From Nitrosarchaeum koreense MY1 (GTDB taxonomy: Archaea; Thermoproteota; Nitrososphaeria; Nitrososphaerales; Nitrosopumilaceae), in NCBI RefSeq assembly GCF_000220175.1, contig NZ_AFPU01000001.1, forward strand, positions 124,001 through 188,000: a stretch of DNA of 64,000 nucleotides. The letters are read 5' to 3'. Position numbers and translations under genes: made by a program. Under the pieces are notes generated by a model, which was given only the letters and a program-made list of their open reading frames with translations, was not told the origin of the DNA and searched no databases. Positions 1 through 64,000 of the stretch are shown piece after piece; the first letter of the stretch is position 1; every line of letters begins with the position of its first letter.

Positions 1-1
1 C

Positions 2-421
2 AGTTATTGGGTAGTTGGTCACTTTCACCTATTTGTAATGGGAACAATTGCATTTGGTTCTATAGGATATCTATACTACATGTTCCCATATGTTACTGGT
101 AGAATGTATAATGAAAATATGGGTAAAGTTCACTTTGTAATGTCATTTGTAGGAACAGTTCTAGTATTTTTCACACAACACGTACTTGGTCTATATGGAA
201 TGCCAAGACGAGTTTTCGATTATCCCCCAATCCCAGAATGGATTACTATGAACCAAATTGCTTCAGTAGGTGCAATGATCATTGGCACTAGTATGATAAT
301 ATTTTTGATAAATATGATTCACAGTTCTGCAAAAGGAAAGTTAGCAGATACAGACGATCCATTCAACTTGGGTGGCAAATACTATTATCCTTTTGAAGCC
401 AAGAACCCACATCATCATTAG
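2..421 (+). CDS. coxA: Heme-copper oxidase subunit I, C-terminal part (5' end outside window)
   Basis: The reading frame is open from the first bases of the window, so the gene starts upstream. The first codons read SYWVVGHFHLFVMG, the conserved helix-X segment of subunit I whose histidines bind the haem iron and neighbouring haem. At least three further membrane helices follow, and the protein ends in a hydrophilic tail with three histidines. This is the proton-pumping core of the terminal oxidase in the cytoplasmic membrane. It sits 12 bp before a blue-copper gene and upstream of a CtaA-like gene, consistent with a thaumarchaeal oxidase operon. Only about the last 139 codons are present. 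Confidence 0.93.
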   Translation, partial: SYWVVGHFHLFVMGTIAFGSIGYLYYMFPYVTGRMYNENMGKVHFVMSFVGTVLVFFTQHVLGLYGMPRRVFDYPPIPEWITMNQIASVGAMIIGTSMIIFLINMIHSSAKGKLADTDDPFNLGGKYYYPFEAKNPHHH

Positions 422-433
422 GAGAAATATGAA

Positions 434-1399
434 ATGAATCAAGATAATCAAAATATTTACAGAACAACCCCTGCAAGAACTGGAAAAATGATGGTAATCA
501 TGTTGGGCATTTGTATTGTTGGCGGTGCAATATTTTTTAGCATGTGGGATTATTGGACTTCTGCTCCAGCACCTGTAGTTGCACAAATGGCGGGAGAATC
601 TGAACATGATCTTCAACCCGGTGTAGCAACTGGAAAACATATGGAAGTATCTTTGAAATTTGTTGAATCATCTGATTTTAGAACATTGGCGTTTAATGCA
701 TTACCTGGTGAAGAAGGACACAATCCTGTGATTAATGCAAATGTTGGTGATGAAATTGTCTTCAACGTTGAAAATGCAGGAAAATCATTTCATGCATTTG
801 GTGTAACTGCTGATGCTGAAGGGTTTGCAGGTATCGTCCCATCAAGTGCAATTAATTCTGCATCAAATCCACTTAAACCTGGAATGACAGGTACATCAGA
901 ATTTATTCCATCTAAAGAAGGAACTTACTATTACATTTGTACCGTTCCAGGTCATAGAGAACAAGGAATGGTAGGAGAGATTATAGTAGGTGCAGCACAA
1001 GCAGGAGAAGCACCAAAGGCCGCTGCAGCTCCAACTGGAGTTCACCATGATTTTAATGTAGACTTTGTTGAATCATCTGATTTCAGAACATTGGCGTTTA
1101 ATGCATTACCTGGTGAAGAAGGACACAATCCTGAATTCCGTGTAAATTCTGGTGATGAAGTAACTTTCTCTACAGTCAATAAAGGAAAATCATTTCATGC
1201 TTTTGGAATAGTTTCAGATCCTGAAAATTTCAATAATGTACTTTGGAATTCTGCCATTGCAGCTGCAACAAATCCATTAAAACCAGGTCAAGATGGTAGT
1301 GTTACATTTACTGCGGGTGCACCAGGAACTTACTATTACATTTGTACAGTTCCAGGACATGCATTGCAAGGAATGCAGGGTTCATTCATAGTAGAATAG
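434..1399 (+). CDS. Tandem two-domain cupredoxin (type-1 copper protein) of the oxidase operon
   Basis: 321 aa. There is an N-terminal hydrophobic signal/anchor (about residues 17-38), then two plastocyanin-like domains (about 65-190 and 205-321) joined by an Ala/Pro linker. Each domain has the ligand set of a type-1 copper site: a His in SFHAFG and Cys, His and Met in ICTVPGH plus a Met five residues on. No CuA-type CxxxC motif is present, so this is not a classic CoxB. It probably carries electrons outside the membrane to the adjacent terminal oxidase, replacing cytochrome c, as inferred for thaumarchaea in general. The start of each domain is almost identical in DNA (659-727 and 1064-1132), suggesting internal duplication with later sequence exchange. 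Confidence 0.9.
   Translation: MNQDNQNIYRTTPARTGKMMVIMLGICIVGGAIFFSMWDYWTSAPAPVVAQMAGESEHDLQPGVATGKHMEVSLKFVESSDFRTLAFNALPGEEGHNPVINANVGDEIVFNVENAGKSFHAFGVTADAEGFAGIVPSSAINSASNPLKPGMTGTSEFIPSKEGTYYYICTVPGHREQGMVGEIIVGAAQAGEAPKAAAAPTGVHHDFNVDFVESSDFRTLAFNALPGEEGHNPEFRVNSGDEVTFSTVNKGKSFHAFGIVSDPENFNNVLWNSAIAAATNPLKPGQDGSVTFTAGAPGTYYYICTVPGHALQGMQGSFIVE
659..1132 (+). repeat. Near-identical 69-bp direct repeat inside the double cupredoxin gene
   Basis: Bases 659-727 and 1064-1132 differ at one position only (a synonymous T/C in a Phe codon), while the rest of the two domains has clearly diverged. The spacing is 405 bp, which is 135 codons. The repeat encodes the start of each domain, around FVESSDFRTLAFNALPGEE. 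Confidence 0.9.
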
Positions 1400-1400
1400 A

Positions 1401-1844
1401 TTGGCCCTACAATATCTGGCATTAGCATCTCTAATTGTTTTATACTCTCTAATGTTTATTGGAGGATATGTTTCCTCTGCAGGATTAGGTTTAACATGTC
1501 CTGAATGGCCATTATGTCCAAATGGAATAATGCCAAATGAAGAATATTTTATTGAATGGACTCATAGATTGATTGCTGCAACTACCGGGGCTCTTGTAAT
1601 TGCAACTACTGTGGGAAGCTGGATTAACAAAAATGCTGGACGAAAGATACGATTTACTAGCACTTTTGCATCTACACTTGTAGTTACTCAAATCACACTT
1701 GGTGCATTAGTAATTGATCTAAAACTACATGCTGTACTTGTTGCAATTCACTTAGGTGTTGGAATATTGTTATTTTCAATGGTTTTACTAACTACCTTAT
1801 TTGCATTTAGAATTACAAAAAAACCAATAGAGTCTACAGTTTAG
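1401..1844 (+). CDS. ctaA: Half-size heme A synthase (CtaA/COX15 family)
   Basis: 147 aa with four predicted membrane helices, about half the length of bacterial CtaA. This resembles the half-size archaeal enzymes that presumably dimerise. Diagnostic features are the Cys pair in TCPEWPLC, the EWTHR haem-binding motif, and two further His in a later helix (LHAVLVAIH). It oxidises haem O to haem A for the terminal oxidase encoded just upstream. The TTG start lies two bases after the cupredoxin stop, so translation is probably coupled. Its 3' end overlaps the convergent gene by 11 bp. Confidence 0.88.
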   Translation: MALQYLALASLIVLYSLMFIGGYVSSAGLGLTCPEWPLCPNGIMPNEEYFIEWTHRLIAATTGALVIATTVGSWINKNAGRKIRFTSTFASTLVVTQITLGALVIDLKLHAVLVAIHLGVGILLFSMVLLTTLFAFRITKKPIESTV

Positions 1845-2358
1845 ATTTTAATCTTATTTTTTTTGGAATGTAGATGTATGCTATGACTACTCCTAACGTA
1901 ATGGCTCCAAACGTGATTGCCATGATGAAAATATATCCAAATGGATTTTGTGTACCCATGTTAAAAGTATAAGTAAGAATTTCTGGACTACCATCCATAT
2001 CATATAGATCAACTTTTACAATATGATTTCCTGAATTTTTCCAAACATAATCTGTTTCATAATGACCTCCCTTGTGTAACTCTGGATTGATTGCATCAAT
2101 TTGTTGATCATTATAAAAAAATCTAACCCCCATCGTAAACTGATCTACTTCATTAAATTCACTATCTCCAACTCTAAATAGTATCTGAGATTTTTCACCT
2201 ATCTGTGGAAATTCTGGCAGTGTTGCAACTTGTACCCTATATCCTCCAAGAAACTCTTCAGCAGAATTAAACATTGAATGAGCATACGCGTCAGAAATTA
2301 AGGGAAAACTAATTGATACTAACATAAACATAATGATGACTGATCGTACTTTTATCAT
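1834..2358 (-). CDS. Exported, C-terminally membrane-anchored protein of unknown function
   Basis: 174 aa. An N-terminal signal peptide (ending near SDAYA) is followed by a beta-rich extracytoplasmic domain of about 110 residues with no cysteines, one C-terminal membrane helix (about 145-165) and a basic tail, so the domain should face outside. The layout is like small Ig-like or YtkA/FixH-type domains, but I do not recognise the family. It is convergent with and slightly overlaps the CtaA gene. A link to oxidase or copper assembly is suggested only by position. Confidence 0.7.
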   Translation of the reverse strand: MIKVRSVIIMFMLVSISFPLISDAYAHSMFNSAEEFLGGYRVQVATLPEFPQIGEKSQILFRVGDSEFNEVDQFTMGVRFFYNDQQIDAINPELHKGGHYETDYVWKNSGNHIVKVDLYDMDGSPEILTYTFNMGTQNPFGYIFIMAITFGAITLGVVIAYIYIPKKIRLKSKL

Positions 2359-2421
2359 TATGAATTCTATAACTTTGCATAAATATAGTGTTAATCAATT
2401 TTTGTTGGAAAATCTTCAAAA

Positions 2422-2432
2422 CCTTTAAATCC
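2422..2432 (+). promoter_or_regulatory. TATA box of the SRPBCC gene
   Basis: CCTTTAAATCC is centred about 25 bases before the ATG at 2452. That is the distance expected for a leaderless archaeal transcript, and it supports the chosen start. Confidence 0.6.
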
Positions 2433-2451
2433 TTATTGGCAAGACACTGAA

Positions 2452-3057
2452 ATGTTGACTATCGTAAGCAAATCAATCGATATTAAAACACCTATAGAAA
2501 ACGTATTTACATATTTTGCAAGACCAGAACACGTTTCTGATCAAATCAAAAATGATGCAGTAGGCATGACTGTAATTCCTATGGATATTAAAGAAGGAAT
2601 GGGTGTGGGAACAACCTTTAGAATAATTGGCGATTTTAATGGTAAACGATTAGAATGGGATTGTGAAACAACTGAATTTGTCAGAAATGAAAGAATATCC
2701 GCAAAACAAATTTCAGGACCATTTAAGCACTGGAAAATCACTAATGAATTCAAATCATTGGGTGATAATTTAACCAAAGTAACAATGTCTGTAGATTATG
2801 CAATGCCATTTGGTCCATTAGGAGCAATTTTGGATAAAGCAAAGTTTGCAAAATCTGCTGAACGCGGAATGGAAACAGCACTTTACAATGTTAGAGGATT
2901 ACTTGAAGGAAATGGTTCAATTCCAGTATACATCACATTAGATGCATACCAAAAATTACTTGCCGAAAAGAAAAAAATGAACGACGTTCCAGTTTCAACA
3001 GCACTTACTGCAATTCTTGAAAAATATGCAGAAATTGAAGCAAAAGCTCAAAATTAA
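2452..3057 (+). CDS. SRPBCC (START/Bet v1-like) superfamily protein
   Basis: 201 aa. The N-terminal 150 residues fit the polyketide-cyclase/CoxG-like SRPBCC fold: an opening strand (KSIDIKTPIENVFTYFARPEHV), alternating strands with a conserved W (LEWDCETTEF), and a long C-terminal helix. A Lys/Glu-rich helical extension (about 160-201) follows. The fold binds hydrophobic ligands; substrate and role cannot be told. It is monocistronic, with its own TATA box and a tRNA gene downstream. Confidence 0.75.
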   Translation: MLTIVSKSIDIKTPIENVFTYFARPEHVSDQIKNDAVGMTVIPMDIKEGMGVGTTFRIIGDFNGKRLEWDCETTEFVRNERISAKQISGPFKHWKITNEFKSLGDNLTKVTMSVDYAMPFGPLGAILDKAKFAKSAERGMETALYNVRGLLEGNGSIPVYITLDAYQKLLAEKKKMNDVPVSTALTAILEKYAEIEAKAQN

Positions 3058-3116
3058 ATTTTTATTTCTATAACAATCTTAAGATTAATAACAACTCGAG
3101 GATTTTCTATTTTTGT

Positions 3117-3190
3117 GGGTCTATGGCGCAGCCAGGTAGCGCACCGGACTCTTAATCCGGTTGTCGTGGGTCCGAATCCCACTAGACCCG
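3117..3190 (+). tRNA. tRNA-Lys (anticodon CTT)
   Basis: 74 nt cloverleaf: acceptor GGGTCTA/TAGACCC, anticodon stem CCGGA/TCCGG, loop CTCTTAA with anticodon CTT, T-arm GTGGG/CCCAC, discriminator G. No CCA is encoded. It is identical to the tRNA-Lys at 61293-61366 except for the first anticodon base. Confidence 0.97.
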
Positions 3191-3237
3191 CTTTTTTGTT
3201 AAATTAATTTCAATGTGAAAAAAATTTTAAAATAATT

Positions 3238-3318
3238 TTAATTTTGTAAATCTGATAATAATTCTAAATCTAATTCAAACTCTTTTGGCAATCCTTTCCA
3301 CCAATTATTATCTGTCAT
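3238..3318 (-). CDS. Possible 26-codon micro-protein downstream of the response regulator
   Basis: ATG to TAA encodes 26 residues starting MTDNNWWKGLPKEF, followed by an acidic, leucine-rich end. It starts 20 bases after the stop of the response-regulator gene on the same strand, so it could be the last gene of that transcript. Support is codon-like composition and position only; the length is too short for statistics. Confidence 0.4.
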   Translation of the reverse strand: MTDNNWWKGLPKEFELDLELLSDLQN

Positions 3319-3338
3319 TCAAAATGTCTTGTGACTTG

Positions 3339-3752
3339 TTAGCTTATAGATCTTTCTAAATCTTGATTAGATGTTGAATTTTTATTCTCTGAATTTTTAC
3401 AATATTTTTTTGCCAAGTTTAATAACTCATCTGCTCCAATTGGTTTTGAAATTACAGAAATCAAACCTTGTTTAAGAGCTAGTTTATTTTTTTCATCAAA
3501 TTCAGAATAACCTGTTATTAATACCACCTTTGCATTTTTATCGAATTCTATAATTTGAGAAAATGCATCATAACCATCAATATTTGGCAAGATTCCATCC
3601 ATCACTACTAAATCTGGATGTATCTGCTTGTATTTTGATATGGCCTCCTCACCATTAATGGCTGTTTGAACACTAAATCTATTGATTTCCAGTATCTCTG
3701 CATACAAATTTAATAGTTCTTCATCATCTTCAACGATTAAAATCATTGTCAT
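3339..3752 (-). CDS. Single-domain response regulator (CheY-like receiver)
   Basis: 137 aa. Receiver signature: acidic pair D9-D10, phospho-acceptor D52 (VVMDGILPN), a Thr in LITGYS and the conserved Lys in SKPIG. A Ser/Asn-rich tail of about 15 residues follows and there is no output domain, so it acts through protein contacts. It is divergent from the histidine kinase at 3916 with a 163-bp spacer, making the two a likely cognate pair. Confidence 0.92.
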   Translation of the reverse strand: MTMILIVEDDEELLNLYAEILEINRFSVQTAINGEEAISKYKQIHPDLVVMDGILPNIDGYDAFSQIIEFDKNAKVVLITGYSEFDEKNKLALKQGLISVISKPIGADELLNLAKKYCKNSENKNSTSNQDLERSIS

Positions 3753-3915
3753 GTTCTTAGTATGATGCTCTTAAGATATTAATTAAACTTAGGATTATGA
3801 AATTTAATACGATAACTAATTTCTTTACCCTCACTAATCAATTAATGCGTAAATCTAACAAAAACATATTATCTAATTACTACGCTACTCTATGTGAAAT
3901 TAAGAGGTTCCATTT

Positions 3916-5709
3916 ATGAATAATTTAGAACAAAAACAGAATAAAAATAAAAAAGACCATAATCCCATCATTTTTCTAACATGCGTTCTAGTGGGAATTA
4001 CCCTTCTTTATCAACTAAGACCATTTTTAGAAGACTCTCAATTTATCTTGATTTCTATTCCCGCATATACAATTATTCCTGTAATATTGATTTTATTTTC
4101 ATTTGTTCTTACAATTAAATTACACAAACAGAATAATTTTCAATCAAAGGCATTTGTGCTCTTTACCATAGGTGTTTCATTTTGGTTTATCGCAGAACAG
4201 ATTTGGGTTATCTATGAAGATATCTATGATGTAGATCCTTTTCCCTCAATTGCTGACATTTTTTATGTAGGTGCATATCCATTTTTTGTTGGATTTCTTT
4301 TATTATCATTAAAGCCAATCAAAAAATTAATAACAAAAAAGATTTGGTTATTTGCATTTTTGCTATCACTTTCATTTGTAATTCCGTCTATGATAGGATA
4401 TTTTAATTCATTTGATGAAGATGAAGGGCTAGATGTTTTTTCCAAATCCGTTTTATTGTTATATCCTATAATGTCTGGATTTCAATTAGCTCCTGCTATT
4501 ATTGGAATTTTGTTTATGGTAAAAAAAAGTATTAACTATTCATGGATGTTAATGTTGTTTGCATTTCTGATTTACAGTGTCTCTGATACATTCTATCTTT
4601 TTTCAGAATTAAATGGCACATATCATGATGGACATCCTGTTGATGTAATGTATCTGTATAGTTATATTCTGTTAATATTTTCTGTTTATAGTCGTATCCA
4701 AATTTCCAATAATTCTGATATTCATAGTAATGATATATTTTTTAATGAAAATATAAAATTTGAAACTATTACTAAGTATGGTATTCCGCTGACATTGATG
4801 ATATTTTCAATGATTGTTGTTATCTCTATGATCAATACATTCTACTTAAATCCTGAAGAGGGATTATCAGTTGAATATATTGTATTTGGAGTTATTGCAA
4901 TGCTTGTTGTATTTACTATTATAATTCTCACAATTAACAGAAATCTCACAAAATTTGTTCAAATGAGGACTACAGATCTTGAAAAACAACGAAATAATTT
5001 AGAAGAGCTAATTGAAGAAAAAACACAAGCAGTACTCAAAGCTGAAAGATTATCTGCTATCGGAGAACTATCTGGTCGTTTAGCACACGATCTAAGAAAT
5101 CCATTATCTGTAATGAAAATGTCTGTTGATTTGATAAAACAACATCCCGCAGATGCAAAAATTTCTGATACCGTCATTACTAAAAGACTTGAATTAATTG
5201 AAAAAAGCATCGATAGAATATCTCATCAAGTAGATGATGTATTAGGATACGTTCGAAATTCTCCCTTAAAGCCCACCTCTGCATCTCTTAGAGAATTAAT
5301 TTTAACATCAATTGACAAGGTCAACGTGCCACATGATGTTATAATTACTGTCTCAAATACTGATGTAATTGTAACTTGTGATGTAGTGAAAATTGATGCC
5401 GTTTTCATTAATCTTATTGTAAATGCAATTCAGGCAATGAATCAGGGAGGTACACTTGAAATAAATATTAAAACATATGGTGATTATGCTGTTATTGATT
5501 TTATTGATTCAGGTTTGGGCATTCCTGAAGATTTCATTAATAAAATATTTGAACCTCTATTTACTACAAAACAAAAAGGAACAGGACTGGGTCTAGCTAG
5601 CTGTAAAAATATTATTGAACAACACAATGGAAGTATTACTGTAAAAAATAACCCGACTACATTTACAATCAAAATACCAAAAACATATGATGAGTTAGGT
5701 AGGCAATAA
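3916..5709 (+). CDS. Membrane sensor histidine kinase
   Basis: 597 aa. The N-terminal ~340 residues hold about ten hydrophobic segments, an integral-membrane sensor without a recognisable PAS or HAMP domain. A coiled linker (TTDLEKQRNNLEEL) leads to the HisKA domain, with phospho-acceptor H391 in GRLAHDLRNPLS. The HATPase domain follows with N box (NLIVNAIQAM), G1 (DSGLGIP), F (FEPLFTT) and G2 (GTGLGLA). It autophosphorylates and should pass phosphate to the divergently encoded receiver. The signal is unknown. Confidence 0.92.
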   Translation: MNNLEQKQNKNKKDHNPIIFLTCVLVGITLLYQLRPFLEDSQFILISIPAYTIIPVILILFSFVLTIKLHKQNNFQSKAFVLFTIGVSFWFIAEQIWVIYEDIYDVDPFPSIADIFYVGAYPFFVGFLLLSLKPIKKLITKKIWLFAFLLSLSFVIPSMIGYFNSFDEDEGLDVFSKSVLLLYPIMSGFQLAPAIIGILFMVKKSINYSWMLMLFAFLIYSVSDTFYLFSELNGTYHDGHPVDVMYLYSYILLIFSVYSRIQISNNSDIHSNDIFFNENIKFETITKYGIPLTLMIFSMIVVISMINTFYLNPEEGLSVEYIVFGVIAMLVVFTIIILTINRNLTKFVQMRTTDLEKQRNNLEELIEEKTQAVLKAERLSAIGELSGRLAHDLRNPLSVMKMSVDLIKQHPADAKISDTVITKRLELIEKSIDRISHQVDDVLGYVRNSPLKPTSASLRELILTSIDKVNVPHDVIITVSNTDVIVTCDVVKIDAVFINLIVNAIQAMNQGGTLEINIKTYGDYAVIDFIDSGLGIPEDFINKIFEPLFTTKQKGTGLGLASCKNIIEQHNGSITVKNNPTTFTIKIPKTYDELGRQ

Positions 5710-5720
5710 CCTTGATATTT

Positions 5721-6275
5721 CTAAAGTTTTCTTAGAAGTGTAAATCTACTTTTATCTGGCTCTATTTCTTCATGCATATCCACATTACTGATTATTTTTA
5801 CTTTATATTCTAGCCATCTTTTTTGCATATTTCTAAATTTAGAATTATTATTGATTTGTTTTTCTGATTCATCATATCTTTCACAGTTCATAATGTATTT
5901 TCCAGATACTCGATACATTTCAGAAATGCCTTTCTCTAAAATATCATCTTCAAGATAGTTCAATAGCTGATGAGTAAATACAAAATCAACTGATGAGTTT
6001 TCAAAAGGCAAATCTGTAATTGATGCTTTTTTAAAATTAATCACTGGTTTTTTTGATTTTGCAATATCTAATGCTGTATCATTTAAATCAACACCAAAAA
6101 TATCCAATGATTCAGGAAATAATCGTAAATCAATTCCAGTACCACATCCTATCTCTAATACACTTGTACAACGCAATGAAACTACCAAATCCCTGACAAA
6201 TTTTGAAAATTCTTCATTGAATTTAGATTCGTTTTCAATTGCATATCTATCCCAAAACTCGTTATCATAATTCAT
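5721..6275 (-). CDS. Class I SAM-dependent methyltransferase
   Basis: 184 aa. Motif I (VLEIGCGTGIDLRLF), an acidic residue ending strand 2 (FGVDLND), motif II/IV (VDFVFTHQLLNYL) and a following strand (YIMNCERYD) define a Rossmann methyltransferase, probably acting on a small molecule. It lies 38 bp downstream of the Cys-rich small gene on the same strand and is convergent with the kinase gene. The substrate cannot be inferred. Confidence 0.82.
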   Translation of the reverse strand: MNYDNEFWDRYAIENESKFNEEFSKFVRDLVVSLRCTSVLEIGCGTGIDLRLFPESLDIFGVDLNDTALDIAKSKKPVINFKKASITDLPFENSSVDFVFTHQLLNYLEDDILEKGISEMYRVSGKYIMNCERYDESEKQINNNSKFRNMQKRWLEYKVKIISNVDMHEEIEPDKSRFTLLRKL

Positions 6276-6313
6276 AAAATGTTTTCATTTGTCTTGTATT
6301 TGATATTATTTGT

Positions 6314-6475
6314 TTAATGCTGACACTTGCATGGGACAAGTTTTGTATCAAACGTGCAATCATGAGGTCCATCTGATCTGTTATCCATTGGAATTTCTTT
6401 CATGCAATCATCATGGCGACCTTTTCTACAAAACCAGCATATCTCCTCTGTATTTCCAGTTGAGCAAGATTTCAT
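6314..6475 (-). CDS. Small Cys/His-rich (probable zinc-binding) protein
   Basis: 53 aa. The sequence has a CWFC pair followed by a Cys 8 residues on (near RHDDC), then a PHDC cysteine and a C-terminal CKCQH. With several His this makes a compact zinc-finger-like pattern. A clear ATG, a stop and an AT-rich box upstream are present, and the spacing to the methyltransferase downstream suits an operon. I do not recognise the family. A frame on the opposite strand across this region has no protein-like character and was dismissed. Confidence 0.7.
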   Translation of the reverse strand: MKSCSTGNTEEICWFCRKGRHDDCMKEIPMDNRSDGPHDCTFDTKLVPCKCQH

Positions 6476-6517
6476 ACTTGTATTGTTATATTTGTGGGTA
6501 AAAAACTTCTTGGAATG

Positions 6518-7432
6518 TTAAATAAAGGTCAACCACGGTAAAAATCTCTCATCTTTTCCCATTGTGACATCTGAAAATAATTTTTGTAATTCTTTTGTGG
6601 TCTTTCCCATCTTTGCATTTCCAATTATTACTTTATCAATTTGTGTGACTGATTTTACTTCAGCAGCTGTTCCTGTCATAAATATCTCATCTGCAGAATA
6701 CAAATCTCCTCTTTCAAGATCTCTTTCTATTACATATCCTCCATTTTCTTCAATGATTTGGATTACACTATCACGCGTAATTCCTTCTAATCCTCCTGCT
6801 GAAAGTGGGGGAGTTTGAATCGTATTGTCTTTTACAATGAAAATATTTTCTGCGCTGCCTTCTGCAACTTTTCCATTTATGTTTAGCATTATTGCTTCAT
6901 CATACCCATTCTCTAATGCTTCGACTCTAGCTAGTGCAGCATTTGCATAGTTTGAAGCTGCTTTTGCCTGCATTGGTTGTGATCTAGAATCAATCTTTAT
7001 CCAACTTGAAACTTTACATTTTGCACCAGAGAATTTTCCAGCCTTTCCTTCTCCCATATTCCATTCCCAACAAGCAATTGAAACATCAACTTTGTTTGGA
7101 GTTGGTGTAAGGCCCATTGTACCAAAACCATAGTATGCCAATGGTCTAATGTAGCATTCTTTTAACCCGTTATCTTTTACTGTTTTAATTATTGCATCTG
7201 TTATCTCTTTTTTTGAATATTGCATCTTCATAGAATATAATTTTGCTGAATTAAACAATCGATCTACATGTTCTTCTAATCTAAAAATTGCTGATCCTTT
7301 TGGTGTATTATAACATCTAATCCCTTCAAAGATTGATGTTGAATAATGTAAGGCATGAGTAAGTACATGTACTTTGGCATCTTTGAATGGTACTAACTTT
7401 CCATTCATCCAAATTTTACCAATTTCCTTCAT
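6518..7432 (-). CDS. ilvE: Branched-chain amino acid aminotransferase (class IV, PLP)
   Basis: 304 aa from the chosen start. Fold-type IV features: N-terminal KIWMNGKLVPFKDAKV, HALHYSTSIFEGIR, the PLP lysine region (QAKAASNYANA), and EIFMTGTAAEV near the end. It transfers amino groups to branched-chain 2-oxo acids in Ile/Leu/Val synthesis. The frame is open 41 codons further upstream, but I place the start at the ATG whose product aligns with the paralogue at 50502-51419. A TTTAAA box 30 bases before that ATG also supports it. Two paralogues in one window suggest one may have a different amino acceptor. Confidence 0.9.
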   Translation of the reverse strand: MKEIGKIWMNGKLVPFKDAKVHVLTHALHYSTSIFEGIRCYNTPKGSAIFRLEEHVDRLFNSAKLYSMKMQYSKKEITDAIIKTVKDNGLKECYIRPLAYYGFGTMGLTPTPNKVDVSIACWEWNMGEGKAGKFSGAKCKVSSWIKIDSRSQPMQAKAASNYANAALARVEALENGYDEAIMLNINGKVAEGSAENIFIVKDNTIQTPPLSAGGLEGITRDSVIQIIEENGGYVIERDLERGDLYSADEIFMTGTAAEVKSVTQIDKVIIGNAKMGKTTKELQKLFSDVTMGKDERFLPWLTFI

Positions 7433-7563
7433 AGGAATGGGAAAATACAATACCAATTTAAAGAATATCTTTGAGATTGGTAGAATATCTTCTAATTTGT
7501 TTATGATATTTTTAATTTGATTGCTCTGCAAGTGCCTAAATACAGCATAAATCAATTTAGACT

Positions 7564-7767
7564 ATGGAATGGATTTTAGGTTTTTCTGCAATTATTCTTT
7601 TAATCGTGGGTCTGGTTGGTCAGGCATTTGAATTAAGAAAAATTAGAATTGATTCTACTCAAGATCAACTAGGCTCAGCTAATATTTTTCTTAACAAGAA
7701 AAATTTCAAGTGGTATGCAATAATTATTGTAGGCGTGATTATTTGGTATATAGCTGAGCGTATGTGA
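7564..7767 (+). CDS. Small two-helix membrane protein
   Basis: 67 aa. There are two hydrophobic helices (about 4-22 and 48-64) around a basic/polar loop (LRKIRIDSTQDQ). It is divergent from the aminotransferase gene. The family is not recognised; composition and a clean start suggest a real gene. Confidence 0.6.
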   Translation: MEWILGFSAIILLIVGLVGQAFELRKIRIDSTQDQLGSANIFLNKKNFKWYAIIIVGVIIWYIAERM

Positions 7768-7773
7768 ATATTC

Positions 7774-7794
7774 TATATAGATCACATCTATATA
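7774..7794. repeat. Perfect 9-bp inverted repeat with 3-base loop
   Basis: TATATAGAT and ATCTATATA are separated by CAC, immediately after the stop of the small membrane protein. It may end that transcript, act as a protein site, or overlap the TATA box of the RNA candidate that follows. Confidence 0.75.
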
Positions 7795-7814
7795 CTTGAA
7801 AATGCTAGTATTGT

Positions 7815-7910
7815 TATCGCGTGTTTAGGGTAACGCCGGACTAAATCTAGATAAGGTCCAAGAACAAACCCTTATTGGCGGTAAAGGTGAAAACCCTTAA
7901 CGCCTCTTTA
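7815..7910 (+). ncRNA. Candidate structured RNA in the convergent gap before aspartokinase
   Basis: This stretch is richer in G+C than its surroundings and has several complementary blocks: GGAC/GTCC around an ATCTAGAT core, and a 3' hairpin GGCG/CGCC (7877-7880 with 7901-7904) extended inward by TAAAGG/CCCTTA with one mismatch, followed by TCTTT. TAACGCC near the 5' end can also pair with GGCGGTA, giving a competing fold. A TATA-rich segment lies about 25 bases upstream. It does not match tRNA, SRP RNA, RNase P RNA or C/D-box consensus as far as I can see. Strand is uncertain. Confidence 0.35.
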
Positions 7911-7916
7911 ACTCAA

Positions 7917-9332
7917 TTAAATAAAATTAATCTTTGATATTTCTTGATGAATCACGTTTATAGCTTTTCTGATACTATCTTTAGAATCTTCAATAACGAT
8001 AATTATTCTTGAAGTTTCTTCTTGTGCATCCATATTCAAAATGTTCAGTCCTACCTCACCAATCTTTGCACTAGTTCGTGATGCTACCTGTTGTACTCGC
8101 CACATCTCATCTCCAATTAGTGTGATTACTCCTCGGTTGTATGTTATTGAGGCAAGTGGATCAAATCCAAGAAAATATTTTTCATTTCTTTTAATGTAAT
8201 CTGCATCTAAAAATAATATTCTTGAAAATTCCACACCATCTTTAGTAAATGGCGATAAAATTATGTATTCACTATATCGTTTGTCTTTTTCTAATGATAT
8301 TAGTAATTTTTGGGCTGCATTTGTTTCAATTTTAAAAATTGCACAATTTTCTTTTCCAGTTACAATCTTGATTGGATGACCATTTTTGCTATCTGGCACT
8401 CGTTTTATTGTAGTGTTTTTTGATGGTTCTTTCATATTTGTAACAATAATTGGCATATCCACTCCGTTTTCTACAATCTCTTTGATTGCAATAGGATCCA
8501 AAATTTTCATTCCAAACATTCCTGCTAGTCTTGCCTCATTGTATGATAGCTCATCTACTTCCGTCAACCCGCTTTCAACAATTTTTGGATCTGCAGACAC
8601 TACAGAACTGTCTTTTTCAAAATCTATTCTGGTTTCATATTTTTTATGAAACAGTATTCCAAGATCAGCTGCAGTTCTATCGGAACCCCCTCGCTCATAC
8701 GTAGTAATTACTCCCTCCGGAGTTTTTCCTATAAAACCTCCAATTACAACTACCTCATTTTCGTCTACCAGTTTAGCTGTTTTTCCAAGATTTTCTCTTG
8801 ATTTGGATGCAAGAAAATTTGTTGATTCTATATTCTGATCTGTTATTATTGGCCAGTCATCATAACTTACCGCACTTGATTTTATCCCGTTACTTCTAAG
8901 AATGTAATTCATTACATGTGAAATTAGAATTTCTCCTGAAAATGCCAATGATCGTGAACGTACCTCATTTGCAAATTCTTTTTTTAATAATGCCTCATCC
9001 AATGCCGTTTCAGCTTTTTTTAGGAACAAATCTATGCTTTTTTGACAATCTTCTTTATTTTCAGAATTTACAAATTTCATAATTTTTTCATAACATGATT
9101 TTATGACATCCAAATTTGCTTTTTTACCACTTTCAACATTTCTTCCCTGCTCTAAGATTACATCTGTAAGCGAACATTTTTTTCCATTTTGAATTGTAAG
9201 TGGTGCTGAAAATACTGCAATAATTTTGGAATCTTTCTTTAAATCATTAATTCTGTCTATAACTAATGGTATTGAAATACCATCAATACCGATAGCACTA
9301 CCACCAAATTTGGCTACGATTAACTTTGTCAT
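7917..9332 (-). CDS. lysC: Aspartate kinase
   Basis: 471 aa. The amino-acid-kinase domain opens with VAKFGGSAIG (nucleotide-binding Lys and GGS) and includes the aspartate-site region TTYERGGSDRTAADLG. The C-terminal third holds two ACT-like regulatory domains (about 310-470), implying feedback by an aspartate-family amino acid. It phosphorylates aspartate, the first step toward Lys, Thr and Met. The gene follows the glycosyltransferase on the same strand with a 42-bp gap. Confidence 0.9.
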   Translation of the reverse strand: MTKLIVAKFGGSAIGIDGISIPLVIDRINDLKKDSKIIAVFSAPLTIQNGKKCSLTDVILEQGRNVESGKKANLDVIKSCYEKIMKFVNSENKEDCQKSIDLFLKKAETALDEALLKKEFANEVRSRSLAFSGEILISHVMNYILRSNGIKSSAVSYDDWPIITDQNIESTNFLASKSRENLGKTAKLVDENEVVVIGGFIGKTPEGVITTYERGGSDRTAADLGILFHKKYETRIDFEKDSSVVSADPKIVESGLTEVDELSYNEARLAGMFGMKILDPIAIKEIVENGVDMPIIVTNMKEPSKNTTIKRVPDSKNGHPIKIVTGKENCAIFKIETNAAQKLLISLEKDKRYSEYIILSPFTKDGVEFSRILFLDADYIKRNEKYFLGFDPLASITYNRGVITLIGDEMWRVQQVASRTSAKIGEVGLNILNMDAQEETSRIIIVIEDSKDSIRKAINVIHQEISKINFI

Positions 9333-9374
9333 GATACTTTAACAAAAATAATTGGTTATCTATTAAGGATTGGA

Positions 9375-10397
9375 TCAAGATTGCATCAATTTTTTGATTA
9401 TGCTGTATGCATTAATTGCTCCACTAGTCTGTACTGGATTTCTCTTTTGCTCTAGTTTTTCAATGATTAGTTCATCAATCTTATAAATATCCTCAAAAAC
9501 AAATCCTTCTTCTTTTGCGTTATCTTCTTGTTCAAAATGTCCCTTTATTGGAATAAAGATTCCAGGCGTACCATACACTTTTGATTCATCTATAGTCGAT
9601 TTTCCTGCAAGCGATACTATCACATCAGCTGCAAAAATTATCTCATGGAGGTTATCTACAAATCCAAAATTTCTTACAGTTTCTCCAAATTTTTTACTCA
9701 AAGATGGGCCTGAAACTACTATTATGTCAATATCTTTTTTTATTTTTGAAATTAATTCTATTGTTTTTTCAATTAGATACAAGCCAGCATTTGTTCCTCC
9801 TATCGAAATAACTATAGTTTTTTTATCAAATGAAAACTTTTTTCGAAGTTCATCTCTGGAAAAACTTGTTTGTCTTACAATAGGTCCAACTCTTTTAATA
9901 TTTCCTTCATCAGGTCCATTTTCAGGAATAATCACAGTATCACAATTTTTCATAATTTTCTGCATAGATTTGTTCATCTTTTTTTCAATAAACGATGTTA
10001 TGCCATTTACAAAATTAGTTTGTACAATATCTGTAATCAAGATAGTCGGTATTTTTTTATTTTGAGCTACAGTAAGTGAAGCAAAATCTTCATCACTTAC
10101 AATTAATTTTGGTTTATCTTTTTGTATGATCTCTTCAGAAATTTTTTTACATTTTTTATAATATTGATAATAATTCCAAAGCCATCTAGTTGAATTTTTT
10201 AGCTTTCCATTTTCTATAATGAATGATGGGGGAATATACACATCTTCAACTTTAAAATCTAAATTTTTTAGAATTTTTGTAGCACTACTTCCTGTGATGA
10301 ATTTAGTAGAAATGTTTTCAAAATTATTTGCAATTGCTATGTCTCTTGTAACATGACCTAATCCTATTGGACTAGAAAAAAAATCTAAATCTATCAT
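9375..10397 (-). CDS. GT-B glycosyltransferase (MurG/GT28-like)
   Basis: 340 aa. The N-terminal Gly-rich loop (SSPIGLGHVTRDIAIA) and a C-terminal sugar-nucleotide region (ISIGGTNAG; later IVSLAGKSTIDESKVYGTPGIFIP) match the two Rossmann halves of MurG-like glycosyltransferases. No membrane segments are apparent. It probably glycosylates a lipid or polysaccharide precursor; donor and acceptor are unknown. Confidence 0.8.
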   Translation of the reverse strand: MIDLDFFSSPIGLGHVTRDIAIANNFENISTKFITGSSATKILKNLDFKVEDVYIPPSFIIENGKLKNSTRWLWNYYQYYKKCKKISEEIIQKDKPKLIVSDEDFASLTVAQNKKIPTILITDIVQTNFVNGITSFIEKKMNKSMQKIMKNCDTVIIPENGPDEGNIKRVGPIVRQTSFSRDELRKKFSFDKKTIVISIGGTNAGLYLIEKTIELISKIKKDIDIIVVSGPSLSKKFGETVRNFGFVDNLHEIIFAADVIVSLAGKSTIDESKVYGTPGIFIPIKGHFEQEDNAKEEGFVFEDIYKIDELIIEKLEQKRNPVQTSGAINAYSIIKKLMQS

Positions 10398-10476
10398 ATT
10401 TGTATGAAATTCTGATCAAATTTCTAGATTATTACTTGTCTCAAAGTTTAAATGGTTTTTAACAAGGTATGTTTTC

Positions 10477-10551
10477 GGGCTCATGGTCCAGATCGGTTAT
10501 GACGTCGCCCTTACACGGCGAAAATCCAGGGTTCAAATCCCTGTGGGCCCA
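10477..10551 (+). tRNA. tRNA-Val (anticodon TAC)
   Basis: 75 nt: acceptor GGGCTCA/TGGGCCC with one G-U, anticodon stem TCGCC/GGCGA, loop CTTACAC (TAC), T-arm CAGGG/CCCTG, discriminator A, no CCA. A TTTAAAT box at 10447-10453 lies 30 bases upstream. Confidence 0.96.
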
Positions 10552-10724
10552 TTTTTGTACCCAAAAAGTGGATAGGCCCAACAAAGAAATAAAATTTTGA
10601 TACATGCGTTGCCAGTGGAACTTCTTTTTCCAAAAACAGTTCAACAATTGATGTTGTTGGCACTAGTCATAATTTATCTACGTCTTGAAATATTATGAAA
10701 CATTTTCTATATGTGTGATAAAAT

Positions 10725-11081
10725 TTGCCTCATGTAGTATTTGATAAAAAAATTGATTTAAAAAAATTCTATACTTCTTTTGAAAAAATTATACAAACTA
10801 AACCTATTATGATAAAAATTCAGAATATTTTCATTGATAAAAATGAACAAAGATTATTGCTTTCAACACTAGTTATTGAATCTAAAAATCAACACTTTCT
10901 AATTGAAATAAATACAAAAGATAACAAGACAACAATTAGATTATTTCCAGAAACTGATCCTGAAAAAACTATTGGTGTTAAAACTGCAATGGGATTGTTG
11001 ACTCTTAATCTACTTGAGATGTTCACAACCATCAAAATTATAAAAACCAACCTATCTGATTTTATTTCTTATAGAAGATGA
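10725..11081 (+). CDS. Conserved-looking small protein of unknown function
   Basis: 118 aa from a TTG start; no closer ATG fits. It is soluble, Lys/Ile-rich, with an alternating strand pattern. The stop overlaps the ATG of the next gene (ATGA), so the two are translationally coupled and may act together with the downstream DNA-repair-like protein. I do not recognise a family. Confidence 0.6.
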   Translation: MPHVVFDKKIDLKKFYTSFEKIIQTKPIMIKIQNIFIDKNEQRLLLSTLVIESKNQHFLIEINTKDNKTTIRLFPETDPEKTIGVKTAMGLLTLNLLEMFTTIKIIKTNLSDFISYRR

Positions 11082-11407
11082 GAATTTGGGATATTTCACC
11101 ATCAAAACTATGTCGTAATCATCTATTAGGTGAACATAGAGAGCTTCATGCTATGTGGGTTGTTATAACTGAAAATAAGAAAGGATATTCTTTACATCCT
11201 GAAACTTTGCGATGGAATGGCAAACTCAAAGCAATGTATCTTAGGCATGATGAATTGGTTTCTGAAATGACAAAACGTGGTTATAATCACAAAAGTCCTC
11301 TTGATAAGAAAAAAGCTACTGGAATTTCTGTACAAAATGATTATGTTGATTCAGTAAAGGAACAAATTCATATTTTAAAGAAAAAAGGTTGTTCATGTAA
11401 TATTTGA
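11078..11407 (+). CDS. Pyrimidine-dimer DNA glycosylase-like protein (T4 endonuclease V family)
   Basis: 109 aa. The N-terminal MRIWDISPSKLCRNHLLGEH followed by RELH is the hallmark of the family: the conserved HLLGEHRE segment supplies the catalytic Glu and substrate-contacting Arg residues. Members cleave the glycosidic bond at UV-induced dimers and nick the abasic site. The C-terminus carries CSC and is slightly shorter than phage DenV. Translation is coupled to the preceding unknown gene. Confidence 0.78.
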   Translation: MRIWDISPSKLCRNHLLGEHRELHAMWVVITENKKGYSLHPETLRWNGKLKAMYLRHDELVSEMTKRGYNHKSPLDKKKATGISVQNDYVDSVKEQIHILKKKGCSCNI

Positions 11408-11454
11408 TGTGTCAATTTTATTCTCAAAATGATAACCAAATACAAGTGGACTGA

Positions 11455-11883
11455 CTATTTTTGATTTAGTGTTTCTATTCTCCCTTTGTATTTTTCTTTG
11501 TACAAAGATCTACAAGATGTACAACAAAAAAATCTCTCAAAATTTGCAATTTTAAGAACATGTGGTTTGTCAGAAATTGGACCCTTGCACAAATCGCATG
11601 TCATTTTTAAAATCATGTTTTTTGTTATTTTTACATCCTGTTTTTTTGTTGATTTTGTCTTTATGTTCTCAAAATGTTTTTCAGTCTTGTCTTCAAGCAT
11701 TCCAAGATCAATTATCGGTGAGATAGATTTTATCAATCCGACATTTACCAGTCTTTCATATCTTGCTTGAACAGTAGGCGTACTTACTTTGATCTCTCTT
11801 GATATCTGTCGAAATGATTTTCTTCCATCTTTTATCAGTGATTCAATTATTGCAATATCAATATCATCCGGCTGAAATGGCAT
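11455..11883 (-). CDS. Lrp/AsnC-type HTH regulator with C-terminal TRASH metal-sensing domain
   Basis: 142 aa. Residues 5-60 form an Lrp/AsnC winged helix (DDIDIAIIESLIKDGRKSFR, then VSTPTVQARYERL). A charged linker leads to a TRASH-like domain with CDLC (about 96-99) and FCCTSCRSLY (about 118-127). This architecture is known from archaeal copper-responsive regulators (CopT/CopR type). It is divergent from the CcdA-YHS-thioredoxin operon, with a perfect palindrome between them, so it probably controls that operon and itself in response to a soft metal such as copper. Confidence 0.85.
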   Translation of the reverse strand: MPFQPDDIDIAIIESLIKDGRKSFRQISREIKVSTPTVQARYERLVNVGLIKSISPIIDLGMLEDKTEKHFENIKTKSTKKQDVKITKNMILKMTCDLCKGPISDKPHVLKIANFERFFCCTSCRSLYKEKYKGRIETLNQK

Positions 11884-11914
11884 ATGCCTAATTACTTGCG
11901 AGAATATTTATCAT

Positions 11915-11928
11915 TTTACAATTGTAAA
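11915..11928. promoter_or_regulatory. 14-bp perfect palindrome, likely operator of the TRASH regulator
   Basis: TTTACAATTGTAAA lies between the divergent regulator and CcdA genes, next to an AATATTTAT TATA-like box. Placement and dyad symmetry fit a dimeric Lrp-type regulator site. Inference only. Confidence 0.55.
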
Positions 11929-11966
11929 GTACACTATTATTGTATACGTATCTTCATTCATTATTC

Positions 11967-12953
11967 ATGTCAAATCAAATCACAATAAAAAAATCTCTTA
12001 TTCTTACTTTGTTTATCTTATTTTCACTAATTTTTGTTGGAGGCGTATTTGCAGCTACAAATGAAATTGCAATTGGTGCTGGAAATGAAATATCTTATCC
12101 TTCATGGCTAGTGATTGCTTACCTAGCTGGTCTATCAATGATAATTCTACCTTGTACACTTCCGCTAGTATTCATAATTATCCCTCTTAGTATGGGTAAA
12201 GGTGCAAAAAAGGGACTTGGTATGGCCATGTTGTTTGGCACAGGTCTTACAATTACAATTGCATTTTATGGATTTGGAATTGGTGCACTTGGGCAAACAG
12301 CAGATTTAGATCGTATTTCAGTTTTTATGTTTTTAATTGCTGGTATTGCAGCATTTCTTTTTGGTTTGTCACAGCTAAAGTTATTTGAATTAAAACTACC
12401 TACATACTCTGGTACCCCAAACTTTATTCAAAAACGAGGAGATTATTCAAAATCATTTTTCATGGGATTGTTATTGGGTAATGCTGGTGTTGGTTGTCCA
12501 AATCCTATGTTTTATTGGCTGTTAATTTACATCGCGGCAACTGGTAATATGGAGATAGGTGCAAGTCTGGGTGCAGTACATGGAGTAGGAAGAGCAATCC
12601 CGTTAATTCTTTTATCTGTATTGGCAATCATTGGTGTAAATGCTACAAAAGGAATTACTACAAACAAAATTACAATTGAAAAACTTACTGGATGGATGTT
12701 GATCGTACTTGGAGCATTTTTAATAATTAATGGCATACCTGGCGGTCATGAGTGGTATGAAACAACATTTGTACACATTGCATGGAATAATTTTGTTACA
12801 ACGCTGTCTCTTCCTCCAGAATTTCATATTGGCCAGCATACTCATCACTATGATATTCAAATGCCACAAGAATTTGCACCTATCTTATTTGTTGCATTAC
12901 TTGTATTTCCAATCGTATGGTATTTTACTCGAAAAAAGGAAGTAACATCATGA
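11967..12953 (+). CDS. CcdA/DsbD-type transmembrane thiol-electron transporter
   Basis: 328 aa. Six or more helices show the pseudo-symmetric Cys sites of CcdA/DsbD (LPCTLPL in the first core helix, GCPNP in the fourth), which pass electrons from cytoplasmic thioredoxin to the outside. A first helix ends at about VGGVFAA, and a C-terminal His-rich loop (GQHTHHYD) precedes the last helix. I start at the ATG rather than the TTG nine codons upstream. The stop overlaps the ATG of the YHS gene. The His-rich loop and metal regulator suggest a metal-handling role. Confidence 0.85.
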   Translation: MSNQITIKKSLILTLFILFSLIFVGGVFAATNEIAIGAGNEISYPSWLVIAYLAGLSMIILPCTLPLVFIIIPLSMGKGAKKGLGMAMLFGTGLTITIAFYGFGIGALGQTADLDRISVFMFLIAGIAAFLFGLSQLKLFELKLPTYSGTPNFIQKRGDYSKSFFMGLLLGNAGVGCPNPMFYWLLIYIAATGNMEIGASLGAVHGVGRAIPLILLSVLAIIGVNATKGITTNKITIEKLTGWMLIVLGAFLIINGIPGGHEWYETTFVHIAWNNFVTTLSLPPEFHIGQHTHHYDIQMPQEFAPILFVALLVFPIVWYFTRKKEVTS

Positions 12954-13087
12954 AAGATCCTGTTTGTGGAATGGATGTTGGAGAAAAAGGTGATTTGTTA
13001 GAACATGAAGGAAAACAATATCGATTTTGTTGCGCTAGTTGTAAATGGGCTTTTGAGCAGAATCCTGAACAATTCATAAAATCATGA
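12950..13087 (+). CDS. YHS-domain metal-binding small protein
   Basis: 45 aa, a complete stand-alone YHS/TRASH-like module: KDPVCGMDV at the N-terminus, then YRFCCASCKWAFEQNPEQF. Such modules bind copper or related ions, for example in copper ATPases and reductases. ATGA overlaps on both sides (with CcdA upstream and the thioredoxin-like gene downstream) make this the middle gene of a tightly coupled trio. Confidence 0.85.
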   Translation: MKDPVCGMDVGEKGDLLEHEGKQYRFCCASCKWAFEQNPEQFIKS

Positions 13088-13305
13088 CTGTACTAGTTCT
13101 CACCACACCTGGATGCTCTAATTGTAATGTTTTGGAAAAAATGTTAGATAAACTAGGCATAAAATATGATCTTATTGATGTGACTGAAAAACCAGAATAT
13201 TTGAAAAAATACCCGATATTTACAGCGCCTGGTTTAGTGATTAATGGAAAACTAGAGTTTACTGGTATCCCCAAAAAAGAAGATTTGGAAAAGAAATTCT
13301 CTTAA
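13084..13305 (+). CDS. Thioredoxin/glutaredoxin-like small redox protein
   Basis: 73 aa. The active site CSNC follows a first strand (LVLTTPG), and a cis-Pro segment (FTAPGLVINGKL) is typical of the short archaeal thioredoxin-like family. It should supply electrons to, or accept them from, the CcdA-type transporter encoded two genes upstream, with the YHS protein as possible client or metal carrier. Confidence 0.85.
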   Translation: MTVLVLTTPGCSNCNVLEKMLDKLGIKYDLIDVTEKPEYLKKYPIFTAPGLVINGKLEFTGIPKKEDLEKKFS

Positions 13306-13347
13306 ATTCGCTAATGTTTTTTACTTTGTTTGTGATGGAATTTTCAA

Positions 13348-13599
13348 ATGACTGATTATTCTATGAATGAGAAAATGATCCTTGTCCAATATGCTATTAA
13401 AAAATATGAAAATGAAGAAACTGTCATTGAAAAATTAAAGACTATTTTAAGTGAAAAGGACATTCAAAGAAATATTAATACTTTAATTGGAACTCAGAGA
13501 GTAAGAAGGATAGGGCCAGAAATTCTTCAAAACAATGAAAGCCATACTGAAATTCCTGATCTGCCAGATAATCTAAAGCCAATAATTGACCAACTCTAG
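13348..13599 (+). CDS. Small soluble protein of unknown function
   Basis: 83 aa, charged and mostly helical, with an N-terminal segment like a DNA-binding winged helix (MILVQYAIKKYENEE, then a second helix before QRVRRIGPEI). No confident family. It stands alone between the redox trio and the Ni/Co transporter. Confidence 0.55.
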   Translation: MTDYSMNEKMILVQYAIKKYENEETVIEKLKTILSEKDIQRNINTLIGTQRVRRIGPEILQNNESHTEIPDLPDNLKPIIDQL

Positions 13600-13649
13600 C
13601 GTTTGGAAATTCTTTTTACCATGGTATCAAGAAGCCATATGAGGTAAAA

Positions 13650-14399
13650 TTGTTAGAAGAAATATTTGGTCAAATTGGCAATTTTACTCCAGCTATTATT
13701 GCTGGACTTGGATTGACATTAGGAATACAACATGCCTTAGAAGCAGATCATATCGCTGCTGTTTCTACTCAACTGACAAATTCTAATACGAATCAATCAA
13801 AAAAACAACTTTTCAAAAAAAGTCTTACAAAATCATCACTACTTGGAGCAGTCTGGGGAGCAGGACATACTACTACTCTGATATTAGTTGGTTTGATAGT
13901 TTATGGTTTTACACTTACGATAAATAAAGAAGTTTTTTCTGGATTTGAATTTTTAGTTGGAGTGATGTTAATTTTATTAGCAATTACAAGAATATCAAAT
14001 AAAAATATTCTAAAAATTAAACACAGACATCCACATACACATAATGACGGTTCGATTCATTTTGATGAACACAATCATCATGACAATAATCACTCTCATA
14101 ATCATAAATCGTATTTAATCGGAATGATTCACGGTCTTGCTGGAAGTGGAACGCTCATTGTTATGACCTCCGGCATGATTCTTAGTCTTCCTTCAGCATT
14201 GACATTCATCGGAATATTTGGATTAGGTTCTATTATTGGAATGTCTTTAATCGGAGGATTGCTTGGTATTCCATTTGGTTTATCAAATAATACCAAAGCT
14301 AAAACAGTAATGAAGTACTTGACATGTTCTCTTAGCTTTGTTTTAGGCTTGTCTATTGTTTATCAAATAGGCATTATGGGGAATTTATTTAGATTTTAA
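13650..14399 (+). CDS. Nickel/cobalt transporter, NiCoT/UreH-like
   Basis: 249 aa, about six helices. Helix 2 carries HALEADHIAAVST, the HX4DH signature of NiCoT permeases, and a cytoplasmic loop (about 130-150) is packed with His (HRHPHTHND, HNHHDNNHSHNH). A TTG start is chosen because GAGGT sits 5-6 bases upstream. Its substrate is probably Ni2+ or Co2+; cobalt would feed the cobalamin made by thaumarchaea. It overlaps the convergent radical-SAM gene by 4 bp. Confidence 0.85.
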   Translation: MLEEIFGQIGNFTPAIIAGLGLTLGIQHALEADHIAAVSTQLTNSNTNQSKKQLFKKSLTKSSLLGAVWGAGHTTTLILVGLIVYGFTLTINKEVFSGFEFLVGVMLILLAITRISNKNILKIKHRHPHTHNDGSIHFDEHNHHDNNHSHNHKSYLIGMIHGLAGSGTLIVMTSGMILSLPSALTFIGIFGLGSIIGMSLIGGLLGIPFGLSNNTKAKTVMKYLTCSLSFVLGLSIVYQIGIMGNLFRF

Positions 14400-15277
14400 A
14401 AGCCACGCAGTCCTTCTGGACGCATAATTTCTGGATGTTGCTTCATCCAATTTATTTTATCTAACATAGCCTGCTTGTCTTGTGGAAATGTGCCCTTAAT
14501 CGTATATGCATTTGAACCATGATTTGCTCTAAAAATTATTTCTTCCTTAGTTTCTATCTGACTAATTAAATCATACAACTCTTCAAGTGATTCATCATCA
14601 GTAATTCGAATAAATGGCTCTCCAAATTTTTCCAAAAATTCTTGTTTGATTCCATTTTCTAAATAGAGAGTTAAGGCTCCTACATAATTAGGAGAACAAG
14701 CACTGATTACTTCTGCTGTTCCTCTAATGTGTTCTTTTGAATATGTTTTTCCACCCAATCCTAAAATTATCATGCATGACATTATGTAACCGGCATCTTT
14801 TGCTTTGTTAACTGATTTGATAATTGTTTTTGCAATCGCTCCTTTTGTTACTTTTTTCAAAACTATGTCGGAACCACTTTCAATTCCCAAATACAACATA
14901 TCCAACCCAGCATCATGCATTTTCTTTAATTCCTCAGGAGTTTTCTTTAAAATGTTCATTGGCATTGCATAACATGAAATTCTCTCAAGATTAGGAAATT
15001 TTTCGTAAAGATATTTTACAATTTTAACAATGTATTCTGAATCAAGATTTAGAGCATCACCGTCTGCCAAAAATATTTTTCTAGTGTCTGGTAGTTGTTT
15101 TGCCATTAGATCAATTTCCATTTTTACTTCATCCCATGGTTTTTCTGAATACTGTTTTGATCTATACATATCACAAAAAGAGCATTCATTAAAGGAACAT
15201 CCTAGAGTTACTTGAAAAATTAATGATCTTGCCTCAGAGGGAGGTCTGTACAAAGGAGCATCATAGTTTAACATCAT
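14396..15277 (-). CDS. Radical SAM protein of unknown substrate
   Basis: 293 aa. The cluster motif is CSFNECSFC (C-x4-C-x2-C, one residue longer than the classic C-x3-C-x2-C but seen in Elp3/YgiQ-like groups), followed by FLADGDALN and GLDMLYLGIESGSD. No extra cluster domain is visible at the C-terminus. It binds one 4Fe-4S cluster and SAM; the substrate is not deducible. It has no obvious operon partner. Confidence 0.82.
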   Translation of the reverse strand: MMLNYDAPLYRPPSEARSLIFQVTLGCSFNECSFCDMYRSKQYSEKPWDEVKMEIDLMAKQLPDTRKIFLADGDALNLDSEYIVKIVKYLYEKFPNLERISCYAMPMNILKKTPEELKKMHDAGLDMLYLGIESGSDIVLKKVTKGAIAKTIIKSVNKAKDAGYIMSCMIILGLGGKTYSKEHIRGTAEVISACSPNYVGALTLYLENGIKQEFLEKFGEPFIRITDDESLEELYDLISQIETKEEIIFRANHGSNAYTIKGTFPQDKQAMLDKINWMKQHPEIMRPEGLRGF

Positions 15278-15386
15278 TTTACTTCACAAGAGTTGCTTGA
15301 TTATGTTTTTTATACTTTCTAATATCTATCAGATGAATAAAACCCATAACGCCTTTTAATTGATGAATGCAAGAATTTCATAGATT

Positions 15387-15689
15387 ATGGCAAACGATCC
15401 AGAATCAAAAAGATTAATGTGGTTTATTTTTGCAGGCTCAAGAGGTGGATTAACACGTCTACGCATCATATCACTGCTTAAAAAAATACCACTTAATACA
15501 AATCAATTATCTAAAGAACTGGGCTTTGATTACAAGGCTATTCAGCATCATATCAAAGTTCTTGAAAAAAATAACATGATTACAAAAGTTGGAGAAAAAT
15601 ACAGTGTTATGTATTTTATATCTACATTTTTAGAAACCAATATGGAGACATTTGAAGAAATTGAAGGAAAACTGGATAAAAGTAAATAA
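15387..15689 (+). CDS. ArsR-like winged-helix regulator
   Basis: 100 aa. The wHTH (about 20-80) includes RGGLTRLRIISLLKKIP, then NTNQLSKELGFDYKAIQHHI as the recognition region and a wing. There are no metal-binding cysteines, so the sensor is not a classic ArsR metal site. It is 25 bp before a three-helix membrane protein, a pairing common in archaea. Confidence 0.82.
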   Translation: MANDPESKRLMWFIFAGSRGGLTRLRIISLLKKIPLNTNQLSKELGFDYKAIQHHIKVLEKNNMITKVGEKYSVMYFISTFLETNMETFEEIEGKLDKSK

Positions 15690-15714
15690 AAGATTAGGAG
15701 ATGTTTCTCTCTAA

Positions 15715-15999
15715 ATGGAATCCAATTCTCTACTATTATCTATCGTTTCCATCGCTAATATGGTAGTACTTGTAGTCTTAATTTGCATTTTTGGAAAAAT
15801 ATACTCAAAGACAAGAGCTCAGCTTCCTTTAGGTATGATAGTAGTTGCAGGTATGCTATTTCTTCATAATGTTATTGGGGCATTTGCATACTTTTCAATG
15901 GATGAGCTTTTTTCATATGAAATATTTCCTTACATGTTAGGAGTTGGTATTGCTGAACTAGCAGGATTGTTGATTTTCTTGAAGATTACTTTAGACTAG
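15715..15999 (+). CDS. Three-helix membrane protein linked to the wHTH gene
   Basis: 94 aa with three hydrophobic helices (about 5-27, 36-58, 70-91) and short loops. It follows the regulator by 25 bp. Function unknown; it may be the membrane sensor or partner of the regulator. Confidence 0.62.
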   Translation: MESNSLLLSIVSIANMVVLVVLICIFGKIYSKTRAQLPLGMIVVAGMLFLHNVIGAFAYFSMDELFSYEIFPYMLGVGIAELAGLLIFLKITLD

Positions 16000-16028
16000 T
16001 TTAATTGTAGAGTAAAACTAATAATTTT

Positions 16029-16481
16029 ATGTTAAAAAAATATAACAAATATCTTTCACTTAACAAAAATATTCTTATCGCTTTTGCAGCGTCAATTATA
16101 ATCTCTGCAATCGTTGCTCAAATATTATCTGAACAAGCAGCGTATCTTAATACTAGTTATACCCTGTTAGTTGATTATGTAGTTTATTTTTCTACGTTTG
16201 GTAGTTTGTATTATTTAGATAACAGAAAAAAATATTTGCTTGAATCTGGTAAAACTGATAAAGCAAGATTAAAACATGATCTAATTAAAATCATTACATC
16301 GCTTGGAATAGGTGAGGTAATCTACACTATAGTAAGATGGTTCTTGCAATATTATTTCTTGACAATAAATTACGATGCATATCTTGCTTCTATAGTATCG
16401 CAAGTTATATCTACAATAATTTACATGATAGTAATTAATCTGAGTGTAAAAATGACGAGGTTGTACAAAGATGGGAATTAG
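16029..16481 (+). CDS. Four-helix membrane protein of unknown function
   Basis: 150 aa with a basic N-terminus, four predicted helices and a charged cytoplasmic loop between the second and third (LDNRKKYLLESGKTDKARLK). The end overlaps the RNase H-like gene by 11 bp. No family recognised. Confidence 0.62.
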   Translation: MLKKYNKYLSLNKNILIAFAASIIISAIVAQILSEQAAYLNTSYTLLVDYVVYFSTFGSLYYLDNRKKYLLESGKTDKARLKHDLIKIITSLGIGEVIYTIVRWFLQYYFLTINYDAYLASIVSQVISTIIYMIVINLSVKMTRLYKDGN

Positions 16482-16827
16482 TGTTTATGTTGATGGATCA
16501 GGTGGTCCTGATGGAGGGTTTGGTTATTTTGTAAAAGAGACAGGCGATTCTTTTTATGAAAAAAAACCTGAAATAACTAATAATCAGGCTGAATACATGG
16601 CAATAATTGCAGCACTGAAAAATTTTGCAAATTCTACTGAAGAAATTACTATTTTTAGCGATTCAAAAAATACAATTTCTCAACTAAATCATGAATTTGC
16701 AATAAACAATGAAAAATTACGAGAACTTGCACGTGAGGCATGGACTCTGATAGGAAAATTTTCTAAAATCACTCTTTTATGGGTTCCAAGAAAAGAAAAT
16801 TTAGCAGGAAAGATGTTGGGAAGCTAA
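16471..16827 (+). CDS. rnhA: RNase HI-fold protein with an altered last catalytic position
   Basis: 118 aa, a compact RNase H fold: D8 (SVYVDGSGG), E41 (NNQAEYMA) and D64 (IFSDSKNT) match the first three acidic metal ligands. In the last helix, where most RNase HI have an Asp (xxADxLA), the sequence reads ENLAGKML, giving Gly113. It may therefore use a different fourth ligand or have reduced activity. The expected role is removal of RNA from RNA-DNA hybrids. Confidence 0.8.
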   Translation: MGISVYVDGSGGPDGGFGYFVKETGDSFYEKKPEITNNQAEYMAIIAALKNFANSTEEITIFSDSKNTISQLNHEFAINNEKLRELAREAWTLIGKFSKITLLWVPRKENLAGKMLGS

Positions 16828-16889
16828 AAAATGAGATCAGAAGTTTCTATGAATAACTTTATTACACAAAATCTTTAGTCCAAATTAAC

Positions 16890-18986
16890 GTGGCTGAATC
16901 TATTTTTCTCTCACCAAAATCAATAGCTATCATTGGTGCATCTGATAAACGAGGTAGTGTTGGAGCTACAATCACTTCAAATATTATGAATGGATTCAAA
17001 GGCATTGTTTACCCTGTTAGTCCTTCAAGACCAACTGTATTTTATAAAACAGCCTACAAGAGTGTAATGGATATTCCTAAACCCGTTGATCTTGCAGTAA
17101 TTGTCATCAACAATCTTTTGGTTGCAGATGTATTGGAAGAATGTGGTAAGAAAAAAGTTAAAGGTGTTATTATCATCACTGCTGGTTTTAAAGAAGTTGA
17201 TGAAGAAGGTGCAAAAAGAGAACAAAAACTAAAAGATATTGCTAAAAAATACAAAATCCAAATCATTGGACCAAACTGTCTTGGTGTAATGAATCTTGAT
17301 CCAAAGACAATGATGAATTCTACTTTCCTTAAGGTAACACCAAAGTCAGGCAAAATTGCACTAGTATCGCAAAGCGGTGCAATATGTGCTGCACTTGTCG
17401 AAGATGCCAGTGCACAGGGAATTGGTTTTTCTGCAGTAGTTAGTATGGGAAACAAAGCTGCAATGAGCGAAGTTGACATTCTTAAGATGCTTGCTAACCA
17501 CAATCAAACCAAAGTTATTGTAATGTATTTAGAAGACATGGGAGATGGTCAGGAATTTCTCAAAGTTTGTAAAAATATTACTAAAAAACTCAAAAAACCT
17601 GTTCTTGTTTTAAAATCTGGACGTAGTCCTGAAGGTGCAAAGGCTGCAATGTCTCATACTGGGGCTTTGATGGGCTCAGATGAAATCTATGATGCACTAC
17701 TAAAACAATCAGGTGCTATTCGTGTTGATACAATGGAAGAACTGTTTGATTATGCAACAGCTTTTTCAAAACAACCGCTTCCTTCTAAAGGAGAACTTGT
17801 AATTGTATCAAATGCAGGAGGTCCTGCAATTATCTCAACTGATGCATGCTCTCGGCTAGGAATTAAAATGGCAAATATTGAAAGCATTCGTCCAAAGATT
17901 AACGCTGTAATTCCTCCTTGGGGAAGCTCACGTAATCCTGTAGATATTGTAGGTGATGCTGATTTTAATAGATTTAGTAATGTATTGGATCGTGTTTTAG
18001 CACATCCTAATGTTGGCTCTGTAATTTCAATGTGTACTCCATCTGGAACTTTGAACTATGATAAACTAGCACAAGTAATTGTTTCAATGTCAAAAAAACA
18101 TAAAAAGACAATGCTTGCAAGTTTGATGGGACTAGATGAAGGAATTACTAATAGAGAAATTCTAGCTGCTGGTGATGTTCCATATTATACATATGCAGAA
18201 GGAGCAATTAGAACACTAGCTGCAATGCTAAAATTTGCAAATTGGATTAAAACACCCGAAGGAAAAATTCCTAAATTCAAAGTTGACAAATTAAAAGCAA
18301 AGAAAATTTTTGATAAAGTAAAAAAAGAGAAACGACCTAATCTATTAGAAGAAGAAGGACAAGAAGTTCTCAAAGCATATGGATTACCTTTACCAAAAAG
18401 CGCACTTGCAAAAACAGAAGCAGATGCAATAAAGATTGCAAAGCAAATAGGTTATCCTGTAGTGATGAAAATTGCATCACCACAAATTATTCACAAATCA
18501 GATGCTGGTGGTGTTAAAGTAAATCTCACAAATGATTTAGAAATTAAAGAAGCGTTTAAGACAATTATTGCAAATGCCAAAAAATATAATAAAAATGCAG
18601 AGATAAAAGGAGTTCTTATCGTAGAGATGGTAAAAGGTGGTAAAGAATTGATTATTGGTTCTAAACTAGAACCTGGATTTGGTCCTGTTATCATGCTTGG
18701 AATGGGTGGCATCTATGTTGAAGTTTTAAAAGATGTTACATTCAAACTTGCACCAGTAACAGACAAAGAAGCAGACGACATGATAGCATCTATTAAAACT
18801 CAAAAACTATTACAGGGTGTCAGAGGAGAAAAACCATCTGATATTGCAAAACTATCTGAATGTATTCAAAGATTATCTCAATTAGTTACTGATTTTAAGG
18901 AAATAAAGGAACTTGATATGAATCCAGTTCTTGTAATGGAAAAAGGCAAAGGCTGTAAAATTCTTGATGTTAGAATTGGTCTTTAA
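16890..18986 (+). CDS. 4-Hydroxybutyryl-CoA synthetase, ADP-forming (acyl-CoA synthetase family)
   Basis: 698 aa. Order of domains: CoA-binding Rossmann (about 1-135, SIAIIGASDKRGSVG), two succinyl-CoA-ligase-like domains with the phospho-His segment AMSHTGALMGSD, then an ATP-grasp domain (about 470-698). It is a fused alpha/beta ADP-forming acid-CoA ligase. Placed 73 bp before 4-hydroxybutyryl-CoA dehydratase, it most likely activates 4-hydroxybutyrate in the thaumarchaeal hydroxypropionate/hydroxybutyrate cycle, where ADP-forming ligases are the energy-saving feature. Start is GTG. By sequence alone it could be another acid-CoA ligase; context decides. Confidence 0.88.
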   Translation: MAESIFLSPKSIAIIGASDKRGSVGATITSNIMNGFKGIVYPVSPSRPTVFYKTAYKSVMDIPKPVDLAVIVINNLLVADVLEECGKKKVKGVIIITAGFKEVDEEGAKREQKLKDIAKKYKIQIIGPNCLGVMNLDPKTMMNSTFLKVTPKSGKIALVSQSGAICAALVEDASAQGIGFSAVVSMGNKAAMSEVDILKMLANHNQTKVIVMYLEDMGDGQEFLKVCKNITKKLKKPVLVLKSGRSPEGAKAAMSHTGALMGSDEIYDALLKQSGAIRVDTMEELFDYATAFSKQPLPSKGELVIVSNAGGPAIISTDACSRLGIKMANIESIRPKINAVIPPWGSSRNPVDIVGDADFNRFSNVLDRVLAHPNVGSVISMCTPSGTLNYDKLAQVIVSMSKKHKKTMLASLMGLDEGITNREILAAGDVPYYTYAEGAIRTLAAMLKFANWIKTPEGKIPKFKVDKLKAKKIFDKVKKEKRPNLLEEEGQEVLKAYGLPLPKSALAKTEADAIKIAKQIGYPVVMKIASPQIIHKSDAGGVKVNLTNDLEIKEAFKTIIANAKKYNKNAEIKGVLIVEMVKGGKELIIGSKLEPGFGPVIMLGMGGIYVEVLKDVTFKLAPVTDKEADDMIASIKTQKLLQGVRGEKPSDIAKLSECIQRLSQLVTDFKEIKELDMNPVLVMEKGKGCKILDVRIGL

Positions 18987-19059
18987 TTGTAATTTACTCG
19001 TAAAATTTGATTTGTTTAGTTTTAGAATATTTATACAACATAGGAGTAAATAAAATTAC

Positions 19060-20586
19060 ATGGCCAATGTCTTAAAGACAATTAGAACTGGTAATGATTA
19101 CATTGAAAGTCTTAGAGGTCGTGATCTCAAAGTTTACCTGTTTGGGGAATTAGTTAAAGAACCTGTAGATCATCCAATGATTAGACCATCAATTAATGCA
19201 GTTGCAGAGACATATGATTTGGCTGTACGTGAAGAGGCACTTGCTTCTGCACATTCATCTCTTACTGGATTAACCGTTAATCGATTTTTACATATTGCAG
19301 AAAGTGCACAAGATTTAGTTTTACAAAATAAAATGCAAAGAAAACTAGGACAAAACACTGGAACATGTTTTCAGAGATGCGTCGGAATGGATGCACTAAA
19401 TTCTTTACATTCAACTACATTTGAAATTGATGAGAAACACAAGACAGACTATCATAAACGATTTTTAGAATTTGTAAAGATGGTTCAAAAAGAAAATCTG
19501 GTAATTGGCGGTGCCATGACTGATCCAAAAGGAGATCGAAGTAAGGGACCAGCAGAACAAGATGATCCTGACTTGTTTACCCGAATAGTTGACCGAGATG
19601 AAAAAGGAATCTATGTCTCAGGTGCTAAAGCACATCAAACCGGCTGTATCAATTCTCATTGGATAATTCTCATGCCTACAGTAAGATTAACTGAAAATGA
19701 CAAAGATTGGGCAGTTGTTGGTGCAATTCCTGCTGATGCTAAAGGTGTGACTTACATCTATGGAAGACAATCATGTGACACAAGAAGTATGGAGGAAGGT
19801 GATATTGATTCTGGTAATGCAAAGTACGGTGGACAAGAAGCACTGATGATTTTAGATAGAGTATTCATTCCATGGGATAAAGTATTCATGCATGGTGAAT
19901 ATGAATTTGCATCAATGTTGATTGAACGCTTTACTTGTTACCATAGACGTAGTTATGTTTGCAAAACAGGATTAGGTGATGTTCTAATTGGTGCAGCTGC
20001 TGCAATAGCTGATTACAACGGAGTTCCAAATGTATCTCATATCAAAGATAAGATTATTGAGATGACTCATCTCAATGAAACAATCTTTGCTGCTGGAATT
20101 GCATCATCCCATCAAGGTCACAAAATGAAATCAGGAGTATATCTAAACGAAGATGTATTGGCACAAGTTTGTAAACATAATGTAACACGTTTTCCATATG
20201 AAATTAGTAGACTTGCACAAGATATTGCTGGAGGTCTAGTTGTAACCTTACCCTCTGAGAAAGATTTTAGGCATCCTGTTGCAGGTCCATTACTTAAAAA
20301 ATATCTTAAAGGTCGTAAAGGGGCAGATGTTGAAAATAGAATGAGAATTCTCAGGCTAATTGAAAATATGACATTGGGACGAAATGCTGTTGGTTATCTT
20401 ACTGAATCAATGCATGGAGCTGGTTCTCCACAAGCACAGAGAATACAAATTCAGAGACAGATGCAAATTGGATATAAGAAGAATCTCGCAAAAAACCTTG
20501 CAGGAATTACAAACGACATTGAAGAACCAAACGAGCCATCTGACTATTTTAATCGTATTTTCAAGACTAAAGATTCAATTCTTTAG
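19060..20586 (+). CDS. abfD: 4-Hydroxybutyryl-CoA dehydratase
   Basis: 508 aa, the full length for the family. It dehydrates 4-hydroxybutyryl-CoA to crotonyl-CoA using FAD and a 4Fe-4S cluster, the diagnostic enzyme of the carbon-fixation cycle. Cluster ligands visible are C103 and C107 (CFQRC), H295 and C301 (YHRRSYVCK). FAD and substrate regions include AHQTGCINSHW and the C-terminal ESMHGAGSPQAQR. An AATATTTATA box lies about 30 bases upstream, so it may also be transcribed independently of the synthetase gene. Confidence 0.95.
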   Translation: MANVLKTIRTGNDYIESLRGRDLKVYLFGELVKEPVDHPMIRPSINAVAETYDLAVREEALASAHSSLTGLTVNRFLHIAESAQDLVLQNKMQRKLGQNTGTCFQRCVGMDALNSLHSTTFEIDEKHKTDYHKRFLEFVKMVQKENLVIGGAMTDPKGDRSKGPAEQDDPDLFTRIVDRDEKGIYVSGAKAHQTGCINSHWIILMPTVRLTENDKDWAVVGAIPADAKGVTYIYGRQSCDTRSMEEGDIDSGNAKYGGQEALMILDRVFIPWDKVFMHGEYEFASMLIERFTCYHRRSYVCKTGLGDVLIGAAAAIADYNGVPNVSHIKDKIIEMTHLNETIFAAGIASSHQGHKMKSGVYLNEDVLAQVCKHNVTRFPYEISRLAQDIAGGLVVTLPSEKDFRHPVAGPLLKKYLKGRKGADVENRMRILRLIENMTLGRNAVGYLTESMHGAGSPQAQRIQIQRQMQIGYKKNLAKNLAGITNDIEEPNEPSDYFNRIFKTKDSIL

Positions 20587-20637
20587 ATATTTTTACAAGA
20601 TATTTTATTCAAAAACAATCCTGATGTTTTAGGAAAA

Positions 20638-21312
20638 TTATTTTTGATCTTTCTCTGACTCTTGCTTTTCTGCTTTAGTAGAACTATCATTGTCGTGATT
20701 TGAATACGCTTTATCTTTTTCTAGTTTATCTAATTCTGGAATATTTGCAGTGGACTCTACATTAGAATCATTTTTCTTAAATGGATCCTGCAAACTAAGT
20801 TCTTTCTCATTTTTCTTTTTAGTCATCTGCTTTACAACCATAATTCCTATGACAATTACAATAATTACATAATTAATTGGAGGTTTCAGTAGTTGAGTGA
20901 CATAACCCACTTGAGGAATTACATATGCTACTTTACCGATATATTCTTCTTTGGTAATTGGAAAGTCCGTTCCTGGAATTGAGGCAGGGTTTGCATCTCC
21001 TTTTGTTCTGATGGTTTTTGGTTCATCATCTATAACTGATGCAACTCTATGAACAATTACTCTGTCGTGTCCTGAGGGACGATTAAATACAATGATATCT
21101 CCAACTTTAATGTCGTCAAACGGTACATGTCCTTGAACAATCAATACATCATAAACTTCTAAAACTGGTATCATGCTTCCACTTGCAACTACATAAAATG
21201 GATTTTGTGTTCCAAACACAACTTGTAGACCAATCCAGATCACAAGTACTCCTATAGCTACAATTAAAATATCTTTGAGTATTCCTTTTGACATTAATTT
21301 TTTGTTCAACAT
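20638..21312 (-). CDS. Signal peptidase I, archaeal/ER (Sec11) type
   Basis: 224 aa. After one N-terminal helix comes SGSM with catalytic Ser46, then the box with the catalytic His (IVHRVASV) and the Asp region (RTKGDANPAS), typical of the Ser-His-Asp ER/archaeal enzyme. A second helix (about 145-163) and a long charged Lys/Glu/Ser-rich cytoplasmic tail follow. It removes signal peptides from exported proteins. An alternative start is Met7. Confidence 0.92.
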   Translation of the reverse strand: MLNKKLMSKGILKDILIVAIGVLVIWIGLQVVFGTQNPFYVVASGSMIPVLEVYDVLIVQGHVPFDDIKVGDIIVFNRPSGHDRVIVHRVASVIDDEPKTIRTKGDANPASIPGTDFPITKEEYIGKVAYVIPQVGYVTQLLKPPINYVIIVIVIGIMVVKQMTKKKNEKELSLQDPFKKNDSNVESTANIPELDKLEKDKAYSNHDNDSSTKAEKQESEKDQK

Positions 21313-21352
21313 TTACATTTCCTATTAATTAACTGATTAGACTTATCGACAC

Positions 21353-22105
21353 TTATTGTAGCTTACTGCCACATTCTTCACAGAATTTGGAACCCTCTTT
21401 ATTTGAAAATCCACATTTTGTACATTTTCCTGGTTGCGAAGCTTGAGGTGCTACAGTTGGATTTCCTAAAAGAATCACTTCTCCTACTTTTCTTATGTTG
21501 TTCCATGGGATACTTCCTTCGGTTCCATCATTTTTAATAATTAACAATACTACTGATTGATTAGAATCAATTCCAACTTGTTTTGCATTACCAATTTTTT
21601 TAGCATTTTCATCATATACTGCTAATCCTTCAATTGAGCTAACTGTAGTAGATGAACTTGGTTGAGTAGATGATTTTACACTAGTTTCTGTTTTTATTTG
21701 AGTTTGTGTTGGTTCTAGAATTTTTGGTGCGACAGTTTGACTAGAAGGCTCTAATGGCTTTGCACTTCCCACATCTACTGTTTCATTTTGTTTTTTAAAT
21801 TCTCTATATTCAGCTATTACTGCTTTACAAGAATTGCAAATGTATTGACCTTTTTCTGCAAGAATTAAATTTTCTGCAACCTCTTCGTTTGGATTTTCAA
21901 ATTCAATTTTTGGAGGACCTTCAAATTCTTTTTCACATGTATTGCAAAAATGTTTAGTGATTCTTTGACTATCTAATCTTCCAATAGGTGCTAAAAATAA
22001 ATCTGGACCTCCCAGGTTGCCTTTCATTTGCTGCTGGTCATTTACAGTTGCCATTACATAACCGCCAGATCCTCGTAATTTTTTAAGTCTAAGTTCGGTG
22101 CTCAT
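21353..22105 (-). CDS. Double zinc-ribbon protein with PRC-barrel-like domain
   Basis: 250 aa. An N-terminal zinc finger (CNTC about residue 54, CNSC about 92) is followed by a Ser/Thr/Pro-rich linker (about 110-155), a PRC-barrel-like domain (GLAVYDENAKKIGNAKQVGI to IPWNNIRKVGEVILL) and a C-terminal zinc ribbon (CTKCGFSNKEGSKFCEECG). It is cytoplasmic, with a modular adaptor look. It is the first of several zinc-ribbon genes here; precise function unknown. Confidence 0.72.
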   Translation of the reverse strand: MSTELRLKKLRGSGGYVMATVNDQQQMKGNLGGPDLFLAPIGRLDSQRITKHFCNTCEKEFEGPPKIEFENPNEEVAENLILAEKGQYICNSCKAVIAEYREFKKQNETVDVGSAKPLEPSSQTVAPKILEPTQTQIKTETSVKSSTQPSSSTTVSSIEGLAVYDENAKKIGNAKQVGIDSNQSVVLLIIKNDGTEGSIPWNNIRKVGEVILLGNPTVAPQASQPGKCTKCGFSNKEGSKFCEECGSKLQ

Positions 22106-22232
22106 ATTTCCGTTTTATTGAAACGACATTTAAGTATATATCATTAAATCATTTTTTATTTTCTATCCAACAAAAAATACGGTGTAAACTCTTGTGAACA
22201 TTTTTAGGGATGTTCAATAAATTATAATCATT

Positions 22233-22562
22233 ATGGGAATAACAGAAGTTTCAGATGCAAAGTCTTGGGAAATCAATGTGATTAACTCTGATATACCAGT
22301 GTTTGTTGACTTTTGGGCTCAATGGTGTGGTCCATGTAGAATGGTAAGCCCTGTAGTTGAAGAATTGGCAAATGATTATCAAGGTAAAGTAAAATTTGTC
22401 AAAGTCAACGTTGATGAGGCTAACGAATTAGCATCCAAATACAATGTCTTTAGCATTCCAACCTTAATTCTCCTTAACAAAGGTGAAATCGTTAGTCAGC
22501 AAGTTGGTGCTGCATCAAAAGAATCATACAAAAATATGATTGATAGAGCATTACAAGCATAA
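22233..22562 (+). CDS. trxA: Thioredoxin
   Basis: 109 aa, full-length thioredoxin with active site WAQWCGPCRM, the buried Asp (VFVDFWA) and cis-Pro (SIPTLIL). It is a cytoplasmic disulfide reductase. It is divergent from the PRC/zinc-ribbon gene and followed by another zinc-ribbon gene. Confidence 0.95.
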   Translation: MGITEVSDAKSWEINVINSDIPVFVDFWAQWCGPCRMVSPVVEELANDYQGKVKFVKVNVDEANELASKYNVFSIPTLILLNKGEIVSQQVGAASKESYKNMIDRALQA

Positions 22563-22627
22563 ATCATTACACATCTTTCTATTTTTTGATCCTAAAGTAA
22601 TTAATATTCCAAAAATAAAGCATCGGT

Positions 22628-23149
22628 ATGTCATTTGGTGAAGTAGATACTCTTAACATGCTTTTTGATAAACTACAAAGCTTGTTTGATGAATCTCAAG
22701 GTTACTATGAATCATTTCTTGACACAAATAACATGTACAAAAAAGGTCTACTAAGTGACAAAGAATTCTTTCAAAAACTAGGTGACTATGTTGTAGCTTA
22801 TTCTGCACTAGAATTTTTAGCAATTAAAGTAATTTTTGAGCTGAAAAAATCTCGTGGTGCAGGTACTGGTAATACTCAATCACCTGGATTGATGCCGGGA
22901 ATGGGACAACCTGGAATGATGAGTGGAATTGGTATGCCAAGATCAGGTTCTGCCCAAAATCCTGTTGGTGGTCCTCCTGGAATTGTATCTGCAAAAGAAG
23001 CCTTTGGTGATGTTGGAACTTTACCATCTCCAGATCCATCATTAATGCCAAGAAGAACTGTTGAATCTAGTGGAAATGGATGCAAATCATGTGGTGCATC
23101 ATTAAGACCAAACGCAAAATTTTGCACAAAATGTGGAACTAAAGCATAA
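22628..23149 (+). CDS. Zinc-ribbon protein with N-terminal helical domain
   Basis: 173 aa. The helical N-terminus (about 1-80) is followed by a Gly/Pro/Met-rich low-complexity linker (about 82-145) and a C-terminal ribbon (CKSCGASLRPNAKFCTKCG). The layout resembles the neighbouring proteins at 21353 and 23165. Function unknown. Confidence 0.7.
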   Translation: MSFGEVDTLNMLFDKLQSLFDESQGYYESFLDTNNMYKKGLLSDKEFFQKLGDYVVAYSALEFLAIKVIFELKKSRGAGTGNTQSPGLMPGMGQPGMMSGIGMPRSGSAQNPVGGPPGIVSAKEAFGDVGTLPSPDPSLMPRRTVESSGNGCKSCGASLRPNAKFCTKCGTKA

Positions 23150-23164
23150 AATTCTTTTTAAAAA

Positions 23165-23524
23165 TTAATCTTGTGTTGTACCGCATTCAGGACAGAATTT
23201 TGCTGTATCTGATAGAGTTGTGCCACATTCAGAGCAGAATTTTCCATCAGTACTAGTTTTTGAAAATGCATTTCCATAAACATTTGAGCTTTTGACAGCA
23301 CCAGATGGTTCGTATTTGTCATCATCAATTAAAATTGGTGCAAAGTCTTGTTCTACCATAAATGTTAGCATTCGTGGAAGTGAATTTTCTTTATTTTCAG
23401 GATCTGGAACTGTATCTCCTAACCAAAATGCAAATCTCATAAGAGTTAGTTCTGGAGTAGAAAATGCAAGAGTGTGTTTTGACATGTATTCTTGTGCTGC
23501 TTTTTTTCCATCAAAAACCTTCAT
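23165..23524 (-). CDS. Small zinc-ribbon protein
   Basis: 119 aa. About 85 residues of a mixed alpha/beta N-terminal domain are followed by a ribbon with two CxxCG knuckles (FCSECGTTLSDTAKFCPECG). Convergent with the preceding zinc-ribbon gene. No function assigned. Confidence 0.7.
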   Translation of the reverse strand: MKVFDGKKAAQEYMSKHTLAFSTPELTLMRFAFWLGDTVPDPENKENSLPRMLTFMVEQDFAPILIDDDKYEPSGAVKSSNVYGNAFSKTSTDGKFCSECGTTLSDTAKFCPECGTTQD

Positions 23525-23576
23525 GGAAGATTGTAATCATTGTTTATGTATAATAGTTTCTGGAAACTATTTTTAA

Positions 23577-23648
23577 TGGACCGGGGGGGAATTGAACCCC
23601 CGACATCCTCGTTGCGAACGAGGCATTATACCACTAAACCACCGGCCC
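23577..23648 (-). tRNA. tRNA-Ala (anticodon CGC)
   Basis: 72 nt: acceptor GGGCCGG/CCGGTCC with the G3-U70 pair that identifies alanine tRNAs, anticodon stem CCTCG/CGAGG, loop TTCGCAA (CGC), T-arm GGGGG/CCCCC, discriminator A, no CCA. Confidence 0.96.
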
Positions 23649-23774
23649 GTGCATTACCTCTAAGAGATGTGTTTTTATTCATTTTCTAAAGAAAGTACTC
23701 AAATATGCATAAAAATTAATTTTAATTATTTTTTTATATGTAAACCATATATCTCAAATTATATTTGTATAGTA

Positions 23775-24128
23775 GTGGGAAAATCCATCAAAGAAAGAAT
23801 CAAAGAGTCTGTCTCAGACGTTGAAAAAGACATAGTGGATATTAGCAAAGAACAACGTAGAGGAATAAAAAAAGAGTACAAGGACATTGAAAAGATAAGG
23901 CACCATAAAGAATTTATTTATTACAAAACAGATGCTCTTGCCATAGTTAGTCGCAAACTAGGAGGATTTGATGAATTTCTTAAAATTGTTGATGAGTTGA
24001 CTCGAGAAGGATATCGGATGATGAACTCTGAAGATGTAAAAAATATCTTGGCAAATTTCGGAATAAGTGTACCTGGACAAAACAGGGGAATTTTATATTA
24101 TTTTCAAAACAAAAAATACATCAACTAA
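23775..24128 (+). CDS. Small charged helical protein of unknown function
   Basis: 117 aa from a GTG at 23775. The frame stays open upstream into the tRNA border, but that part is rich in Phe/Tyr/Cys/Ile and unlike a protein N-terminus, so the GTG is preferred. The product is highly charged: a coiled-coil-like N-terminus (KERIKESVSDVEKDIVDISK) and a C-terminal alpha/beta half. Not recognised. Confidence 0.6.
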   Translation: MGKSIKERIKESVSDVEKDIVDISKEQRRGIKKEYKDIEKIRHHKEFIYYKTDALAIVSRKLGGFDEFLKIVDELTREGYRMMNSEDVKNILANFGISVPGQNRGILYYFQNKKYIN

Positions 24129-24146
24129 TATTTCATTTGTTTATCT

Positions 24147-24836
24147 CTAAGGAACTACCAAGTGAACACCAACACAGCTAAAGTTGGTTCTGTCTCGAAT
24201 TTCAGAATCTTGAGATTTAGAAAATTGATATATGAAAACTGTATCTTGTAGGTATGTGCCATAACTTGTAATCTCACATTTGTCAAATTTCCAAGTTTGA
24301 ATTATGGCACCTTTTCCGTCTAACACATCAATGTCAACGTTAAATTTGTTAAGAAGGTTTCCTCTGTCCATCCAATCACTTACAAATTTGTAGAATTGTT
24401 TTTTGTCAGCATTTGGTAAAGATTCTAAAAAGAATTTTGGGTTAATATCTCTAAATTCATACATTCTACCACGAGGATCGTCTGCTGCACCTGATTTGGA
24501 GCTAGTCATTTCAAATTTTTCAAAATATGTTGTTGAAATTGGAGCTACAATGTTGGAAATAGTCACTTTAAAACTCTGAGCACGTTCTTCATCTATTACT
24601 GATGTTTGAGCTGCAGTTACTTCAGTAATTGGAATTTGGATAATTCCATTTGTAATAAGATATTGTAGTGATTTGATATAATCTGATTCACTAATTGTTC
24701 CTTCAGACCACCATTTTGCATTATTTTTAATCCAATCAGGAACATTTGAATTATTTGCAAAAGCAAGAGTGGAAAATCCAAAGACCGGTAAAACTGTAAC
24801 ACCAAATAAGAGTAAAACAAGTAATTTTTTATTCAT
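24147..24836 (-). CDS. Exported protein with thaumarchaeal DWIKNNAKWW module
   Basis: 229 aa. The signal peptide (MNKKLLVLLLFGVTVLPVFG) is followed by the module VPDWIKNNAKWWSEG and ending in LITNGIIQIP, common in surface proteins of this phylum. A beta-rich domain of about 150 residues follows, with two Cys (CEITS, FSCVG) that may form a disulfide. No C-terminal anchor. The frame extends 20 codons further, but the signal peptide fixes the start. Role at the cell surface unknown. Confidence 0.75.
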   Translation of the reverse strand: MNKKLLVLLLFGVTVLPVFGFSTLAFANNSNVPDWIKNNAKWWSEGTISESDYIKSLQYLITNGIIQIPITEVTAAQTSVIDEERAQSFKVTISNIVAPISTTYFEKFEMTSSKSGAADDPRGRMYEFRDINPKFFLESLPNADKKQFYKFVSDWMDRGNLLNKFNVDIDVLDGKGAIIQTWKFDKCEITSYGTYLQDTVFIYQFSKSQDSEIRDRTNFSCVGVHLVVP

Positions 24837-24976
24837 AATGAATTTATCACTACTTGAAAGTAAGATAAATACTTTGAAGTGAATTTTCATAATCAAATAA
24901 AAAATGAGAGGCTATATTTGAGCAATACATATCTGAAAATGATGAATCTTACTATGGTCTAATTTTTACTATTATT

Positions 24977-25066
24977 ATGAACAATTTATCAAATTTTGTC
25001 CAAAAATTATCTAAATCTAAGTTTATCTCAACGCATAATAGACTGCAAGACATGAAAATTTTCTGA
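24977..25066 (+). other. Possible 29-codon upstream reading frame overlapping the amidohydrolase start
   Basis: An ATG at 24977 opens 29 codons whose TGA shares its final base with the ATG of the next gene (TGATG). The arrangement is what translational coupling looks like, but the peptide has no recognisable feature and the frame may be chance. Confidence 0.25.
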
Positions 25067-26457
25067 TGACGTATGATACCGTGATCACAAATTCACACAT
25101 AATTTTACCTCAAGGGATGCTTGACAAAAATATCATAATTGATGAAGAAAAAATCGTTGGTTTCACAAACGATATTCCTGCATGTGATCATAAAATAAAT
25201 GGAAATGGTCTAATCTCAATACCTGGACCAATAGATACTCATGTTCATTATGGAGTATATTCTCCAATTGATCAGGCTGCAAAAACAGAATCACACGCTG
25301 CAGCTATTGGCGGAATTACAACGATGATGAGAATGTTACGACTTGGAAATTCATTTAAAAATTCATTGTCAGATCAACTAGAAGCTGCATCCAAAAATCA
25401 CTATGTTGACTATACAATCCATGCATCTATTTTTACTCCTCAACAAATTAAAGAAATGTCTTACTGTATTGAAAAAGGAATCACTTCATTTAAAATTTAC
25501 ATGAATCTTGGTGGTGATGTAGGTCATGTGTATATGGACATGGCGCCATATTCAACTCAATTATCAGAAGCGACAGTAAATGTAACTGACGAAATAGTAG
25601 AAGAAATTGTAAAAAATGCAACATCACTTGGTTGTCCTGTTTTAGTTCATGCCGAAGATTATGAATCATGTGCGTGTGGAATAAAGACCGCTAAAGAGAA
25701 AAATCGTGATGGACTTCCTGCATGGTCTGAAAGCCGTTCACCAGAATTTGAAGCAAAGGCCATAAAAACAATTTCAAAATTTGGAAGAGATTATGACTGT
25801 ACAATATATTTTGTTCATATTGGTTCTCAAAAAGCATTAGAGCAAATTAAAGAAGAACGAAAACTAGGAACTAAAATTTTTGTTGAAACTTGTCCACATT
25901 ATCTTACACTGTCTTATGAAAATCAAAAAGGATATCTTGCCAAAGTCATGCCTCCGATTAGAACTGTTCAAGATAATGCTGCTGTATGGGATGCATTATC
26001 TCATAATCTAATTGATACTATAGGTACAGATCATGTTGCAAATCAATTAAAACTGAAACTTGGTGGTACTGATGTTTGGGGTGCTCTTGCTGGATTTCCA
26101 GGCATAGGTACTGTAATTCCAATTTTATTGAGTGAGGGTGTAAATAAAAATAGAATTTCACTTGAACAATTTGTAAAATTTACTAGTACAAATGCTGCCA
26201 AAATATTTGGAATGTATCCAACAAAAGGAACACTGGATAAAGGTGCTGATGCTGATGTTACAATGATAAATTTAAAAAAAGAAAATAAGGTTTCCTCAGA
26301 ACTATTTGGTGGCTTTTCTGATTATATTGTATATGAGGGAATGTCACTGAAAGGATGGCCAGTTAAAACAATAGTAAGAGGTCAACTTGTGGCTGAAGAT
26401 TTTCAAGTTGTTGGAAAATTAGGTCATGGAAAGTTTGTTAAACGTTCTATCTCCTAA
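25066..26457 (+). CDS. Cyclic amidohydrolase (dihydropyrimidinase/hydantoinase/dihydroorotase family)
   Basis: 463 aa, zinc amidohydrolase barrel: first ligands in GPIDTHVHYG, a likely carboxylated Lys in SFKIYMN, metal His in VHAEDYE and FVHIGSQ, and the catalytic Asp in TIGTDHV. The length and the VETCPHYLTLSYE and MPPIRT segments are closer to dihydropyrimidinase/hydantoinase than to short dihydroorotases. It hydrolyses a cyclic amide such as dihydroorotate or dihydropyrimidine; I cannot decide the substrate. No pyr genes are adjacent. Confidence 0.82.
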   Translation: MTYDTVITNSHIILPQGMLDKNIIIDEEKIVGFTNDIPACDHKINGNGLISIPGPIDTHVHYGVYSPIDQAAKTESHAAAIGGITTMMRMLRLGNSFKNSLSDQLEAASKNHYVDYTIHASIFTPQQIKEMSYCIEKGITSFKIYMNLGGDVGHVYMDMAPYSTQLSEATVNVTDEIVEEIVKNATSLGCPVLVHAEDYESCACGIKTAKEKNRDGLPAWSESRSPEFEAKAIKTISKFGRDYDCTIYFVHIGSQKALEQIKEERKLGTKIFVETCPHYLTLSYENQKGYLAKVMPPIRTVQDNAAVWDALSHNLIDTIGTDHVANQLKLKLGGTDVWGALAGFPGIGTVIPILLSEGVNKNRISLEQFVKFTSTNAAKIFGMYPTKGTLDKGADADVTMINLKKENKVSSELFGGFSDYIVYEGMSLKGWPVKTIVRGQLVAEDFQVVGKLGHGKFVKRSIS

Positions 26458-26486
26458 ATATCAATTATCAAATAAAATATTTAATT

Positions 26487-26694
26487 GGATCTTAAGACCA
26501 GCAACGATTAGTTGTTTGGTGAGAGACCCAACTATTCATGTCTTCTCAAAATAGTATTTAGATCCTACTGATAATTTCTACGTGAGTCTTTTAAGGAAAA
26601 TTTCTAAATTTACTATGGTTATCATACGCTAATGGAGTTATTCGCCTGCTGTGACCAAACCATCGTCCAAGACTTGGGCACTTTGGCCCAAGTC
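26487..26694 (+). ncRNA. Candidate structured RNA(s) in the amidohydrolase-rpiA gap
   Basis: The 472-bp gap from 26458 to 26929 has no large gene. Its first half contains nested complementary blocks: GGATCT/AGATCC (26487-26492 with 26560-26565), inside it AAGAC/GTCTT (26494-26498 with 26540-26544), inside that TAGTTG/CAACTA and GGT/ACC closed by GAGAG. Next come TGATAA/TTATCA (26569-26574 with 26619-26624) and a 9-bp perfect hairpin, GACTTGGGC/GCCCAAGTC with loop ACTTTG (26671-26694). The ordered nesting is unlikely in random AT-rich DNA. It matches no RNA family I know. Strand and ends are guesses. Confidence 0.4.
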
Positions 26695-26709
26695 TGTTCA
26701 TTAGATTAT

Positions 26710-26736
26710 AGATCATTGATCTGAACAAATTGTTCA
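26710..26736. promoter_or_regulatory. Two abutting palindromes upstream of a micro-gene
   Basis: AGATCATTGATCT (26710-26722) and TGAACAAATTGTTCA (26722-26736) are perfect dyads around one central base and share a T. They lie just upstream of a TCTTTTAAA box (26741-26749) that is about 28 bases before the ATG at 26772, so they look like operators for that promoter. Confidence 0.5.
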
Positions 26737-26771
26737 TAGATCTTTTAAACTAATTTTCATTATACTATGAT

Positions 26772-26852
26772 ATGTTAGAAAATACCACTGAACAAAAACA
26801 TGCTTGGGAAGAAGTCCGAGGCTTATCATGGCTAATTTCTGATGATGAATAA
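26772..26852 (+). CDS. Probable 26-codon micro-protein with its own promoter
   Basis: ATG to TAA encodes 26 residues, beginning MLENTTEQKHAWEEVRG and ending in an acidic tail, with two Trp. The TTTTAAA box at archaeal leaderless distance and the double palindrome make a real gene plausible. No family recognised. Confidence 0.5.
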   Translation: MLENTTEQKHAWEEVRGLSWLISDDE

Positions 26853-26929
26853 TTCAAAACAGTATCTATACTCTCAAATCCTCAAAATGTAATGATTTAA
26901 CCCTGAATTGTTTTTCCGTAAAATAATCT

Positions 26930-27604
26930 CTAAATTATGTCAAATTTACCGCCTGTTTTAGCTCTGTAAATGACATCGGGTTTTCTGATAAATATCCCAG
27001 ATTCTATTACTCCTGCTACTTGTTTTATTTTTTGAGATAGGATTTTTGGATTTTTTATTACTCCAAAATCACAATCAAGAATAATATTTCCATTCTCTGT
27101 AAAGAATGGATATCCTCTATCAATTAAACGAAGTTCTGCTTTTCCTCCTAATTTTTTGATTTCATAAGTAACTAAATTCCTTGCTTGAGGATGAACTTCA
27201 ACTGGAACTGATCTTGTAAAGTTTTTAACAAATTTTGATTTATCTGCCATGACTACTACTTTTTTTGCTAGATTAAACAAAATATTTTCTCGTAATAAAG
27301 CTCCACCACCACCTTTGATGACAAATTTTTGCGAATCAATTTGATCAGCACCATCAAAAACAATATCAATGTGATCAACTTGTTCAGCTTCAACTAATGG
27401 AATTCCTCCTTTTTCAGCAATCAATTTAATTTGTAATGAAGTTGGAACTCCTCTGATGTTGTAATTTTTTATTTTTATAAACGATGAAAGAGATTTAACA
27501 AATGCAGTAGCTGCTCTACCGCTACCTAATCCAATTACAAAATCATCTTTTACAAATTTTAATGCATCAGTTGATAATGCCTCAATGGCACCATCATAGG
27601 ACAA
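26930..27604 (-). CDS. rpiA: Ribose-5-phosphate isomerase A
   Basis: 224 aa, full length. Signatures are GLGSGRAATAFVKSL (phosphate loop), FDGADQID with the catalytic Asp region, KGGGGALLREN with the catalytic Lys, and MADKSKFV. It interconverts ribose-5-phosphate and ribulose-5-phosphate, needed for nucleotide synthesis. It directly follows the 310-aa gene on the same strand. Confidence 0.95.
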   Translation of the reverse strand: MSYDGAIEALSTDALKFVKDDFVIGLGSGRAATAFVKSLSSFIKIKNYNIRGVPTSLQIKLIAEKGGIPLVEAEQVDHIDIVFDGADQIDSQKFVIKGGGGALLRENILFNLAKKVVVMADKSKFVKNFTRSVPVEVHPQARNLVTYEIKKLGGKAELRLIDRGYPFFTENGNIILDCDFGVIKNPKILSQKIKQVAGVIESGIFIRKPDVIYRAKTGGKFDII

Positions 27605-28537
27605 TTATTCTACCTCAGCTTGTTCAATCTTGGAGAGTACTTTCATTATTTCGCCTTTGATCTTATCTAAATCGTCTGAATTGTCTTCATCAAAGTCATC
27701 ATCTAATACTATAGTTGGATTTGATTTCTTTGGTTCTGGAAGAGCCTTGTGCTCAGTTATTTTTACAACTTCTTTATTTATGTCTGGCTTTGTTTCTAAT
27801 TTGATCTCTGGTTTTGTATTAATTTCTTGTATGATCTCAATTTTATCTTCAATTTTTGGTTGAACTACTTTGATCTCTTCTTTTGGTTTGATGATTTCTT
27901 GAATGATCTCTTCTTTTGGTTGAACTACTTTTTCAAATAATGGGAACTTTGGTTCCTTATTTGAAAATCTAGTTAATGTAGTTAATTCAAATGATTGTCT
28001 AGAATTTGGTTGTGGTATTATGATAGGATCTATTTTTGTTTCTTTTGGTTTTTCAAAATTAAATATTTTCTTATTTTGTTTTGCTTCTGGTTTTGTTTCC
28101 ATACTCTCTTCTTTTATTTCTGAAGTATGTGGATTTGCAGCTATGATCTTTGATGATAATTCATACAATCTATCATCTAATCTTGATAGCTTTTGATCCA
28201 TTAATGTAATTAATCCGTCACCGATAGGTCCCAGATCTGGATGATGGCTTGCATCTTCAAGCTTTTCTAATTTTGCAAGTACGATTCCTAATTGATGTTG
28301 ATATTTTAGCAATAGCTTGTCTTTTTGAATTTTTGGAAAATTATAATCTGTTTGATATAGTCTAGAAATTGTTTTTGTTAGAATGTCTTTCTCAATTTTT
28401 AAAGAATTAATTTGAGTTCTAATGTGTGAACTAGCACCTAAACTAAGTAACTGTGTTTTGTTTCTTGGCATTTTTCTTGCAGCAGCTGCTGTAGCAACAC
28501 CAGCTATAGAACTAAGAATTATTGCAATCTCTTGCAT
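27605..28537 (-). CDS. Coiled-coil protein with acidic/Lys-rich linker, unknown function
   Basis: 310 aa. A short hydrophobic N-terminal segment (IAIILSSIAGVATAAAA) may anchor it to the membrane. A coiled-coil region (about 40-140) is followed by a low-complexity stretch of repeated KPE/KEEI-type motifs and an acidic patch (LDDDFDEDNSDDLDKI). It lies in the run L37e - this gene - rpiA with no spacing at either border, so all are probably co-transcribed. Function unknown. Confidence 0.7.
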   Translation of the reverse strand: MQEIAIILSSIAGVATAAAARKMPRNKTQLLSLGASSHIRTQINSLKIEKDILTKTISRLYQTDYNFPKIQKDKLLLKYQHQLGIVLAKLEKLEDASHHPDLGPIGDGLITLMDQKLSRLDDRLYELSSKIIAANPHTSEIKEESMETKPEAKQNKKIFNFEKPKETKIDPIIIPQPNSRQSFELTTLTRFSNKEPKFPLFEKVVQPKEEIIQEIIKPKEEIKVVQPKIEDKIEIIQEINTKPEIKLETKPDINKEVVKITEHKALPEPKKSNPTIVLDDDFDEDNSDDLDKIKGEIMKVLSKIEQAEVE

Positions 28538-28705
28538 CTACGTATACCATTTAATCCAGGAATACTTTCTGCGTTTAGCCTCTGGGAATCCACAACTTGC
28601 ACATTGGTGGTGTCTCTTATGAAACGCATTATTACCACATCTTCTACATCTAATGTGTACTTTTTTCTTTGTAAAACCACCCATAGAAGTTGTACCGCGT
28701 GTCAT
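28538..28705 (-). CDS. rpl37e: 50S ribosomal protein L37e
   Basis: 55 aa, basic zinc-ribbon ribosomal protein: [20 protein letters not shown], then CRRCG and [16 protein letters not shown]. Its stop is the base pair next to the ATG of the downstream coiled-coil gene. It follows the LSm gene by 10 bp, a common archaeal arrangement. Confidence 0.96.
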
Positions 28706-28715
28706 CTCAATTCAC

Positions 28716-28952
28716 CTAATTTGCTGCTGGTGGAGGAGATATCATTACAACATTGTCTCCTCTTACAACAATGGTGCCTAGGCTTTTTGAATTGCCCTCA
28801 GTAGGAATTTCCTCTGATGAGTCAAGTAGCAGGTTCATGTGCTGATCAAAACCAAGTAAATTACCTCTAATGGTTTTGCCGCCTTTGAGCTTTATCAATA
28901 CTATTTGATTGATACTCTCATCCAATACTTTTACTGCCATATCAACGGACAT
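28716..28952 (-). CDS. Sm-like (LSm) RNA-binding protein
   Basis: 78 aa. The Sm1 motif (VLIKLKGGKTIRGNLLGFDQHMN) is followed by Sm2 (GTIVVRGDNVVMI). It forms a ring that binds U-rich RNA. First gene of the LSm-L37e-coiled coil-rpiA run. Confidence 0.95.
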   Translation of the reverse strand: MSVDMAVKVLDESINQIVLIKLKGGKTIRGNLLGFDQHMNLLLDSSEEIPTEGNSKSLGTIVVRGDNVVMISPPPAAN

Positions 28953-28996
28953 TATATCACTTATTGGCTTTGATATTGAGGGATTATATTAAAATT

Positions 28997-29731
28997 TCAT
29001 TGGTGTAACTTTGAACTATGCTCAGTAAGGCAAGTTTGACACTTTTTTCCAAGATTTTTCATGATTTCATCTAAAATCACCAATCCATCCCTCTTTGTTG
29101 CATTTCTTGGATCTCCCCAAATTCCGTTTTTTGTAACTTTTGGAAATGATTTTGATGCTAATTGTCCTAGCTTTTTGATTTGATGTTGTTTCATTCCGTC
29201 TGTTACAAGTCCCTTTTTGGCCAATTTCATTTTGGTATTTTTTGAAATTGCAAGCATCAGTGAGGTCTCCACAAATCCAGCATGATCAAATTCTCTTTGC
29301 ATAAAATGCCAATATGAAAGTGAAAAAATTCGGAGTTTGTTTTTTGATAATTTTCTGAATTTTTTATCGATGTTTTTTAATGGTTTTTGATTTCCATGAT
29401 GTCCATTAATGATAAAAACTGTTTTGATGTTATTTGCAAGAAGTGATTTACACAAATCACTCATGATAGTACTAAGTGTTGTTTCTCTGATACTAATGTT
29501 AAAAAACGGTGAATGTTCAAACGACACTCCATATGTTAATGTAGGTAAAAGAAAACAATTCATCTTTTCTGATAATCTTTTTGCTATTTCTGTAACAATA
29601 TCCGAATCAGTAGAAATTGGTAGATGTGGACCATGTTGTTCTATTGAGCCTACGGGAATAACTGCAATCTGTTTTTTCTTTTTAATGATTTTCCTTAGTT
29701 CTGGATCAAACTGGGATTTAATTTCTACCAT
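28997..29731 (-). CDS. Creatininase-family amidohydrolase (ArfB-like deformylase candidate)
   Basis: 244 aa. The metal-site motifs are VGSIEQHGPHLP, STDSDI and INGHHGNQ, characteristic of the creatininase fold with a two-metal centre. In archaea the best-known member is ArfB, a formamide hydrolase of riboflavin/F420 synthesis, and thaumarchaea make F420, so that is the leading guess. It follows purU with a 5-bp gap, linking two formyl-related enzymes. Confidence 0.8.
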   Translation of the reverse strand: MVEIKSQFDPELRKIIKKKKQIAVIPVGSIEQHGPHLPISTDSDIVTEIAKRLSEKMNCFLLPTLTYGVSFEHSPFFNISIRETTLSTIMSDLCKSLLANNIKTVFIINGHHGNQKPLKNIDKKFRKLSKNKLRIFSLSYWHFMQREFDHAGFVETSLMLAISKNTKMKLAKKGLVTDGMKQHQIKKLGQLASKSFPKVTKNGIWGDPRNATKRDGLVILDEIMKNLGKKCQTCLTEHSSKLHQ

Positions 29732-29736
29732 TTATT

Positions 29737-30585
29737 TCACTTTGACTTGACATGAACCTTTCTCCAACGAACTTCAAGTTTGTTTTCTAGGTGCATCTTT
29801 GTGGCTTTAAGCAAAGTGTCTGCTTCCAATTTTTGACCTTTGGATTTAATTTCCTCTAAAGAATTATCTGGATCAACTTTAAAAGAATCTTGGAAAATTA
29901 TTGGTCCCTGATCCAAGTTTTCCGTTACGTAGTGGGCAGTTACACCAACTATTTTTGTTCCTCTCTCAAATGCTTGCGCGTATGCAAGTGCACCTGGAAA
30001 TGCAGGTAAGAGTGATGGGTGAATGTTGATTATTCTGTTTGGATACCTCCACACAAAATTTGGACTAAGTATTTTCATATATCTTGCAAGGACAATTAGA
30101 TCAATCTCATATTTTTTACAAATTTCTAATATTTTTTCTTCAGCTTTTTCTTGATTTGATTCTGAGATTGTAATAAATGGAATTTTTGCTTTTTTTGCTA
30201 TTGGTTCTAATGTTTTTTCAGTACCTATTATTGCTGAAATGCATCCTTTCAATGATTTCTTTTTGGCAGCATCAAGTATTGTTTCTAGACATCGTGGTTC
30301 TTTTGTAACTAGTATTGCAATATTTTTTTCAGAATTTGTTTCATGATGTGTACTTACATCCATTTTCTCTTTTTTTGATAATAATTGAATCCCAGAATCA
30401 AATTTTTTCACATTTACTATCTTTGTAAATGATGCTTCAAGATACATTCCAAAAAGACCTTTGACAACATTTTGATTTACTTTTTCAATGTTTCCACCGT
30501 TTTCAAATACAAAATTAGTAAATGCTGCAACTATCCCCTCTCTATCTTTTCCAACTACTGTAATGCCAATCACTGTCTTTTTCAT
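29737..30585 (-). CDS. purU: Formyltetrahydrofolate deformylase (PurU)
   Basis: 282 aa. An N-terminal ACT domain (ITVVGKDREGIVAAFTNFVF) is followed by a formyltransferase domain with catalytic residues in NIHPSLLPAFPG (His) and TENLDQGPI (Asp). It hydrolyses 10-formyl-THF to formate and THF, supplying formate or balancing one-carbon pools. It is co-directional with the creatininase gene. Confidence 0.9.
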   Translation of the reverse strand: MKKTVIGITVVGKDREGIVAAFTNFVFENGGNIEKVNQNVVKGLFGMYLEASFTKIVNVKKFDSGIQLLSKKEKMDVSTHHETNSEKNIAILVTKEPRCLETILDAAKKKSLKGCISAIIGTEKTLEPIAKKAKIPFITISESNQEKAEEKILEICKKYEIDLIVLARYMKILSPNFVWRYPNRIINIHPSLLPAFPGALAYAQAFERGTKIVGVTAHYVTENLDQGPIIFQDSFKVDPDNSLEEIKSKGQKLEADTLLKATKMHLENKLEVRWRKVHVKSK

Positions 30586-30642
30586 AACTTTTTTTGATCA
30601 CTATTTTCTCATTATTAATCATTCACAGAAATAGACAACCAA

Positions 30643-30727
30643 TGCGGGAGGTGGGATTTGAACCCACGAACTCCTAAGAGATAGGGTCCTAAGCCCTACG
30701 CCTTTGACCAGGCTGGGCGACTCCCGC
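30643..30727 (-). tRNA. tRNA-Leu (anticodon TAG)
   Basis: 85 nt with a long variable arm. Acceptor GCGGGAG/CTCCCGC, anticodon stem TAGGG/CCCTA, loop CTTAGGA (TAG), T-arm GTGGG/CCCAC, discriminator A, no CCA. Confidence 0.96.
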
Positions 30728-30774
30728 ATCGGACTTGCCATTAAACACAAATTTATCTATTATTGAAGTGAACT

Positions 30775-32145
30775 ATGGCAAAATTTTTTGGAACAAATGG
30801 CATTCGCGGTGTTTTTTCTGAAGATTTTAGCTTAGAATTTGTACATGATATGACATTGGCAATTGCAACTTATTTCAAATCAGGACCAATATTGGTTGGA
30901 TACGATGGAAGAGAATCAAGTCAAATAATTGCAAAGGTTGTGTGTTCTGCAATAAATTATACCGGACTTGATTGCAATAATGCAGGACTTGTACCAACTC
31001 CTTGTCTTGAATATGCTGTAAAGAAACTTGGATATTCTGGTGGAATTATGATTACAGCATCTCATAACCCTCCACAATATAATGGAATTAAACCCTCTGC
31101 AAAAGATGGCGTAGAAATATCACGAGAAGATGAATTAGTAATAGAAGATATTTTTCTGAATAAAAATTGGATAAAAAATCCGACTACATTTGGAACTACA
31201 GGTAAAGAAAACAGAGCAATTGATGTTTATGTTAATGGAATAATTTCACATATAGATTCCCAGAAGATAAAATCAAAACATCTGAAAATTGTTTTGGATT
31301 TAGGAAACGGGGCACAGGCAGTTACTGCACCTATATTTTGTAAATCAGTAGGATGTGAAATATTTTTAATTAATGATAAAATTGACGGACAATTTCCTGG
31401 GCGTGGTTCTGAACCAACTCCTCAAAATCTTTCTGAACTTTCCAAATCAGTTAAAGACAATAATGCAGATTTTGGAATTGCATTTGATGGTGATGGAGAT
31501 CGAAGTATATTTTGTGATAATAACGGAGAGATCCTTACTGGTGATAAATCCGCTTTAGTACTTACAAAATTTATTTTACAAAAAAATCCTAATTCTCTAG
31601 TTGTTACTTGTTTGAATTCTGGTTCAAATATAGAACTTGTTGCAAATGAATTTAATTCAAAAGTAATACGAACTAAAGTTGGAAGTGTAGAAGTATCGCG
31701 AAAGATGGTACCTACAAATGCATTAATTGGTTTTGAAGAAAATGGGGGATTCATGTTTGGAAAACATAATCAGGTAAGAGATGGTTGTATGACTTTAGCT
31801 TTAATGATGGATCTTTTAGCAAAATCTGAAAAAACACTATCTGAATTAATTTCTGAACTTCCACCCTCTTTTACAACAAAAGATAAAGTTCCATGTCCTC
31901 AAGATAATTCTAAAAAACTAATAAAATCACTAAAAGAAGAATTTCCTAATTCTGATATAACTGACGGAATAAAAATTACAATAGATTCTAAAAACTGGGT
32001 TATGATAAGACCCAGTGGTACGGAACCCATAATTAGAATATACGGAGAAGCTGAAAGTCAGCAAAAACTAGACACTTTGATGTCAAAATACATTCAAAAA
32101 GTCAAGTCTGTCATTTCCGATAACACTTTTAAAACCAATCCATAG
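30775..32145 (+). CDS. glmM: Phosphoglucosamine/phosphohexomutase
   Basis: 456 aa, alpha-D-phosphohexomutase family. The phosphoserine loop is TASHNPPQYNG, the metal loop DGDGDRS, the sugar-binding loop GFEENGG and the phosphate loop RPSGTEPIIRIY. By neighbourhood and family it isomerises glucosamine-6-P to -1-P for UDP-GlcNAc, or mannose/glucose phosphates. It stands upstream of the ribosomal operon with a separate leader between. Confidence 0.9.
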   Translation: MAKFFGTNGIRGVFSEDFSLEFVHDMTLAIATYFKSGPILVGYDGRESSQIIAKVVCSAINYTGLDCNNAGLVPTPCLEYAVKKLGYSGGIMITASHNPPQYNGIKPSAKDGVEISREDELVIEDIFLNKNWIKNPTTFGTTGKENRAIDVYVNGIISHIDSQKIKSKHLKIVLDLGNGAQAVTAPIFCKSVGCEIFLINDKIDGQFPGRGSEPTPQNLSELSKSVKDNNADFGIAFDGDGDRSIFCDNNGEILTGDKSALVLTKFILQKNPNSLVVTCLNSGSNIELVANEFNSKVIRTKVGSVEVSRKMVPTNALIGFEENGGFMFGKHNQVRDGCMTLALMMDLLAKSEKTLSELISELPPSFTTKDKVPCPQDNSKKLIKSLKEEFPNSDITDGIKITIDSKNWVMIRPSGTEPIIRIYGEAESQQKLDTLMSKYIQKVKSVISDNTFKTNP

Positions 32146-32151
32146 CATGAT

Positions 32152-32177
32152 GGGAATGGAGAATGATCCCTAAAGGG
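32152..32177 (+). promoter_or_regulatory. Kink-loop-like element in the L7Ae leader, with a competing hairpin
   Basis: The RNA reads GGGA - AUG - GA - GAAU - GA - UCCC (32152-32170): a 4-bp stem, a 3-base bulge, opposed GA dinucleotides able to form tandem sheared G-A pairs, and a 4-base loop. This is the kink-loop consensus that L7Ae recognises. The CCCU at 32168-32171 can instead pair with AGGG (32174-32177), which precedes the GGGUGA ribosome-binding site, so the two folds exclude each other. The ATG follows at 32187. L7Ae control of its own message through such motifs is known in other archaea. Confidence 0.6.
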
Positions 32178-32186
32178 TGACATAGT

Positions 32187-32573
32187 ATGGGTAAAGCTTA
32201 TTATGTAAAATTTGAGACGCCAGAGGAACTGGTAAATCCAATCTTGGAAGCTGTTAGAGTTGCATCTACCAGTGGTAAAGTAAAGAAAGGAACCAATGAG
32301 GCAACAAAAGCCATTGAACGAGGTACAAGCAAACTTATCGTTATCGCTGAAGATGTTGAACCACCAGAAGTAGTAGCACATCTTCCTATCTTATGTGAAG
32401 AGCAAGGCGCAGCATATGCATTTGTTCCAAGCAAACAAGAATTAGGAAAGTCTTTGGGCATTGACATTACTTCTGCCGCTGCAGCAATTTTAGATGCTGG
32501 TGATGCACAACACATAGTTGACCAAGTTGTCTCAGCAATTGCTAAAATTAAAGGTGGAAAGTCTAGCAAATGA
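32187..32573 (+). CDS. rpl7ae: Ribosomal protein L7Ae (kink-turn binding)
   Basis: 128 aa. The L7Ae/L30e fold is recognisable from [14 protein letters not shown] (RNA-contacting region) and [26 protein letters not shown]. It binds kink-turns in 23S rRNA and is also the core protein of box C/D, H/ACA and RNase P particles. First gene of the L7Ae-S28e-L24e-NDK-aIF5B operon; its stop overlaps the S28e start by 4 bp. Confidence 0.97.
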
Positions 32574-32782
32574 GTACTACAACTGACGACGTAACTCAAT
32601 CTGAAATTATTCAAATTGTTGGTCGAACTGGTATTGCAGGTGAAGTCATTCAAGTTAGAGTAAAAGTTCTTTCTGGTAAGGATAAAGGTAGAATTCTTAC
32701 AAGAAATGTTAAAGGTTCTGTTAGAATAGGAGAGATTCTTATGTTAAGAGAAACCGAGAGAGAAGCAAAGAAAATTCATTAG
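32570..32782 (+). CDS. rps28e: 30S ribosomal protein S28e
   Basis: 70 aa. The OB-fold signature includes [19 protein letters not shown] and the C-terminal [13 protein letters not shown] of S28e. ATG overlaps the L7Ae stop, so translation is coupled. Confidence 0.97.
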
Positions 32783-32791
32783 GTGAAATAG

Positions 32792-32995
32792 ATGAGTCTT
32801 TTAGTTAAACCCTGCAGTTTTTGTGCTAGACCTGTTGCAAAAGGTTCAGGTACAATGCTTGCAAAAAATGATGGAACTGTTTTATGGTTCTGTTCAGCAA
32901 AATGCAAGAAAAATGCTCTAGAACTAAAACGTGATCCAAGAAAATTAAAGTGGACCAAAAAATACGTCAAAGGCGGAATTCAACACAAGAAATAA
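32792..32995 (+). CDS. rpl24e: 50S ribosomal protein L24e
   Basis: 67 aa. Zinc-binding CSFC near the N-terminus and CSAKC later, followed by a basic tail (RDPRKLKWTKKYVKGG). GGTGA lies a few bases before the ATG. Confidence 0.96.
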   Translation: MSLLVKPCSFCARPVAKGSGTMLAKNDGTVLWFCSAKCKKNALELKRDPRKLKWTKKYVKGGIQHKK

Positions 32996-32997
32996 AA

Positions 32998-33399
32998 TTG
33001 ACTGAACAAACTCTTTTCATTGTAAAACCAGATGCAGTAGCTAGAAAACTTACTGGTGAAGTTATTGCAAGATTTGAAAGAAAGGGATTCAAACTTTTAA
33101 AATTAAAGATGTTTACATTCACACAAAAACAAGCTGAAAATTTTTATGGCGTACATAAAGATAAACCATTTTTTGGTGAGCTGACCTCTTTTATCACATC
33201 TGGACCTGTAGTTGCAGCAATAATCGAAGGAAACAATGCAATTGCAACCACACGAATTATGATTGGCGCAACAAAATCCTTTGAAGCAGCACCTGGTTCT
33301 ATTCGTGGAGATTTTGGATTAGGATTTAGTGACAATATCATTCATGCATCTGATTCACAAGAAAGTTTTGATCACGAATCGAGGGTAGCATTTGAGTGA
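32998..33399 (+). CDS. ndk: Nucleoside diphosphate kinase
   Basis: 133 aa from the TTG at 32998, which gives the usual N-terminus TEQTLFIVKPDAVARK and avoids overlapping L24e. Active-site His is in NIIHASDS; other landmarks are RFERKGFKL and GATKSFEAAPGSIRGDFG. It equalises NTP/NDP pools. The place between L24e and aIF5B is conserved in archaea. Confidence 0.95.
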   Translation: MTEQTLFIVKPDAVARKLTGEVIARFERKGFKLLKLKMFTFTQKQAENFYGVHKDKPFFGELTSFITSGPVVAAIIEGNNAIATTRIMIGATKSFEAAPGSIRGDFGLGFSDNIIHASDSQESFDHESRVAFE

Positions 33400-33404
33400 T
33401 CTGA

Positions 33405-35186
33405 TTGCAAATTCGTCAACCCATCGTGGTAGTTTTAGGTCACGTAGACTCTGGTAAAACGTCTCTCTTAGATAGAATTAGAGGCACTGGAGTTCAAGGT
33501 AGAGAAGCTGGTGGAATTACTCAACATATAGGAGCAAGTTTTCTTCCTACTGAAACAATTAAAGAAACATGTGGACCATTATACAAAAAATTACAAGAGT
33601 CAGAAAATCAGGTTCCTGGAATTCTAGTTATTGACACACCTGGACATGAAGTTTTTACAAATCTTAGAGCACGAGGTGGCTCTGCAGCTGATATTGCTAT
33701 ACTTGTAGTTGATGTTAACAGAGGATTTCAACCTCAAACAAATGAAAGTCTAAAAATCCTACAAAGTAGAAAAGTTCCATTTGTTGTTGCACTAAACAAA
33801 TGTGATCAAATATCAGGATGGAGAAAATCAGACACTAAATTTATCACACAAGCAATCAAAGAGCAAGATCAATTTATTCAAACAGATCTTGATCAAAAAA
33901 TATATGATGTTGTGGGAACTCTCTCTGTTTTGGGATATCAATCTGAAGCATTTTATCGAGTTAAAGATTTTAAATCTGAAATTGCGATTGTGCCAATTTC
34001 TGCAAGATCTGGAGTTGGAATTCCTGAATTACTTGCAGTATTAGTTGGATTAACTCAACAATACTTGCAAAAAAGATTAGATCAGAAAGAAAAAGAATCA
34101 AGGGGAATTGTACTTGAAGTTAATGAGGAGATAGGACTAGGACATACCGCAAATATAATTTTGATTGATGGAAGTATAAAAAAAACTGATACTATTGTGG
34201 TTGCAAAAAGAGATTCTGTTATTATAACAAAACCAAAAGCAATTCTTTTACCAAAACCGCTTGATGAAATGAGAGATCCTAGAGATAAATTCAAACCAGT
34301 ACAAAGTGTAGATGCTGCTGCAGGACTCAAAATTGCATCCCCTGATCTTGAAGGGGTTTTACCAGGCAGTACACTTTATATTGCATCAAATGAAGATGAT
34401 GTAAAAAAATATACCAAACTAATTGAATCTGAAATGAAATCAGTGTTTATTGATACTGAGACTAATGGCGTTGTTTTAAAATGTGATACTATAGGTTCTC
34501 TTGAGGCAATAGTTGAGATGCTACGACGTTCTCAAGTACCTATATCAAAAGCTGACATTGGACCTGTTAATCGTCGTGACATAATGGAAACTAGAGCAAT
34601 TAAAGAAAATGACCGACATTTGGGAGTTGTTTTGGCATTTAATGTGAAAATTCTTCCAGATGCAAAAGAAGAATCTGAAAGTGGTCATATCAAAATTTTT
34701 GAAGACAAAATAATCTACAGTTTAATTGATAACTATAATGCATGGGTAAGCGAAGATACTGCAAATGAAGATGATGCAATATTTGCAGAACTAACTCCAA
34801 TCTCTAAATTCACATTTCTCAAAGGATATGTTTTTAGAAATACTGACCCTGCTGTATTTGGAATCAGAGTTGACGTTGGAACATTAAAACAAAAAATTCC
34901 CTTTATGAATAAAGATGGAAGAAAAATTGGTTTAGTACATCAGCTTCAATTAGATAAAAAAACTGTAACTTCTGCAAAAGCAGGACAGGAGGTTGCATGT
35001 TCAGTTCAAGGTATAACAATTGGCAGACAAATTTTTGAAGAAGAAGTATTCTACACTTTTCCTCCTTCACATGAAGCAAAAAAAATTCTTGCTAAATTTA
35101 TGCATAAATTAAGCTCAGAAGAACAAGAAATTTTTAATGAAATTATAGAAATTCAACGTAAAAAAGATGCAGCTTACGCTTACTAG
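33405..35186 (+). CDS. infB: Translation initiation factor aIF5B (IF2 family)
   Basis: 593 aa, full archaeal length with no intein. The G domain starts at the N-terminus (G1 GHVDSGKTS, G2 GGITQHIGAS, G3 DTPGHE, G4 NKCD), followed by domain II, the alpha/beta/alpha domain III and a C-terminal beta-barrel with a final helix. It promotes ribosomal subunit joining. TTG start five bases after ndk. It overlaps the convergent thioredoxin gene by 4 bp. Confidence 0.96.
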   Translation: MQIRQPIVVVLGHVDSGKTSLLDRIRGTGVQGREAGGITQHIGASFLPTETIKETCGPLYKKLQESENQVPGILVIDTPGHEVFTNLRARGGSAADIAILVVDVNRGFQPQTNESLKILQSRKVPFVVALNKCDQISGWRKSDTKFITQAIKEQDQFIQTDLDQKIYDVVGTLSVLGYQSEAFYRVKDFKSEIAIVPISARSGVGIPELLAVLVGLTQQYLQKRLDQKEKESRGIVLEVNEEIGLGHTANIILIDGSIKKTDTIVVAKRDSVIITKPKAILLPKPLDEMRDPRDKFKPVQSVDAAAGLKIASPDLEGVLPGSTLYIASNEDDVKKYTKLIESEMKSVFIDTETNGVVLKCDTIGSLEAIVEMLRRSQVPISKADIGPVNRRDIMETRAIKENDRHLGVVLAFNVKILPDAKEESESGHIKIFEDKIIYSLIDNYNAWVSEDTANEDDAIFAELTPISKFTFLKGYVFRNTDPAVFGIRVDVGTLKQKIPFMNKDGRKIGLVHQLQLDKKTVTSAKAGQEVACSVQGITIGRQIFEEEVFYTFPPSHEAKKILAKFMHKLSSEEQEIFNEIIEIQRKKDAAYAY

Positions 35187-35584
35187 TTTGAATGTTTTTT
35201 ACAAATCATATGTATTCCGGGAGCACCAACTGCACCCATCATTTTATCCACGATTTGTCCCGATTTGAACATGATAAACATGGGAATTGACTGCACTGAA
35301 AATTTCATTGCAATATTTTGATTTTGATCTACATTAACTCGTGCAAATTTTATGTTTGTATATTTTTTTGAAAGACTTTCAAATACTGGATGCATGCTTT
35401 TACATGGACCACACCAATCTGCCCAAAAATCAACTAGTGTAGGATTGTCAGAGGAAATTATTTGATTAAAATTTGTACTGTTTAGATCAATTATTCCTGG
35501 TTGAATATGAGGCTGATTTTGTTGTTTAAGCATCTCTTCTAGCTTTCTTTGTTTTATTTTCTCAATTTCAGGATCGTCTGACAA
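35183..35584 (-). CDS. Thioredoxin with charged N-terminal extension
   Basis: 133 aa. The first ~28 residues form a charged helix (DDPEIEKIKQRKLEEMLKQQ). The rest is thioredoxin with active site WADWCGPCKSMH and cis-Pro (SIPMFIM). It ends with an extra Cys (MICKKHSN). A second thioredoxin is at 22233. Probably a cytoplasmic disulfide reductase. Confidence 0.92.
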   Translation of the reverse strand: MSDDPEIEKIKQRKLEEMLKQQNQPHIQPGIIDLNSTNFNQIISSDNPTLVDFWADWCGPCKSMHPVFESLSKKYTNIKFARVNVDQNQNIAMKFSVQSIPMFIMFKSGQIVDKMMGAVGAPGIHMICKKHSN

Positions 35585-35629
35585 TAATTCTCAACAGTTT
35601 GTTTCTATTAAAAAATCTATATTGAATAT

Positions 35630-35794
35630 TTAATCCACATCTGATTTAATTGGCATTGCTTCGTATCTTTTTGACTGACATACTGGGCATTGATCAATGT
35701 ATCTTGTCATACTTACAGAAGTGTAAACAACTCCACAATCTCCACAAATTCTAAGATTTCTACTTAGTTTGCCCATGTTAGTAATCGTGTTCAT
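35630..35794 (-). CDS. Small zinc-ribbon protein
   Basis: 54 aa. Two knuckles, CGDCG (about 17-21) and CPVC (about 36-39), frame a single zinc ribbon with a basic N-terminus and acidic end. It starts 5 bp downstream of the large surface-protein stop on the same strand. Family not identified. Confidence 0.75.
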   Translation of the reverse strand: MNTITNMGKLSRNLRICGDCGVVYTSVSMTRYIDQCPVCQSKRYEAMPIKSDVD

Positions 35795-35799
35795 TATGA

Positions 35800-37452
35800 T
35801 TAAAAACTTAGTCGTGTTTTTGCCTTTTTAATACCGAAAAACAACATAACTGGTGCTACAAAATACATTCCAATATTCATTAGAATTACTCCAATTCCAT
35901 ATCCTACTATTTCTTGTTCTGTATCAGCTGATGACATTATGGATAGTGATGATAACATTGGCGTAATCCCAATTTTTACCAATTCTTTAAACACTGGGTT
36001 TTCTCTTTCCATATCTGCAATTGTAGGTGAGAAGGAATAGTAAAATTGGTTAAATCCAGTCATAAATGAAATTCCGGATGATGTACTCATCACTTTATTA
36101 TCTCTAATTTCTCTGAGGAATTGTACTTGTGGTGCCATCTCAGAACCATATGCTGCAGTAGCAATTAGACATCCTCCTCCTTGTGAATTATCAACTATTG
36201 TACAGATGCCATCAACTAGATCTGTTCCTGGTCCACATTGTCCACTTTCCGGTTCTTTGATTTCAGATTCCTCCAATCCCACAGCATCATAAATTGTCAT
36301 ATCTGGAAAGTTTTCATCAAACCATTTCTTGTAACTTGGTTCATTATTGTATCTGTCAATGTAATATTGTGGATCTAGGTTTGGATCAACAAAAGGAGCT
36401 ATCTCTTTTGGTTCTTCCAAACCCACGGCTTGATAAATTGAGGAATATTCTGGAAAGTTTTCATCAAACCATTTCTTGTAACTTGGTTCATTATTGTATC
36501 TGTCAACATATGACTGTGGATCTCTTGTAGGATCAACAAAAGATGCTAATCCAATTTCTGTTGGTTCAGGTTCTTCCAAACCCACGGCTTGATAAATTGA
36601 GGAATATTCTGGAAAGTTTTCATCAAACCATTTCTTGTAACTTGGTTCATTATTGTATCTGTCAACATATGACTGTGGATCTCTTGTAGGATCAACAAAA
36701 GATGCTAATCCAATTTCTGTTGGTTCAGGGTCATTTATCTCCGGTTCTGGTTCAGGTTCACTTTTTGGTTCTGGTTTTGGTTGTGATATTGGAGCAGCTG
36801 GTTCAGTTACAGTAATTTTCAAAGTTTTTCTATCTTCAACTGCTCCTTTTTTTACTACAATATCAAAAACATATGTTGCAGGGCCCTGAGCTTCAGTAGG
36901 AGTCCACAAGAATTTTCCGGTTTTACTATCAATTGATGCACCGGCCGGTGGATTTTTTTCAAGACTAAAAACTACATCTGCAAGTGATTCAGTTAATGTT
37001 GCAGTAAAAGTTACTGTCTTTTTCTCTTCAACTATTTGATCTGTGATTGTGTTAAGTTTTAGTACAAAGTCTGGTACAACAAAAATCTTATCTCCATCAT
37101 ATTCTATCTTAATTGTAATTCCGTTTTCTTCTTTTTGATTATCCGTAAATGCTGTTGCATTGAAAAATCCTTTTGATTTGAAGAATTGTGATACATCTCT
37201 TGGTAGAGTTGAATACGTTCCATCACTATCTGATGATGGATCAGATAGCATTCCAATGAAATCACCTATTGAATCTCTTATAATTACAAAAACTGAAGCA
37301 CTTCCCTCATCTTCATTTCCAATAAATAGAAATTTTCCATCCTTTGAGTATGTATTTTCACCCAACGATAATGTAGTAACGTCTGCATAAGCTGGAACAA
37401 CTATGATAATACTTAATGAAAACACAAAAAATATAGCTAATTCTATGCGCAT
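35800..37452 (-). CDS. Repeat-bearing surface protein with CFI-box-like C-terminus
   Basis: 550 aa. Order: signal peptide (about 1-23), Ig-like/cadherin-like region with a putative-Ig motif (about 130-220, GASIDSKTGKFLWTPT), a Pro/Glu-rich stretch, three ~53-residue repeats (DPQSYVDRYNNEPSYKKWFD), then GGCLIATAAYGSEMAPQVQ, a CFI-box-type domain widespread in thaumarchaea, and a final membrane helix. The second and third repeats from the C-terminus are identical in DNA. It is probably a cell-surface protein held by the C-terminal helix. Confidence 0.82.
   Translation of the reverse strand: MRIELAIFFVFSLSIIIVVPAYADVTTLSLGENTYSKDGKFLFIGNEDEGSASVFVIIRDSIGDFIGMLSDPSSDSDGTYSTLPRDVSQFFKSKGFFNATAFTDNQKEENGITIKIEYDGDKIFVVPDFVLKLNTITDQIVEEKKTVTFTATLTESLADVVFSLEKNPPAGASIDSKTGKFLWTPTEAQGPATYVFDIVVKKGAVEDRKTLKITVTEPAAPISQPKPEPKSEPEPEPEINDPEPTEIGLASFVDPTRDPQSYVDRYNNEPSYKKWFDENFPEYSSIYQAVGLEEPEPTEIGLASFVDPTRDPQSYVDRYNNEPSYKKWFDENFPEYSSIYQAVGLEEPKEIAPFVDPNLDPQYYIDRYNNEPSYKKWFDENFPDMTIYDAVGLEESEIKEPESGQCGPGTDLVDGICTIVDNSQGGGCLIATAAYGSEMAPQVQFLREIRDNKVMSTSSGISFMTGFNQFYYSFSPTIADMERENPVFKELVKIGITPMLSSLSIMSSADTEQEIVGYGIGVILMNIGMYFVAPVMLFFGIKKAKTRLSF
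36419..36736 (-). repeat. Two tandem 159-bp repeats, near-identical, in the surface-protein gene
   Basis: Units 36419-36577 and 36578-36736 are the same base for base over about the first 150 positions and differ only at the outer edge. A third, diverged unit lies at about 36260-36418. The unit length of 53 codons keeps the frame, so copy number can change without frameshift. Confidence 0.92.
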
Positions 37453-37530
37453 AATATGAGATGTACATCTTTGCTTTTAAAAAACGCGGATAATTTCTTC
37501 TATGGATTTGATAATAAAATTTCACCAAAT

Positions 37531-37947
37531 TCAAAGATCAAGTAGAAATCTCATAAACACACCATTTTTTTGTTCAATTTTCATTTCATAAAATGTGGGT
37601 GCTTTAATCTCTACCTTGAAATTGTGTTTTAGAAAATCAAGTGGTTCGCCATAAGCTTTGGCATTAATTTTATAGTCTTCATCTTCTTTAATCTCAAGTT
37701 CTATTCTTTTAATTGCAAAACCTTCAGTGATTAAAACAAAGGTAACTTCTTCTAACCAACTAAATAAAAGATAGTTTAGGTCTTTTCCATGTGCAGTGAT
37801 CTCTTTTTGTTCAATCTCATTTACTTTATCTTGATCTAATGTGATGTTGATTACAGCATTTGCAGAAACTAAAAATGCTTCTTTGAGATCTTTTGCAGTT
37901 ACTTCGATAAAGGCATCTGTTGCATGTTCTAAAAATTTGTAACTCAA
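37531..37947 (-). CDS. Archease
   Basis: 138 aa. The N-terminal KFLEHATDAFIEVTAKDLKE, LLFSWLEEVTFVL and the C-terminal GVFMRFLLDL match archease, the activator of the tRNA ligase RtcB. It helps ligate tRNA exons after intron removal. The last Asp-Leu is the conserved terminal calcium/zinc-binding area. RtcB is not in the window. Confidence 0.93.
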   Translation of the reverse strand: MSYKFLEHATDAFIEVTAKDLKEAFLVSANAVINITLDQDKVNEIEQKEITAHGKDLNYLLFSWLEEVTFVLITEGFAIKRIELEIKEDEDYKINAKAYGEPLDFLKHNFKVEIKAPTFYEMKIEQKNGVFMRFLLDL

Positions 37948-38072
37948 TCATATTTTTGGAATCTTGCTAATTATTAATTTAAATGGTCATTAAATTACAT
38001 TCTAATGACTTATTTCATAATGATTTGACCGAATTTATGTGATCTTCTAATATTGAGTTTTAGAATTACATC

Positions 38073-38135
38073 TAACATAAGGAAGATGACTTCAAGGAAT
38101 TTGCAATTAATTGAAATTAAATCTACCTTATGTTA
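38073..38135. repeat. Long-spaced inverted repeat in the archease-hisS gap
   Basis: The gap from 37948 to 38339 (392 bp) holds no gene I can support. It contains TAACATAAGG (38073-38082) and its exact complement CCTTATGTTA (38126-38135), with AGAT/ATCT adding four pairs after a mismatch. The 35-base interior contains only a 16-codon frame that I do not believe. The rest is AT-rich. Confidence 0.6.
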
Positions 38136-38339
38136 AACATGTGAAAATATTATTCTAATATATATTGTTGTGAAAATTATCGAAATAATTAAACTTGAAT
38201 TTTTAGTTTTAATTTTATTTACTTGTAAATACTGTCTGATTAATTATATCATTTTTAGAAGAAAGATTTGAAAAACTGCCTAGTTTTGCATAGTTGTTAC
38301 AGAAATATCTAAATTCATACTATTAACAACACAATTACC

Positions 38340-39620
38340 TTGGAATTGCCACGCGGAATGAAAGATTTTGAGTATCAAGAAAATGCAAATATTGAACACA
38401 TTAGAAATCATTTTAAAAAATTATCTGATCTTTATGGGTTTTCATTTATGGATCCCTCTCCAATAGAATTGTTATCTGTTCTAGAAACAAAGTCAGGACC
38501 TGCAATCAGAGATGAAATCTATTATTTTAAAGACAAAGGAGATAGAGAAGTAGCATTACGTTTTGACTTTACTGTAGGCTTGACAAGATACGCTTCTATG
38601 CAAAAATCAATGAGATTGCCTGCAAAAATATCTGCATTTGGTGGGGTGTTTCGATATGATGAACCTCAAAAGGGACGATATCGCTATTTTCATCAATGGG
38701 ATATAGAAATTTATGGAAAACCTGGATTGGAGTCTGATGCTGAAATTATTGAATTAACATCTAGGTTATTTGATTCATTATTGCTCAAAAATATTACAAT
38801 TGATATCAATCATAGAAATTTAGTTGAATCATTTATCAATCAAACATTTGATTCAAAAGATACTGTTTTAGTATCTGATATGCTCAGAGCAATCGATAAA
38901 ATACAAAAGAAATCAAAGCAAGACATTCTAAATGAATTCAAGGACAGATACGATGAAAGTAAATTAGAAAAGATTCTAGAATTTTCACAAATCAAAGGAA
39001 ATATTTTGGAAATAGAATCAAAAATTGATACAACAAATTTAGAATCATGGGATGAATTAAAACAATTATTCTCTTCTTTAGAAAACAGAGGGGTAGCAAA
39101 TATACGCATAAATTTTGGAATAGTTAGAGGACTGGATTATTATTCCGGAATGGTCTTTGAGGTATTTGACAAAAATTCAAAATTGGGTGCATTAGCTGGT
39201 GGAGGTCGCTATGATTCATTGACAAAAGCATTTGGAAGAGATGACATTGGAGCTGCAGGTGTTGCAGGAGGTGTAGAACGCATAATACTTACAATGCAAG
39301 AACAAGGAATCGTTGCAGAAACAAAACAAAAACGTATTTCAGTTTTGTACATTAATGAAGATATGCAAAAGGTAGCAATTAGTATTGCATCATTACTAAG
39401 ATTAAACAATATTTCTACTGATATTGATTTATCTGGGAAAAATTTGAAAAAGCAAATTGAACAAGCATCTGAATCAAAATATTGTATTATAGTAGCTCCT
39501 AAAGAACTTGAGCAAAGTAAAGTTGTTTTACGAAACATGCAAGATGGAAAAGAATCTCAAATTGAAATTGAAAAACTTACAGATGACCCAAAATCAATTC
39601 TTAATTTAGAAATGCTCTAG
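38340..39620 (+). CDS. hisS: Histidyl-tRNA synthetase
   Basis: 426 aa, class II synthetase: motif 1 region, motif 2 (FGGVFRYDEPQKGRYRYFHQ), the His-specific motifs RGLDYYSGMVFEVF and GGGRYDSL, motif 3 (GVAGGVERI), and a C-terminal anticodon-binding domain (about 335-426). A TTG start gives the usual N-terminal LPRGMKDF. It charges tRNA-His. The 3' end overlaps the aIF6 gene by 20 bp. Confidence 0.95.
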   Translation: MELPRGMKDFEYQENANIEHIRNHFKKLSDLYGFSFMDPSPIELLSVLETKSGPAIRDEIYYFKDKGDREVALRFDFTVGLTRYASMQKSMRLPAKISAFGGVFRYDEPQKGRYRYFHQWDIEIYGKPGLESDAEIIELTSRLFDSLLLKNITIDINHRNLVESFINQTFDSKDTVLVSDMLRAIDKIQKKSKQDILNEFKDRYDESKLEKILEFSQIKGNILEIESKIDTTNLESWDELKQLFSSLENRGVANIRINFGIVRGLDYYSGMVFEVFDKNSKLGALAGGGRYDSLTKAFGRDDIGAAGVAGGVERIILTMQEQGIVAETKQKRISVLYINEDMQKVAISIASLLRLNNISTDIDLSGKNLKKQIEQASESKYCIIVAPKELEQSKVVLRNMQDGKESQIEIEKLTDDPKSILNLEML

Positions 39621-40266
39621 TTAACATCATAATTTCAGGACCGCTAGTCAAGGATCCAACAACTACTGTATGATTATTCACAACAATTCCTGACATAACA
39701 TATGGAATACCATTATTAATGGTGGTTTGTTCTATTTTTACGCCCATTATATTTCCAAATGTCTTCATGTCTTCTTCATCAGCTTCTGGGTGAATTGCAG
39801 CACCCGAATTATTTGCAACCATTACTGCTCCTGTTTGATTAAACCCTGCGATTCTTTTTTGCAAAACTTCTACTCCTAATACCTGTTCAATTGTCTTACA
39901 ATCATCTTTTGATAACCATGGTGATACTATAGCTCCTTTATCATTTGCACAAATAACATTACCAAGTGCAGAGTATTTTGAATCCAATACACCAATTTCC
40001 ATCTTTGTTTCTTTTTTTAGAAATTCATATTCATCCATATATGCAGTCTTTGGAAGTAGAATTCCGTTGTTATTCATTACGATTAATGCTCCTAAAAGAC
40101 GAGTATTTGCAACAGAAGAATAAATAATTTCAGTCTTTAAATATTCTGCAAGTTTTTCAGCTTTGGTTTGAGCAAAACCCATAGGAAGCAAAAGAAAATC
40201 ATCATTTGCGTTTATGTAAACGCCAATGTTTGGACCTCTATACACATCAAATTTGATAATATCCAT
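39601..40266 (-). CDS. eif6: Translation initiation factor aIF6
   Basis: 221 aa, the pentein-fold anti-association factor, full length. Repeated units carry the family pattern (NTRLLGALIVMNNNGILLP; LGNVICANDKGAIVSPWLS; GAVMVANNSGAAIHPEA). It binds the 50S subunit and prevents premature joining. Convergent with hisS and divergent from the ferredoxins. Confidence 0.95.
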   Translation of the reverse strand: MDIIKFDVYRGPNIGVYINANDDFLLLPMGFAQTKAEKLAEYLKTEIIYSSVANTRLLGALIVMNNNGILLPKTAYMDEYEFLKKETKMEIGVLDSKYSALGNVICANDKGAIVSPWLSKDDCKTIEQVLGVEVLQKRIAGFNQTGAVMVANNSGAAIHPEADEEDMKTFGNIMGVKIEQTTINNGIPYVMSGIVVNNHTVVVGSLTSGPEIMMLTRAFLN

Positions 40267-40345
40267 TTTTTGTAATTATTCTTCAAACGATATGAACGTA
40301 AGGAAATTTTAAATGAAAACGAGCGCAGGTCTTTTATTATAGTTA

Positions 40346-40385
40346 AGTTTAGTCTCGACTAATTTTGTCTAGCTTTAAATAATAT
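40346..40385 (+). promoter_or_regulatory. Promoter/operator of the first ferredoxin gene
   Basis: The 40-bp block contains the dyad TAGTCTCGACTA, then GTCTAGCTTTAAATAATAT with a TATA box 30 bases before the ATG. The same block recurs at 41032-41071 with one change that weakens the dyad. Confidence 0.75.
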
Positions 40386-40400
40386 CTCAAAGAAAGTTGA

Positions 40401-40958
<558 letters not shown>

Positions 40959-41031
40959 ATTTTTTATTGAATTTTCTTTATTATAATTTCATATTTTTTA
41001 TTAAAATGTTCATAAAATTAAGATCTATTGT

Positions 41032-41071
41032 AGTTTAGTCTCAACTAATTTTGTCTAGCTTTAAATAATAT
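41032..41071 (+). promoter_or_regulatory. Promoter/operator of the second ferredoxin gene (copy of 40346-40385)
   Basis: Same 40 bases as the first copy except G to A in the dyad (TAGTCTCAACTA). The TATA box lies 29 bases before the ATG at 41089, matching the first copy and favouring this ATG over the one at 41080. Confidence 0.75.
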
Positions 41072-41088
41072 TCAGATCAATGTTTTGT

Positions 41089-41631
41089 ATGGCAGATTTA
41101 GTAATACCGGAAGATTTTTGTCACGACCAAAAACCAGTCGGAAAAACTAGTCATGGAAATGGCGAGAACTTTCATTGGATTTGGGGCAAAGGAAATCCAG
41201 ACGGTGCAGCATTTTCAAATGAAGATGTAAAAGCCGCGTATGAAGCTAGAGGAGAAGAACAAGTTCCTCTTGGTATTCACGGTACAACAGTTGCAGTCGA
41301 TTGGGATTCTTGTGTTGCAGCTGGATCATGCATGAGTGTATGTCCAGTTCAAACATTTCAGTGGTATAGAACCGAACAAGATATTCCAGCTAAAGATGTA
41401 GTTGGTAAAGTCTTTGAAGGTACTGGAAAAACTGAACAAGATGAACGATTAGATTATACTGACAAATCACAACCAATTCGAGAACATGATTGTACAGTTT
41501 GTATGGCTTGTCAGGAAATATGTCCTACAGGTGCTATTAGAATTGAACAAGCAAACTTGGAATGGCATGAGAAAGCAGCTGGTACATTTGTTAAAATGAC
41601 CGGTGGCGGAAACCCACACGCACACGATTAA
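41089..41631 (+). CDS. Seven-iron-type ferredoxin, paralogue 2
   Basis: 180 aa, tandem duplicate of the preceding gene. The first motif is C75-VAA-GS-C81-MSV-C85-P: the Asp seen in paralogue 1 is Ala78, so the first cluster probably stays 3Fe-4S. The second motif C135-TV-C138-MA-C141-QEI-C145-P is intact. It keeps H22, H29 and the third zinc-type His64 (GIHGT), but the Asp of the putative zinc site is Gln128 (KSQPIRE). The two copies thus differ in both metal sites and may carry electrons at different potentials. Confidence 0.9.
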   Translation: MADLVIPEDFCHDQKPVGKTSHGNGENFHWIWGKGNPDGAAFSNEDVKAAYEARGEEQVPLGIHGTTVAVDWDSCVAAGSCMSVCPVQTFQWYRTEQDIPAKDVVGKVFEGTGKTEQDERLDYTDKSQPIREHDCTVCMACQEICPTGAIRIEQANLEWHEKAAGTFVKMTGGGNPHAHD

Positions 41632-41716
41632 AGAAATTAATTTCTTTTTTCTTATTTTTCTATGATTTTATTTTCAATACTCAACAAATTTTAATCACTG
41701 TTATTCATCACTTCTT

Positions 41717-41800
41717 GCAGAGGTCGCCTAGCTCGGTAGGGCGCGGGCCTTGAGAGCCTGTGTGCGCAAGCACCCGGGGGTTCAAATCCCTCTCTCTGCG
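41717..41800 (+). tRNA. tRNA-Ser (anticodon TGA)
   Basis: 84 nt, class II with variable arm (TGTGCGCAAGCAC). Acceptor GCAGAGG/TCTCTGC, anticodon stem CGGGC/GCCTG, loop CTTGAGA (TGA), T-arm GGGGG/CCCTC, discriminator G, no CCA. Confidence 0.95.
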
Positions 41801-41803
41801 TTT

Positions 41804-42778
41804 TTATTTTTCTAATTTTCCTAGTTCAGCTAACATAGCTGTTAACTGAATCTCAGGATTTGCCCCCACTAAAATTCTATAATCATATTTTGCAATCACT
41901 TCTAAAATATCTGAAATATTATCATGTTTTATTTTGAATACTGCAGAATTTAGATACTTTAGAAAATCTGATTCTGACATTCCATAAACTTTAGTTAATT
42001 CAATCATCTTCTCTCTTGCATCTACAATTTTTCCAGATAATGCCATTTTTAGAACAATATCTACATCACTAGTTTTTGTCAATCCAGCTGATGATTTTAC
42101 ATTTTCTTCTGAAATCTCACCTATGCTTGCAGTTGCTTGCATCAGATTAATTGCATGTCTAAGATCTCCTTCCGAATAATCGTAAATTGCTTTTAGTCCT
42201 TTTTTATCACTTTTTACTTTCTCTTTTTTAGCTATGTTTTCTAGATGGTTAATTACATCCTCTTCAGGAATAGATGTAAACTTGAAGGTGGCACATCTGC
42301 TTTGAATAGGATCAATGATTTTTGAGATATTGTTTGCAATTAGGATAAATCTACAATATTTTGCAGTATCTTCTATTATTCGTCTTAGTGCTGTTTGTGC
42401 ATCAGATGTCATCTCATCTGCCTCATCAAGAATAATTATCTTAAATGGTACATCTACCATTCCTGCAAATCTTGAAAACTTTTTTACTTTTTCTCTAACC
42501 ATACCTATACCTCGTTCATCTGAAGCATTTAGTTCAAGAGTATAGTCTTTAGCATATTCTCCAAGAATTTGTCTAGATATGCATAAGGCTGTTGTAGTCT
42601 TACCTACTCCAGCAGAACCTGAAAACATTAGATGCGGCATATCTGTAGGGTCTTTAATTAGAGCTTCTAGACTACCGATAATTTCTTTTTGATTTACTAT
42701 TTCTGAAAGCTTTGAGGGGCGATACTTTTCCACCCACATGCCTGTTGATAACATGTGATCTTCTGGTCTAATTCCCAC
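41804..42778 (-). CDS. rfcS: Replication factor C small subunit (clamp loader)
   Basis: 324 aa AAA+ ATPase. Walker A GSAGVGKTTTA, Walker B IILDEADEM, sensor/arginine-finger motif SRCATF, N-terminal WVEKYRPSKLSEIV. Together with the large subunit it loads PCNA at primer ends. It is divergent from the GINS-MCM operon, placing three replication functions around one promoter region. Confidence 0.96.
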   Translation of the reverse strand: MGIRPEDHMLSTGMWVEKYRPSKLSEIVNQKEIIGSLEALIKDPTDMPHLMFSGSAGVGKTTTALCISRQILGEYAKDYTLELNASDERGIGMVREKVKKFSRFAGMVDVPFKIIILDEADEMTSDAQTALRRIIEDTAKYCRFILIANNISKIIDPIQSRCATFKFTSIPEEDVINHLENIAKKEKVKSDKKGLKAIYDYSEGDLRHAINLMQATASIGEISEENVKSSAGLTKTSDVDIVLKMALSGKIVDAREKMIELTKVYGMSESDFLKYLNSAVFKIKHDNISDILEVIAKYDYRILVGANPEIQLTAMLAELGKLEK

Positions 42779-42798
42779 TAATAAATCGAAATTAATAG

Positions 42799-42874
42799 GA
42801 TCAATTGATCTAACAAAATAGTGAATAGAATTGATCGATCCATTACATCAGGATCTTATGAATAGATAGTGATC
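42799..42874. promoter_or_regulatory. GATC-rich palindromic region between rfcS and GINS
   Basis: Six GATC words occur in 76 bp, including the perfect 12-bp palindrome GATCAATTGATC (42799-42810) and GATCGATC (42833-42840). The region must hold both divergent promoters, so these may be binding sites for a common regulator. Confidence 0.45.
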
Positions 42875-42879
42875 TTACG

Positions 42880-43410
42880 ATGGAAATAGATAAGATAGAA
42901 AAACTGCATTCTATTGGATATAGCCTAAAGGATGCTAAAGTCAGCATAAATCATGATATTAAATTCAATGTTGCAGGTGTTAAAATTAATGGCACTCAAG
43001 GTGAAGTCTTGAATCTGCCTTTATGGATAGGTAAAATTCTAGCCCAAAACAAACTTGCTTCACTTGAAAAACCTGATATGATTACTGAGCTTAAACAGGC
43101 ATTATCAAAAGAAAAGATGGTTGGAGAATATCAAATGTCTACACTTGATCCTCACTTTTACATAAAATTAAAAGAATCCATGAAAGACTTGAATCGTGAC
43201 GATTTTAATCATGTTGAAAGTATGATGTTAGAATTGTTTAGAATGAGACGAGGCAAACTTGTAAAAATCGCAGATTCGACAAAACTTAATTCTGAATTAT
43301 ATAATAAATTAACAATCGAAGAAAATATTTTCTTTAAAACAATTCACGATAATAGTATAGAATTTGAAAAACAAATCCGAGGAGACTTAAATGAGCAGAG
43401 TTCAAACTAG
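42880..43410 (+). CDS. GINS complex subunit
   Basis: 176 aa. The order of a beta-type small domain (about 15-50, GTQGEVLNLPLWIGKIL) before the helical A domain (about 75-170, with DFNHVESMMLELFRMRRGKL) fits the B-A arrangement of the archaeal Gins23 type, though Gins51 cannot be excluded. GINS joins MCM and GAN/RecJ in the replicative helicase. Its position directly before and overlapping mcm by 20 bp supports this call. Confidence 0.85.
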   Translation: MEIDKIEKLHSIGYSLKDAKVSINHDIKFNVAGVKINGTQGEVLNLPLWIGKILAQNKLASLEKPDMITELKQALSKEKMVGEYQMSTLDPHFYIKLKESMKDLNRDDFNHVESMMLELFRMRRGKLVKIADSTKLNSELYNKLTIEENIFFKTIHDNSIEFEKQIRGDLNEQSSN

Positions 43411-45478
43411 TACTTTTACTGATTCAGCATTATCTGATAAGGTCAAAGAATTTCTAACAAGATTCAAGGATAAATTTGGAAATTACAAGTATGTAGAACA
43501 AATTGACGAAATGATGCCAAAGAATGCAAAATTTATCATTGTAGATTATAATGATCTTGTAATAGAGCCTGAAATTGAACATATATTTTCAACTGATCCT
43601 GATAGAGTTCTAAATGCATTCTCAAGAGCAATCAAAGAAGCACTCCAAACAAGATTTCCTGATTATGCAGAAAAAATTAAAGATGAAGTTCGTGTAAGAC
43701 TTGTAAATTATCCTCTTCAAAGGAGTTTAAGGCAAATTAATGCTGAAACTATTGGAAATATTTCTAGTGTTTCAGGTATGGTTGTTAGAGCTTCAGAAGT
43801 AAAACCACTTGCAAAAGAATTGGTCTTTGTATGTCCTGATGAACATCAAACTAAAGTTATTCAACTAAAAGGAATGGATGTAAAAATTCCAATAGTTTGT
43901 GATAACCCAAGTTGTAAACACAGAGATTTTGAATTAAAGCCAGAAGCTAGTAAATTCATAGATTTTCAAATTCTTAGATTACAAGAACTTCCAGAAGATC
44001 TTCCTCCCGGCCAATTACCTCATTATATTGACGTTACAATTAGGCAAGATCTTGTAGATAATGCAAGACCTGGTGATAGAATTATCCTTACTGGTATAGT
44101 GAGAGTAGAGCAAGAATCTATTGCAGGAATCACTCGAGGTCACAGTGGATTATATCGATTACGAATAGAGGGAAACAATATTGAATTTTTAGGAGGTAGA
44201 GGTTCTAAAACTTCGCGTAAAATTGAGAGAGAAGAAGTATCTCCTGAAGATGAAAAGATGATCAAAACACTTGCTCAAAGTCCTAATGTATATCAGAGAT
44301 TGATTGATTCTTTTGCACCGCATATCCAAGGACAATCTCTAATCAAAGAAGCTATTTTGTTATTGATTGTAGGTTCAACTCAAAGATTACTTGGTGATGG
44401 AAGTAAGATTAGAGGTGACATCAACGTATTTCTTGTTGGTGATCCTGGTACTGCAAAAAGTGAGATGTTAAAATTTTGTGCAAGAATTGCTCCACGAGGA
44501 CTATATACATCAGGTAGAGGTTCAACAGCAGCAGGTCTTACTGCTGCTGTAGTACGTGATAAAACAGGAATTATGATGTTAGAAGCAGGAGCTGTTGTAC
44601 TTGGTGATCAAGGTCTTGTATGTATTGATGAATTTGATAAGATGAAACCAGAAGACAGAAGTGCATTACATGAAGTTATGGAACAGCAATCTGCAAGTAT
44701 TGCAAAAGGTGGTATTGTTGCCACATTAAACGCAAGAACATCAATTTTAGCAGCTGCTAACCCAATGTATGGAAAATACGATCCTTTCAAAAATATAACA
44801 GAAAATGTAAATCTGCCAATTCCATTATTGACTAGATTTGACTTAATTTTTGTAGTACGTGATATTCCTGGAAGGGAAAAAGACGAAAAAATTGCAAGAC
44901 ACATAATTGAATTACATACACCTCAAGGAACTGACAAACGTTCAGTAATTGATGTTGATATTCTAACAAAATATCTTTCATATGCAAAACGTTCTAGTCC
45001 TGATTTAACAAAAGAAGCTGAAGAAAAAATTCTGGAATATTACCTACAAATGAGAAATGTAGAATCTGAAGAAATGATTACAGTAACACCTAGACAACTA
45101 GAGGGAATTATCAGACTTTCAACCGCAAGAGCAAGATTGCTTATGAAAGATAAAGTAGAGGAAGAGGATGCTGAGAGAGCCATATTTTTGATTCAAAGTA
45201 TGCTTCAAGACGCAGGTGTTGATGTTAATACGGGTAAAGTTGATCTTGGAGTTTTGCAAGGAAGGCCAAGAAGTGAAGTATCTAAGATGCAGTTGTTTAT
45301 GGATGTTTTAAAATCAATGGAAGGTGACAATAAAATTGCAGTTGAAGAACGAGCTTTTGTCAAAGAACTAGAAAAGACAGAAAAATTCACTGAAGAGGAA
45401 GCACGAAACTATATTCGAAGAATGCTCCGCGAAGCATCTATTTATGAATCAAAACCCGGTCATTATAACCGAGTATGA
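43391..45478 (+). CDS. mcm: MCM replicative helicase
   Basis: 695 aa, no intein. N-terminal domain with a zinc motif (CPDE about residue 147 and CDNPSC later), OB fold, then AAA+ domain: Walker A GDPGTAKSEML, Walker B CIDEFDKM, arginine finger LLTRFDLI, and a C-terminal winged helix. Hexameric 3'-5' DNA helicase at the fork. GGAG lies 7 bases before the ATG inside the GINS gene; the stop overlaps the Hel308 ATG (ATGA). Confidence 0.97.
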   Translation: MSRVQTSTFTDSALSDKVKEFLTRFKDKFGNYKYVEQIDEMMPKNAKFIIVDYNDLVIEPEIEHIFSTDPDRVLNAFSRAIKEALQTRFPDYAEKIKDEVRVRLVNYPLQRSLRQINAETIGNISSVSGMVVRASEVKPLAKELVFVCPDEHQTKVIQLKGMDVKIPIVCDNPSCKHRDFELKPEASKFIDFQILRLQELPEDLPPGQLPHYIDVTIRQDLVDNARPGDRIILTGIVRVEQESIAGITRGHSGLYRLRIEGNNIEFLGGRGSKTSRKIEREEVSPEDEKMIKTLAQSPNVYQRLIDSFAPHIQGQSLIKEAILLLIVGSTQRLLGDGSKIRGDINVFLVGDPGTAKSEMLKFCARIAPRGLYTSGRGSTAAGLTAAVVRDKTGIMMLEAGAVVLGDQGLVCIDEFDKMKPEDRSALHEVMEQQSASIAKGGIVATLNARTSILAAANPMYGKYDPFKNITENVNLPIPLLTRFDLIFVVRDIPGREKDEKIARHIIELHTPQGTDKRSVIDVDILTKYLSYAKRSSPDLTKEAEEKILEYYLQMRNVESEEMITVTPRQLEGIIRLSTARARLLMKDKVEEEDAERAIFLIQSMLQDAGVDVNTGKVDLGVLQGRPRSEVSKMQLFMDVLKSMEGDNKIAVEERAFVKELEKTEKFTEEEARNYIRRMLREASIYESKPGHYNRV

Positions 45479-47601
45479 ACATAGAAAAACTAGATCTTCT
45501 TAAACCTGCAATTGATTTTTTATTGTCTGAAGGATTTTCCAAATTATATCCACCACAAGCAGATTGTATTGATGCTGGACTTCTCAATGGAAAAAGTATA
45601 TTGGTTTCTGCACCTACTGCGAGTGGTAAAACTCTAACCGCAATAATCTCTATGATTAACTATCTTTCAAAAAATACCGGTAAAGTTGTATATCTTAGTC
45701 CATTAAGAGCATTGGCTTCTGAAAAATTTACTGAATTTAAAAAACTAGAAAAAATTGATTTAGGAAAAAAAATTAGAGTGGGTATATCCACTGGTGATTT
45801 TGAAAATATTGAAAAAAATCTTGAAAAAAATAACATACTAGTTTTAACAAATGAAAAAATGGATTCTATAATTCGTCATGGTGCTGAATGGATTGATGAA
45901 ATTGGATTAGTTATTGCAGATGAGATTCATCTTATTGGAGACGAAAGTAGAGGACCAACATTGGAGATGATCTTAACAAAACTAAAATTATTGGAATCTA
46001 AACCTCAAATTTTAGGTCTTAGTGCAACAATAACAAATTCTGATGAACTTGCAAATTGGCTCGATTGTAAGCTTGTAAAAAATGACTGGCGACCCGTCCC
46101 GCTATCTGAAGGAGTGTATGATGCAGGAGGAGTGATAATGAATAATGGTAAAAAATTTGAGGTTGAGCCTAGTATTCGTGGAATTCCTATTGATTTGGGT
46201 GTGCAATCTGTAAAAGACGGCGGTCAATCATTAGTTTTTGCAGAAACTAGAACACGTTCAAAAGCTCTTGCAACAAAAGCTGCTGATATTATATCGCAAT
46301 TTTTAGAAAAAAACGAGTCTGAAGAATTAGAAAAAGTTTCAAAAAAAATACTCTCAAATAATGAACATACTGAATTAGTAAAAACACTTGCAACACTAAT
46401 AAAAAAAGGAGTTGCATTTCATCATGCTGGATTAAATCAAAACTGTAGACAAACAATAGAAACTGAATTTCGTAAAGGTACTATCAAATTATTATCCTCT
46501 ACTCCTACATTAGCTGCTGGTGTAAATCTTCCTGCAAGGAGAGTTGTTATTTCTAATATCAGTAGATATAATGCAAAAGTTGGTGCAAACAAACCAATTA
46601 GTATCCTAGAGTACAAACAACTTTGTGGTAGAGCTGGAAGACCACAATATGATGACTATGGTGAATCGATAATTGTTGGAAATGGAAATAGTGAAGATCT
46701 AATGGAATATTATGTTCGTGGAGAACCAGAACCAATTTTATCAAAAATCACTGATGATAAGTCATTAAGAACACATGTGTTAAGTGTAATTGTAACAAGT
46801 CCAGGAATTAAAAAAGAAAACATTTTAGAGTTTTTTTTGAAAACGTTGGGTGGATTACAATCTAGAAAAGCAACAATAAAATTTGCCATTGATATATCCT
46901 TAAGGTTTCTAACTAGTGCATTTTTAATCATTAAAAAAGGTGAGAGATATGCTGCTACCGAGTTTGGAAAAAAAACTTCGATGTTGTATATTGATCCATT
47001 AACTGCAACTTACTTTAGGGATGCAATTGAAAATGTATCTAAAGAAAGAAAACATACTTTTGGATTTTTACATTTAATTTCAAATTGTGAGGAATTTTTC
47101 CCTAAATTCTCACTAAGAAATAAAGACTTTGAAACTGCCAGTTTGATGATTGAAAATCATTCTTCAGAGATATTAGAGCCCTTGTCTGAATATGATTGCT
47201 CTAGAAGTTTACTTGCTTTACAGGCTTGGATTACAGAATCATCTGAATTATCTCTATCTGATAATCTGGGAATAGAATCTGGTGATATGCATAGGATGGT
47301 TGAGACTGCTGATTGGTTAACATATTGTTTACGAGAAATTTCAAAACATGTTGAGCGTGCTGATCTTCTTGATGAATTAGAGAATCTTAGACGACGAATA
47401 ATTTATGGAATTAAGGAAGAATTGTTAGATTTAGTAAAAGTAAAAGGAATTGGACGTGTGAGAGCAAGAGTGCTATATAAACATGGAATTAAATCTCTTG
47501 ATGATTTATCAAAGATTCCAGTGAACAAATTAGCAGAAATTGATAAAATTGGTTCAACCATTGCAGATAACATAAAGTCAGAGTTAAAGAAGGTTAGATA
47601 G
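45475..47601 (+). CDS. hel308: Hel308/Hjm DNA repair helicase (Ski2-like)
   Basis: 708 aa. Superfamily 2 motifs: Q-like LYPPQADCI, Walker A SAPTASGKTLTA, DEIH box (IADEIHLIGD), SATI, motif VI QLCGRAGRPQYD. A ratchet/winged-helix region and a C-terminal helix-hairpin-helix (VKGIGRVRARVLYKHGI) follow. It unwinds forks and remodels stalled replication structures, consistent with its coupling to MCM. Confidence 0.94.
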   Translation: MNIEKLDLLKPAIDFLLSEGFSKLYPPQADCIDAGLLNGKSILVSAPTASGKTLTAIISMINYLSKNTGKVVYLSPLRALASEKFTEFKKLEKIDLGKKIRVGISTGDFENIEKNLEKNNILVLTNEKMDSIIRHGAEWIDEIGLVIADEIHLIGDESRGPTLEMILTKLKLLESKPQILGLSATITNSDELANWLDCKLVKNDWRPVPLSEGVYDAGGVIMNNGKKFEVEPSIRGIPIDLGVQSVKDGGQSLVFAETRTRSKALATKAADIISQFLEKNESEELEKVSKKILSNNEHTELVKTLATLIKKGVAFHHAGLNQNCRQTIETEFRKGTIKLLSSTPTLAAGVNLPARRVVISNISRYNAKVGANKPISILEYKQLCGRAGRPQYDDYGESIIVGNGNSEDLMEYYVRGEPEPILSKITDDKSLRTHVLSVIVTSPGIKKENILEFFLKTLGGLQSRKATIKFAIDISLRFLTSAFLIIKKGERYAATEFGKKTSMLYIDPLTATYFRDAIENVSKERKHTFGFLHLISNCEEFFPKFSLRNKDFETASLMIENHSSEILEPLSEYDCSRSLLALQAWITESSELSLSDNLGIESGDMHRMVETADWLTYCLREISKHVERADLLDELENLRRRIIYGIKEELLDLVKVKGIGRVRARVLYKHGIKSLDDLSKIPVNKLAEIDKIGSTIADNIKSELKKVR

Positions 47602-48594
47602 TTGACTGAATTAATCATACCTGCAATCATCTCATGTGTTGTTGCATTTTTTACAGTATTTTTTACAACTCCATATTTGATTAAATTTTTACACAAAAGA
47701 AATCTTGCAGTCCAAGATGTGAACAAAAAGGATCATGTAATGATTGTACGGCCAGGAGGTCCATCTATAATTGCAGGAATTATAGTATCTGAATTTATTT
47801 TATATGGGTTTTTACAAATGAATGAAATTCTTGCAATAATAATTACTAGTTTTATAGCATTTCTAATTGGCTATGTGGATGATAGGAAAGTAATGGGAGG
47901 ATGGTTTAAACCACTTGCTTTGATATTTGCTGCAGCCCCAATAATTTTCTTTGGTGCATATGATTCCAATCTGTCTTTTCCTTTATTTGGTACAGTCCAA
48001 ATACCTGCTCTTTATCTTGGATTGATAATTTTCATGATTCCTATCACAGGTAATACCATTAATTCTATTGATGTACTAAACGGAGTAGCTAGCGGTTTTA
48101 TGATAATTGCAAGTTTTTCCCTTAGTATTGCATTATTTATTTTACAAAACTATGAAATGGCTATAGTTAGTTTACCATTAGGATTTGTTGCTTTAGCATT
48201 TTACAAATATCATAAAATTCCAAGCAAAATATTTCCTGGAGATTCTGGTGCTTTAGCTTTGGGTGGAATGTATGGTGCAATTGCAATAATTGGCCATGTA
48301 GAAATTATTGCGGCAATCGCTCTTTTACCTGCAGTAATTAACTCATTTTTGTTCTTATCTAGCATGAAACGAATTGTAGAGCATAGACAAATCAAAGGAA
48401 AGCCTGTTGAGCATACTGAAGATTTCAAATTAAAGGCAACTAAAGATAAAACTGCTCCTATTACACTAGTGCGACTAATTCTAGCAGCAGGGCCATTATC
48501 TGAAAAACAAGTTGGCTATGCAATTTTCAAACTTGCTATTTTTTCAGGAATTCTTGCAATAATAACTGCATTTATGACGAGGTTAGTGATTTGA
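47602..48594 (+). CDS. Polyprenyl-phosphate GlcNAc-1-phosphate transferase (GT4, MraY/WecA-like)
   Basis: 330 aa, about ten helices. The Asp-rich loop GYVDDRKVMGGW, the NSIDVLNGVASG segment and FPGDSGALALGG are catalytic signatures of this superfamily. It transfers a sugar-1-phosphate to a lipid carrier, the first step of N-glycan or polysaccharide assembly (AglH-like). The TTG start immediately follows the hel308 stop. Confidence 0.9.
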   Translation: MTELIIPAIISCVVAFFTVFFTTPYLIKFLHKRNLAVQDVNKKDHVMIVRPGGPSIIAGIIVSEFILYGFLQMNEILAIIITSFIAFLIGYVDDRKVMGGWFKPLALIFAAAPIIFFGAYDSNLSFPLFGTVQIPALYLGLIIFMIPITGNTINSIDVLNGVASGFMIIASFSLSIALFILQNYEMAIVSLPLGFVALAFYKYHKIPSKIFPGDSGALALGGMYGAIAIIGHVEIIAAIALLPAVINSFLFLSSMKRIVEHRQIKGKPVEHTEDFKLKATKDKTAPITLVRLILAAGPLSEKQVGYAIFKLAIFSGILAIITAFMTRLVI

Positions 48595-48821
48595 AAATAG
48601 GTCTTTTTAGTTTTATCTTTGTTATGTGGGTTTTGATAATTGTTGGTGGAGGAATTTTAGTGATGATTTTAGGTCCTTTTTCGATCTCTGGTTATGGTGA
48701 TTTTGATTCATTATTGACATCTATATTCAAAGCCATCATCGCAATTCTTTTGATAATAGTTTGGATTCTGATTTTATCAAAATTAAAAAATTGGATATTT
48801 AAAAAAGAAATTAAATTTTAA
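48591..48821 (+). CDS. Small two-helix membrane protein
   Basis: 76 aa from a TTG overlapping the preceding stop (TTGA). Two long hydrophobic helices with a short polar loop and a basic tail. Coupling suggests it works with the GT4 transferase, but the family is unknown. Overlaps the convergent acyltransferase by 4 bp. Confidence 0.62.
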   Translation: MKIGLFSFIFVMWVLIIVGGGILVMILGPFSISGYGDFDSLLTSIFKAIIAILLIIVWILILSKLKNWIFKKEIKF

Positions 48822-49294
48822 CTTTCCATCCATTGTCTCTGTTTTTTATCGTATTCTTTACGTGTATATCTTATTGTAGCAGGAACTCCAATGACCACAG
48901 AATCTTCTGGAACATTTCTTGTTACTACTGCACCCATAGCAACTACACTATTCTTACCGATAGTTACACCTGCTTTAATGACAGCTCGTGCTCCTATCAC
49001 TGCGTTATCTTCAATAGTTACCCCTATCATTTTATCGCACATTGGATATGGATCATTAGTTAATACCGCTGCAGGTCCAATGAATACATTTTTTCCAATT
49101 CTTGATAATGGTGGAATGTATGCTTGTCCTTCTATCTTTGTATTTTCTCCAATCTTTACATTATAATCAATATGGACAAGCGAACCTATCTTCACATTAT
49201 TTCCAATTTCTACATTATCTCCAATATATGAAAAATGCCAGATTTTGACATTATCTCCTATCTTTGCTTTTTCAGAAATAAAGTTTGTAACCAA
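48818..49294 (-). CDS. Hexapeptide-repeat acyltransferase (nucleotide-sugar N-acetyltransferase-like)
   Basis: 158 aa left-handed beta helix: repeated [V/I]-G-x-N-V units (IGDNVEIGNNVKIGSLVHI), GPAAVLTNDPYP and GKNSVVAMGAVVTRNVPED. The pattern matches WbpD/WlbB-type enzymes that acetylate an amino group on UDP-sugars. The adjacent oxidoreductase and aminotransferase-like gene make a pathway for a diamino sugar plausible. Confidence 0.88.
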   Translation of the reverse strand: MVTNFISEKAKIGDNVKIWHFSYIGDNVEIGNNVKIGSLVHIDYNVKIGENTKIEGQAYIPPLSRIGKNVFIGPAAVLTNDPYPMCDKMIGVTIEDNAVIGARAVIKAGVTIGKNSVVAMGAVVTRNVPEDSVVIGVPATIRYTRKEYDKKQRQWMES

Positions 49295-49299
49295 TTATC

Positions 49300-49569
49300 T
49301 CACAAATGCCATGGGTTTGCCATAGTAATAATTTTTTCAGGTAAATTTTTCTTATTGTTAGTAAGAAATTCAATCTCTTGCTCCTTATTTCTTAACTCAT
49401 CAGGTAACATTATTGGAATCTCCTCAATTATGGGATAAAATCTTGAACATTTGGGGCAAAATAACGCTCCTTCTGAAACAACATTATTTTTTTCTTTAAT
49501 TTCATATAGCTCTAAAGGATGATTTTTATCTATAGGGCAAGCTAAAATATCCATCATTGTCTTGTTCAT
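49300..49569 (-). CDS. Trm112-family zinc-ribbon protein
   Basis: 89 aa. CPIDKNHPLEL and later FCPKCSRFYPIIEEIPIMLPDE is the Trm112-like core. In other organisms Trm112 stabilises methyltransferases; here it lies between an acyltransferase and an oxidoreductase, so it may equally be a stand-alone zinc protein of the sugar operon. Stop-start overlap (4 bp) with the oxidoreductase. Confidence 0.85.
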   Translation of the reverse strand: MNKTMMDILACPIDKNHPLELYEIKEKNNVVSEGALFCPKCSRFYPIIEEIPIMLPDELRNKEQEIEFLTNNKKNLPEKIITMANPWHL

Positions 49570-50501
49570 TTTAAATCCAGATAGATTGGTATGCCTTTTT
49601 GGCTAGATAAAAGTGCAGCTTCTGCTATTTTTGTTACGTTTACTGCTTGTTGTGAACTTACGATTAGATTATTTTTTCCTTCAATAGCTCCCAAAAAACT
49701 TTGAATTTCAAGTAGCAGTGGTTCCTGTTTGTCACTTCGCGGTATTTCCGTTTCTTCTTTTTTCTCAATTTTTATTTCCTGGGAAATGAAATCCGATGTA
49801 ATTATTGCATCAGTACATACTGCAGTAAATGTTCTAACTCTTTTTGGTGTAATCCAATTTGATGAAATAATTGCTACTTTATCATTTTTATATCCTAACA
49901 TAATACTTGCAAAATCTTCATGTTCATGATTTATTCTACCTGATCTTGCAAAAACTACTTGTGGCATATCATCAAACAACCAATTTGCAGTATCTATGTC
50001 ATGAACCGATGTATCATAAATAATTCCAACATCTTTGATATGTAAAGGCATTCTATTTTCTCTGTGAAATTCAAGCATTACGAGTTCTCCGTACTTTTTT
50101 TCTTTCACAAATTTTTTCACATTATCTACTGCTGGATTAAATCGTTCTATGTACCCACAAGTTAGTACTAAATTATTTTTTTTGGCCAACTCTGCAATTT
50201 TTTGACCATCTTCTGATTTGTATGTCATGGGTTTTTCTACAAACACATGTTTTTTTGCTTCAAGCAATTTTGTTGCAATTTCGGTATGTGTTGAAGTCGG
50301 AGTTACTACAAATGCTCCATCAAATTCTTCAAATTTAATCAAATCTTCCAATGAATTATAATGTTTAACTGAATATTTTTCACCATACTCTTTACTTCTT
50401 TCAGCATTAGTATCACAAACTGCTGAAAGAACACCTAGTTGTGATAGAATTCTTGTATGATTTTTCCCCCATCCCCCTGTACCAATCTGAACAATTTTCA
50501 T
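49566..50501 (-). CDS. Gfo/Idh/MocA-family oxidoreductase (UDP-sugar dehydrogenase-like)
   Basis: 311 aa. The N-terminal NAD-binding GTGGWGKNHTRIL is followed by EKPMTYKSEDGQKI and the substrate-domain motif with Lys/His (GIIYDTSVHDIDTANWL). Resembles WlbA/WbpB, which oxidises the 3'-OH of UDP-GlcNAc-uronate. Directly adjacent to the aminotransferase gene without spacing. Confidence 0.88.
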   Translation of the reverse strand: MKIVQIGTGGWGKNHTRILSQLGVLSAVCDTNAERSKEYGEKYSVKHYNSLEDLIKFEEFDGAFVVTPTSTHTEIATKLLEAKKHVFVEKPMTYKSEDGQKIAELAKKNNLVLTCGYIERFNPAVDNVKKFVKEKKYGELVMLEFHRENRMPLHIKDVGIIYDTSVHDIDTANWLFDDMPQVVFARSGRINHEHEDFASIMLGYKNDKVAIISSNWITPKRVRTFTAVCTDAIITSDFISQEIKIEKKEETEIPRSDKQEPLLLEIQSFLGAIEGKNNLIVSSQQAVNVTKIAEAALLSSQKGIPIYLDLK

Positions 50502-51419
50502 CTAATACACCGCAGTTAACCAATCAGAGTAGTTTTGGTTTTTGTTCATTACTATATCTGTATACTCTTTCATCATTTTTTTAGTAATATGTCCTGGTTT
50601 ACCGTCACCAATTTTCTTACCATTCATTGAAATTATAGGTGTGATCTCTGCTGCAGTCCCGGTAAGAAAAATTTCATCAGAAATTACTAATTCACTTCTA
50701 GATATTTCAGTTTCTGTCACATCAATATTTAGATTCTTTGCGATTTTTATTATTGCATCACGTGTGATTCCATTTAATGCTGATGATGATAATGGTGGTG
50801 TGATTAATTGTTCTTCTCTTACAATGAAAATATTTTCTCCCGGTGCTTCACTTACATTTCCATTATGATCCAATAGAATTGCTTCATCATATCCACTTCT
50901 TTTAGCTTCTTGTGTTGCTATTATTGAATTAAGATAGTTTCCTCCCATTTTGGCTTGTGGTGGATTTGACATGTCTGAGAATTTTCTCCATGATCCCACT
51001 CCTGCAGTAATTCCATTTTTGCTAAATAAATCTCCAAATGGGAAAGTAAAAATTGCAACATTAGTTGGTGCTTTTTCTGTAACGTGCAAATTTATTCCAT
51101 AATCTCCTACAAAATAAAATGGTCTAATATAGCAGGATTTTTTTATTTTATTTTTTTCACAAATTCCAATTATTGCATTGCTAATGGCTTGATCTGAAAA
51201 ATTAAGTGAAATATTATAAAATTGGCCTGATTTTCTAAATCGCTTTACATGTTCATCTAACCTAAAAATAAAAAGATTATTTTCATTCCAATATGCTCGA
51301 ATTCCTTCAAAAACAGAAGTTCCATAATGAATTGCATGAGTTGTAATTGGAACTTTGGCTTTATCTAAAGTTGTAAATTTTCCATCAAACCAAACATATT
51401 TTGAAATAGGAAGACTCAC
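50502..51419 (-). CDS. ilvE: Class IV aminotransferase (branched-chain type), paralogue 2
   Basis: 305 aa, same fold and motifs as 6518-7432: KYVWFDGKFTTLDKAKVP, HAIHYGTSVFEGIRAY, QAKMGGNYLNSI with the PLP lysine, and DEIFLTGTAAEITPI. Most likely a branched-chain aminotransferase. Its place at the head of the oxidoreductase-Trm112-acyltransferase run is noteworthy, since sugar aminotransferases are usually of another fold, so the grouping may be coincidental. Confidence 0.88.
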   Translation of the reverse strand: MSLPISKYVWFDGKFTTLDKAKVPITTHAIHYGTSVFEGIRAYWNENNLFIFRLDEHVKRFRKSGQFYNISLNFSDQAISNAIIGICEKNKIKKSCYIRPFYFVGDYGINLHVTEKAPTNVAIFTFPFGDLFSKNGITAGVGSWRKFSDMSNPPQAKMGGNYLNSIIATQEAKRSGYDEAILLDHNGNVSEAPGENIFIVREEQLITPPLSSSALNGITRDAIIKIAKNLNIDVTETEISRSELVISDEIFLTGTAAEITPIISMNGKKIGDGKPGHITKKMMKEYTDIVMNKNQNYSDWLTAVY

Positions 51420-51769
51420 AAAAAATCACCGATATATCAGTAATTAATCTATTTGGGAATATTCTTCTTGCTATTTTCTCTAAAATCTAAAATTCGTACA
51501 TAATTTTGATAATTAAATTTGGCAAGTGTACTCATTTTTCATGAGTTCTTGAATAATTCTTGTTTTCATATGATTTTTAATTTGATAAATCTGATATTTT
51601 TTAGACAATAAATATTTGAAGCTAAAAATACTAAAAATATGAGATCTGATCTTACAAATCGGTTTTTTTCTTTTTCAAAATATTTTAAAATTGTATTCTC
51701 AACATCACCCATTTTGTGTAATTTTTTTAATTTCACCTGTAGAAATTCTAGTAATTTGCCAATTCTATT
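51420..51769. other. AT-rich gap without a supported gene
   Basis: This 350-bp stretch carries the upstream region of the aminotransferase (GATATATC palindrome near 51431) and, at its right end, the 11-bp dyad TAGAAATTCTA (51740-51750) ahead of the Lys-rich micro-gene. A 75-codon plus-strand frame crosses it but is mostly Phe/Ser-rich and not protein-like. Confidence 0.5.
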
Positions 51770-51832
51770 ATGGCAGCAAAGAAAAAAGCAGCAGCTAAAA
51801 AAACAACTAAAAAGGCTTCAAAAAAGAAATAA
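51770..51832 (+). CDS. Probable 20-codon Lys/Ala-rich micro-protein
   Basis: ATG to TAA encodes 20 residues: eleven Lys plus Ala, Thr and Ser only (start MAAKKKAAAKK). The composition resembles histone H1/SpoU-tail DNA-binding peptides. A dyad lies 20 bases upstream and a TTTTATTTTTT run follows the stop as a possible terminator. It could bind DNA or RNA. No similarity can be checked here. Confidence 0.5.
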   Translation: MAAKKKAAAKKTTKKASKKK

Positions 51833-51897
51833 TCTTTTGAAGCTTGTTTTATTTTTTCCAATCTAAATTTTTATAAAATATTCGTATTTTGGATGAT

Positions 51898-52500
51898 TTA
51901 ATCTGACCATCCTTCTTTTGGAAATTTCATTCCCAAAACTCGAGTTGTTCTATCCTCAGAATCTGAAAATTTTTTAATTACTTCCCAATTTTCTTCAATT
52001 ATTTGTTGGACACTTTGTGGAACATCATTTTTCCAATTTGTTGCTTTACCTAATGCTGAATTATAGATATTTTCTTTAACCGTTGTTGCTGATAATGTTC
52101 TTCTTTGTCCTATCTTTGGTTTTAATCTGTATAATTTGAGCATATACCCTTCTGTTTTGTCTCCTGTATACGAAAAAAAATCCCCTTGTACATTTTTTAG
52201 TATTTGCTTTCGTAACTCCCATGATTTTGGCGATAATAATGGTGGCATGTATTTTTTAAATGGTGCAAAAAAAGTGTAGTCTTCTGTTATTGTAATAGAA
52301 TCTCCAAAAATGGATGTCAACATTTTTTTTCTAATTTCAAAATTAAATGGAAAGCTTTTACTGTTGATTTCCGTTTTATCTGATTTGAAAATAACAGGCA
52401 TAATTTTAACAATGTCTGCTTTATTTTTTAATTCATTTATGATTTCAACATGTGCATTAGTGACAGGATTTAGATGTGCTAAGTACAGAGCAGTAATCAA
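51898..52500 (-). CDS. Nucleotidyltransferase-fold protein (cytidylyltransferase-like)
   Basis: 200 aa. The N-terminal YLAHLNPVTNAHVEII is a degenerate version of the GxFxPxHxGH motif (here HLNPVTNAH), and a later RRTLSATTVKENI resembles the ISSTxIR region. These place it near NMN/pantetheine adenylyltransferases. Substrate unknown. Monocistronic. Confidence 0.68.
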   Translation of the reverse strand: MITALYLAHLNPVTNAHVEIINELKNKADIVKIMPVIFKSDKTEINSKSFPFNFEIRKKMLTSIFGDSITITEDYTFFAPFKKYMPPLLSPKSWELRKQILKNVQGDFFSYTGDKTEGYMLKLYRLKPKIGQRRTLSATTVKENIYNSALGKATNWKNDVPQSVQQIIEENWEVIKKFSDSEDRTTRVLGMKFPKEGWSD

Positions 52501-52550
52501 TTACATTAACTAGAAAAATGTCATATTTCAATGATTGACTTTCTTAAAAA

Positions 52551-52624
52551 TGGGAACGATGGGATTTGAACCCATGATCTCCAGCACCCGAGGCTGGCAG
52601 TATACCAAGCTAACCTACATCCCC
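52551..52624 (-). tRNA. tRNA-Pro (anticodon CGG)
   Basis: 74 nt: acceptor GGGGATG/CGTTCCC with two G-U pairs, anticodon stem CCAGC/GCTGG, loop CTCGGGT (CGG), T-arm ATGGG/CCCAT, discriminator A, no CCA. Confidence 0.95.
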
Positions 52625-52668
52625 GAAGTTTAGAATTGCTAGGTGATTTTATTTCTTTAAAAAGTTGT

Positions 52669-53514
52669 TTAACCGTATGATTCGTACTTTACTTCAAAGC
52701 TTCCATCTGCACGTTTATCATGTTCTGTAACAAATCCTTTTGGTTTTAGGAAATCCATTACGCCGTCAATTGTTCCTTGCCAACCACAGACATAAAACAT
52801 TGTATTTTCTTTTGTAATTTTATCTTCAATCAATTCTTCTAATGGTGAAATTCCATTATCTCTTGGTCTAAGAAATGTTTCAACCCTTCCAACTTGACCT
52901 GCCCATGATCTGTTAAACCATTCTTGTGGTCTACTTATAGCTGCTCTATATTTAAAATTCCATTGATCTTTTCCTTTTGCTATACTTTCATTTTCTAAAT
53001 CTGTTAGCAATTCTTTGTAGCTTAGCTCATCAACATAACTTGCACCATGTAAAACAATTATTTCTCTTTTATCTCCAATAGCATGTAGGTGCTGAGCAAA
53101 ACTTACAAATGGTGCTAGACCTGTTCCTCCTCCTATACAAATAATTCTTCTATTGTCTTTTTCTCCGTTTGGCAGTGTTTCATTTATCAAAAGTGCTCTA
53201 CCTGTAGGCTTTAACCATAAAATTTCATCACCTTCTTTGGCATTGAATAACTGTGTGGTTAATCTACCTGGAAGTGGTTTTCTTACCCATCTAATTACAA
53301 GCTCTACATACTTTTTATTTTCAGGATGTGACGCAATTGAATATGCTCTTCTAACAATTTTTCCACCTTCTACAGGATTTGGTAAACCTAATGTGATAAA
53401 CTGACCTGCCTGATAATCTGGAACAGGTCCATCTTTTGGTACTAATCTAATAATTACAAGGTCTTCCTTAAGTAACTGAACATAGGTGATGGTTGCTTTG
53501 TTATCTACTACCAT
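52669..53514 (-). CDS. Ferredoxin-NADP reductase-like flavoprotein
   Basis: 281 aa. FAD-binding barrel (RRAYSIAS motif, then VELVIRWVRKPLPGRLTTQL) followed by an NAD(P)-binding domain (CIGGGTGLAPFVSF, FYVCGWQGTIDGVMDFL). This is the long FNR/plant-bacterial type. It transfers electrons between ferredoxin and NADP; the two ferredoxins at 40404 and 41089 are possible partners. Confidence 0.9.
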   Translation of the reverse strand: MVVDNKATITYVQLLKEDLVIIRLVPKDGPVPDYQAGQFITLGLPNPVEGGKIVRRAYSIASHPENKKYVELVIRWVRKPLPGRLTTQLFNAKEGDEILWLKPTGRALLINETLPNGEKDNRRIICIGGGTGLAPFVSFAQHLHAIGDKREIIVLHGASYVDELSYKELLTDLENESIAKGKDQWNFKYRAAISRPQEWFNRSWAGQVGRVETFLRPRDNGISPLEELIEDKITKENTMFYVCGWQGTIDGVMDFLKPKGFVTEHDKRADGSFEVKYESYG

Positions 53515-53637
53515 AACGTTACATCCATCCTAATTATGGTTAAATATCTTGTGTTAATTTCACACTTATGTTTTTTTTGACCGCTAAACGTTAATAACCA
53601 ATTTGAAAAACGTAATTCGATCAGTTTACTGATTATT

Positions 53638-53711
53638 GGGCCGATCGTCTAGTCTGGTAGGATGGGTGCATGGCATGCATCAGATCGAGGGTTCAAATCC
53701 CTTTCGGTCCA
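53638..53711 (+). tRNA. tRNA-Ala (anticodon GGC)
   Basis: 74 nt: acceptor GGGCCGA/TCGGTCC with G3-U70, anticodon stem GGTGC/GCATC, loop ATGGCAT (GGC), T-arm GAGGG/CCCTT, discriminator A, no CCA. Its last 19 bases lie under the 3' end of the convergent HEAT-repeat gene. Confidence 0.94.
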
Positions 53712-54259
53712 CTTTCTTTTCTTATCCTTACAAGCAATCTCTTCAACTCTGAATCTTGTTGTTTAGACAATTCTTTAATTTCACTCTCTGATAATGAATA
53801 TCCAAGATCAATAATTGCTTGTAATGCACTTTTTCTAACTTCCAAATTAGAGTCGGACAGAGAATCATAAATTGCTTTTTTAGCTTCCTTTGCATTAAGA
53901 AATCCTAATGCTCCTAGAGCACATGCTTTTACCATCGAACTTTGATCATCTAATAGATTGATAATTTCTGATATTGCATTAGCATCATTTCGATTAGCTA
54001 TTACTAAAGCTGTGTATCCTCTAATGTTTTTATTTTGAGATTTCAAATTATTTACCAATAAATCTGAAATATTATTTTCATTTAATACTAGTGCACTAAA
54101 AGCTTCTCCTCTCACTTTAATATCGGCATCATCTAATTTTGAAATTATTTTTTGTATAATTTCTATATTATTTGTATCAGAAAGAAATTCAAGATTTTTA
54201 ATTTTTTCTTCAACAGTTCCTGAATCTAAAATTTCTATGATATTTTTCATATTATTCAT
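53693..54259 (-). CDS. HEAT-repeat protein
   Basis: 188 aa composed of about five helical repeats of ~31 residues (patterns such as DADIKVRGEAFSALVLNE, DDQSSMVKACALGALGFL, DSNLEVRKSALQAIIDLG). PBS-lyase/HEAT solenoids bind proteins. The C-terminal codons and stop overlap the tRNA-Ala T-arm on the other strand. Confidence 0.82.
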   Translation of the reverse strand: MNNMKNIIEILDSGTVEEKIKNLEFLSDTNNIEIIQKIISKLDDADIKVRGEAFSALVLNENNISDLLVNNLKSQNKNIRGYTALVIANRNDANAISEIINLLDDQSSMVKACALGALGFLNAKEAKKAIYDSLSDSNLEVRKSALQAIIDLGYSLSESEIKELSKQQDSELKRLLVRIRKESGPKGI

Positions 54260-54367
54260 TAAAATCCCCAGATCTAGTTAATAATGGTTCAATATTTTTC
54301 ATAAAATTTTATCTAGAATCAAAAATTCCCTTTTAGCTTTAAATTATCGTTAAATACCGAACTTCTT

Positions 54368-54652
54368 ATGTCAAACGAATCCAGAAACACCATATTCATT
54401 GGTAAGAAACCATTGATGGCATATGTAACATCAACGCTAATTCAATTGGCAAACTTACCCTCCGTCTACATCAAAGCTAGAGGTCTAAGCATTGGTCGTG
54501 CTGTGGATGTAGCTCAAATCATTGCAAGAAAGACAGAAAATGCTGGATACTCTATTGGAGAAATAAAAATAGGCTCCGAATCATTAGAGTCACAAGACGG
54601 TAGAACCAGAAACGTTTCAACAATAGAAATTGAAGTAAAGAGAAACGGTTGA
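54368..54652 (+). CDS. albA: Alba DNA/RNA-binding chromatin protein
   Basis: 94 aa. IFIGKKPLMAYVTSTLIQLA contains the conserved DNA-contacting Lys (normally acetylated Lys16/17), with SIGRAVDVAQIIARK and the C-terminal strand STIEIEVKR. Dimeric chromatin protein that also binds RNA. Confidence 0.95.
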   Translation: MSNESRNTIFIGKKPLMAYVTSTLIQLANLPSVYIKARGLSIGRAVDVAQIIARKTENAGYSIGEIKIGSESLESQDGRTRNVSTIEIEVKRNG

Positions 54653-54681
54653 TAACTGTACTTTACTTGAAATTTTTTATT

Positions 54682-55548
54682 TTATTCTCTTTTTGAAAAT
54701 CTATATCTCTTTTCTAATTTTTGGAATTTTGGTAATTCTACAAGATCATTGAACTGATCAAAATTTACAACTTTTTGTTTAGATTTCCTTGTAGTTCCTG
54801 ACTTTTTCAATTCTTTTAAAATGTTCATAGTTGCAAAAGTATTAGCAAATAATACTGAAAGTGGATATAAAATAATTTTAAATCCTAATTTATGTAATAT
54901 TTCTGCTGACATTATAGGAGTTGTACCTCCCTCTATCATGTTTGCTACAAGAGGTGCTTTGATGGATTTTCCAATTATTTTCATTTCTTCTAATGATCTA
55001 GGTGCTTCAATAAACACTGCATCTGCCCCTGTTTTTTTATTTTGTAATCCACGTTCTATTGCTGCATCTAATCCTTCTGTAGCTCTTGCATCAGTCCTTG
55101 CAACAATTATGAAATCTTTACTTTGCCTTGCATCTATAGCTGCCCCCAATTTTTCGGTGTATTCTTCTTGTGATATCACTTCTTTTCCTTGCATATGTCC
55201 ACATCTCTTTGGCCATCTTTGGTCTTCTAGAAAAATCCCTGATGCACCTGCTGATTCTAATTCCCTTACCAATTTCCAAACACTTAATGCATTACCATAA
55301 CCCGTATCTGAATCAACTATTACTGGAACTGAAACGGCTCTACATATTCTTCTTGCATTATCTAATGTTTCAGTTGCTCCAATGAAACCATAGTCTGGCA
55401 TTCCAAACAATGTAGCTGAAGTTCCATATCCTGTTTGAAACATAGCTTCAAACCCTACTTTTTCTGCAATTTTTGCTCCAATTGCATCATACACACCTGG
55501 AATTACAAGTGGCTTGTTTGTTTTTAGCATATTTTTCAAATTTTTCAT
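54682..55548 (-). CDS. Isocitrate lyase/PEP-mutase family enzyme (2-methylisocitrate lyase-like)
   Basis: 288 aa TIM barrel. DSDTGYGN (metal loop), EDQRWPKRCGHMQGKEV (KRCGH catalytic loop) and IEAPRSLEEM mark the family. It could be a 2-methylisocitrate lyase, oxaloacetate decarboxylase or a PEP mutase; no methylcitrate-cycle genes are adjacent. About 60 bp downstream of the PadR gene on the same strand. Confidence 0.85.
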   Translation of the reverse strand: MKNLKNMLKTNKPLVIPGVYDAIGAKIAEKVGFEAMFQTGYGTSATLFGMPDYGFIGATETLDNARRICRAVSVPVIVDSDTGYGNALSVWKLVRELESAGASGIFLEDQRWPKRCGHMQGKEVISQEEYTEKLGAAIDARQSKDFIIVARTDARATEGLDAAIERGLQNKKTGADAVFIEAPRSLEEMKIIGKSIKAPLVANMIEGGTTPIMSAEILHKLGFKIILYPLSVLFANTFATMNILKELKKSGTTRKSKQKVVNFDQFNDLVELPKFQKLEKRYRFSKRE

Positions 55549-55610
55549 GCTATACCTTTTAAATAGAATTATTTATGATTTTAAAAATATTAAAAATGAT
55601 ATAAACAATC

Positions 55611-56120
55611 CTATTCTATTTTGATTTCTTTTCCTTTTTTGATAATTTTTTTCTCATCTATTTTCTTTAATTCTGATTCTAAGAATTTTCTATATTTCTC
55701 AGTTTCCTCATTTGTCATATTGGCAAAATTAGAGCTAAGAATTGAACCAATTATGGACATCTTTTCTAACAAATCCGTTGCAACAAATCTTCCTACATTT
55801 CCTAGTCTAAAAAGAACATCTAATTGCTTTCTAACAATTTCATTTACTTTGTCAACGTCTTCTGCTGTCTCTATCCCTTTTTTTGTTAGTTGGTACTTTC
55901 CATCTTTAGTTTCTTCAATAAGTTCTTCATCAAGTAATCTTCCCAATAACGGATAGATCAAACCAGGTGAAGGTTTCCATATACCGTTACTTTGTTCTAC
56001 AGCGTAATCTATGATCTCTTTTCCAGTATGTGCTTTCTTTTTTAGAAGTTCTAAAATAAAATATCTTGAAAATCCTCTAGGTATTGAACTCCCTACTCTT
56101 TGAAACCATTCTGAAATCAT
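55611..56120 (-). CDS. PadR-family transcription regulator
   Basis: 169 aa. wHTH at about 12-90 (SRYFILELLKKKAHTGKEII, KPSPGLIYPLLGRLLDEELI), then a C-terminal helical dimerisation region ending in a Lys-rich tail. I start at MISEWFQRVG; the frame extends five codons further. The gene diverges from sdhA with less than 100 bp between, so it may regulate the sdh operon or the lyase downstream. Confidence 0.85.
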   Translation of the reverse strand: MISEWFQRVGSSIPRGFSRYFILELLKKKAHTGKEIIDYAVEQSNGIWKPSPGLIYPLLGRLLDEELIEETKDGKYQLTKKGIETAEDVDKVNEIVRKQLDVLFRLGNVGRFVATDLLEKMSIIGSILSSNFANMTNEETEKYRKFLESELKKIDEKKIIKKGKEIKIE

Positions 56121-56215
56121 GATCAATAATATCACTAGTGATATATAATAATTTTTTGAAATCTACGCTCATTACTACATATTTAACCCGCCTTTTAGGT
56201 AGTCACTCTGTCAAA

Positions 56216-57928
56216 ATGGTCGAATCTCTTGAATTTGATTTGATAATCTGCGGGTCAGGATTGGCTGGTCTAAGAGCAGCTATAGAAGCAGCAAGGAAAA
56301 ATTCAAAAATCAAAATTGGAATTGTTTCAAAACTCCAAGTTATGCGTTCTCATTCTGTATCTGCAGAAGGTGGAACAGCAGCTGTACTTTTTGAAGATGA
56401 AGGTGATACTATTGAATCTCATATTTATGATACAGTGAAAGGAAGTGATTTTCTTGCTGATCAAGACGTTGCTGAGAGACTTTGTGTGGAGATGCCAAAA
56501 GAAATTTATCAATTAGATCATTGGGGAATGCCTTGGTCTAGACGAAAAGATGGAAGAATAGGACAAAGAAATTTTGGTGGTTATAGTTTTCCAAGAGCTA
56601 CATATGCGTCTGATAAAGTTGGTTTCTTTGAAATGCAAACTTTGTATGATACATGTCAAAAATTTGAAAATATTGAATATCTCAATGAATGGTTTGCAAC
56701 ATCAATTATTCATGATGGAAAACGATTTATGGGAATTACTGCAATTGAACTTTCATCTGGTACATTTTATTCAATTAAAGGTAAAGCTCTAATCATTGCA
56801 ACTGGTGGAGCTGGAAGACTGTACAGTTTCTCAACTTATGCACTATCTTCAACTCCAGATGGTTTGGATATGGCATTACGTGCAGGCATGGCACTCAAAG
56901 ACATGGAATTTGTTCAATTTCATCCAACTGGAATTTTGCCTTCAGGAATATTGATTACTGAAGGTGCAAGGGGCGAGGGAGGATATTTGTTAAATAACAA
57001 AGGTGAAAGATTTATGAAAAAATATGCTGGTGAAAAAATGGAATTAGCTCCACGTGATATTGTTTCAAGAGCTATGATGACAGAAATGAGTGAAGGACGT
57101 GGATTCAAACATGAAACTGGCGTTAATTGCATGAAACTTGATTTACGACATCTTGGAGATGAAAAAATTAAAGAAAAATTAGGTGGTATCAGAGAAATTT
57201 CTATTAAATTTTCAGGATTAGATCCTTCAACTGACATACTTGATGTTAGACCTGTATGTCATTATATGATGGGTGGAATTCATACTGATATTGATGGTGC
57301 AACTGAACTTCAAGGTGTGTGGGCTGCAGGTGAGGCAGCATGTAACAGTGTTCATGGTTCAAATCGACTTGGAGCAAATTCTACTTCTGAGTGTATAGTT
57401 TGGGGTAAAATCACTGGCAGTTTAGCAGTTGATTATATTGAAAAAAATAACTTGACTACTTCCTGGCCTCATCATTTAGTTGCAGCCGAGGAAAAAAGAA
57501 TCTATGATGGAATATTTCGAGGTAATGGTGATGCTAATCCATATGAGGTTAAACAAGAACTAACTGATATTATGAATGATAAAGCATATGTTTTCAGAAA
57601 CGAAAAGAATCTTGTCGAAGGACTAAAAAAAATACGTCAACTAAAAGAACAAACTTGGAAGCATGTCGATGACAAAGCAAATGAATACAATACTAACTTT
57701 TCAAATGTGATGGAACTCGATTCAATGTTTCGTGTTGCAGAAATTGTTTTGCTTGGAGCTATTAATAGAAAAGAATCACGTGGTGCACATGCAAGAACTG
57801 ATTATCCAAAACGTGATGATGCAAACTTTTTACATCATACTCTAGCCTATTATGATCCTAAAGAACCAATTATGAAAACACATCCGGTAACAATTACTAA
57901 ATATCAACCAGTTGAGAGGAAATACTAG
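56216..57928 (+). CDS. sdhA: Succinate dehydrogenase flavoprotein subunit
   Basis: 570 aa from the ATG at 56216, which gives a normal N-terminus (MVESLEFDLIICGSGLAGLR; the FAD dinucleotide motif). The frame upstream to 56138 is ignored because a TATA-like CATATTTAA lies 30-37 bases before the chosen ATG. The FAD-linking region HSVSAEGGTAA, the active-site motif QFHPTGI and Arg region SNRLGANSTSECIVWG are intact. It oxidises succinate to fumarate in the incomplete citric cycle. Confidence 0.95.
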   Translation: MVESLEFDLIICGSGLAGLRAAIEAARKNSKIKIGIVSKLQVMRSHSVSAEGGTAAVLFEDEGDTIESHIYDTVKGSDFLADQDVAERLCVEMPKEIYQLDHWGMPWSRRKDGRIGQRNFGGYSFPRATYASDKVGFFEMQTLYDTCQKFENIEYLNEWFATSIIHDGKRFMGITAIELSSGTFYSIKGKALIIATGGAGRLYSFSTYALSSTPDGLDMALRAGMALKDMEFVQFHPTGILPSGILITEGARGEGGYLLNNKGERFMKKYAGEKMELAPRDIVSRAMMTEMSEGRGFKHETGVNCMKLDLRHLGDEKIKEKLGGIREISIKFSGLDPSTDILDVRPVCHYMMGGIHTDIDGATELQGVWAAGEAACNSVHGSNRLGANSTSECIVWGKITGSLAVDYIEKNNLTTSWPHHLVAAEEKRIYDGIFRGNGDANPYEVKQELTDIMNDKAYVFRNEKNLVEGLKKIRQLKEQTWKHVDDKANEYNTNFSNVMELDSMFRVAEIVLLGAINRKESRGAHARTDYPKRDDANFLHHTLAYYDPKEPIMKTHPVTITKYQPVERKY

Positions 57929-58363
57929 ATGACTAATCAAGATGAACACAAAGAGGGCATTGGTGGAATGATCAATCCTCGAAGATATGGTATCGAAAGA
58001 GTAGCATATCTATTAATGAGATTAAGTGGGTTGGGATTATTGGCATATTTTATCGGTCACATCTATGAAACTAGTTCAATTTTAAAAGGTCAAGTTGGAT
58101 GGAATGAATTTCTTGCTCTAACACAAACCAACGAAGGACATGCTATTTTAGCAATAGTTATCGCAATGTGTGTTTTCCACACTGTCAATGGAATTAGAGT
58201 GATGCTTGGACATGGAGGAGTTGGAGTAGGTAAACCTGCTAGACCTGATTATCCATACATTCCAGCCTCTCAAAACATTAGACACAAAATGGGAATTTAT
58301 TCTGCAATAATTCTTGCTGCAATTGCGATGATGTATGGACTTGCGGTAATGTTTGGTGAATAA
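57929..58363 (+). CDS. sdhC: Succinate dehydrogenase membrane subunit (SdhC-like, haem b)
   Basis: 144 aa, three hydrophobic helices. RRYGIERVAYLLMRLSGLGL resembles the SdhC N-terminal helix with the RxSG motif; candidate axial His residues lie in GHIYETS and CVFHTVNG. Starts at the base after the sdhA stop. Anchors the enzyme and handles quinone. Confidence 0.88.
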   Translation: MTNQDEHKEGIGGMINPRRYGIERVAYLLMRLSGLGLLAYFIGHIYETSSILKGQVGWNEFLALTQTNEGHAILAIVIAMCVFHTVNGIRVMLGHGGVGVGKPARPDYPYIPASQNIRHKMGIYSAIILAAIAMMYGLAVMFGE

Positions 58364-58364
58364 A

Positions 58365-58709
58365 ATGAGAGAAAGTATTATTATGAAAATTCATTATGGA
58401 ACTGCTCTAGCTGCCGTGGCATTAGTAGCAGTTCACATATTGATGCGTCTAACACAAGGATTTGCAGAATCTTTGGAATATGAAAGTGTAATTGCAAACT
58501 ACAAATTCTTACCATATGCGGGTATGCTTGAAATCATCTTAATCCTACTATCTATTCACGGTTTTAATGGGTTAAGAGTAATTCTACTAGAATTGAAGCA
58601 AGGAAGAAAATATGAAAAGGCAGTTTCATATGGATGTGTTGTTGCTATGATTGCATTAATTGCATATGGTTCACGAACAATAATAATGGTTAATACGGGG
58701 ATGATGTAG
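58365..58709 (+). CDS. sdhD: Succinate dehydrogenase membrane subunit (SdhD-like)
   Basis: 114 aa from the first ATG after the sdhC stop (1-bp gap). Three helices; candidate haem/quinone His in IHYGTALAAV and VAVHILMRLTQGF. Pairs with SdhC. The frame is open four codons upstream from a TTG, which would overlap sdhC; the ATG is preferred. Confidence 0.85.
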   Translation: MRESIIMKIHYGTALAAVALVAVHILMRLTQGFAESLEYESVIANYKFLPYAGMLEIILILLSIHGFNGLRVILLELKQGRKYEKAVSYGCVVAMIALIAYGSRTIIMVNTGMM

Positions 58710-59459
58710 ATGGCACAGGAATCTAGTTTGGCAGAAAAAAATACTATGAAAAAAATCACTTTACGTATTGCAAGGTTTAATCCTGCAAATGATGATGCCA
58801 AAAAATTTATGGAATTTAATATTTCATACGAAAAATGGACAACTGTATTAGAAGCAATTCTTGATGTTAAGCAACATTTTGATCATTCTATTGCAGTTAG
58901 ATATTCTTGCAGACAAGCTACTTGTGGTTCATGTGGGATGATTATTAATGGAAAACCTAGATTGGCATGTTTTACAAAAATCAGCGAGCTGAATTCAAAT
59001 GTTGTAACCGTTGAACCAATGAATAACTTTCCAATCATTCGTGATCTTGCAGTAAAGTTTGAACGACTATTTGATACTCATCATAAAGTAAAACCATACC
59101 TGATACGTGATGATACTGAAATTTCAAGTAGCACAAAAGAATTTCTTCAAACTCCTGAAGAGCTAGAACAATACATCCAATTCTCAAATTGTATTAAATG
59201 TGGATTATGCAATTCGGCATGTCCTACAATGGCAACAGACTCTTCATTTGTAGGTCCTCAGGCATTAGCCCAAGCATATCGATATGTCGCTGATAGTAGG
59301 GATAAAGGAAAAGACGAACGCCTAAAAATTATTGATAACTCTCATGGTATCTGGAGATGTCATTTTGCAGGCTCTTGTAGTCAAGTATGCCCAAAAGGAG
59401 TAGATCCAGCCATGGGCATCCAATTACTCCGCGGTTATATGTTGGGATTTAGAAGCTAA
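58710..59459 (+). CDS. sdhB: Succinate dehydrogenase iron-sulfur subunit
   Basis: 249 aa. The N-terminal 2Fe-2S motif is SCRQATCGSCGM, with the fourth ligand in RLACFTK; the C-terminal domain has CIKCGLCNSACP (4Fe-4S) and CHFAGSCSQVCPKGVDP (3Fe-4S with the last 4Fe-4S ligand). All three clusters look intact. Its start directly follows sdhD. Passes electrons to quinone. Confidence 0.95.
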   Translation: MAQESSLAEKNTMKKITLRIARFNPANDDAKKFMEFNISYEKWTTVLEAILDVKQHFDHSIAVRYSCRQATCGSCGMIINGKPRLACFTKISELNSNVVTVEPMNNFPIIRDLAVKFERLFDTHHKVKPYLIRDDTEISSSTKEFLQTPEELEQYIQFSNCIKCGLCNSACPTMATDSSFVGPQALAQAYRYVADSRDKGKDERLKIIDNSHGIWRCHFAGSCSQVCPKGVDPAMGIQLLRGYMLGFRS

Positions 59460-59779
59460 ATCTTCTTTTTGGGATTAGGACTATTATTTACCTGATTGTT
59501 AATCTGTTCTGCCATAAAGTGATTTGAGACATTTACTTTAACATCATCAATTCCATCTACCTTCAAAAGATTATCATGTATATCTTGACAGATTTTAAAT
59601 CCAAAAACTGCTGGACAAAATGGACTAGTTAGATGCAAATCTACTTTCACGTTATTACTATTGATATCGACTTCATCGATTAATTCTAAATCGGTAATTG
59701 ATGTATTGATTTCAGGATCTACAATCTTTGATAGCTCATCAAAAATTTTCACTCTAAGTTGTTTGATATCTAGACTCAT
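59456..59779 (-). CDS. MIP18/SufT-like (DUF59) Fe-S assembly protein
   Basis: 107 aa. Typical pattern KIVDPEINTSITDLELIDEV, then SPFCPAVFGFKICQDI with the conserved Cys region. DUF59 proteins assist Fe-S cluster delivery, fitting the neighbouring Fe-S-rich sdhB gene with which it converges (4-bp overlap). The start is at MSLDIKQLRV; 11 codons upstream are ignored. Confidence 0.85.
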   Translation of the reverse strand: MSLDIKQLRVKIFDELSKIVDPEINTSITDLELIDEVDINSNNVKVDLHLTSPFCPAVFGFKICQDIHDNLLKVDGIDDVKVNVSNHFMAEQINNQVNNSPNPKKKI

Positions 59780-59828
59780 GGAGAAAAAAGCGTTGATGCT
59801 ATATATAACCATTCTAGAATATTAGATA

Positions 59829-61289
59829 ATGTATCGTTCTCGTCTTAGTACAGATTTGAGTGATCTTACTTTAGAATATGTTTCATCAATTAAAGATGAT
59901 TACCAAATAGCACTTTATGATATTCTGGGAAGTCAAGCTCATACACTAATGTTATATGAAAAACAAATTATTACAAAAAATGATACAAAAAAAATTCTTT
60001 CAGCATTAGAATCTCTAAAAAATGAAAAATTTGATAATTTGACTGAAGCCGAAGATATTCATGAATTAATTGAAACACTAGTTATCAAAAAAGCAGGAAT
60101 TACAAGTGGTGGAAAAATGCATACTGCACGTTCCCGAAATGATCAGGTTTCTTTAGATATTAGAATGAAAATTCGTGATGATATTAACATTATTTGTAAT
60201 TGTTTACTTGATACTATTGAAGCACTTGTATCTCTAGCAAAAAATCACCAAAAAACAATAATGCCTCTTTACACACATCTACAACAAGCTCAAGCTGGTT
60301 TATTTTCACATTATCTAATAGCTCAGGCCGATGTATTGTTTAGGGACTTTGATCGACTTTATGTTGCATTTAACCATGTTAATCAAAGTCCATTAGGTGC
60401 AGGACCTGTTGGAGGAACTAGTATTGAAATAGATCGACATAGCACTGCCAAAATGTTAGGATTTGACAGTGTTTTAGAAAATTCTCTAGATGCTACTAGC
60501 ACACGTGATTTTGTTGCTGAATATGTTTCAATGATAGCAATACTGATGACTAATCTGAGTAGAATTTCTGAAGATTTTGTTATTTGGTCAACGTCTGAAT
60601 TTTCCTTTATAGAACTTGCAGATGAATTCACATCTCCATCAAGTGTAATGCCTCAAAAGAAAAATCCCGATATATTAGAATTAACAAGAGGAAAAACCGC
60701 AGAAGTAATTGGAAATCTTACTGCAATCCTAACTACTATCAAAGGACTGGCTTCTGGATATGGACGTGATCTGCAACAAATTAAATCATCCATTTGGTCA
60801 ACATCTAAAATTTCTATAAACGCATTATTGATTTTAAAATCTATTCTTCTTACATTACATGTTAATGAAAAAGAAATGAAAAAGGCAGCTGAATCTAGTT
60901 ATCTTGTTGCCCTTGATATTGCAGAAAAATTAGTTCGGAATGGAATTCCGTTTCGAACAACTCATAAAATTGCAGGAGGCTTGGTACAATTAGCACATCA
61001 ATACAACAAATCTTTGAATAAGCTCACTGTAAAAGAAATTTCAAAAATTGCACATGATGCTAAAGTCACTCCTAATCTTATAATGAAAATCATTGAATCC
61101 ACAACAATTACATCTTCTCTAAAGGAAAGAAAGTCCTTTGGCTCTTCGGGATACGATGAGCAAAAGAGAATGATTGAAGATCGTGTGAAGAAAATTAATA
61201 GTTATAGAATTAATGCAACAAAACGATATAATGATATTACTAAGGCATTCGATGATCTCTCTGGCAAAGTTACTGAATTGATAAAATAG
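59829..61289 (+). CDS. argH: Argininosuccinate lyase
   Basis: 486 aa. Fumarase/ASL superfamily signature SSVMPQKKNPDILELTRGK; N-terminal MYRSRLSTDLSDLTLEYVSS and HTARSRNDQVSLD with substrate-binding residues; THLQQAQAG. Cleaves argininosuccinate to arginine and fumarate. Stop lies three bases from the convergent tRNA-Lys. Confidence 0.95.
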   Translation: MYRSRLSTDLSDLTLEYVSSIKDDYQIALYDILGSQAHTLMLYEKQIITKNDTKKILSALESLKNEKFDNLTEAEDIHELIETLVIKKAGITSGGKMHTARSRNDQVSLDIRMKIRDDINIICNCLLDTIEALVSLAKNHQKTIMPLYTHLQQAQAGLFSHYLIAQADVLFRDFDRLYVAFNHVNQSPLGAGPVGGTSIEIDRHSTAKMLGFDSVLENSLDATSTRDFVAEYVSMIAILMTNLSRISEDFVIWSTSEFSFIELADEFTSPSSVMPQKKNPDILELTRGKTAEVIGNLTAILTTIKGLASGYGRDLQQIKSSIWSTSKISINALLILKSILLTLHVNEKEMKKAAESSYLVALDIAEKLVRNGIPFRTTHKIAGGLVQLAHQYNKSLNKLTVKEISKIAHDAKVTPNLIMKIIESTTITSSLKERKSFGSSGYDEQKRMIEDRVKKINSYRINATKRYNDITKAFDDLSGKVTELIK

Positions 61290-61292
61290 GAG

Positions 61293-61366
61293 CGGGTCTA
61301 GTGGGATTCGGACCCACGACAACCGGATTAAAAGTCCGGTGCGCTACCTGGCTGCGCCATAGACCC
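61293..61366 (-). tRNA. tRNA-Lys (anticodon TTT)
   Basis: 74 nt, same stems as the gene at 3117: acceptor GGGTCTA/TAGACCC, loop CTTTTAA (TTT), discriminator G, no CCA. 73 of 74 bases are identical to tRNA-Lys(CTT); only anticodon base 34 differs. Confidence 0.97.
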
Positions 61367-61462
61367 CTCACAAAAATGCTTGACGTGTATAATTTAGTCT
61401 TTTACAAAATTTTTTTCTGTTGCAGAAACTTTTAATCTGGCAATTTGTTTGAAACAATTCGG

Positions 61463-61540
61463 GCCCTTGTAGTATAGTCCGGTCTAGAATTCGACCCTGT
61501 CACGGTTGAGACGCGTGTTCAAATCCCGCCGAGGGCGCCA
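61463..61540 (+). tRNA. tRNA-Asp (anticodon GTC), with encoded CCA and irregular D-arm
   Basis: Acceptor GCCCTTG/CGAGGGC, anticodon stem CGACC/GGTTG, loop CTGTCAC (GTC), T-loop TTCAAAT, discriminator G followed by CCA in the genome. The D-arm (TAGTATAGTCCGGTCTAGAATT) closes poorly (A-A and G-U positions), and the T-stem has a T-C mismatch. It is likely functional but structurally weak. Confidence 0.85.
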
Positions 61541-61674
61541 TTTATCTTAAAATGATCATATTGTCTATTTCATTATGATATGATCGCTCTAAATATCGTA
61601 TTTTTATATAAAATTGAGAATGATCAAGAAAAAATTTCTACTTGTTCAATTCTCTTATAATCTGTTAATTTCAC

Positions 61675-61701
61675 TGTGAGATGATTTCTCAATATCTCAC
61701 A
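61675..61701. repeat. 8-bp inverted repeat upstream of the Ala-rich/hemA genes
   Basis: TGTGAGAT and ATCTCACA flank 11 bases, 36 bp before the first ATG. Either an operator or a leader hairpin. Confidence 0.6.
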
Positions 61702-61737
61702 AGAATATTAAAATTCAGGCAATTTTAGTAAAATTTG

Positions 61738-62487
61738 ATGTCTAAAGAGAATGATGAATCTAAGATAGAAACAACAACTGTTAATGATTTAACATCTGAT
61801 AAGATATCTGCAGAAGAAACTGCAAAATCTAAATCTAAAGTAAAAGAAACAGCTCAGACAGCAGAAGGAACTAAAACAGCTGATGAATCTAAAATAGCAG
61901 CTCAAGCAGCAGCAAAGGCAGCAGCCGCAGCCAAAGCAGCCGCAGAAGCAGAAAAAGCTGCAAAAGAAGCAATTGCAAAAGCAGAGGCAGCTAAAGCTGC
62001 AGCTGAAGCAGCCGCAGAAGAAGAATACAAAGCAATTGCAGCTGAAGTAAAAGCAACAACAGCAAAAGCTCCAACATTTACTAATCAACGAAAAAGCGAA
62101 GAAATTTTTAGAAGAGAAATGGGAGAGCCTGAATTTTTCTTAGCAAAAAAAGATCGATTTCCAAGACCGATTCTTTCATCTGAAGAACAAGATGAACTCA
62201 CAAGAAAAGTTGAGATTCCAACAGATAACACACCAAAATACATTCCACAACATGTACTAAGTCCAGAGTTTGGTGGAATGTCTAATTATGAATCAGGAGT
62301 AGGAAATTTCTTGGAAGAAACCAAACAAAAACTTAAGAAATTAAAAAATGATCCAAACTCATCTCAAAAAGATATAATTGCAACACAACAAGAACTTGCA
62401 TATTTAGAATCAATTTATGAGAATTATTATGTTGGTATGAATGTTTTCCGTACTGCAAAAGGTGGAAGGAACAAACTAAGAGAATAA
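61738..62487 (+). CDS. Ala/Lys/Glu-rich helical protein with conserved-looking C-terminal domain
   Basis: 249 aa. Residues about 30-105 are a long low-complexity helix of Ala, Lys and Glu (AAAKAAAAAKAAAEAEKAA). The C-terminal half is normal (REMGEPEFFLAKKDRFPRP, TPKYIPQHVLSPEFGG) and ends RTAKGGRNKLRE. Domain composition suggests a scaffold or nucleic-acid/ribosome-associated protein. It precedes hemA by 11 bp, but a haem role is not evident. Confidence 0.68.
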   Translation: MSKENDESKIETTTVNDLTSDKISAEETAKSKSKVKETAQTAEGTKTADESKIAAQAAAKAAAAAKAAAEAEKAAKEAIAKAEAAKAAAEAAAEEEYKAIAAEVKATTAKAPTFTNQRKSEEIFRREMGEPEFFLAKKDRFPRPILSSEEQDELTRKVEIPTDNTPKYIPQHVLSPEFGGMSNYESGVGNFLEETKQKLKKLKNDPNSSQKDIIATQQELAYLESIYENYYVGMNVFRTAKGGRNKLRE

Positions 62488-62498
62488 ATGGTGATGAA

Positions 62499-63575
62499 TT
62501 GAGCGAAATTAATTTTGATATTATTAATGCAAGAGTAACTTTCAAAAATGTACCGCTTCACTCCTTAGCACGATTTAGATTTAATGATCTTAAAGTTGCA
62601 TGTGAAACTTTCAAGAAAATTCCAGGTGTTGCAGAATGTATAATAATTCAAACTGCTAGTCGAGTTGAAATCTTTACCGTAAGTAATTTGGAAACAGGAG
62701 ATACTCCAGACGGAAGAAGAGTTGAAGGAAAGGGACTAGTTTTAAATCAAATTAAAGAAACATGGGAGTCTCTATCTGAACTTGAGCAAATTGATATTGA
62801 TCATTTTGATCAAACACTTGAAGTTTACAAAGGCACAGATGTCTATCTCAATCTGTTGAGGCTGGCTTGTGGTTTGGAATCAGTAGTCATTGGTAAAGAA
62901 GAAATATTGAATGAAATTAAAGCTGCGCTTTCACATGCAAAGGAAATTAACGTCTCAGGAGATATTTTGAATAAATTATTTGAAAATATTATTCGTATTG
63001 CGTCAAGAATTAGAGAAACTACTGGCATTAGTAAAAATGTCATATCTTTAGGTGATGTTTCTGTGAAGATTGTAGATGAAAAAGCAGGCTTGGATGCTAA
63101 GAAACGTATTCTTCTAATTGGTACAGGCGAATCTGCTGCTAGAGTCGCTAAAACTCTAAATAAAAAAGGATTTGCATTTGATGTTACAAGTAAAACAATT
63201 GAACGTTCAACTGGATTTTCTAAAATTTTGGGGGGTAAACCAATTGCATTTGAAGAAGTTTTAGCAGGATTTGATAAATATGATATAGTTTTTGTTGCAA
63301 CTACTGCTGATTATTTCTTAATTACTTTTGATAGACTAAAATTAGTAATGGAAGAAAAAAAGAAAGGAACACTGATTTTAGATTTATCCGATCCAAGAAC
63401 AGTTGATGAAGGAATAACTGCATTACCTGGAATTAAATTACTATTTAGAGATCAAATTGCTGAAATATATGAAGAAAATGTGAAATCTCGAATTGGAATG
63501 ATTCCTGCCGTAGAAAAAATTATTGAAAAAGAAATACCAATTCTAGAAGCAACAATGAAACACATTACTGCATAA
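62499..63575 (+). CDS. hemA: Glutamyl-tRNA reductase family protein (HemA), catalytic Cys replaced by Ala
   Basis: 358 aa, TTG start with GGTGAT 8 bases upstream. The overall match to HemA is clear: GLESVVIGKEEILNEIKAAL, RIASRIRETTGISKNVISLG, an NAD-binding loop (ILLIGTGESAARV) and a short C-terminal dimerisation part. In place of the usual TCNRVE motif, with the nucleophilic Cys that forms the glutamyl thioester, it reads QTASRVEIF (A53, codon GCT at 62655-62657). The dimerisation domain is short compared with typical ~420 aa enzymes. It may be a non-catalytic homologue or use another nucleophile. Confidence 0.85.
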   Translation: MSEINFDIINARVTFKNVPLHSLARFRFNDLKVACETFKKIPGVAECIIIQTASRVEIFTVSNLETGDTPDGRRVEGKGLVLNQIKETWESLSELEQIDIDHFDQTLEVYKGTDVYLNLLRLACGLESVVIGKEEILNEIKAALSHAKEINVSGDILNKLFENIIRIASRIRETTGISKNVISLGDVSVKIVDEKAGLDAKKRILLIGTGESAARVAKTLNKKGFAFDVTSKTIERSTGFSKILGGKPIAFEEVLAGFDKYDIVFVATTADYFLITFDRLKLVMEEKKKGTLILDLSDPRTVDEGITALPGIKLLFRDQIAEIYEENVKSRIGMIPAVEKIIEKEIPILEATMKHITA

Positions 63576-63620
63576 TCTTAATTCATTTAATGGACAATTA
63601 ATAATTGCTAATCTGTACTA

Positions 63621-63782
63621 TTATTTTTTTCTAAGGATAAATTGCATTAAGGCTTCTTTTGAATAATCTATTCCATGTATGTCTTCAGTATGTTTTCCGA
63701 ATTCTTCTATTACTTGTTCTATTTCACCTTCTGATACAAATTCACACTCAAAACCATAATCACTGCATTTTAGTTTAGCCAT
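63621..63782 (-). CDS. DUF1059-like small protein
   Basis: 53 aa. KLKCSDYGFECEFVSEGEIE, then a helix with FGKHTEDIHGID, matches the short DUF1059 pattern (paired Cys, acidic, HxxxxHGI end). Clear ATG and TAA. Function unknown. Convergent with hemA. Confidence 0.78.
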   Translation of the reverse strand: MAKLKCSDYGFECEFVSEGEIEQVIEEFGKHTEDIHGIDYSKEALMQFILRKK

Positions 63783-63977
63783 GTCCTGAGTCTATTAACT
63801 CGATATAAATATCAAAAGAAAATTTTTGTTCATAAAACTACGGATCTATTAATTTTGCTATAATTGCCACAAATCGATGATATTATTTTTATATGGATAT
63901 TTGATCTCTTGCCATTCTCATATAACATCTAAGTTGGACAGAAATACATTTATCCAAAGTAACAAAAATTATTCTGT

Positions 63978-64000
63978 ATGGTAGTAGAACATAAAGCTAA
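63978..64000 (+). CDS. Start of a gene running off the window
   Basis: The last 23 bases contain ATG and seven codons (MVVEHKA). A CATTTATCC box lies about 30 bases before the ATG, as for leaderless genes. Identity cannot be told. Confidence 0.45.

Follow-up and report, generated by a model that had tools for sequence, protein, structure and literature searches.

A probable k-turn at the Shine-Dalgarno sequence of the l7ae leader in Nitrosarchaeum koreense, and its strand-swapped form in related families

Autoregulation of L7Ae through a k-turn in the l7ae leader is known in Sulfolobus and other archaea, as described in the main texts of two papers (Daume 2017, PMC5539422; Huang, Ashraf & Lilley 2019, PMC6298567). 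The main-text passages on it name no thaumarchaeote. The yeast L30e k-turn, as presented in the main text of PMC6298567, is a parallel case in which a ribosomal protein of the L7Ae family controls its own mRNA; however, it acts on splicing as well as translation, and the leader is unrelated. In a K-loop, stem I (the C-helix) of the k-turn is replaced by a loop (PMC8413462).

The window analyzed here is a stretch of 64,000 nucleotides from N. koreense MY1 (contig NZ_AFPU01000001.1, positions 124,001 to 188,000 of the forward strand), and all coordinates refer to it. The l7ae (eL8) gene occupies 32187-32573 on the plus strand, with its ATG at 32187, and its product matches TIGR03677 with 158 bits (cut-off 134.6). 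It is preceded by glmM (30775-32145), whose stop is 41 nt from the l7ae start, and followed by rps28e (32570-32782), which overlaps its end, and then by rpl24e. The promoter and ribosome-binding features are as follows.

32127..32134, plus strand: l7ae promoter TATA box, TTTTAAAA, within the 3' end of glmM
32156..32159, plus strand: predicted transcription start, +/- about 3 nt
32176..32180, plus strand: Shine-Dalgarno (SD) sequence GGUGA, 6 nt before the AUG and inside the non-bulged strand of the element described below

In the leader comparison, the GATAACACTTTTAAAACC form of the TATA box is kept in nearly all family relatives. The box persists in relatives without an l7ae leader, where the ATG lies 21-24 nt downstream. 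In marine Nitrosopumilus-type genomes (L062, L064, L065, and L067-L079), l7ae is leaderless, with the TATA box 23-24 nt upstream of the ATG and with neither k-turn nor SD. In the leaderless nop5 genes of the genus Nitrosarchaeum (L265-L273), the ATG follows a TATA box by about 20-22 nt; they therefore lack a leader k-turn of the kind reported for Sulfolobus nop5. For SD-less genes within the window, the spacing from TATA box to start is mostly 20-28 nt. The predicted l7ae transcription start was obtained by applying the spacings of the leaderless relatives, nop5, and the SD-less genes to this promoter. A literature search found no published start-site data for Nitrosopumilus.

Leaders aligned by eye and by pattern gave the consensus R-(A/G)AU-GA-(U/A)-CCC-N3-GGG-U-GA-(C/U). 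In the window, this conserved element reads 5'-G·AAU·GA·U·CCC-UAAA-GGG·U·GA·C-3' and spans 32161-32181, shifted downstream relative to a fold proposed in an initial annotation of the leader. Its parts, assigned from the leader alignment, are listed here.

32158..32161, plus strand: GGAG, 5' strand of a minimal C-helix; G32161 is -1b, and most relatives have G-C or A-U at -1b:-1n
32162..32164, plus strand: bulge L1-L3, AAU (GAU in other genera)
32165..32166, plus strand: G1b and A2b of the tandem G-A pairs
32167..32170, plus strand: 3b (U) and CCC, the 5' arm of the NC stem; the stem is complete in 71 of 75 distinct elements, a count biased by selection because the elements were chosen by a pattern that includes CC...GG
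32171..32174, plus strand: terminal loop UAAA; most relatives have a loop of 3 nt, and family f3 one of about 11 nt
32175..32178, plus strand: GGG, the 3' arm of the NC stem, and 3n (U)
32179..32180, plus strand: G2n and A1n of the tandem G-A pairs
32181..32181, plus strand: -1n (C), partner of G32161, from the covariation count

As in a standard simple k-turn, a 3-nt bulge (AAU) is followed by tandem pairs (G32165 A32166 / G32179 A32180), and the NC helix extends beyond the G-A pairs (CCC/GGG). The C-helix in the window species is Watson-Crick only at -1b:-1n (G-C), and positions -2 and -3 are mostly non-canonical in relatives. The element lies within the l7ae leader and covers the SD; GGGUGA, the predicted non-bulged strand, contains GGUGA. 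With U:U at 3b:3n and G:C at -1b:-1n, the element does not favor ion-only folding by the sequence rules given in the main text of PMC6298567. L7Ae keeps the N-E-x-x-K-x-x-x-R recognition residues (N37, E38, K41, and R45); in the L7Ae of A. fulgidus, N33/E34/K37/R41 reads G1b and G2n, according to the same text (PMC6298567).

The element resembles the archaeal l7ae-leader k-turns described in the main texts of PMC5539422 and PMC6298567 in its gene, in the GAU-type bulge followed by G-A/A-G pairs, in the weak C-helix, in an SD adjoining or within the element, and in the non-self-folding choices at 3b:3n and -1b:-1n. It differs from them in that the Nitrosarchaeum SD is the non-bulged strand and the element stands at the predicted 5' end of the mRNA. 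The archaeal box C'/D' K-loop (PMC8413462) likewise keeps the tandem G-A pairs and the NC helix, with a minimal C-helix; that K-loop belongs to a guide RNA, whereas the element in the window belongs to an mRNA leader, is closed at its NC end, and has its C end at the mRNA 5' end.

The -1b:-1n combination is G-C, A-U, or G-U in 97 of 105 leaders, and the position is paired in 67 of 75 distinct relatives. Among 38 aligned elements, 31 have the pair; 11 of these carry changes in both partners, a number that none of 500 shuffles reached. This covariation is modest and partly tracks phylogeny. The two outer NC pairs show no variation. Being short and nearly invariant, the NC stem yields little covariation, and for the same reason RNAalifold returned no consensus structure for the element alignment; single-sequence folds of the element were not more stable than shuffles. 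Covariation as sole proof of a k-turn was dropped, since the variable pairs are too few. The unit remains intact while the loop varies (3 to about 11 nt, the longest in f3), as do the distances to the TATA box and to the AUG. We regard this as stronger evidence than the covariation of the NC stem.

A pattern scan with ATGANCCN3-6GGGTGA gave a single match in the 1.6-Mb genome, located at the l7ae leader. A covariance model applied to the same genome found the l7ae leader with an E value of 3.2e-4, the next best being 0.32; an Rfam search returned tRNAs only. In 121 genomes of the order, the matches of a stricter pattern fell about 20-35 nt upstream of l7ae wherever the position of l7ae was known, and reversed-pattern controls gave few matches. 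The distribution was counted among 165 genomes with l7ae leaders. The k-turn form is present in 82 of 102 genomes of the window's family (f1), 5 of 5 in f2, 2 of 2 in f3, and 14 of 15 in f8, where the fifteenth carries an evident variant, GAUGAUCCUACUUGGUGAU. Twenty f1 genomes are exceptions; 8 appear leaderless, and 12 have degenerate leaders such as GAGAAUAAUCCCC, in which G1b is lost. The control would therefore be dispensable and have been lost several times.

In eleven further families of the class, the two strands occur at l7ae in swapped order, GGGNGA-(5-10 nt loop)-GAUGANCCC. This form was found in 14 of 14 genomes of f4, f5, f7, f9, f10, f11, f12, f14, and f17, in 4 of 4 of f20, and in 3 of 8 of f22. 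The swapped pattern is less strict than that of the first form, and G+C-rich genomes give chance matches to it elsewhere; the claim thus depends on the position at l7ae. Where the match is clear, GGG lies 21-29 nt after the TATA box (mostly 21-26; 29 in f5), so the mRNAs with the swapped form probably begin at or a few nt from the element. The strand order in these deeper families is D'-loop-C', as in the archaeal box C'/D' K-loop, and the predicted fold is a true K-loop geometry. That the core survives strand exchange is strong evidence for a selected RNA structure.

In f5, f7, f10, f20, and f22, L7Ae has the AUG of GAUGA as its start codon, and the protein begins MTP, MSP, or MNP; the loci with the start codon within the bulged strand of the permuted K-loop are L127, L217, L224, L292, L294, L214-L216, L221, L225, L227, and L228. 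In f4, f9, f11, f12, f14, and f17, a short reading frame of the MNP, MTP, or MIP type starts at the AUG of the K-loop, ahead of l7ae. These upstream frames (L124, L125, L126, L128, L129, L231, L290, L291, and L295) end before or overlap the l7ae start and are possibly relics of an earlier l7ae start codon. In L124 (f9), the GAUGAACCC strand has two candidate partners, GGGCGA upstream and the SD GGGGUGAUC downstream, and this arrangement may be intermediate between the strand orders. A covariation of CUGGG/CCCAG versus UUGGG/CCCAA in two permuted elements was not upheld on recheck.

We give about even chances to a class-wide reading, in which l7ae mRNAs begin at a k-turn whose strands were swapped in evolution; eleven families have GGGNGA-loop-GAUGANCCC, and four have GAUGAWCCC-loop-GGGUGA. 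The promoter would fix the kink element at the first nucleotides of the mRNA. One form would use the SD itself as a k-turn strand, and the other would use an SD-like strand and, in five families, the start codon in that role; the upstream MNP-type mini-frames in six families may be start relics.

The initial annotation had drawn a different fold from the same leader. Its letters are confirmed (GGGA 32152-55, AUG 56-58, GA 59-60, GAAU 61-64, GA 65-66, UCCC 67-70, CCCU 68-71, AGGG 74-77, GGGUGA 75-80, and the L7Ae ATG at 32187). From these it built a kink-loop whose 4-bp C-stem pairs GGGA (32152-55) with UCCC (32167-70) and which could not form together with a CCCU/AGGG hairpin at the SD. The 5' arm of that stem is the following.

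32152..32155, plus strand: GGGA, 5' arm of the earlier-proposed stem, outside the conserved element

The stem can form in the window species and a few relatives, but all four pairs are present in no more than 4 of 75 distinct relatives, much as in controls with the arm slid by 1-3 nt (0-3), and its stability is no higher than that of shuffles (z = 0.02). G32152 is U in most congeners, and the Nitrosopumilus arm reads UAGA/ACCC. Given a start at about 32156-32159, GGGA is probably absent from the main l7ae transcript; read-through from glmM could include it. Compared with the conserved element, the proposed register is off by 6 nt for the bulged strand and 14 nt for its partner. The label of K-loop does not fit, because the drawn fold has a C-helix but no NC helix, a polarity opposite to that of known K-loops. 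We consider this fold extremely improbable. The CCC/GGG pairing of the proposed hairpin at the SD is conserved; however, it would be the NC stem of the re-registered k-turn and not its alternative. With the hairpin part of the k-turn, the switch does not select one of two folds; it more likely lies between an L7Ae-stabilized and an open state.

The same CCC/GGG hairpin spans the SD, and UC/GA pairing can lengthen it in some species, as would suit a plain SD-sequestering hairpin that acts as an intrinsic or thermosensitive translational brake, with neither k-turn nor L7Ae. Nitrosopumilus, with GA-ACCC, cannot form the longer fold but still has the bases of GA/GA and of the bulge. The swapped form retains GA/GA and the GAU bulge in another relation to the SD, and the element is essentially confined to l7ae, so we judge the plain hairpin unlikely. 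We think a reading at the DNA level very unlikely, in which the conserved sequence would be a promoter or initiator element beside an ordinary SD, with no RNA structure. Conservation does set in at GAAUGG, about 4 nt ahead of the predicted start, and the TATA spacing is nearly fixed in f1; but f8 keeps the CCC/GGG unit at varying TATA spacings, loop lengths differ, and the complementary strands are permuted in other families.

We consider it probable that the k-turn at the SD of the l7ae leader mediates translational autorepression by L7Ae; the transcription start, the binding, and the repression are what we infer from sequence. The broad idea of the initial annotation, an L7Ae-binding kink element with feedback by blocking of the ribosome site, agrees with the data and with published biology, although the specific structure was wrong. 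The l7ae mRNA would start near 32158 and carry a leader of about 29 nt, nearly all of it one k-turn, with the bulge AAU, tandem G-A pairs, a 3-bp CCC/GGG stem, a 4-nt loop, and a minimal C-helix at the mRNA 5' end. When free L7Ae is absent, the weak hairpin would open and ribosomes would load. Surplus L7Ae would bind, lock the kink, and cover GGUGA, so that its own translation stops; the repression would perhaps extend to the overlapping rps28e.

The mechanism itself is known, and the novelty is limited to a thaumarchaeal form with an unusual placement. The finding would extend L7Ae autoregulation to ammonia-oxidizing archaea, through an element that is about 20 nt long and defined exactly enough to be tested. 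The design would be compact, in that the ribosome-binding site doubles as a protein recognition strand. Sister families, with their permuted versions, would provide a natural test, pointing to selection on the k-turn core and not on the linear sequence.
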